Source of the DNA: a virus
Virus record (IMG/VR): IMGVR_UViG_3300043431_000374
Location: 1 to 20,093 of that record
Reading direction: 5' to 3' (one strand)
DNA: 20,093 nt
This document shows, in pieces, positions 1 through 20,093 of the stretch (positions are counted from its first letter, which is position 1; each line of letters opens with the position of its first letter). The position numbers were made by a program, and so were the translations under genes. The notes under the pieces were generated by a model. That model saw nothing but the letters and a program-made list of their open reading frames with translations, was not told the DNA's origin and ran no database searches.

Positions 1-142
1 CTCTTCTCCGCTTTCTCACGCCATCTTCATAGTAGGTGATGGTGTAAGAATACATGAACAGCGTCTTCACTCGGGTAATCATTCTCTTAATGAAGCCATA
101 CAGGCAAATGTCTATTAAAAACCATTTCAGTTTACTTCTCAT
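1..142 (-). CDS. Small protein of unknown function, cut by window edge
   Basis: The reading frame opens with ATG at 142 and runs off the left edge, giving at least 47 residues with no stop. The start lies inside the last codons of the upstream 34-residue gene (11-base overlap), and a GGAG site sits 7 bases before it, so translational coupling is likely. The visible part begins with basic residues, then a hydrophobic, aromatic stretch (WFLIDICLYGF), then an Arg/Lys-rich section. That could be a membrane anchor or a short amphipathic helix. The product is not recognised. It is the last gene seen of the leftward early arm. Confidence 0.5.
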   Translation of the reverse strand, partial: MRSKLKWFLIDICLYGFIKRMITRVKTLFMYSYTITYYEDGVRKRRR

Positions 143-236
143 CTTGTTTCTCCAGTAACTTCTTAACCTGCTTTACTTGTTCCTCAAGGATAAAACCCTG
201 CCCAAACTCTTGTAATATTTCATCTACTGTTTCCAT
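132..236 (-). CDS. Very small acidic/helical protein, 34 residues, unknown
   Basis: ATG at 236 follows an AAAGGAA ribosome site 7 bases upstream and the frame ends with TAA at 132. The product is rich in Glu, Gln, Lys and Leu and would form an amphipathic helix. It lies between the Dam gene and the edge gene in the same leftward operon, with overlap at its 3' end. The family is not recognised. Small size limits certainty, but the ribosome site and the overlap with the next gene argue for a real gene. Confidence 0.5.
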   Translation of the reverse strand: METVDEILQEFGQGFILEEQVKQVKKLLEKQDEK

Positions 237-298
237 GATGTGTTCCTTTCTATAAACAACAATAGATGATAGCGGTTAACAAAGAGTTAAAACTTCTC

Positions 299-724
299 TC
301 ATTTTTTTCGAAAAATCACAACTGCACTGGGGAAGGGAGCGGAGTTTTTACTGCCCCCAAATTTCAATCTCCCTCTGATAAAACGAATATCTCCCTTCAT
401 CACATAATCATGCCAGTAGGCTGTGTCTGTTCTGCTGGGAATAAGCATAACCACCAGTTCAGCATCTCCGTTTTGAACGGTATTGTACCCCTTCTCAATC
501 CATGTACTGATTTGACGACCATAGGGAGGGTTGCACCACACTCGCCCTGTCCATTTTTGAGCAAGACCATCTTGTTCTTTGGTGTAGTAATCTGGACATT
601 TTGCGTTTTCTGGAGTGGCACAAACATCCAATGTGAAGCCAAATTCTGCATTCAGTTTATCAAAAAAATCCTGCGGTGTTGCCCATAGATCGGTATTTGA
701 TGTAAAAAGTCCTGTGTTTATCAC
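299..724 (-). CDS. dam: Phage DNA N6-adenine methyltransferase (Dam type)
   Basis: This 141-residue protein matches the phage-type Dam family (PF05869 kind): an N-terminal TPQDFFDKLNAEFGF segment, LDVCATPENAKC, then the catalytic NPPY motif at residues 65-68 in WCNPPYGRQISTW, and a C-terminal RGRLKFGG...PFPSAVVIF segment. Such enzymes transfer methyl from S-adenosylmethionine to N6 of adenine, often in GATC. They protect phage DNA from restriction or mark it for replication and packaging. The start is GTG at 724, set by AGGAGG 7 bases upstream. It lies 11 bases after the DnaB-like helicase gene in the same operon, fitting a DNA-metabolism cassette. Length is normal for the family. Confidence 0.93.
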   Translation of the reverse strand: MINTGLFTSNTDLWATPQDFFDKLNAEFGFTLDVCATPENAKCPDYYTKEQDGLAQKWTGRVWCNPPYGRQISTWIEKGYNTVQNGDAELVVMLIPSRTDTAYWHDYVMKGDIRFIRGRLKFGGSKNSAPFPSAVVIFRKK

Positions 725-735
725 AATTAATCCTC

Positions 736-2118
736 CTAGTAAGTTGGGTTTTGGTAGTGCATGAATTGATGCTCAAACCTGAGTCTAACCCTTCCTAAAG
801 CCCCATGTCTATTCTTGGCAACAATGATTTCCCCCACGCCCTTGAGTGATTCCATAAGCTGTTCCCATTGCATGATTTCATTGACCTTACCCTCTGGTGG
901 TCTTTTGTCCTTGAGGTAATACTCTGGTCTATGGAGAAGCCAGACATTATCACAGTCATGAGCCATAGATTTACTCTCCCTGATGTCTGACATTTGGGGT
1001 GTGTTGTTCTCCCTGCGGATAACTTCATCATTGAGCTGTGCCAAACAGAGGATGGATATTTTGAGTTCATTTGCCAAGCTCTTGAGTTCCTGAGTGATGT
1101 AGTCTAGCTCTTCATGGCGTTGTCTGGCCTTGAGATTGGTTCTAACTCGCTGAACATAATCCACAACAACAAACGATACTTTGTTCTTTCTGTGCTTCTC
1201 TTTGGTTTTGGCAATGATTTCATCAACCGTAATGCCTGACTTTGAATACTGATAGAGAGGGAGCTTGAGGAGTTCAGCCTTAGCATCAAGTATTCTATTC
1301 ATCTCTTCTCCACTCACTTTTCCTGACCGAAGTTGTGTATTGAGAATTCTAACCTTAGGAATGAGCAATCTGTCCGCTAACTGTTTCCTTGTCATTTCAA
1401 GGTTGAAGTACAATGCAGGTATCCCCTGTGATGCAATATTGTAAGTGATGTTCGCTGCGATTGAGGTTTTTCCTGCACTGGTTGACCCTCCTAGCACAAC
1501 CAAATCTCCTGCCCCTAGGCCATTGCCAATCATTTCGTCAAGCTCTGTGAAGCCTGTTGGAATGATACCAGACATATCTCCCCTGATTCTTTTGTCTATC
1601 TCTTGGATTGATTCTTCTAGGGCAAAACTGATGTGGTCTTCCTCCTCTTTCTCGTCTAGCTGTTCTGTGAGCCTTGAGAACTCTCTCGTTAATTCACTCA
1701 TGGTTTCTTTTGCACAGGATGAATCTGACTCCATAGCCCTAGACTTTTCCTGAGCAAGGGAAGCTCCAATCCGAGCTACATAATTTTCTCTCATAATCTT
1801 TGCGTACTGCTTTGCGTCATTGGTTGTTATCCTAGTTTGACCTGCCTCTGATAGATTGACCATAGCTTGCCTGAAATTTTCATCAGCATCGCCTGCAATG
1901 TATGTTCTGATGTATCCCTTTAGCTTCTCGAAAAGAATGCCTGTAGAGAAGGAATATCCATGAATTTTGCACTCCATGAAATACTCCCATGTCTTCCCCA
2001 GAAACCCTTCTTGAAAATGCTCTGGAGGAATAACTGAAAACGGTTCGAATAGCTCTGGAGAATATCTCTGAATGATTGCTCCAACTAACTGGACTTCTAA
2101 TGTTGACTTAACCTGCAT
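736..2118 (-). CDS. Replicative DNA helicase, DnaB type
   Basis: This 460-residue protein has the two-part DnaB plan: an N-terminal helical collar (about 1-110), a linker, then a RecA-like motor (about 180-455). Visible motifs are Walker A GSTSAGKT (211-218), the H1a glutamate in YFNLEM (E241), Walker B VVVD (D320), H3 with LAQLN (Q361), and the arginine-finger loop AKNRHG (434-439). As a hexamer it unwinds the fork 5' to 3' on the lagging strand and recruits primase. It is the phage's own copy, placed 24 bases downstream of the O-like initiator that probably loads it. ATG at 2118 has GGAG 7 bases upstream. All catalytic residues appear intact. Confidence 0.96.
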   Translation of the reverse strand: MQVKSTLEVQLVGAIIQRYSPELFEPFSVIPPEHFQEGFLGKTWEYFMECKIHGYSFSTGILFEKLKGYIRTYIAGDADENFRQAMVNLSEAGQTRITTNDAKQYAKIMRENYVARIGASLAQEKSRAMESDSSCAKETMSELTREFSRLTEQLDEKEEEDHISFALEESIQEIDKRIRGDMSGIIPTGFTELDEMIGNGLGAGDLVVLGGSTSAGKTSIAANITYNIASQGIPALYFNLEMTRKQLADRLLIPKVRILNTQLRSGKVSGEEMNRILDAKAELLKLPLYQYSKSGITVDEIIAKTKEKHRKNKVSFVVVDYVQRVRTNLKARQRHEELDYITQELKSLANELKISILCLAQLNDEVIRRENNTPQMSDIRESKSMAHDCDNVWLLHRPEYYLKDKRPPEGKVNEIMQWEQLMESLKGVGEIIVAKNRHGALGRVRLRFEHQFMHYQNPTY

Positions 2119-2142
2119 CTGAATGCTCCGTGATGATGTGTG

Positions 2143-2961
2143 TTAGGAATACTTAGAGACAGTGGAGACATTCGCTGTCTTTGCGAAAGCTTCATACTGT
2201 GCAAAGGGTGAAGAAGATTGCTGAGGAGATGAGATTAATCTTTCAATCTCTCCCTTGTCATCCCAAGCCTGAGCATTAAGCCATGTCTGAGGATGTTTGA
2301 GATACTTTTCATCTGGTGTCCCTATTTTTGCTTTCATCTCTGGAAGCACTGCATTCAGGACTGACATGATTGTTTGATGGTCTGTTGATCCTCTTGCTGT
2401 TTTGTAGAATCTGAAGGCTGATTTCTTGTCACCAGCTTTTCTTGGGTATGCTTTCCAGAATTCCTCAAACTCTGTCTTCATGGCTTCCTCTTCCTGAGTA
2501 TTTTTTGCTTTCTCCTTAGAAGTTAAATTTAATAAGTTAAGATTAATAAGTTCTGTGTGTAACTGTGACACCCCCCCTGTGTAATCATTACACCCCCCCT
2601 GTGTAACTGTTTCACTGGGTAGTGTATTATTTACACCATCCGAAAGTTGTATTGTCATGGGGGAGAACGAGAATGAGAATGTCGGTGGGACACTCAGAAT
2701 GTAGATATTGCACTTTTGCTCGTTGTCTTTGTACTGTTGTTTCCGAGCCAAAAAGCCTGCACTTTCGAGGTCTTTGAATTTAGAGAATACGGTCTTCCTG
2801 CTTAAGCTCGCCTCACTGGCAATGGTCTTGACGGTCAGGAAACAGTGCTTTGTGTTGTTGCGGGCATGGGAATTGAGGACATAGAGAATCAGCTTGGCTG
2901 AGGCATCGAGAGAAGATTTGTTAATTGCATCTTCGAATGAGTATACAGGTATTGATGACAT
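2143..2961 (-). CDS. O-like replication initiator / helicase loader
   Basis: The 272-residue protein has an N-terminal winged-helix DNA-binding domain (about 5-90, with TVKTIASEASLSRKTVFSKF as helix-turn-helix), a low-complexity linker (about 95-160), and a C-terminal domain marked by FWKAYPRK (168-175) and HPQTWLNAQAW (223-233). That C-terminal pattern is common in phage O-like and DnaT/DnaD-like replication proteins. The DNA coding the linker (residues about 109-135) holds four spaced inverted repeats followed by an AT-rich tract, as in lambda O, so the protein probably binds inside its own gene. A DnaB helicase gene follows. ATG at 2961 has an AAGGAA site. Function as initiator is inferred from domains and context. 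Confidence 0.85.
   Translation of the reverse strand: MSSIPVYSFEDAINKSSLDASAKLILYVLNSHARNNTKHCFLTVKTIASEASLSRKTVFSKFKDLESAGFLARKQQYKDNEQKCNIYILSVPPTFSFSFSPMTIQLSDGVNNTLPSETVTQGGCNDYTGGVSQLHTELINLNLLNLTSKEKAKNTQEEEAMKTEFEEFWKAYPRKAGDKKSAFRFYKTARGSTDHQTIMSVLNAVLPEMKAKIGTPDEKYLKHPQTWLNAQAWDDKGEIERLISSPQQSSSPFAQYEAFAKTANVSTVSKYS
2529..2636. other. Probable replication origin: four iterons plus AT-rich tract
   Basis: Four 15-base inverted repeats sit at 2557-2571, 2579-2593, 2601-2615 and 2622-2636, with starts 22, 22 and 21 bases apart. Copy two is perfect (GTGTAATCATTACAC). Copies one and three have imperfect right arms, and copy four is GTGTA-5-TACAC. The first three are joined by C-runs. Directly beside them is an AT-rich tract (about 2520-2556) with a 10-base direct repeat, TTAATAAGTT, at 2529-2538 and 2543-2552. 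A spacing of 22 is not a multiple of three, so the repeats are kept at the DNA level. Iterons on one side and an easily melted tract on the other, inside an O-like gene, is the lambda origin layout. Origin activity is inferred. Confidence 0.75.
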
Positions 2962-3089
2962 AAGTTTCCTTTTTGATTACTTAGGCTAAAGGTCTATCGG
3001 AATCCCGATAGACCCTGTTGAATGGAGATACACCAAGCGACAAAAGCCACTTGGTTTTGGTTTTCAACCCGTTACATTTTGTAACGAGT
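2962..3089 (-). promoter_or_regulatory. Structured leader between KilA-N gene and initiator gene
   Basis: This 128-base spacer holds three hairpins. One is 2991-3000 with 3005-3014 (perfect 10-base arms, 4-base loop). The second is 3033-3041 with 3046-3054 (9 pairs on the minus-strand RNA if two G-U pairs are allowed, but mismatched on the plus-strand RNA). The third is 3070-3076 with 3080-3086 (7-base arms), four bases after the KilA-N stop codon. None is followed by a long T-run on the minus strand. They may be RNA processing or partial termination sites setting expression of the initiator. The role is unknown. Confidence 0.5.
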
Positions 3090-3857
3090 TCAGTTAATGA
3101 GTTTGATTTTGTTTGCGACTTCACAGCCTAACAGGGAATTATTAAGAAACTCTTCATAGACACCACGCATCTTTGAGCTTGCATCACGCCCTCTCTTTCC
3201 AGAATCTGAGCTTGATTTGGTTTTGTGGAGTGTGTCGGTGGCAACTGATTCACCGAATGAGATACAGTGAAGGGATGGGGCTGTGAGATGGTCACGCAGG
3301 TTATCTTTCTCAGATAAACCTAGAACGCCTGATACAGCCTTTCTATCCATGTCAAATGTGCCACGATAGATTTGATTCGTCATGCTGGCAATCTGAACGC
3401 CCGTCTTCTTGTATTCAACAGCCGTTTGAGACAAGGTTTTTCTGACTTGCTTGCCGTCTGAGCGTACTTTGAGCCATTCAGGGGATTTTGTTGTGACGGT
3501 GGGCAAAACTTCTTTAAGCTCATTCTGCACCAATTTGATGACAGCATACTTGAAGTCCACACTAATCCACTGGGCGAGGTCAATTGCAATATCAGGATGA
3601 ATCCAAGTTTGAGAATTTCGACCTCTTCTTGCTTCCATTAATTTAGATGCGACTTTTCTCGCTTCTACAGAAACCTTCTCAAAAAGCTCTCTTGTTTCTT
3701 TTCTTCTGAAAAACTCATTCCATCTTCTGCCACCAGCTCTGCACAAGGCCGTTGCATTGACATAGCCATCACTGATTCGGGATTCAATGAGAACACCGTT
3801 GATAGTTACAGATTTGGTGGGGATTGGTTTTTCTTGACAAATGAGTGTTTTACTCAT
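3090..3857 (-). CDS. KilA-N domain DNA-binding protein (antirepressor-like)
   Basis: This 255-residue protein has a KilA-N domain at about 15-110, with the typical DGYVNATALCRAGGR start, a basic RRWNEFFRRKETRE stretch and the WIHPDIAIDLAQWISVDF end. The C-terminal 145 residues, rich in Ser, Lys and Val, are not recognised. KilA-N proteins bind DNA, and many act as phage antirepressors or early regulators. ATG at 3857 is preferred because AGGAG lies 6 bases upstream; the ATG at 3862 meets a stop at once. The gene is read from a promoter at 3925-3953, and its leader carries a terminator-shaped hairpin, so expression is probably controlled after initiation. Identity of the domain is firm; the regulatory role is inferred. 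Confidence 0.85.
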   Translation of the reverse strand: MSKTLICQEKPIPTKSVTINGVLIESRISDGYVNATALCRAGGRRWNEFFRRKETRELFEKVSVEARKVASKLMEARRGRNSQTWIHPDIAIDLAQWISVDFKYAVIKLVQNELKEVLPTVTTKSPEWLKVRSDGKQVRKTLSQTAVEYKKTGVQIASMTNQIYRGTFDMDRKAVSGVLGLSEKDNLRDHLTAPSLHCISFGESVATDTLHKTKSSSDSGKRGRDASSKMRGVYEEFLNNSLLGCEVANKIKLIN

Positions 3858-3881
3858 ATCATGCTCCTATTGTTGATTAAA

Positions 3882-3922
3882 AAAAGCCCCTAGGAATTTG
3901 CAGTTCCGACGATGGGGCTTTT
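3882..3922 (-). terminator. Rho-independent terminator / leader hairpin before KilA-N gene
   Basis: On the minus strand the arms AAAAGCCCC and GGGGCTTTT (3914-3922 with 3882-3890) enclose an inner GGAA/TTCC stem, and the hairpin ends in seven T's. It lies 20 bases downstream of the stop of the 103-residue gene. It also lies at the predicted start of the transcript from the promoter at 3925-3953, so RNA from that promoter would either stop as a roughly 40-base RNA or read through into the KilA-N gene. The UUCCUA in its 3' half can pair with the UAGGAG ribosome site of the KilA-N gene. Confidence 0.75.
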
Positions 3923-3924
3923 GC

Positions 3925-3953
3925 ATTGTAGGGTTGGAAGATTAACAAGTCAA
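3925..3953 (-). promoter_or_regulatory. Sigma70-type promoter, leftward, for KilA-N gene
   Basis: On the minus strand TTGACT (3948-3953) and TACAAT (3925-3930) are separated by exactly 17 bases, each matching consensus at 5 of 6 positions. It overlaps the end of the upstream 103-residue gene. The start point would be near 3918, at the base of the hairpin described at 3882-3922. Confidence 0.65.
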
Positions 3954-4253
3954 GCTGTTTCCAAAATGGAAACAACTGAGCAAGAGAAACCCCATAAGAA
4001 TGCCATGAAAAGGTTGAGATTTGGTTAATGACTCTAATTTATCTTTGCACCACAGGATGGTCTCCAGTCTCATCTCATCAATCTCCTCTCTCGTTCTGCC
4101 TTGGAAATTAAATTCTTTCCTTAGTTCCTCTGAGAGGTTGATGTAATAATTCACAAGATCATCATGATTTCCCTCTAGGTTAGTGAGGTGTCTGCCAATG
4201 GTCTCAGCAAGAGCCATCTTGTAAATGAGGGTGTCTGTAAGGTGTTTAGTCAT
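3942..4253 (-). CDS. Hypothetical protein, 103 residues, hydrophobic C-terminus
   Basis: The product is not recognised. Its first 80 residues are helical and mixed-charge, with an Arg/Glu-rich middle. The last 20 residues (ILMGFLLLSCFHFGN region) are hydrophobic and could be a short membrane segment or tail anchor. It starts with ATG at 4253, sharing ATGA with the stop of the upstream HNH-like gene, so the two are probably translated together. A promoter for the next gene overlaps its 3' end. Confidence 0.6.
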   Translation of the reverse strand: MTKHLTDTLIYKMALAETIGRHLTNLEGNHDDLVNYYINLSEELRKEFNFQGRTREEIDEMRLETILWCKDKLESLTKSQPFHGILMGFLLLSCFHFGNSLTC

Positions 4254-4726
4254 AATTTTTCCTTTATCATTTCATGTCTGGCATTAATGGCCATATTCTT
4301 AGCAACGTCATCTCCGTACTTTTTGATAGAGAAATATTTGCACTTTAGCGGATAGGATTTGGCAACCCAGTAGTTTCCCACTTTAGAAACTCCGTTATGA
4401 CCCGATGAGCAGTTTCCAGCAGGTCTATCAGGCATCCTAAGGATTGGTGTCAATCGAAGGTTTTCGTATCTGTTATTCAAGGGGTTGTTATCAATCGGAA
4501 CGACATTCATTCCGTTAATGTCATGGTCATGGAGAAGCATGATAATACGCCGAACAAGGTAATTCTTTTTGAAATAACTGACAGTCTTTGAAGACCCTGC
4601 AACATCATGGATTTTTTTACCTTTTCCTTTGTGTTTCGAGTGCCTTAGAAATGTAGGAGATGTTGGACAATAATAAAAGGCATTCTTAAGGTTATCAATC
4701 TCTTCCTCTGATAGGTGGGGGTACAT
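4250..4726 (-). CDS. Degenerate HNH/AP2-like protein
   Basis: The frame resembles phage HNH proteins with an AP2-like C-terminal domain. It has a YLVRRIIMLLHDHD stretch, then NNPLNNRYENLR, then GHNGVSKVGNYWVAKSY...KYFSIKKYGDD, which matches the three-strand AP2-like DNA-binding unit. In active relatives the segment before NNR usually reads like VDHIDGN and supplies the catalytic histidine. Here it reads NVVPIDNN, so the nuclease is probably dead or altered. An upstream GTG at 4789 would add 21 residues and overlap the previous gene by 49 bases. ATG at 4726 is preferred because the family match begins near it, though its AAGGA site is 11 bases away. Start uncertain. Confidence 0.6.
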   Translation of the reverse strand: MYPHLSEEEIDNLKNAFYYCPTSPTFLRHSKHKGKGKKIHDVAGSSKTVSYFKKNYLVRRIIMLLHDHDINGMNVVPIDNNPLNNRYENLRLTPILRMPDRPAGNCSSGHNGVSKVGNYWVAKSYPLKCKYFSIKKYGDDVAKNMAINARHEMIKEKL

Positions 4727-4740
4727 AATCCTATAAGTCC

Positions 4741-4965
4741 TTAATAATGGGTAAGTTTTGAATGTGTCTGTGGAGATGTTTTGCCCCACGCCCTCTTAAG
4801 AAGAGCAAGGTAATCTTCATGGGACATTCCAAGCCTTTGTAGCTCTATCTCTCGCTTTTCGTCAGTCATTTCAATCAATTTGCCCGCCAGTGTCATTTCT
4901 TTTATGCTCGCTGGCATGGGAAGCTTGCGTTCTCTGTATCCACGATGGAAGCTTTTTAACTGCAT
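4741..4965 (-). CDS. Hypothetical protein, 74 residues
   Basis: A small, charged, helical protein with no recognised family. The second half (EKREIELQRLGMSHEDYLALLKRAWG) looks like two helices and resembles small phage early proteins that bind a partner. ATG at 4965 overlaps the TAA of the upstream gene by one base (TAATG), so translation is coupled. The gene belongs to the run 5195 to 3942 of overlapping leftward genes. Confidence 0.55.
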   Translation of the reverse strand: MQLKSFHRGYRERKLPMPASIKEMTLAGKLIEMTDEKREIELQRLGMSHEDYLALLKRAWGKTSPQTHSKLTHY

Positions 4966-5195
4966 TAACTCATCCTTTCTTCGTAGGCTTTTCTAAGGGT
5001 GTTCATTTTCTCTTCATTGAGGACTTTGAAGTAACTGTACGTGTCCTTCTGAGCCTTGTAGACAGCAATAGACTGTATGGAATAGCCCACAAGCCTTGCA
5101 ATCTCGCTATTACTAAACTGCCTGCAGATGAGCTTGAATTCTTTGAGCCTTTGCTTCTTGACTTCAATGGGGGTTTGGTCTTCTTCGTCGGTCAT
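4965..5195 (-). CDS. Small helix-turn-helix protein, 76 residues
   Basis: ATG at 5195 is chosen because AAGGAG lies 5 bases upstream. An upstream in-frame start at 5222 would put that ribosome site inside the gene. Residues from about 24 on (CRQFSNSEIARLVGYSIQSI) form a likely helix-turn-helix of the kind that reads 'not found, seek next step' in small phage transcription or terminase-like factors. It heads a leftward gene run that follows a 184-base spacer, so it may regulate that run or act with the DNA-metabolism genes. DNA binding is inferred from the motif only. Confidence 0.6.
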   Translation of the reverse strand: MTDEEDQTPIEVKKQRLKEFKLICRQFSNSEIARLVGYSIQSIAVYKAQKDTYSYFKVLNEEKMNTLRKAYEERMS

Positions 5196-5247
5196 ATAAA
5201 CTCCTTTGCCCTTTTGTAACATATTATCAGTTAATTAACAATATTTA

Positions 5248-5276
5248 TTGACAGGTTGAGGAAGCTATGATATTTG
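5248..5276 (+). promoter_or_regulatory. Candidate rightward promoter in leftward arm
   Basis: TTGACA (5248-5253) and TATTTG (5271-5276) are 17 bases apart, with a TGA extended -10 just before the second box. It points against the surrounding genes and toward a plus-strand hairpin terminator about 90 bases downstream. Confidence 0.4.
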
Positions 5277-5282
5277 TTGTTT

Positions 5283-5373
5283 TATCGGAGTGAATGCCGA
5301 TATTCTGTGAAGTCCTTTGTTGAAAAAGTAATCCGTTAGAAGCCCCCACTTTTTAATCCTTGGTGGGGGTTTT
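5283..5373 (+). ncRNA. Candidate small RNA, plus strand
   Basis: From the predicted start near 5283, the plus strand has a hairpin (TATCGG at 5283-5288 with CCGATA, 8-base loop), an unstructured A/T-rich middle, and a terminator (CCCCCAC 5343-5349 with GTGGGGG 5363-5369, then TTTT). No convincing open frame lies in it. Promoter, two hairpins and terminator give a compact unit of about 90 bases in the spacer between two leftward genes. Leftward mRNAs reading through would be complementary to it, so it may act as an antisense RNA. Evidence is structural only. Confidence 0.35.
5343..5373 (+). terminator. Rho-independent terminator, rightward
   Basis: Seven-base perfect arms CCCCCAC and GTGGGGG enclose a 13-base loop and are followed by TTTT on the plus strand. 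On the minus strand the hairpin is followed by CTTCT, a poor U-tract, so it suits rightward transcription better, although every gene nearby is leftward. Confidence 0.5.
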
Positions 5374-5379
5374 GCTATG

Positions 5380-5829
5380 TCAGACAAACAGGATTCTGAG
5401 GTTAGAAAGCCCCTTTTCAATGCGTGTTCTATTCTCCGCTGTAATGTAAATAACAGACTTGTTTTTTAAGTAAAACTCTACTTCTTGAATAGCAATCTCA
5501 GGGACTTTGAAGTATTTCGATTTGGCTTGTATAGTATGTAACCCTGCCCTCCAAGTGAGGAAATCGAAGCTTTCGAAGCTTGTTTTGGGTTTTGGTTTCT
5601 CTGGAAGATTAAGTGTTAATCCTATCATTTGCATAGCCTCTGGAAGCGTGTCCTTGAACAATTCGAGTAAGTAGGTGGGCGAGTATTGGTCTTTGTTGAA
5701 GTAGGTATAATACTCTTTCGTTGTGATTTTAAGAATGGCTGTGAAGTCTTTTATTCTCCATCCTGATGAGAGGATGGCATCGTGCCAGTTAATGCTTTCT
5801 GTTGCTTTTTTCTCATCCAGTTTGTCCAC
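5380..5829 (-). CDS. Hypothetical protein, about 149 residues
   Basis: The frame ends at 5380 and no family is recognised. It has no ATG before the overlap with the upstream nuclease gene. GTG at 5829 (AAAGG about 9 bases upstream) gives 149 residues and a 79-base overlap, and GTG at 5904 gives 174 residues but looks like out-of-frame nuclease sequence. The region from about residue 15 (NWHDAILSSGWRIKDFTAIL) followed by TTKEYYTYF may be a helix-turn-helix; the rest is mixed alpha/beta. Such an overlap is unusual here, so the start is doubtful. Confidence 0.5.
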   Translation of the reverse strand: MDKLDEKKATESINWHDAILSSGWRIKDFTAILKITTKEYYTYFNKDQYSPTYLLELFKDTLPEAMQMIGLTLNLPEKPKPKTSFESFDFLTWRAGLHTIQAKSKYFKVPEIAIQEVEFYLKNKSVIYITAENRTRIEKGLSNLRILFV

Positions 5830-6269
5830 TTTGATGCCCTTTGCTTTGAATATTCTGCTGTTGTTCCCTTGGCGGTGGAGATTGTGAGAGGGTGCGAATA
5901 ACACACTTCAAACAGTCTTTTTGTGCGTTGAAAGTGTTTGTCCTTGAGAGTTGGCTCTGATTTGAAATCTTCCACCACAAGAACGCCATCTCTTAGGTAC
6001 ATGAAGTCTGCCGTGAAGTCGCCAATGAGTTGGGTTGCTCCTTCGACAGGTAACCGTGTTCCATCCTGCCTTATGTATCCCATACTAGCGTACAGAGGAA
6101 ACACGACCTGCCTTTCAAGGTTTTGAATCCCGCACTGCCTTTCCTCTTCTCTTAGAGCAAGCCATCTTTTGTACTCCCCCTTGCTATCGAAAGTTCCATC
6201 TTCTGTTGTGACTTTGATTGCCCTAAACTTTGATTTAAACACCATCCTGCCTTTCAATTTCCACGCCAT
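5751..6269 (-). CDS. DUF1064-type phage nuclease (PD-(D/E)XK fold)
   Basis: The 172-residue product matches DUF1064 phage proteins, thought to be PD-(D/E)XK nucleases. FDSKGEYKRWLALR (27-40) carries the first acidic residue (E32), ADFMY holds D88, and VVEDFKS (98-104) supplies the (D/E)XK core with E100 or D101 and K103. The C-terminal 40 residues are polar and longer than usual. A role in processing recombination or replication intermediates is inferred. Two in-frame starts 24 bases apart (6269 and 6245) each sit behind the same AAAGGCAGG sequence because of a direct repeat. The first is annotated. Confidence 0.75.
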   Translation of the reverse strand: MAWKLKGRMVFKSKFRAIKVTTEDGTFDSKGEYKRWLALREEERQCGIQNLERQVVFPLYASMGYIRQDGTRLPVEGATQLIGDFTADFMYLRDGVLVVEDFKSEPTLKDKHFQRTKRLFEVCYSHPLTISTAKGTTAEYSKQRASKWTNWMRKKQQKALTGTMPSSHQDGE

Positions 6270-6280
6270 CCTGCCTTTCA
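6242..6280 (-). repeat. 15-base direct repeat duplicating a start site
   Basis: CCATCCTGCCTTTCA occurs at 6242-6256 and 6266-6280. Read on the minus strand, each copy is a ribosome site plus ATG for the nuclease gene, in the same frame. A 12-base part of it recurs at 6064-6075, and CTGCCTTTCA recurs near 6109-6118, both within the gene. Confidence 0.7.
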
Positions 6281-6286
6281 GGATAC

Positions 6287-6299
6287 TAGTTAATTACCA
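6287..6299 (+). repeat. 13-base motif TAGTTAATTACCA, shared by spacers
   Basis: The same 13 bases occur at 9393-9405, and a close copy (CAGTTAATTAACA) at 5228-5240, which contains the palindrome GTTAATTAAC. All three lie 17-33 bases upstream of a gene start (6269, 9422 and 5195), and the copy at 9393 overlaps a -10 box. It could be an operator for a phage regulator. Confidence 0.4.
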
Positions 6300-6316
6300 T
6301 ATTTTGGTGGGGTTGT

Positions 6317-6679
6317 CTATTTTTTTGGCAAGATTTTTGTCCTTGTGAATATCATTCCGTCGGCGCGGTATTTACGGCCACCATGTAACTCATTGAAATT
6401 TATATATTTTTGGCATTGCGTTGCGTTTTTGTTGAGTGTGAAAAAGTTCTGTCGTTTTGGTGCAAGGATGTTAATCCCGTCGCCGTCATTATCCTTAATG
6501 GCTTTGAGGGTCTTTAAACTGTCTATCATGTCCTTAAAGTCCACGGTTTTTTTTACCCTCTTTTTGCGTGGTTTTTTGGTTGCTGTAGCGTCTGTTTTAG
6601 GTGTGGGATGTAGGGTAGTAGCTTGTTTTGTTTTTGTCGCTGTACACGCTTTAAATGTAGGTTTTTGAATGTCTGTCAT
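6317..6679 (-). CDS. Hypothetical basic protein, 120 residues, Lys/Thr-rich
   Basis: The first 45 residues are low-complexity, rich in Thr, Ala, Lys and Pro, with a KKPRKKRVKK patch that could bind nucleic acid. The rest (DFKDMIDSLKTLKAIKDNDGDG...) may be a small folded domain. No family is recognised. ATG at 6679 has AGAGG 7 bases upstream and the gene follows its own likely promoter (6716-6744). It may be a nucleoid-type or single-strand-binding accessory protein, but only composition supports that. Confidence 0.55.
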   Translation of the reverse strand: MTDIQKPTFKACTATKTKQATTLHPTPKTDATATKKPRKKRVKKTVDFKDMIDSLKTLKAIKDNDGDGINILAPKRQNFFTLNKNATQCQKYINFNELHGGRKYRADGMIFTRTKILPKK

Positions 6680-6715
6680 TTTTGAGCCTCTGGAATAAAA
6701 AAAACTGATAGGGCA

Positions 6716-6744
6716 AGAATACCGAATCAGCTGAGAAAAGTCGA
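6716..6744 (-). promoter_or_regulatory. Candidate leftward promoter with flanking repeats
   Basis: On the minus strand TCGACT (6739-6744) and TATTCT (6716-6721) are 17 bases apart. CGAATCAG is repeated at 6723-6730 and 6742-6749 (plus strand), touching both boxes, so a regulator could bind there. It lies just after the terminator at 6755-6781, which fits the start of a new unit. Confidence 0.4.
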
Positions 6745-6754
6745 ATCAGAACGC

Positions 6755-6781
6755 AAAAAAACCCCTTGAATGAACAAGGGG
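6755..6781 (-). terminator. Rho-independent terminator, leftward
   Basis: On the minus strand CCCCTTG and CAAGGGG (6775-6781 and 6762-6768) enclose a 6-base loop and are followed by seven T's (6755-6761). It closes the operon of small genes 8235 to 6801. Confidence 0.85.
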
Positions 6782-6800
6782 CTGGAATTGATGTTAAATA

Positions 6801-7007
6801 TCAGATGAAACCTTTATTGTTTTTTATCCAGCGATAGGCACTTGATTTTGATAGCCATGCTTTGACGTCGCCGTTTCTTTTACGGTGTATCCCGTAAGGT
6901 GTGCCTATAACGCAATAACCTTTTGTTTTTCCGTCAATCCAAAAGATGGCAACCTGAATTCTGGGTTGTCGTGTTCTTTCGTCAACGCCGTTTTTAAATT
7001 CTATCAT
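6801..7007 (-). CDS. Hypothetical protein, about 68 residues
   Basis: No recognised family. The product has an IQVAIFWIDGKTKGYCVIGTP beta-rich part and ends in AYRWIKNNKGF, basic overall. ATG at 7007 is one base after the stop of the lipoprotein gene, with GGGA about 9 bases upstream. ATG at 7022 and TTG at 7070 are other in-frame starts, but they overlap the lipoprotein gene and lack a ribosome site. The gene is last in its operon, with a strong terminator 20 bases downstream. Confidence 0.5.
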   Translation of the reverse strand: MIEFKNGVDERTRQPRIQVAIFWIDGKTKGYCVIGTPYGIHRKRNGDVKAWLSKSSAYRWIKNNKGFI

Positions 7008-7008
7008 G

Positions 7009-7203
7009 CTAGTATTTCCCATTATAAGCGGTTGATTTATATTGATTTTGAATAGAACGTACTCGTTCAATATCGTTTCGGTTTTTAATCCAGTCGTTCA
7101 ATTCTCGTTCTTCTGGGGTTGTACAGGCTGTTAACGCTAACAATAAAGCCAGTAAAGGGATTGATGATAGTAGGTTTTTACCTATGGTTGTTAGTAGATA
7201 CAT
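7009..7203 (-). CDS. Small predicted lipoprotein, 64 residues
   Basis: The N-terminus is a classic lipoprotein signal: MYLLTTIGKN, then a Leu/Ala core, then the lipobox LTAC with Cys27. Cleavage would leave a 38-residue mature part starting CTTPEERE, charged and helical. Thr at position +2 does not signal inner-membrane retention, so the outer membrane is likely in a Gram-negative host. ATG at 7203 follows GAGG 7 bases upstream; a TTG at 7209 lies 5' of it. It is too short and not proline-rich enough for a typical Rz1 spanin, and no Rz gene is near. An early lipoprotein could block superinfection, which is inference. Confidence 0.7.
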   Translation of the reverse strand: MYLLTTIGKNLLSSIPLLALLLALTACTTPEERELNDWIKNRNDIERVRSIQNQYKSTAYNGKY

Positions 7204-7205
7204 GG

Positions 7206-7349
7206 TCAAGCCTCTATCTGTTTTTTAATTGCCATGATTCTAAATTCGATTTCTGAGATTAACCCTCTGACATACCAATCTGGATTTAAAATCTCGTTAA
7301 GGGTTTTTAGTATTGCCTCTTGATGTTTTAAATAATCCTGTAGTGTCAT
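7206..7349 (-). CDS. Small helical protein, 47 residues
   Basis: ATG at 7349 shares ATGA with the stop of the upstream gene, and its TGA at 7206 is two bases before the lipoprotein start, so it fills the gap exactly. The product is helical (LQDYLKHQEAILKTLNEIL, then GLISEIEFRIMAIKKQIEA) and could form a coiled coil. No family recognised. Perfect fit between two genes is the best evidence that it is real. Confidence 0.6.
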   Translation of the reverse strand: MTLQDYLKHQEAILKTLNEILNPDWYVRGLISEIEFRIMAIKKQIEA

Positions 7350-7564
7350 GATTGTTTCTTTCTCTTTCCAAAGGTTCTGATTTTCCTACCATTTTCGTAA
7401 ATGTGATATTTAGCGCAATCGTAAAATGATGAATCAGCCTGTAACCATCTAATATGGGCAATTGCATTGTCTAGGTTATGGCACTCGTGATTGACAAGCT
7501 CTTGACCGTAAATTATTGAGCTTTTGGGGTCAAGGATAACAGTAACTTGATAAAAGTTTGTCAT
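7346..7564 (-). CDS. Hypothetical protein, 72 residues
   Basis: ATG at 7564 is preferred, with AAAAGGA 9 bases upstream. A longer frame from 7687 would overlap the previous gene and lacks a ribosome site. The product (FYQVTVILDPKSSIIYG, then CHNLDNAIAHIRWLQADSSFYDCAKYHIYENGRKI) looks like a small alpha/beta protein of early phage operons. Function not recognised. Confidence 0.55.
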   Translation of the reverse strand: MTNFYQVTVILDPKSSIIYGQELVNHECHNLDNAIAHIRWLQADSSFYDCAKYHIYENGRKIRTFGKRKKQS

Positions 7565-7616
7565 GGTTTTTAGTCCTTTTGGTTGATTGGGGTTGATTAA
7601 CAACCCCTTGGAATGA

Positions 7617-7991
7617 TTAAATTTCTGAATATCCGCTTGTTGCTTGAAATCTTTCAAGGTGTTCTGATGGGGTTGTATAACGCCCATCAGTGTAACCTGT
7701 CCAAGATGGGGCGTTTAAGCGTAAAAATAATCTTGCTTCTTGCCCGCTAATGTTTTCACCTGTTTCCGTTTCAATTCGCCATCCGCTACCAGATGCTTTG
7801 GACTTATAATTTCCTGAATAAACAATTGAAAAATAGTCCGTTTGAAAGGAAATTACTCTTTGCCCATCCGTGAAGAATCCATATGTTCCCGATTTTGCAA
7901 GATAGACCCTTAAACCGAATGATTTGATTCGTTTTGCGAGATTGAGGATTGCTGTTTTTTTGATAGATTCGCTATTGATTGTATTTGACAT
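7617..7991 (-). CDS. Hypothetical protein, 124 residues
   Basis: The product begins with a helical segment (SESIKKTAILNLAKRIKSFG) then turns into a beta-rich domain (LRVYLAKSGTYGFFTDGQRVISFQTDYFSIVYSG) and a GSGWRIETE stretch. No family assigned. Start ATG at 7991 follows AAAGGACT, the same ribosome-site context as the genes at 7564 and 8235, suggesting these genes are expressed together. Confidence 0.6.
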   Translation of the reverse strand: MSNTINSESIKKTAILNLAKRIKSFGLRVYLAKSGTYGFFTDGQRVISFQTDYFSIVYSGNYKSKASGSGWRIETETGENISGQEARLFLRLNAPSWTGYTDGRYTTPSEHLERFQATSGYSEI

Positions 7992-8025
7992 TTTTGTAAG
8001 TCCTTTAAATTGTTGATTGTGTTGA

Positions 8026-8235
8026 TTAAGCTTTGATGATTAACGTATTATCTGGATAATCCGATAGATTGATAACCTCTAGGATTGTCCCACGATAAAA
8101 ACCGCCTAAGGCAGTCAGTTTGTTGCAGGCTAAGGACAAGCTCTTATGTTTTGAGATTGCTGTAATTGTCCACGCTCTCACATTATCTTGAGATATTGAC
8201 AGCTCTTTTTTTGCTGTGACGATATAGTTTTTCAT
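8026..8235 (-). CDS. Hypothetical protein, 69 residues
   Basis: First gene of the small-gene operon. The product is a basic alpha/beta protein (NYIVTAKKELSISQDNVRAW ... TALGGFYRGTILEVINLSD) with no recognised family. ATG at 8235 follows AAAGGACT 7 bases upstream. It lies behind a likely leftward promoter at 8321-8349 and a leader of about 80 bases. Confidence 0.55.
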   Translation of the reverse strand: MKNYIVTAKKELSISQDNVRAWTITAISKHKSLSLACNKLTALGGFYRGTILEVINLSDYPDNTLIIKA

Positions 8236-8320
8236 GGGTCTAGTCCTTTGTTTGTCGGGCTTGATTGCCCAATAAGTGCACGTTAACTGTAATCCGTTAA
8301 ATTATCGTTAATGTGCTATC

Positions 8321-8349
8321 AGGTTAATGTTATTTTATTTATGTGTCAA
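8321..8349 (-). promoter_or_regulatory. Leftward promoter for small-gene operon
   Basis: On the minus strand a perfect TTGACA (8344-8349) lies 17 bases from TAACCT (8321-8326), which keeps the most conserved -10 positions. One GTTAA copy (8323) overlaps the -10 box, and others lie either side, suggesting regulator binding. Confidence 0.45.
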
Positions 8350-8485
8350 ATGTTAATTTATGGGGATTGGTAATTGATTTTTACGGTAAGTTATTGATTG
8401 GGCGTATGTATGTGATTCGTGCATATGGGGCATTCGTTTTTTGCATGGGTGTTTTATGGATGTGATGGATATGATTTTTATTGGT

Positions 8486-8512
8486 TGATATGGGTGATAT
8501 GGGTGATATATA
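8486..8512 (+). repeat. Short tandem repeat, unit TGATATGGG
   Basis: Two perfect 9-base units (8486-8494, 8495-8503) and a third diverged one (TGATATATA) stand in a row within non-coding DNA. Confidence 0.6.
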
Positions 8513-8700
8513 GGATATTCCACACATAACAGGCATTCAAAATCAGACTTCATTTTTCCCTATATAATGTACACGCACAATGGTAAGGATACACAGGGAT
8601 TCATATCATTGCTGTAACGTGTTGATATGATTGACAATCTTATGTTATCCAGTCATGAGATACCAACGATTATACCACGCTTTTGTTTTGTTGCATTCAG

Positions 8701-8720
8701 GCACTCAACCGCTTGAGTGC
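8701..8720. repeat. Perfect inverted repeat, 8-base arms
   Basis: GCACTCAA and TTGAGTGC enclose a CCGC loop. It is followed by TTAT on the plus strand, too weak a T-run for a confident terminator. Confidence 0.7.
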
Positions 8721-8745
8721 TTATCTATCAATGGGTTATGATATA

Positions 8746-8803
8746 CCCTCTAGCTTCTTCAATGATTTATCTATTGTTTGAATAAAATCAACAGGCTAGA
8801 GGG
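8746..8803. repeat. Inverted repeat, 9-base arms, 40-base loop
   Basis: CCCTCTAGC (8746-8754) and GCTAGAGGG (8795-8803) are perfect complements. Outer ATA/TAT would extend the stem with a bulge of four G's. The right arm runs into a G7 tract, which is followed by G5 (8815-8819) and G6 (8825-8830), a possible G-quadruplex on the plus strand. Confidence 0.65.
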
Positions 8804-8828
8804 GGGGTATCCTTGGGGGTCGATGGGG

Positions 8829-8854
8829 GGTGGTACCTGATGATATATACCACC
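8829..8854. repeat. Inverted repeat, 7-base arms
   Basis: GGTGGTA (8829-8835) and TACCACC (8848-8854) enclose a 12-base loop. It directly follows the G-rich tract. Confidence 0.65.
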
Positions 8855-8930
8855 ATATACCCGTGAGCTATTCAAATCCAAATTACCATTTCGTGCAAAC
8901 CAACGATATGGTCTAGAACCCGTGGACACT

Positions 8931-9104
8931 TCAAAATGACTTCACTTTTCGGGGTTCAATTTCATCCAAAAGGAGTGTGATAGCCCCAAGAGTGTCCATT
9001 ACTTTTGTTGGGACAAGATGACAAGATGCGAGTTCTGAAATTTCGTTGTGCAGTCGCTTTTGAAGGTCGATGATGGTATCGATGCGTTGTTCTAAGTCAG
9101 GCAT
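8931..9104 (-). CDS. Hypothetical helical protein, 57 residues
   Basis: ATG at 9104 is chosen because AAGGGG lies 5 bases upstream and a promoter (9138-9166) lies just behind. A longer frame from 9176 would start upstream of that promoter. The product (DLEQRIDTIIDLQKRLHNEI, then VMDTLGAITLLLDEIEPRK) is two amphipathic helices, acidic, likely a dimer. No family recognised. It is the most upstream gene of the leftward arm. Confidence 0.55.
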   Translation of the reverse strand: MPDLEQRIDTIIDLQKRLHNEISELASCHLVPTKVMDTLGAITLLLDEIEPRKVKSF

Positions 9105-9137
9105 TGTGTCCCCTTGTTTGTTTGTTCGTATTCGAAA

Positions 9138-9166
9138 TTTAGAGCATGTGGTGGTGCCATGGTCAA
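9138..9166 (-). promoter_or_regulatory. Leftward promoter with extended -10
   Basis: On the minus strand TTGACC (9161-9166) and TCTAAA (9138-9143) are 17 bases apart, with TGC directly before the -10 box. The transcript would start near 9131, giving a leader of about 27 bases before the gene at 9104. Confidence 0.55.
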
Positions 9167-9367
9167 GGGAAAACAAGAGTTATCCAAACCCAAATGACCA
9201 TATTCCTGACATCAAGAAAATGGTCGCCATTTCAAACCTGTTTGTAATGAACCTCCAAAAAAGCCTTTTAAATCAACAGCTTGTGATACACTTTTCATAT
9301 AGTATATAGGGTACTTAAATTTACCCTCAAAAAGAACGGCATTTTTAACAAGATTAAAAAAACCGAG

Positions 9368-9396
9368 TTGCCCCATTATTACGATTGTGCTATAGT
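9368..9396 (+). promoter_or_regulatory. Rightward promoter with extended -10 for helicase gene
   Basis: TTGCCC (9368-9373) and TATAGT (9391-9396) are 17 bases apart, with TGC before the -10 box. Its downstream edge overlaps the 13-base motif at 9393-9405, so a protein bound there would block it. Confidence 0.6.
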
Positions 9397-9421
9397 TAAT
9401 TACCAAACAAAAGGAGAATAA

Positions 9422-10633
9422 ATGCAACTATCTAAGCAACAGCAGGAAGCTATTGACTACTGCATGAATAACCCCAACCAGTCTGTGACAATCTTCGGAT
9501 ATGCAGGGACAGGGAAGAGTACAATCCTGTCGGAGTTGATGAGGCGTATGGATGAGGAAGGAACAAAGTACATCTTTACAGCACCAACGAATAAGGCTGT
9601 CAGAGTGCTTCAGAATAAGGGTGTGAATGCGTCAACGCTGTTCTCGTTCTTGTTTAAGGCATCGACACCTCTTATGACAGAGAAGGTGGCTCAGCACTAC
9701 GAGAACCTTAAGGCAAGGTACAGGGATACAAAGGACAAACTGGTATTGGAGGAAATACAGCTTCTTCATAAGCAGTACAGCACAATTATACCTGTTGATG
9801 CGATAAGCAAGGAAGATGCTGTAGGGATGACGGTGATTATTGATGAGTGTTCGATGGTTGGAAGGAAAGTGTACGGTGAAAAATTAGAGAAGCTGGGAAT
9901 GCGTATTATTGCCGTGGGTGACCCCGAGCAGTTGCCACCAGTGAAAGATGAGCTGTATTTCTCGAAAGCTGATTTTACCTTGACTGAGGTTTTTAGGACA
10001 GCACTCGATAATCCAATCCTTGCCCTTGCAACGAAGACGAGAGGGAAGGAGGGGGAATGGCTGAAACTTGATAGCCTGCTTGGGAATGAGTTTGGGTATA
10101 TGTGTGAAACTCTACCGATTGAAGAGATTGCTGAGATGATGAAGGACTATGACCAGACCATTTGCTACACGAACAAGACACGCAAGATGCTAAATCAGGA
10201 AACACGCAAGGCTCGTGGAATCAAGAGCGTTATACCAATAAAAGGTGAGCGATTGATTCTCAAGAATACGGTGATTGGGGAAGACGTGTTTGTGAATGGA
10301 GAGATAATTGAGGTGAAGTCTTCAAGGCTTATTAAGGGGAACAAAACTGGGAAGCTGAGAATGAGGTTTGAGCGAACTGGTGAGGACACACAATTTGAGA
10401 AAACATTCTTTGGAGAGAACATTAATCTTGACCAACACTGGCCTGATTTTGGTGCTGTTTCCAACCAAACTCTCAAAGCAGATTACGGGTACGCCATCAC
10501 TGGACACGCATCTCAAGGGAGTGAATACGACACTGTTTTGATAGTCTTGGAACGTCGGTCTGTTAATCGACAATGGTTCTATACGGCACTCACAAGAGCG
10601 AAACAGCGTGCGTTGATTGCAGTGGTGGAGTGA
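9422..10633 (+). CDS. RecD/Dda-like SF1B DNA helicase
   Basis: The 403-residue protein shows the ordered motifs of superfamily 1B helicases: motif I GYAGTGKST (26-34), motif Ia TAPTNKA, motif II VIIDECSM (138-145), motif III GDPEQLPPV (166-174), motif V YAITGHASQGSEYD (357-370) and motif VI WFYTALTRAKQ (385-395). It is close in plan to T4 Dda and RecD2 motors, which move 5' to 3' on single-stranded DNA, displace proteins and help forks restart or recombine. It lacks a RecBCD-binding extension. ATG at 9422 has AAGGAG 5 bases upstream and a dedicated promoter. It is the only replication gene on the plus strand and faces away from the DnaB cassette. Confidence 0.93.
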   Translation: MQLSKQQQEAIDYCMNNPNQSVTIFGYAGTGKSTILSELMRRMDEEGTKYIFTAPTNKAVRVLQNKGVNASTLFSFLFKASTPLMTEKVAQHYENLKARYRDTKDKLVLEEIQLLHKQYSTIIPVDAISKEDAVGMTVIIDECSMVGRKVYGEKLEKLGMRIIAVGDPEQLPPVKDELYFSKADFTLTEVFRTALDNPILALATKTRGKEGEWLKLDSLLGNEFGYMCETLPIEEIAEMMKDYDQTICYTNKTRKMLNQETRKARGIKSVIPIKGERLILKNTVIGEDVFVNGEIIEVKSSRLIKGNKTGKLRMRFERTGEDTQFEKTFFGENINLDQHWPDFGAVSNQTLKADYGYAITGHASQGSEYDTVLIVLERRSVNRQWFYTALTRAKQRALIAVVE

Positions 10634-10749
10634 TTTCTTCTCTCTTCCCTAAGATGCAAGCTTGCTACAGTTGACGTGTTATCAGTTGTTGGCTTCGCTA
10701 TCTACTGTCTGAGTGTGGGGTGGGTTTCTTTGGTGAGTCTGGAGCAAAA

Positions 10750-10813
10750 CTGTAGAACTATCTCGCAAAGCGACTTAACCCCGCCCCCCCATAAGAGGGC
10801 TTGAGTTCTACAG
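10750..10813 (+). promoter_or_regulatory. Possible three-way-junction RNA element
   Basis: A perfect 10-base stem (CTGTAGAACT 10750-10759 with AGTTCTACAG 10804-10813) encloses two smaller hairpins: TCGC-AAA-GCGA (10763-10773) and GCCC/GGGC (10783-10800). The outer stem ends exactly at a GGGAG ribosome-site-like sequence and an ATG 7 bases on. It could be a leader element or a protein-binding DNA site. It does not fit a tRNA. Confidence 0.4.
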
Positions 10814-11118
10814 GGAGCTAATAATGCAGGAAGATTGGTTTCTTCGGAGCCGTCTATCGCTTCATACTGTATCATGGGTTCATCTAGTAATCCCCACAAC
10901 GGTGTGTCTTTCTCATCCAGCCTCTAGAAGACCGCTTACCCCCTCAACACACTTCACTTCGGGTTCTCCCATGGTTCTGGCAGGAGCTTCATCATTAGGT
11001 ACCAGCAAGTCGTCAATCATTTCCTAATGGCATTCCTTGTTTTTCAGTTCTCGATTGAAAACACAAGCAAAACGGACGGCTTTAACAGCAAGGACAATTA
11101 TGCAATATTTCTTCAGAC

Positions 11119-11147
11119 TCGACAAGTGTTTTTTTTGTGGTTAATGT
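11119..11147 (+). promoter_or_regulatory. Weak candidate promoter before terminase genes
   Basis: TCGACA (11119-11124) and TAATGT (11142-11147) are 17 bases apart. The start point would fall almost on the AAGGAGG ribosome site (11154-11160), so the leader would be very short. Late transcription may instead come from farther upstream. Confidence 0.25.
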
Positions 11148-11164
11148 AAAAACAAGGAGGCTCT

Positions 11165-11629
11165 ATGAGAATTGAAACAGGCGTAAAGACACTCTTTATC
11201 AAGAAGGCTCTTGCATCATTCCATCCAGATACCGCTCAGGCTGTTCTTCTCGCTGTAGCAGAGGGGACGACACTTACCAGTTTAAAGAGGCAGGGGGTAA
11301 TCAAGAGTGAGTCGGATGTGATGCTTTGGTGCAAAGCGTTTGATGACTTCAGGGAGGCGTATATTGAGGCGATAGAGATGGGGGCATCAGTCCTTGCTTA
11401 CCAGACACTCGATGTTGCGGAAGACCCAACCATTACAGATGGCATGAGAATGTCTATGATTAAGTCGAGAATGTGGATTGCAGGGAAACACAACGAAACC
11501 TATCAGGATAAGCAGACAATCAAGAATGAGAATGTGAATGCAGGATTAACCCAGCAGGAACTCGAGGCCAAGAAAGAGCAAATCCTCAAACAAATACAGG
11601 CCATGACACAAACACTTTCCCAAGAATAA
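11165..11629 (+). CDS. terS: Terminase small subunit
   Basis: The 154-residue product has the plan of phage small terminases: an N-terminal DNA-binding part (GTTLTSLKRQGVIKSESDVMLW), the typical central FREAYIEAIEMGASVLAYQTLDVAED stretch, a helical GMRMSMIKSRMWIAGKHNETY oligomerisation segment, and a Gln/Lys-rich C-terminal tail (from about 125). The subunit forms a ring, recognises the packaging site and hands DNA to the large subunit. ATG at 11165 has AAGGAGG 4 bases upstream. The large subunit gene follows after two small frames. Sequence in small subunits varies widely, so the context adds much of the certainty. Confidence 0.85.
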   Translation: MRIETGVKTLFIKKALASFHPDTAQAVLLAVAEGTTLTSLKRQGVIKSESDVMLWCKAFDDFREAYIEAIEMGASVLAYQTLDVAEDPTITDGMRMSMIKSRMWIAGKHNETYQDKQTIKNENVNAGLTQQELEAKKEQILKQIQAMTQTLSQE

Positions 11630-11666
11630 AAAAACCCCACTCTGCTTGTCAAAAACGAGAATGGGG
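11628..11666 (-). terminator. Terminator facing leftward after small terminase gene
   Basis: On the minus strand CCCCATTCTC pairs imperfectly with AGAGTGGGG across a loop and is followed by seven T's (11628-11634). On the plus strand there is no T-run. It would stop antisense transcription coming from the right before it enters the small terminase gene. Confidence 0.6.
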
Positions 11667-11695
11667 GGAGGCAGTCGAATTGGGAGGAAGAAAAA

Positions 11696-11782
11696 ATGCT
11701 AACAGAAACTATAGCAGAAATCCACTCAAAGGTAACACTCACGAAAGAAGGTGTCAAGTGGAACACGTTTTTGAAAGCCTAG
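11696..11782 (+). CDS. Possible 28-residue peptide
   Basis: ATG at 11696 has an excellent GGGAGG site 8 bases upstream, and the frame (LTETIAEIHSKVTLTKEGVKW...) ends at TAG 11782. It overlaps the start of the zinc-ribbon-like gene in another frame and may serve to bring ribosomes to it. Very short, so uncertain. Confidence 0.35.
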   Translation: MLTETIAEIHSKVTLTKEGVKWNTFLKA

Positions 11783-11943
11783 AACATTTAGGGCAGGGGA
11801 AGCAGAAGATTTGCAAGAAGTGCGGAAAGAGGGAAACCCCTCAGACACTCAAAGACCCATGCGATGGTGGTTCGCCTATGTCATGGTCAAAGCTTCCTGT
11901 ATTTGCAAAAGGAAAAGATTATGACCCATTCAGCAGAACTTAA
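11758..11943 (+). CDS. Small zinc-ribbon-like protein, about 61 residues
   Basis: GTG at 11758 follows an AAGG site. An upstream TTG at 11680 would add 26 residues. The product has a His at residue 3 region (VEHVFESL), then ICKKCGKRETPQTLKDPC, a CxxC pair and a later Cys, which together could bind one zinc ion. It resembles small phage proteins near terminase genes that may help packaging. Its end overlaps the large terminase start by 23 bases. The zinc site is inferred from spacing only. Confidence 0.5.
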   Translation: MEHVFESLEHLGQGKQKICKKCGKRETPQTLKDPCDGGSPMSWSKLPVFAKGKDYDPFSRT

Positions 11944-13402
11944 TGCCCTCATTAATCAGATTGCTGAGATTGAAGCGATACAGGCGAAGGCTAAGGCAGA
12001 AAACAAGCTATTTCATGTTTACCCAGACACAGGAAGATTTGCTAGAGAGAAATACAGGAAGCACACTGACTTCTTTAATGCCAAAGATAGACAACTCTTG
12101 ATACTCGGGGGCAACCGAAGCGGGAAGACATTTGCAGGAAGTTATGCCGTAGCGTGTCATCTCACAGGATTGTACCCAAAGTGGTGGACAGGACGGAGAT
12201 TTGAGCATCCCATTCAGGCGTGGTGTGCGGGTCTAACCAATGAGGCGACTCGGGACATTATTCAGTTAGAGCTTCTTGGCAATCCTGCTAAAGGAGAGGA
12301 GGGGGAGAAGACAACGACAGGGACAGGGATGATACCAAAGTCCTGCATCGGGAAGGTCACATGGAAGCAGGGAATACCTGACTTCGTGGATATTGTCGCT
12401 ATCAAGCACGTCACAGGTGGATACTCTTATTTGGGGATGAAGACGTACGGGCAGGGAAGAGAATCGTTCCAAGGGACAGCAAAAGACCTGATATGGTTTG
12501 ACGAAGAACCTCCAGCAGACGTTTATGAGGAGGCACTCACTCGGACAGCAACAACAGGGGGGATGATTATGCTCACGTTTACTCCTCTACTTGGTTTGTC
12601 AAAGGTTATCCAGATGTTCCTGCCTGACAATCGAATCACGGAAGGGTCTATTGACGGGAAAACCGTTGTTAATGTGACGTGGGATGACGTTCCCCATCTT
12701 GACGAAGAGGCAAAGGCTGAGCTTTTAAAATCCTACCTTCCTCACACACGAGATGCACGTTCCAAGGGGATACCTGTTCTCGGTTCGGGTGTGATTTACC
12801 CTATCAGTGAGGATGACATTACGGTCAAACCATTCGATATTCCAAAACACTGGCCACGGTTCTACGGAATGGACGTAGGGTGGGAGGTAACGTGTGGAAT
12901 TTGGGGTGCTTATGATGAACAATCTGATATTGTCTACGCTTACTCGGAGCATTACATGAAACACGCTGAACCTGTTATTCATGCCTCATCAATCAAAGCC
13001 AGAGGAGAATGGATTGTTGGTGCGATTGACCCTGCGTCTAGGGGGCGAAATCAGGTAGATGGTCGGGACTTGTACTCAATGTATCTTGACCTTGGTCTCA
13101 ATCTTATTCCTGCAAACAACAGTGTTGAAACAGGGATTTATGAGGTCTGGCAAAGGCTCTCTACAGGAAGACTAAAGATATTCAACACCCTCACGAATTT
13201 TCTGTCGGAGTACAGGGTTTATCAGAGGGATGAGGACGGTAAGATATTGAAAAAGAATGACCATTTATGTGATTCAACACGCTATATGATATTGAGTGGC
13301 TTTGGCGTTAAGAGGGTCAACCCTGCTCTAACAATGGATATGCCGTCACAGTATAGAAGCCCACAAGGGTCAGTTGTCTATAGTGAGTTCTCTCCTTTTT
13401 GA
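11921..13402 (+). CDS. terL: Terminase large subunit (packaging motor and nuclease)
   Basis: The 493-residue protein is a Terminase_6-like large subunit. The ATPase half shows Walker A GGNRSGKT (63-70), an adenine/arm segment WCAGLTNEATRDIIQ, Walker B IWFDEE (191-196) and a coupling motif MLTFTP (217-222). The nuclease half has the RNase H-like acidic residues in MDVGW (D318), AIDPAS (D370) and LCDSTRYM (D451). It cuts concatemers and drives DNA into the prohead through the portal. ATG at 11921 is preferred, with AAGGA about 8 bases upstream; a frame start at 11864 lacks a ribosome site. It overlaps the small zinc-ribbon-like gene and precedes a promoter and the portal module. Confidence 0.95.
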   Translation: MTHSAELNALINQIAEIEAIQAKAKAENKLFHVYPDTGRFAREKYRKHTDFFNAKDRQLLILGGNRSGKTFAGSYAVACHLTGLYPKWWTGRRFEHPIQAWCAGLTNEATRDIIQLELLGNPAKGEEGEKTTTGTGMIPKSCIGKVTWKQGIPDFVDIVAIKHVTGGYSYLGMKTYGQGRESFQGTAKDLIWFDEEPPADVYEEALTRTATTGGMIMLTFTPLLGLSKVIQMFLPDNRITEGSIDGKTVVNVTWDDVPHLDEEAKAELLKSYLPHTRDARSKGIPVLGSGVIYPISEDDITVKPFDIPKHWPRFYGMDVGWEVTCGIWGAYDEQSDIVYAYSEHYMKHAEPVIHASSIKARGEWIVGAIDPASRGRNQVDGRDLYSMYLDLGLNLIPANNSVETGIYEVWQRLSTGRLKIFNTLTNFLSEYRVYQRDEDGKILKKNDHLCDSTRYMILSGFGVKRVNPALTMDMPSQYRSPQGSVVYSEFSPF

Positions 13403-13405
13403 TTC

Positions 13406-13421
13406 TATAACGGTCGTTATA
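13406..13421. promoter_or_regulatory. Operator-like dyad upstream of virion genes
   Basis: TATAACG and CGTTATA are perfect 7-base arms around a GT centre, right after the large terminase stop codon and 8 bases before a -35 box. A dimeric regulator could bind here. Confidence 0.45.
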
Positions 13422-13429
13422 TAATTAAC

Positions 13430-13458
13430 TTGACAGTATGATTGATAAAATCTATCGT
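13430..13458 (+). promoter_or_regulatory. Internal promoter for head genes
   Basis: Perfect TTGACA (13430-13435) lies 17 bases from TATCGT (13453-13458). The start would be near 13465, 20 bases before the next gene. It would let head genes be expressed apart from the terminase genes. Confidence 0.6.
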
Positions 13459-13484
13459 TAACTAAATTTTGATAGGAAAAAACT

Positions 13485-13727
13485 ATGTGTTTAATGCAAC
13501 AACCAGTTACCGTTCCAGATGCTAGTCCTCCAAAAGTAACTCCACCCGCCAAGTCGCCAGAGAACGCAGGCCAACTTGCAACCAATGATGTGGCAAGACG
13601 GAGGGGATTAATGGGCGCGGCACAGAACGTATCAACCACGGGCATGGGATTGACAGGGCAGGCAGGGACAACAAATGCCAATATGTCTGCATTTAAGGCT
13701 TTAACAGGTACATCATATTTGGGTTAA
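13485..13727 (+). CDS. Small virion-type protein, 80 residues
   Basis: The N-terminal half is Pro/Val/Ala-rich and probably extended. The middle is ATNDVARRRGLMGAAQNVSTTGMGLTGQAGTT, a pattern seen in small proteins just before the portal gene of many podovirus genomes (RRR-G...GLxG). Their role is unclear; an internal head or assembly protein is likely. ATG at 13485 has AGGA 7 bases upstream and lies behind its own promoter. The portal gene begins one base after its stop, so the two are co-translated. Confidence 0.6.
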   Translation: MCLMQQPVTVPDASPPKVTPPAKSPENAGQLATNDVARRRGLMGAAQNVSTTGMGLTGQAGTTNANMSAFKALTGTSYLG

Positions 13728-13728
13728 T

Positions 13729-15465
13729 ATGCTTCAATCATTCCTCGATGAAACGGTGACAGAGAATAAGGCCATTTCAGGTGAGAAGGCGAGTAAACTC
13801 AAAACAGACCTGAGAAGACGGCTTCATGATTTGAAGTCTAGGCGTTCAATGCACCTCAAGAGATGGGAAGAGATTGCAAAGGTTGTTGCCACCGACAAGC
13901 TCCCAAGACTCAGGGAGATGATTTACAATAGACCGCCCACAAGCAATGACCTGATTATTGACAACACAGGTATCATTGCCCTCAGAACACTGGTTGCGGG
14001 CCTTCAAAGTAACCTTGTGAGTCCATCAAAACCTTGGTTTAAACTCACGGCAGGAGAAGAGTTTGTTAATGACCCAGAGGTGAAGGTTTATCTCTCGCAC
14101 GTTGAACGTATCATGAAGATGATGATGTCACAGTCAAACTTCTATGAAGAGTTGGGTGTTGTATTTCAGAACCTGTGTGCGTTTGGAACAGGGGCGATTG
14201 TCATTCTTGAGGATGAGAGGGATGGCATTCGATGTTATACACCTCCTATCGGCGAGTTCATGGCAGGGGTTGATAATCGGAATGATGTGACGGTCTTTTA
14301 CCGTGAATACTCTATGACAGCTTACGCTATGAATGAGGAGTTTGGGTACAACAATCTGTCTAAGAAAATACAGATGATGCTTGATGACCAAACAAATCTT
14401 GATACAGAGTTCAAGGTTTATCATGTCATTCAAAGAAACAAGGACTTTAATCCTAAGGAAAAAGGAAGGAAGGCCCACGAGTATATCAATGTCTATTGGG
14501 AAGATGGGGCAGAAAATGACCAATTCCTGAGATATGGTGGGTTCAAGGAAAAGCCCTTCTGTGTTGTGAGATGGCATAGAAATGACAATGATGTGTATGG
14601 TCGCTCTCCTGCTGATGATGCTTTGGGGGATTTAAAGCATCTACAGTTTGACCAACTCCGTAAATCACAGGGGATTGAGAAGCACGTTAATCCTCCCATG
14701 ATTGCGGATAGCTCTCTTCGGGGTGAGCCTGCATCTACACTTCCCAATGGCGTGACTTACATCAACAACCCTAATACAAACATTGGATTCAAGCCTATTT
14801 ATCAGGTTCCGCCAGACCTCAGTGGTTTGATGGAGGATATTCAGGACGTGAGAATCCGCATTGAGAGAAGTTTCCATACAGACCTCCTGATGATGCTTGA
14901 TAGACTTCAAGGTGTTCAACCTCGCAGTCAGTTTGAGCTTCTCAAGCGTGAAGGCGAGAAGATTACCCAGATGTCGCCTATTATTGAGCGGTTAGAGAGA
15001 GAGCTTCTCAGTCCTTGTATTGATAGGGTCTACGCTATTGGTGAGCGGTTTGGTGCGTTTCCAAAGCCACCTGAGAGCCTTCAAGGAAGAAGCCTTGAGA
15101 TTAAGTATGTGTCTGCCCTATCCATTGCACAGAAAGCAGCGAGTACAGCAAGCCTTGAGCAGTTCTTGGCATTCGTTGGAAACCTTACCGCTGTGTTTCC
15201 TGAGCTTCGTGACCGCATTAATATTGATTTCGTGGCTGATAAATATGCAGAAGATACGGGTGTTGACCCACAAGTCCTTATACCCGTGAAGGATGCGAAC
15301 CAAGCTAGACAGGCTCAGCAACAGCAGATGCAACAACAGCAAATGATGGAGCAAGGGCTGATGGGGGCAGAGAGTGCGAAACTGCTTTCCGAAACCGATG
15401 TCGGTGGTGGCAAGTCAGCCCTAAGTCAAGTCTTTGGAATGGGTGGAGGCATGAATGTTGGATGA
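13729..15465 (+). CDS. Portal / head-to-tail connector protein (T7 gp8-like)
   Basis: At 578 residues this fits the portal family of T7-like and BPP-1-like phages. The N-terminal part (RRRLHDLKSRRSMHLKRWEEIAK), the IIDNTGIIALRTLVAGLQSNLVSPSKPWFKL stretch, the YGRSPADDALGDLKHLQ segment and the MSPIIERLERELLSPCIDRVYAI region are typical. The Gln/Met-rich C-terminus (about residues 525-545) is low-complexity. Twelve copies form the ring at the special vertex through which DNA passes and to which the tail attaches. It starts with ATG at 13729, one base after the previous stop, with no strong ribosome site, so coupling is likely. The next gene overlaps its end by 11 bases. Confidence 0.93.
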   Translation: MLQSFLDETVTENKAISGEKASKLKTDLRRRLHDLKSRRSMHLKRWEEIAKVVATDKLPRLREMIYNRPPTSNDLIIDNTGIIALRTLVAGLQSNLVSPSKPWFKLTAGEEFVNDPEVKVYLSHVERIMKMMMSQSNFYEELGVVFQNLCAFGTGAIVILEDERDGIRCYTPPIGEFMAGVDNRNDVTVFYREYSMTAYAMNEEFGYNNLSKKIQMMLDDQTNLDTEFKVYHVIQRNKDFNPKEKGRKAHEYINVYWEDGAENDQFLRYGGFKEKPFCVVRWHRNDNDVYGRSPADDALGDLKHLQFDQLRKSQGIEKHVNPPMIADSSLRGEPASTLPNGVTYINNPNTNIGFKPIYQVPPDLSGLMEDIQDVRIRIERSFHTDLLMMLDRLQGVQPRSQFELLKREGEKITQMSPIIERLERELLSPCIDRVYAIGERFGAFPKPPESLQGRSLEIKYVSALSIAQKAASTASLEQFLAFVGNLTAVFPELRDRINIDFVADKYAEDTGVDPQVLIPVKDANQARQAQQQQMQQQQMMEQGLMGAESAKLLSETDVGGGKSALSQVFGMGGGMNVG

Positions 15466-15772
15466 TGTTTTAAATATTGCTGACTTGAAATCTGGTCGGA
15501 TTGGAACATCTGGCCACGATAGAGGGCAGAGGGATGAAACAAGAAACAGCATTGTTCATCTTCTCGGCAATCCTTATGGAAGGGAGTTTTTATTCACCTT
15601 CCTAAGGGAAATGGGGTGCTTTGGTCAGTCGACATTTGACCAATCCCCGACTGCAAGTGCGTACCTTGAGGGAAGACGAAGTGCAGGAAACAGGCTCTTG
15701 CAGCTTCTCAAGGAAATAGCACCAGACCAAACATATATGATGATTCGTGAAGGAGAGAAATATGACAGATGA
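15455..15772 (+). CDS. Bbp19-like head-module protein, 105 residues
   Basis: The product matches the Bbp19-like pattern: GREFLFTFLREMGCFGQSTFDQSPTASAYLEGRRSAGNRLLQLL is a conserved helical core with EGRRxxG, followed by a short Met/Tyr end. The family is found between portal and scaffold genes in BPP-1-like phages; its exact role is not well known. ATG at 15455 is within the end of the portal gene, with GGAGG 5 bases upstream. It overlaps the scaffold gene by 11 bases. Confidence 0.8.
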   Translation: MLDDVLNIADLKSGRIGTSGHDRGQRDETRNSIVHLLGNPYGREFLFTFLREMGCFGQSTFDQSPTASAYLEGRRSAGNRLLQLLKEIAPDQTYMMIREGEKYDR

Positions 15773-16427
15773 AGTAACCCATGAAACTTTAACAACAGAG
15801 AGCGTTCTTGAAGATGTGGATTTCTTGGACACACCTGTGGAGGAACCCACCAAAAGCGACGAATCAAAACAGGAAGAGAAGCCTGTTGAGGAAGGAAAGC
15901 CAGAAGAGGCAAAGGAAAATATTTCTTACAAGATTCCAGAAGGATACAAGGAAGAAGACCTTGATAAAGAGCTACTCACTCAGTTCAATGAAGTGGCTAA
16001 AAAGGCAGGATTGTCCCAAGACACCTACGATACTTTATTTAAGAAGTATGCGTACGGCGTTGAAAAATACCAAGAAAAGTTATTTGAGCAAGTTGTTAAA
16101 CAGCAGACAGAGTGGAAGCGTCAAATTGAGAATGACGCAGAGATTGGTGGGGACAACAAGGATAAAACCTTGCTTTCCATTAATCAGATGCTGAAAACTG
16201 TAGGAGGTGAGAGTGAGGTAGCAGAATTTAAGAAAGCCATGAGAGAAACAGGTGCAGGGAATAACCCTGTCATTGTGAAGTTCCTTGCTAGGGCATCCAA
16301 AATGGTGACCGAAGGAGGGTATGTAACAGGTGGAACAGTGAAGAACACTCCATCTGGGACAGAGAAGTACTTCAATAAAATCTTTGGGGAAATGGATTCC
16401 TACAAAGATGCCAAACAGAAAGGATAA
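15762..16427 (+). CDS. Probable scaffolding (capsid assembly) protein
   Basis: ATG at 15762 is chosen because AAGGAG lies 6 bases upstream; an in-frame GTG at 15747 has none. The 221-residue product is acidic in its first 60 residues (Glu/Asp-rich, low-complexity), helical in the middle (LLTQFNEVAKKAGLSQDTYD, then long Lys/Glu helices), and more basic near the end. This charge pattern, and its position just before the major capsid gene, fit scaffold proteins that guide prohead assembly and then leave or are cut. Sequence similarity alone is weak in this family. Confidence 0.78.
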   Translation: MTDEVTHETLTTESVLEDVDFLDTPVEEPTKSDESKQEEKPVEEGKPEEAKENISYKIPEGYKEEDLDKELLTQFNEVAKKAGLSQDTYDTLFKKYAYGVEKYQEKLFEQVVKQQTEWKRQIENDAEIGGDNKDKTLLSINQMLKTVGGESEVAEFKKAMRETGAGNNPVIVKFLARASKMVTEGGYVTGGTVKNTPSGTEKYFNKIFGEMDSYKDAKQKG

Positions 16428-16430
16428 TGT

Positions 16431-17495
16431 ATGGCGATTACTGGAACAACAGTTCTGACGTTGCATGATTATGCAAAACGGTTCGGAGATAAAGATAGTG
16501 GCGTTTCTGAGGGTGTGGTTGAGATGCTGTCCCAATGGAACGGTATTCTTGATGATGCGATGTGGAAACAATCCAATCAGTCTAACAGCAATGTGACAAC
16601 TATTCGGACAGCATTGCCCACCGTCAGATGGGGTCAGCTCTATAAAGGAACGCCAAATAGCAAGTCTTCAACCACAAAAATCGTGGATACAATGGGGATG
16701 CTTGAAGGGCAGTCTATTGTGGACACTCGGATGGAGCGTTACACAAAGGACATGAAGACGGCTATGGTTGATGAAAGCCATGCATTCTTCGAGTCTATGT
16801 CCAATGAATGGTGTTCGACATTATTCTATGGAAACGTAGCAGGTGCATCTGTTGATGACCCTTCTTCGTTCACAGGATTAACAGCACGCTATAACACCCT
16901 CTCTGGTAATATTGGCGGTCAGGTTATCTCTGGTGGTGGTTCAGGAAATGATAACTCGTCTATCTGGATTGTTCAGTGGGGCATTCGTTCATTAACCTGC
17001 ATCTTCCCTGAGAACTCAACATCTGGGATTCAGAGTAAGTACAAAGGTGAGTTCCCTGTTCTCGATGGCGACAGCAATACCTACTATGCTCACCACACTT
17101 ACTTCTCTTGGGATTCTGGTCTGACTGTTGCTGACTATCGTGGGGCTGTTCGTATCTGTAATATTGATATGTCCAATGCTCAAGCAAACTCTAGTGCTGC
17201 GAACTTGCCAAACTTGATTGCCCAAGGCCTCAAGAAACTTGGTCGCCCACAACAACGCTTTACAAATGCTCGTGATGCAGGAGCGAATAACGGCCTGAAA
17301 ATGTCCAATTCAGGAAGTGTTCGTACAGTTATCTATATGAACCGTGGCTGTGAATCCCTGTTTGACCGTCAGATGAATGCGTTGACACCATACTTATCGC
17401 TTGGTGAAGGTGCAGGAACTTACTATCCAAATTTCCGTGGTATCCCTATTGTTATTTGCGATGCTATTTTAAACACCGAATCGACCGTGTCATAG
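16431..17495 (+). CDS. Major capsid protein (Bbp17-like)
   Basis: The 354-residue product matches the BPP-1 Bbp17 type of HK97-fold capsid proteins: VVEMLSQWNGILDDAMWKQSN at the N-arm, TTIRTALPTVRWGQLYKGTP, then STTKIVDTMGMLEGQSIVDTRM, FFESMSNEWCSTLFYGN, and the C-terminal part with PYLSLGEGAGTYYPNFRGIPI. It builds the icosahedral shell. ATG at 16431 has AAGGA 6 bases upstream, four bases after the scaffold stop. The cement protein gene follows, as in BPP-1. No fused protease or long extension is seen. Confidence 0.9.
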   Translation: MAITGTTVLTLHDYAKRFGDKDSGVSEGVVEMLSQWNGILDDAMWKQSNQSNSNVTTIRTALPTVRWGQLYKGTPNSKSSTTKIVDTMGMLEGQSIVDTRMERYTKDMKTAMVDESHAFFESMSNEWCSTLFYGNVAGASVDDPSSFTGLTARYNTLSGNIGGQVISGGGSGNDNSSIWIVQWGIRSLTCIFPENSTSGIQSKYKGEFPVLDGDSNTYYAHHTYFSWDSGLTVADYRGAVRICNIDMSNAQANSSAANLPNLIAQGLKKLGRPQQRFTNARDAGANNGLKMSNSGSVRTVIYMNRGCESLFDRQMNALTPYLSLGEGAGTYYPNFRGIPIVICDAILNTESTVS

Positions 17496-17504
17496 GAGCG
17501 AATT

Positions 17505-17951
17505 ATGTTGATTGACAGTTTACAGGTCTTAGAGCCTTCGAATACCGCACTGACAGTGACTCGGGCTTCCACAAACCATGTCGCTTTAGACATTGGTGGT
17601 GGAGATTGGGGCGTTGGTTGTAATCTTTATATTGATGCTATGGTGCAGACAGCCTTCACAGCGTCTGGTTCTGCGACATTGGTTATTGCTGTTCAAACAG
17701 ATGATAACACATCATTCTCAAGCCCAACAACCTTGTACACATCACCATCTATTGCTGTGGCAAGTATGACAGCAGGAACAAAACTGCTGAATGCGATTAA
17801 GCTTCCTCGTGGTGCTGAGAAGTACGTTCGTTTGAACTTCACTGTTTCTACTGGTCCATTTACAGCAGGAACGTTGTTTGCTCATGTAACTGATATTGAA
17901 CCTGCGGTTAATACAGCATACACAAGTGGACTTAACTTAGGATACATCTAG
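17505..17951 (+). CDS. Capsid cement/decoration protein (Bbp16-like)
   Basis: The 148-residue product resembles BPP-1 Bbp16: beta-rich, with TAFTASGSATLVIAVQTDDN, SIAVASMTAGTKLL, and KYVRLNFTVSTGPFTAGT. Bbp16 is a jelly-roll protein whose dimers stud the capsid and strengthen it. It directly follows the major capsid gene, with AGGAG overlapping the previous stop and 6 bases before ATG. A related domain is found in the tail protein at 19106-20093 (residues about 174-289 there). Confidence 0.85.
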   Translation: MLIDSLQVLEPSNTALTVTRASTNHVALDIGGGDWGVGCNLYIDAMVQTAFTASGSATLVIAVQTDDNTSFSSPTTLYTSPSIAVASMTAGTKLLNAIKLPRGAEKYVRLNFTVSTGPFTAGTLFAHVTDIEPAVNTAYTSGLNLGYI

Positions 17952-17959
17952 GAGTATTT

Positions 17960-18322
17960 ATGGCTTTATACAAAACTTACGAACCTTGTGAAATTGACGC
18001 ACAGCTTATCAGAGTTGACCCAGAATTGGGACGTGAGGTTCTGGTTTCAGATGACCATGTTCCCTCAATTACATGGGAACCTATTGATGAACCTGCACAA
18101 AGAGCAATGGAGAAACTGCAAACAAAGCGAAAGCTGACACAGCAAGCTGAGTTTGTTCTGAACCCAGAGCGTATTCGAGCAAAGTTTATGGCTGAGTACT
18201 ACAAATCTCTTTCTGAGGGGGTTATTGACCCTGAGCTTAGTTCTTATGAATTAGGAGCAAGTAAGGAGGCGTTGCAGGAGCGTGCTGTTCAGATAGCATC
18301 TTCCAAAGCAAGAAGTAAATAA
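17960..18322 (+). CDS. Hypothetical head-module protein, 120 residues
   Basis: The family is not recognised. The product starts with a beta-like part (YKTYEPCEIDAQLIRVDPEL), then a long charged helical part (EPAQRAMEKLQTKRKLTQQAEF, NPERIRAKFMAEYYKSL) and an Ala/Lys-rich end. Position between cement and tail adaptor genes suggests a role in head completion or a minor virion part. ATG at 17960 has AGGAG 5 bases upstream. Confidence 0.6.
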   Translation: MALYKTYEPCEIDAQLIRVDPELGREVLVSDDHVPSITWEPIDEPAQRAMEKLQTKRKLTQQAEFVLNPERIRAKFMAEYYKSLSEGVIDPELSSYELGASKEALQERAVQIASSKARSK

Positions 18323-18341
18323 ACCCTTAAAAGGAGTGGTT

Positions 18342-19106
18342 ATGTCAGTCGTGGAAATTTGCAATTCGGCACTGTCTATGGTTGGGGCAAGAGCAACAAT
18401 CACATCTTTAGATGAGGTGAGTAGTACAGCTAAGGCTTGCAAGGTTCACTATGACATGACCCGCAGGGAAGTGCAGATGGCTCTCGCATGGCCGTTCACA
18501 AGACGCTATGCAGACCTCTCTCTCTTGGGAGCAAAGGCAGGAACACCAGAGAATCTGGATGGAACGGCACTTGTGCCTGAGGGGGATTGGGCGTATGTTT
18601 ATGCCTATCCAAGTGATTGTGTAAAGCCAATCTGGATTAAACCAAAGACAGAGGGGGAGATTGAAACTCCCTTTGTTAATTTGGGGAACGTTAGAGATGG
18701 TCAAAATAACTACATATATTTTGCAGAAGGAACACGCACAGACCTAACATCAGGATACCTTCAAAGGGTTCTCTATACCCACAAGGCAGGGGCAAATCTG
18801 ATGTATGTGGCTGACGTTGAGGACACAAATATCTTTCCTTATGACTTCACAGAAACACTTACGAAGACCCTCGCATCTAAGCTTGTTATCGCACTGAATG
18901 GAGATAAAAACCTTCTCCAAGGAATAACAGCCGAATCAAAACAGCTTCTCGCAAGGGCAATGCAAGTTTATGGCCAAGAACATGAAAAAGATAAAAGGCC
19001 AGTTATTCTTGACCCCATGCCATCTATGATGATGGCAAGACAATCTGATAGCATGTCATCATTCTACCCTTATGGTTCATCTCTCTACCCATACACAGGT
19101 TACTAA
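18342..19106 (+). CDS. Tail adaptor / tail tubular protein A (T7 gp11-like)
   Basis: The 254-residue product has the gp11-type opening SVVEICNSALSMVGARATITSLDE, followed by ACKVHYDMTRREVQMALAWPFTRRYADLSLL, YAYPSDCVKPIWI, and a helical C-terminal part (ETLTKTLASKLVIALNGDKNLL). Such proteins bind the portal and form the ring that links it to the tail nozzle. ATG at 18342 is set by AAGGAG 5 bases upstream; an in-frame GTG at 18336 has none. It shares one base with the next tail gene. The C-terminus has a Met/Ser/Tyr-rich tail. Confidence 0.88.
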   Translation: MSVVEICNSALSMVGARATITSLDEVSSTAKACKVHYDMTRREVQMALAWPFTRRYADLSLLGAKAGTPENLDGTALVPEGDWAYVYAYPSDCVKPIWIKPKTEGEIETPFVNLGNVRDGQNNYIYFAEGTRTDLTSGYLQRVLYTHKAGANLMYVADVEDTNIFPYDFTETLTKTLASKLVIALNGDKNLLQGITAESKQLLARAMQVYGQEHEKDKRPVILDPMPSMMMARQSDSMSSFYPYGSSLYPYTGY

Positions 19107-20093
19107 TGACCAATTCAATCTTTCAAACAAACTTTGGTAACGGTGAAATATCCCCTCATCTTCATGCTCGTGTAGACATTGACCTTTATGCGAATGGGGC
19201 AAAGACGATTAGAAACTTCTTTGTAAAACCTCAGGCAGGGGTCTGTAACAGAGCAGGCACTGAATTTGTTGGTGTATGTCGTGGTCAGAATCTAGACCCC
19301 AGTATTTCAGATGTTGTGAGATTAATCCCATTCCAGTTCAACGAGCAAGACAGCTATGCTCTTGAATTTGGTCATAAATATATGAGGGTTATTCGCAATG
19401 GTGGGTATGTCCTTGAAACAGATGAAGATAGTAATGTTATTCAAAGGTCTATTGTTAGCATTACAACAGCAACAGAGGCCGTTGTCACACTGACAACAGA
19501 TGGAACAAAGCCTGTCTATGGTTCAGGCTCTCACGTTCAGTTTGTGGGTGCGTATAAAAGACCACGGTTTGATGATGGCTCTCAAGATGTCAGGTCTACG
19601 TCGGTTGTGAGTGAGAAGATTATTGACCTTGGGTCGGACTATCAGAACATTGAAGATGAGCTTTCTGCACGGTGCGTAGTAGGAACTGCATTTGTGGGAG
19701 CATCAGCAACACTGACATTTCATGTTCAGACATCAAATAGTAGGTTATTCACCACCTTTGAAACGATGTACTCATCTTCCGCACTAGCTGTTGGAAGTTT
19801 AACGGCAGGTGCGGTGCGGATTAATAATATCGTGTTAAATGATGGGACAAGAGGCGAAATAAAGAGATACCTCCGCTTGTTTTATGAAGTTGGTGGAACA
19901 GGTGGATTTACAGCAGGTACAGTCGCAGGAACACTTCTTGTTAACGACACCAACGCTGTCCCTTATGATGAGATAAATAACAAAATCTTTATCGTATCTG
20001 ACCGTGTTGGCGACACCATGAAGCTCAAGTATTTTGATGGGGCTTATTTGGACACCTCGGAGTATTTCGAGGCACAGGCTAATTCAGGAAGAA
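19106..20093 (+). CDS. Tail nozzle-type protein with inserted cement-like domain (partial)
   Basis: The frame starts with ATG at 19106 (TAATG overlap) and runs past the window end; 329 residues are visible. The N-terminus (FGNGEISPHLHARVDIDLYANGAKTIRNFFVKPQAGV...RAGTEFVG) is typical of podovirus tail nozzle or tail-tube proteins, followed by VRLIPFQFNEQDSYALEFGH. From about residue 174 to 289 a domain resembles the Bbp16-like cement protein: TAFVGASATLTFHVQT, LAVGSLTAGAVRI, KRYLRLFYEVGGTGGFTAGT. The frame returns afterwards to nozzle-like sequence (NNKIFIVSDRVGDTMKLKYF). Insertion of a cement-type jelly-roll inside a tail protein is an unusual arrangement. No ribosome site stands out, so coupling to the adaptor gene is likely. 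Confidence 0.8.
   Translation, partial: MTNSIFQTNFGNGEISPHLHARVDIDLYANGAKTIRNFFVKPQAGVCNRAGTEFVGVCRGQNLDPSISDVVRLIPFQFNEQDSYALEFGHKYMRVIRNGGYVLETDEDSNVIQRSIVSITTATEAVVTLTTDGTKPVYGSGSHVQFVGAYKRPRFDDGSQDVRSTSVVSEKIIDLGSDYQNIEDELSARCVVGTAFVGASATLTFHVQTSNSRLFTTFETMYSSSALAVGSLTAGAVRINNIVLNDGTRGEIKRYLRLFYEVGGTGGFTAGTVAGTLLVNDTNAVPYDEINNKIFIVSDRVGDTMKLKYFDGAYLDTSEYFEAQANSGR

Follow-up and report, generated by a model that had tools for sequence, protein, structure and literature searches.

A predicted replication origin within the initiator gene of a phage, and covariation of its iteron half-site with a recognition-helix residue across related initiators

The metagenomic IMG/VR record IMGVR_UViG_3300043431_000374, taken whole (20,093 bases, possibly a genome fragment; hereafter the window), carries four similar palindromes inside the coding region of a predicted replication initiator. 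The question raised by this locus is whether the palindromes are the replication origin of the phage, read by the very protein in whose gene they lie, or whether transcriptional control, the encoded protein sequence or the C-runs between them account for their presence. The features on which the answer rests are as follows.

736..2118, minus strand: phage DnaB-type replicative helicase gene (DnaB_C, 6e-67; phrog_19), next downstream of the initiator gene
2143..2961, minus strand: initiator gene, 272 amino acids (Pfam HTH_36, 3e-11, 43 bits against a cut-off of 25; phrog_270 replication initiation protein, 7e-36 over residues 8-251; AF2 model)
2520..2555: AT-rich tract on the C-terminal-coding side of the array, with a 10-base direct repeat at 2529-2538 and 2543-2552; presumed unwinding element
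2557..2571: iteron 1, GTGTAACTGTGACAC, 0 or 1 mismatch from GTGTAANNNTTACAC
2579..2593: iteron 2, GTGTAATCATTACAC, perfect palindrome
2601..2615: iteron 3, GTGTAACTGTTTCAC, 0 or 1 mismatch from GTGTAANNNTTACAC
2622..2636: iteron 4, GTGTATTATTTACAC, 0 or 1 mismatch from GTGTAANNNTTACAC
2572..2600: G/C-run spacers, CCCCCCT at 2572-2578 and CCCCCCT at 2594-2600
2616-2621: third spacer, TGGGTA
2695..2937, minus strand: winged-helix domain, codons 9-89 (AF2 helices plus hairpin; PDB fold matches)
2758..2799, minus strand: recognition helix, residues 55-68
2794-2796, minus strand: codon of K56, within S54-R55-K56-T57, the top mutual-information column
3090-3857: KilA-N protein gene (Pfam), next upstream of the initiator gene

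In the AF2 model, the initiator is composed of an N-terminal winged helix (HTH_36), a disordered linker (residues 98-136, pLDDT below 50) and a C-terminal helical domain. The winged helix comprises helices 9-15, 20-32, 44-51 and 55-68 and a hairpin at 71-89, mostly with pLDDT above 85. Its PDB fold matches, all with E values above 0.001, include the RepA N-terminal domains 4pql and 4pt7 and the Rep-DNA complex 5kbj, among other winged helices. Pfam searches of the protein at E values up to 0.001 returned no match to Phage_rep_O (PF04492) or to RepA_N (PF06970). The 'O-like' label of the first-pass annotation therefore fits the architecture of the protein but not its family, which is HTH_36/phrog_270; the best account of the sequence is that this initiator would work like Phage_rep_O and RepA_N proteins while belonging to neither.

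The four GTGTAA-N3-TTACAC sites start at 2557, 2579, 2601 and 2622. They had been described as 15-base inverted repeats spaced 22, 22 and 21 bases apart; sites and spacing stand, but only one is perfect and the other three carry one mismatch each (five of six arm pairs). No further site within two mismatches of GTGTAANNNTTACAC exists anywhere in the 20,093-base record. The array inside the initiator coding region is beyond chance: synonymous shuffles that permuted codons among identical residues across the gene, and so preserved its protein sequence and codon usage, gave at most three sites and never four (0/5000), and the best co-clustered palindrome family in the gene has four members where the null reached at most three (4 of 3000). 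The iterons occupy codons 109-135, within the disordered linker, and fall in coding-strand frames 1, 1, 2 and 0, yielding the unlike peptides GVNNTL, SETVTQ, GCNDYT and VSQLHT. Because the shuffles never give four sites and the copies span three frames, selection at the DNA level is the better account, as had been argued earlier from the non-repetitive protein.

The neighbourhood of the array agrees with the initial description as well. The AT-rich tract adjoining it has an A+T content of 83% (57% record-wide), a value reached by only 23 of the 20,057 36-base segments of the record, and its 10-base direct repeat, TTAATAAGTT, has just two copies in the record, which start 14 bases apart at 2529 and 2543. 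The C-runs between the repeats are real (2571-2577 and 2593-2599), and the gene that follows the initiator gene does encode a phage DnaB. The minimum of the cumulative GC skew, at 2010, lies near the array yet off it and, for a 20-kb record that is perhaps incomplete, is only suggestive as a pointer to the start of replication. An Rfam search gave no match, and the portal protein of the record is similar to epsilon15-like podovirus portals (37% to epsilon15 itself, 41.5% for the best match).

We consider it very probable that the array (2557-2636) is the phage replication origin, bound by the initiator of its own gene, with the AT-rich tract as the site of melting and the phage DnaB as the helicase loaded there. 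Winged-helix dimers of the 272-residue initiator would bind the four palindromic iterons in the linker-coding part of their own gene, with one recognition helix reading each half-site and K56, at the start of that helix, tied to GTGTAA. The resulting helically phased complex would bend the DNA, the neighbouring tract at 2520-2555 would melt, and the C-terminal domain may help to bring the product of the downstream gene, the phage DnaB, onto the opened strand.

A direct search of viral contigs found no relatives of the window initiator, and the six relatives among annotated phages were all weak; we therefore reached its families through motif and alignment searches. The first, which looked for paired motif copies in sequence collections without using protein information, led to arrays in the linkers of winged-helix initiators from unrelated records (L005, L006, L008, L010, L011, L015, L019, L035, L036, L037 and L039, among others), whose Pfam assignments were HTH_36, RepA_N (L015, L039) and Phage_rep_O (L037, 7.7e-16). 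The second was a protein-homology search that did not use the motif; together with the motif-found genes it gave 306 genes, or 173 once near-copies were removed. Arrays of at least three palindromes are present in 100 of these 173 initiator genes. Under the strict test (at least three palindromic copies, unmatched by any of 30 synonymous shuffles), the remaining 73 are without an array, so the layout is not universal among the relatives. The first-pass annotation had held that relatives keeping the gene while lacking the repeats would speak against an origin; such relatives are found in part, some scoring low (L051, L070 and L072, for example) and several with repeats that are visible yet below threshold (L005, L036, L050 and L135). 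Its central proposal, a lambda-style origin inside the initiator gene, is supported by the comparison, the layout recurring in about 100 divergent initiator genes, and a lambda-style function of the array may be regarded as well supported by inference from these sequences. Among the other motif matches, the cyanobacterial minisatellites L017, L027, L029 and L031 were rejected as origins, as were L025, L026, L044 and L385, which are tandem repeats of coding sequence, and palindromes that stand singly or in isolation, such as L014, L020, L028, L032, L041, L043, L386 and L388.

The shared layout was quantified in 82 arrays with at least three regular copies, which contain 241 gaps. Between iterons the distance is 20-24 bp in 234/241 gaps, and in 69 of the 82 arrays the copies are not all in one frame but fall in two or three. 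On the side that encodes the C-terminal part, the flanking 60 bp lie, by median, at the 3rd GC percentile of their own gene (31st on the upstream side), and in 67/82 arrays this is the more AT-rich of the two sides, the same side as in the window. GGG or CCC is found in 157 of the 241 spacers, compared with 114 ± 6 after synonymous shuffling. Aligning the relatives, as had been suggested earlier, thus showed that layout and spacing are kept but that the repeat sequence itself varies between lineages. The gap nearest the AT-rich side is larger than the preceding one in 49 arrays and smaller in 16; in many relatives, with L060, L064, L134, L144, L183 and L196 as examples, the spacing is graded, each successive gap towards that side being some 2 bp longer (20, 22, 24).

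The origin-in-initiator-gene architecture is already known from lambda, TP901-1/Tuc2009 and pSK41, and the window is a further case. The replisome organizers of TP901-1 and Tuc2009 bind repeats within their own genes, and these repeats serve as ori (PMC8965321); by their published description, these lactococcal phages of the P335 group resemble the window in having the origin as repeats inside the cognate replication gene, while their downstream genes differ. The P335 replication protein is a tblastn match of L011, a motif-sharing relative, and its linker carries repeats spaced 22-23 bp, below the strict threshold; the half-site TTTACA-CAAA-TGTAAA differs from that of the window, though the helix reads SKKT. 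These linker repeats of Lactococcus phage P335 (L365:986-1795), present also in L368, resemble the GTGTAA site turned inside out.

For lambda, the repeats in the O gene have been shown experimentally to be the origin (PMC7466680). Like the window, lambda has four palindromic iterons with an A-rich core in the middle of the gene, spaced 20, 24 and 23 bp (21, 22 and 22 in the window, coding strand), and an AT-rich tract on their 3' side; our array detector recovered all four. The two differ in that the window protein lies outside Pfam Phage_rep_O and a phage DnaB gene follows it, whereas lambda P brings the host DnaB. The Phage_rep_O-matching L037 nevertheless has its iteron in common with the window. 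Among plasmids, pSK41 has four Rep boxes centrally in rep, the linker being encoded by the origin, and these repeats, too, have been shown experimentally to be the origin (PMC5703833). The RepA_N initiators (pSK41, pTZ2162; 4pql, 4pt7, 5kbj) share with the window, by fold match, the winged-helix N-terminal domain, and the RepA_N-type L015 and L039 carry both the GTGTAA iteron and K; both match PF06970, whereas the window protein does not. In a further difference from the window, the C-terminal domain of pSK41 Rep contacts DnaG primase (PMC5703833). The Rep of the S. aureus plasmid pPR9 begins with an HTH_36 domain (PF13730) that resembles a phage replication protein and is located in an exchanged region that takes in the origin (PMC5703833); its C-terminal domain is pSK41-like, unlike that of the window.

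The iteron half-site varies by lineage and covaries most strongly with the residue at the position of window K56: K goes with GTGTAA, P with GTAAAG, and R with GTGA or GTGC. When all winged-helix columns were tested in 66 arrays with a canonical motif, this column came first in mutual information with the half-site (excess 2.51, z 14.4; second column 1.27), and protein pairs with the same residue have more half-site bases in common at every identity level of the remaining domain. K is paired with GTGTAA in 10/10 arrays of this set and is present in 16/16 GTGTAA lineages with the array in or beside a winged-helix gene, against a background of 10/152 (6.6%) among the protein-homology relatives. 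Three further initiators, L381, L382 and L383, came from the last motif scan, after the rule had been formed, and all have K. Two near-minimal pairs agree with the rule: L006 (SRKT, GTGTAA) and L213 (SRRS, GTGAAA or GTGCAA) are identical at 86/103 residues, and L066 (N) and L068 (K) at 72/101. The arrays of L012 and L018 lie outside coding regions and adjoin winged-helix genes with SNKT. The covariation is not everywhere independent of phylogeny, however, and well-supported branches give only three independent changes involving K, all consistent (sign test, p 0.25).

In a prospective check on 17 named phages the rule had mixed success, performing best for R and poorly for K and S. R with GTG then A or C fits mEp460, ST64B, D77, Y8A, LLC-1 and bajarodcaudo virus 2, several of which match in the first four bases only, and N fits in FCOV-S2 (GTGCAG). 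S gave a near-match in mEp021 (GTGGCA) and failed in PD491P1 (DKST, GTTGGA), and K failed in P335 and 50901 (both SKKT); ZF40 (SKSA) showed no clear array, and the remaining named phages have residues that the rule does not cover. ctCJ8213 (L129, SRST), with GTGTCA and a 4-base core, had already been used in forming the rule. Since K also occurs with another half-site in L302 (NRKT), K alone is insufficient for a GTGTAA half-site; the lambda recognition region, PVKR, falls outside the pattern. We think it fairly likely that the third residue of [S/T][R/K]X[T/S/G] at the helix start largely sets the half-site in HTH_36, Phage_rep_O and RepA_N initiators, according to the following proposed code.

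K: GTGTAA
R: GTGAAA or GTGCAG
P: GTAAAG
N: GTGCAA
Q before T or S: GTCAAA
Q before G: TTAAAC
S: GTGTCA

The covariation of recognition-helix residue and half-site supports recognition of the array by the initiator, and this bears on the alternative that the palindromes are operators, through which the initiator or the upstream KilA-N protein regulates transcription of the replication genes, with the origin elsewhere. Operators are also typically palindromic and the KilA-N protein is a possible binder, yet the array lies mid-gene, promoter-like sites nearby are not in excess of those in shuffles, and relatives likewise show the regular spacing, close to two helical turns, and the AT-rich neighbour. 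Since in addition the half-site follows the initiator's own recognition helix, and repeats in the cognate gene are origins in TP901-1, Tuc2009, lambda and pSK41, we regard an operator array as improbable. That the repeats merely mirror the protein, a low-complexity Gly/Pro/Thr-rich linker with chance codon repetition, is less credible still. Plain coding repeats do occur among the DNA-pattern matches (L025, L044 and L385), and linker composition partly explains the spacers, shuffles still keeping GGG or CCC in 114/241; but four different peptides in three frames that no codon shuffle reproduces, the two or three frames of most relatives' arrays, and the arrays of L012 and L018, outside the initiator gene and next to a winged-helix gene with K, all speak against it. 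Equally hard to credit is a primary function of the C-runs as G-quadruplex or i-motif with the palindromes secondary: G/C runs are enriched in spacers and present in the non-coding L018 array too, but the window has only two long runs, 15 bases apart (on which ground a window-only G-quadruplex was rejected), and the relatives' runs of at least four fall on either strand (94 G, 27 C) and are absent from 120/241 spacers.

Read as an origin, the window feature adds a new phage to those with this known design. Origins have rarely been mapped in phages; the follow-up gave a large set of predicted ones, in which palindromic iterons 20-24 bp apart, with G/C-run spacers, adjoin an AT-rich tract towards the C-terminal-coding end. 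Superinfection incompatibility and phage-encoded resistance both depend on origin specificity. If the code is true, the origin specificity of phages and plasmids would often be readable from sequence, and initiators would switch specificity with the iterons in their own gene switching along; even an incomplete initiator-to-iteron rule allows direct testing with natural protein and DNA variants. We found no description of the covariation in the open-access literature searched, a scope that takes in few subscription journals, and it looks new.

Several observations stand apart from this argument. The minisatellites of Amazonocrinis nigriterrae (L017, L029 and L031) repeat a GTGTAACNNTTACAC-like palindrome as many as 14 times at intervals of exactly 21 bp, with no initiator ORF across them, and an unrelated function is likely. 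The array at L018:5207-5313, made up of five GTGTAA iterons that are all near-perfect and recur every 23 bp with G6 spacers between them, sits just upstream of the HTH_36 gene 5321-6358 (SNKT). Its contig, binned as a woesearchaeal archaeon, may be from a virus or plasmid or may have been misbinned. The enterobacterial-type initiators L006 and L035 have winged helix and linker in common and differ in the C-terminal part, as if this domain had been exchanged at the origin. Finally, successive AATAATACT / AATAATATAGAT units often make up the presumed unwinding stretch (for example in L055, L060, L068 and L197) and encode an Asn-rich linker (PNNTNIYNTNNN).

Follow-up and report, generated by a model that had tools for sequence, protein, structure and literature searches.

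A predicted promoter-embedded 5′ hairpin leader of a podovirus KilA-N gene with counterparts in distant phages

The window, a virus record of 20,093 bases analysed over its whole length, comes from an epsilon15-like podovirus, as judged by its portal protein, which is 41% identical to that of Manatee Spring podovirus MW202478. Its leftward genes include those for a Holliday-junction resolvase-like protein, an HNH endonuclease, a KilA-N protein, a replication initiator, a DnaB-like helicase and Dam, with the KilA-N gene placed among the replication genes. The KilA-N gene (3090..3857, minus strand; 255 amino acids) has an ATG start codon at 3857-3855 and a ribosome-binding site, TAGGAG, at 3864..3869, both read directly on the minus strand. 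Several palindromes, including a GGTCTATCGGGATTCCGATAGACC-type one and CGTTACATTTTGTAACG, occupy the interval between this gene and the replication initiator (2962-3089) and are possible operators or origin-related elements.

The protein combines a KilA-N domain (residues 22-112, E 7e-21) with a C-terminal half (window 3090-3551, minus strand) that has weak DinD/DdrC similarity; the DinD match spans residues 103-217 at E 1.5e-4, far below the curated cut-off. The corresponding protein of MW202478 has DinD and DdrC matches at 0.021 and 0.014, and both proteins match the PADLOC candidate defence families PDC-S13/S22. The initial annotation had drawn a parallel with antirepressor genes, a premise that the domains of the protein do not bear out: no antirepressor domain or family was found among the profile matches of the window protein, which by its sequence looks more like the product of an accessory or defence gene. 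A match to phrog_6287 (BstA; E 2.7e-8) is confined to residues 12-100, in the KilA-N part. In BTP1, bstA lies just downstream of cI (PMC8585504), and KilA-N genes are likewise found directly downstream of a cI repressor gene in Escherichia and Proteus phages (L088, L091). A single-sequence structure prediction of the window protein was too poor for use (pLDDT 40).

Upstream of the gene, a promoter-like site, TTGACT-17-TACAAT (3925..3953, minus strand; TTGACT 3953-3948, TACAAT 3930-3925), overlaps the end of the upstream open reading frame (ORF) with its −35 element. Distance to the −10 element predicts transcription to start at the G at 3918 on the minus strand, at the foot of the hairpin AAAAGCCCC-atcgtc-GGAA-ctgcaaa-TTCC-ta-GGGGCTTTT (3882..3922, minus strand; counterparts in L002 and L003). 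Starting 20 nt past the stop codon of the upstream ORF, the hairpin has outer arms AAAAGCCCC (3922-3914) and GGGGCTTTT (3890-3882), an inner stem of GGAA (3907-3904) and TTCC (3896-3893), and seven T's after the stem that form a terminator-like U-tract (3879..3885, minus strand). RNA from the embedded promoter would measure 40 nt from +1 through the last T, with 3918-3886 as its hairpin segment. It would hold only GCCCC/GGGGC (5 pairs) and the inner stem, because the AAAA arm precedes +1. In the predicted fold of the read-through RNA, the ribosome-binding site is mostly unpaired (mean unpaired probability 0.84). The initial annotation had described a near-consensus leftward promoter starting RNA near 3918 at the hairpin foot, with KilA-N readable from its own promoter only through the hairpin. 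As sequence anatomy this was read correctly, and the layout is kept in MW202478 and the podovirus MW202738.

Two further elements flank these parts. A near-perfect inverted repeat, AGCTGTTTCCA/TGGAAACAACT, with a 3-nt gap (3953..3977), abuts the −35 element and is a possible operator; by eye, none is present in MW202478 or MW202738. The top promoter-like match of the window is TTGACA-17-TATCAT (11/12; 3834-3862, plus strand), which points rightward across the KilA-N start and faces the hairpin. It was considered as a source of antisense RNA and left out of the parts, since its counterparts in the relatives score no higher than 9/12.

Taken singly, these parts could be due to chance. Promoter-like sites occur in the window at chance density (37 found against 37.3 expected), and the hairpin, with a minimum free energy of −14.2 kcal/mol and a z-score of −2.05, was equalled or bettered by 10 of 200 shuffled sequences. 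Neither promoter nor hairpin is thus clearly beyond chance in the window alone, and the case rests on conservation. MW202478 and MW202738, whose KilA-N proteins are 35% and 28% identical to that of the window, were the sole phage records with a coverage of 80% or more of the window protein, and both carry promoter, hairpin and KilA-N in the same order and register directly upstream of the gene. In MW202478 a 12/12 promoter, TTGACA-16-TATAAT, is followed by AGAAAAACCCCGctacGGAAgtggtTTCCtgCGGGGcTTTT; in MW202738 a 9/12 promoter, TTGACT-17-TAAAAG, is followed by AAAAACACCCCattataGGAtgtagagTCCtaGGGGTGTTTTT. The −35 element overlaps or lies near the upstream stop codon in all three podoviruses, +1 coincides with the CCCC of the stem, and the hairpin is predicted to start at about +1/+2, where +1 is placed from the −10 position. 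From +1 to the end of the counted T-run, the RNAs would be 37, 35 and 37 nt long in the window, MW202478 and MW202738, respectively.

The genes around this unit differ: in MW202738 KilA-N belongs to the non-structural operon, and in MW202478 it sits amid structural genes. At the same gene junction as in MW202478, its relative MW202473 lacks both an annotated KilA-N gene and a hairpin of this kind, so the gene seems to move as a unit with its promoter and hairpin. When 172 genes from four genomes were compared, a T-tailed hairpin within 50 nt upstream was found for 3 of 3 KilA-N genes and 4 of 169 others (Fisher 4e-5). Promoters scoring 10/12 or better stand 2-7 nt before 0.36% of intergenic positions; the stem-foot promoter scores at the three loci have intergenic frequencies of 0.0036, 0.0009 and 0.026, which combine to P 1.2e-5. 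These podovirus statistics are post hoc, framed once the pattern was known, and concern three loci. Viral contigs searched with individual window proteins, or with the C-terminal domain, yielded no close relatives, and genome searches around a gammaproteobacterium and a Thiobacillus gave only distant KilA-N matches. We consider the leader real and conserved at the sequence level, with the promoter-hairpin-KilA-N order recurring in two distant podoviruses.

As in intrinsic terminators, a G+C stem (five GC pairs) in the window is followed directly by T7. A d'Aubenton-Carafa-type score gave a borderline sense-strand d of −1.6 for the window, an especially weak −31.9 for MW202478 with its tail CTTTTAAAA, and −3 or −35 for MW202738. 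The opposite strand scored better in the two relatives (+12.6 and +9.4), and we regard the terminator-like U-tract of the podovirus leaders as weak to moderate. The exact hairpin motif was rejected as a marker of KilA-N genes: it matched 28 loci with no KilA-N recognised among the downstream ORF starts listed, so the motif itself is unspecific, and most of these matches resemble plain terminators. A DNA-operator reading of the hairpin was likewise set aside, being disfavoured by its asymmetric inner stem and by G-U pairs in the cyanophage hairpins described below.

A wider set of KilA-N genes was drawn from viral contigs, bacterial genomes and named phages, with +1 positions placed throughout from −10-like boxes. 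The majority of the genes examined lack such a hairpin; a T-tailed hairpin lies within 60 nt upstream of 12 of 68 non-redundant KilA-N genes and 11 of 293 control ORFs (p 2e-4). In picocyanobacterial phages, a structured leader lies about 70 nt before the KilA-N start (L027, L031, L036, L041, L043, L047-L049, L054, L056, L058, L059, L066, L069, L072, L087 and L155). A TANNNT box is followed after about 7 nt by a hairpin of 7-8 bp with a GNRA or GCAG-like loop and, after about 10 nt, in all leaders except one, by a CCCGC...GCGGG-type hairpin before the start codon. In the 17 distinct sequences, which were picked for showing the hairpin and are mutually related, 95.6% of cells in helix 1 are paired, with compensatory changes at 6 of 8 pairs; in slid-partner controls for the whole structure, pairing falls to 35-49%. 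G-U pairs are many in the helix, commonest at one position, and argue for an RNA over a DNA palindrome. With its covarying stem and GNRA-type loops, the picocyanophage leader is best described as a structured RNA. An Rfam scan at gathering score of the one such leader scanned, that of Synechococcus phage S-SRP02 (L087), gave no match.

A covariance model of this leader, R1, found out-of-sample matches in L012/L013, L023, L024, L035, L040, L068 and, weakly, L163. In all of these loci except L163, the element precedes an ORF of 62-63 aa that is itself followed directly by KilA-N; in L163 the element stands directly before KilA-N, and L056 has an extra copy after KilA-N. The short ORF between leader and KilA-N (for example MKTLAMMPASPGGSPFASDVERALWELGYPNDFDTEAEA...) is conserved in L012, L023, L024, L035, L040 and L068 and possibly encodes a partner protein. 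R1 did not match the leaders of the window, L002 or L003, which share the layout only. Six weak matches in 292 genomes of the cyanobacterial phylum, none beside a KilA-N relative, were dismissed as chance.

In a second cyanophage set, TACCAT or TACAAT and an A-run are combined with GGNCGG-type hairpins, and the spacing is the same; most members of the TACCAT-GGNCGG group have a divergent upstream neighbour. When the count took in every stem that had 7 bp or more and began 4-8 nt past TANNNT, regardless of a U-tract, 20 of 101 KilA-N leaders and 3 of 434 controls had one, or 7 of 63 and 1 of 279 after stricter redundancy removal (p from 4e-5 to 7e-13). The window is absent from this count because its stem is interrupted. 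The cyanophage leaders lack a U-tract and are unrelated in sequence to the podovirus form, so that the feature common to both is the hairpin at the transcript start, not a terminator. Their TTGAC motif lies 19 or 12-13 nt from the box, a non-standard spacing that makes these promoters less certain than those of the podoviruses.

Our preferred reading, which we hold tentatively, is that the element is the 5′-hairpin leader of a self-contained KilA-N cassette and holds expression down, partly by premature termination. A sigma-70-type promoter of the cassette would start RNA at the hairpin foot and yield a KilA-N mRNA with a 5′-terminal stem-loop. Some polymerases would halt within the U-tract, roughly at +37 to +40, leaving KilA-N only on read-through RNAs, and transcripts arriving from upstream early genes would also cross the hairpin. 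The parts, their register, their recurrence in two podoviruses and the independent, covarying cyanophage hairpin are visible in the sequences; from these we infer a presumed mechanism in which the promoter is used, RNA starts at the predicted site, termination is partial and the net effect is negative. Since five GC pairs are followed by U7 in the window, some termination is expected, and the weak sense-strand scores favour a leaky brake over an on/off switch. Together with the cyanophage leaders that have no U-tract, the same weak scores suggest that termination may not be the point. Against an attenuation leader, there are only three close examples and the majority of examined KilA-N genes have no hairpin; low expression, if that were the aim, could be had more simply from a weak promoter than from a perfect one.

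The hairpin might instead act as a 5′-terminal stem-loop of the ompA/papA kind that shields the mRNA 5′ end from decay or binds a regulator, perhaps KilA-N itself, with the U-tract of minor importance. We rate this as somewhat unlikely and give it substantial weight beside the leaky brake. Stem-loops of this type (cited in PMC3997798) stand at the extreme 5′ end of the mRNA; RNase E is resisted by base-paired 5′ ends (PMC3997798), 5′ stem-loops stabilise mRNAs (PMC7509114), and such a role fits both the predicted start of the hairpin at about +1/+2 in all three podoviruses and the matching distance from the −10-like box in the cyanophage leaders. The podoviruses also have a U-tract and a stem that extends upstream of +1, however: the 4-7 T's after all three hairpins are needless for a stabiliser, and the extension reaches into an A-tract missing from own-promoter RNA. 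The A-tract/T-tract symmetry is that of a bidirectional terminator and would suit an insulator. Upstream and antisense transcription would then be kept from entering the cassette, whereas RNAs begun at the embedded promoter, having no A-tract arm, would mostly get past. The good opposite-strand d in two relatives, the greater stability of the longer read-through stem (−13.9, −16.2 and −21.5 against −10.5, −15.9 and −13.9) and the position of KilA-N inside another operon in each podovirus point this way. Yet the GC stem and U-tract are intact in own-promoter RNA, and the divergent upstream gene in most TACCAT-GGNCGG cyanophages leaves no upstream transcription to insulate from; we regard an insulator as improbable.

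Chance, in the form of an ordinary terminator of the preceding gene beside a fortuitous promoter-like match, appears quite unlikely to us. The chance density of such matches in the window, the start of the hairpin only 20 nt after the upstream stop codon and the likeness of most exact-motif matches elsewhere to plain terminators speak in its favour; against it stands a 12/12 promoter and the same register recurring before two distant homologues in other operons. We think it very unlikely that the locus yields a c4-, sar- or IsrK-like regulatory RNA of some 40 nt that acts in trans or at the KilA-N ribosome-binding site. The initial annotation had proposed an RNA of this length as the default product; the sense-strand terminator scores are borderline or poor, and a U-tract is missing from the cyanophage leaders that share the 5′ hairpin. 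The anatomy does resemble that of IsrK of prophage Gifsy-1, in which a phage promoter gives a short terminated RNA and a longer read-through mRNA (PMC4825925); for IsrK, the mRNA gives rise to an antirepressor and the short RNA works in trans, whereas the KilA-N leader gives no sign of either. The proposed pairing of UUCCUA with UAGGAG of the ribosome-binding site could form 6 pairs, including one G-U, at a cost of 3.8 kcal/mol relative to the best fold of the window; it is compensated to UUCCUG/CAGGAG in MW202478 (penalty 2.9 kcal/mol), which favours a small-RNA role, and is essentially absent from MW202738, where only a three-pair remnant is left. Disfavoured by 3-8 kcal/mol and not conserved in MW202738, this pairing is doubtful, and the suggested kinship with C4 or sar is unsupported: no Rfam family of any kind, these included, matched the window at gathering score, and none, including the C4 covariance model, matched 3700-4100 up to E=10. 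Candidate trans targets of the 40-nt RNA on the leftward strand of the window were no better than shuffled controls.

Promoters followed by terminators have precedents in lambda Q (PMC7171158), AlpA (PMC7969949) and IsrK (PMC4825925). At lambda-type late promoters with Q and at AlpA/alpB of Pseudomonas aeruginosa (PMC7969949), a promoter is followed, upstream of the first gene, by an intrinsic terminator that must be read through; judged from its sequence, the KilA-N cassette likewise has a promoter and then a terminator-like element before its first gene. For Q and AlpA, experiments support an antiterminator that binds DNA at a site lying between the −35 and −10 elements, whereas the KilA-N leader has no known antiterminator and its terminator-like hairpin starts at +1 and is weak. 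By eye, no aligned shared element was seen in the −35/−10 spacers of the three podovirus sequences. In BstA/aba (PMC8585504), a prophage protein with a KilA-N-like domain similarly has a short cis element at the gene start, but aba is DNA-based, spans 29 bp upstream plus the initial 34 bp of the gene and contains direct repeats of CCCGCC, whereas the KilA-N leader is an RNA-like hairpin 5′ of the gene. The P1/P7 C4 antisense RNA and the P22 sar RNA are alike only in the idea of small-RNA control of a phage regulator, with a covariance-model match absent and target pairing unsupported here.

Among phage regulators or accessory proteins of unknown role, KilA-N proteins rank with the most common, and a conserved promoter-embedded leader hairpin offers a concrete, testable handle on the timing of their expression. 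Its recurrence before KilA-N genes of quite different viruses suggests a shared, so far undescribed tuning of the gene. The stronger proposal, that KilA-N operons of unrelated phages share a principle in which a hairpin at +1/+2 serves autoregulation by KilA-N or a partner, we consider doubtful. If it held, promoter-hairpin spacing, rather than sequence, would set the hairpin position, KilA-N or its partner would act on the nascent 5′ hairpin or on polymerase, and the podovirus U-tract and picocyanophage GNRA forms would both belong, as variants, to a single undescribed class of leaders.

Other KilA-N genes have upstream elements of different kinds. In Klebsiella/Providencia phages (L094, L095, L096), long, structured-looking leaders of the GAACCTT...AAGGTTC type, unmatched by Rfam at gathering score, lie about 110 nt before KilA-N. 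In a Moraxella phage (L093), repeated TGACAT operator-like sites and a AAAAAACCTTG...CAAGGTTTTT hairpin precede KilA-N upstream of 1489. Escherichia phage vB_EcoS-673R7 has a match to the sok antitoxin RNA upstream of its KilA-N gene (L086 940-1110, minus strand).
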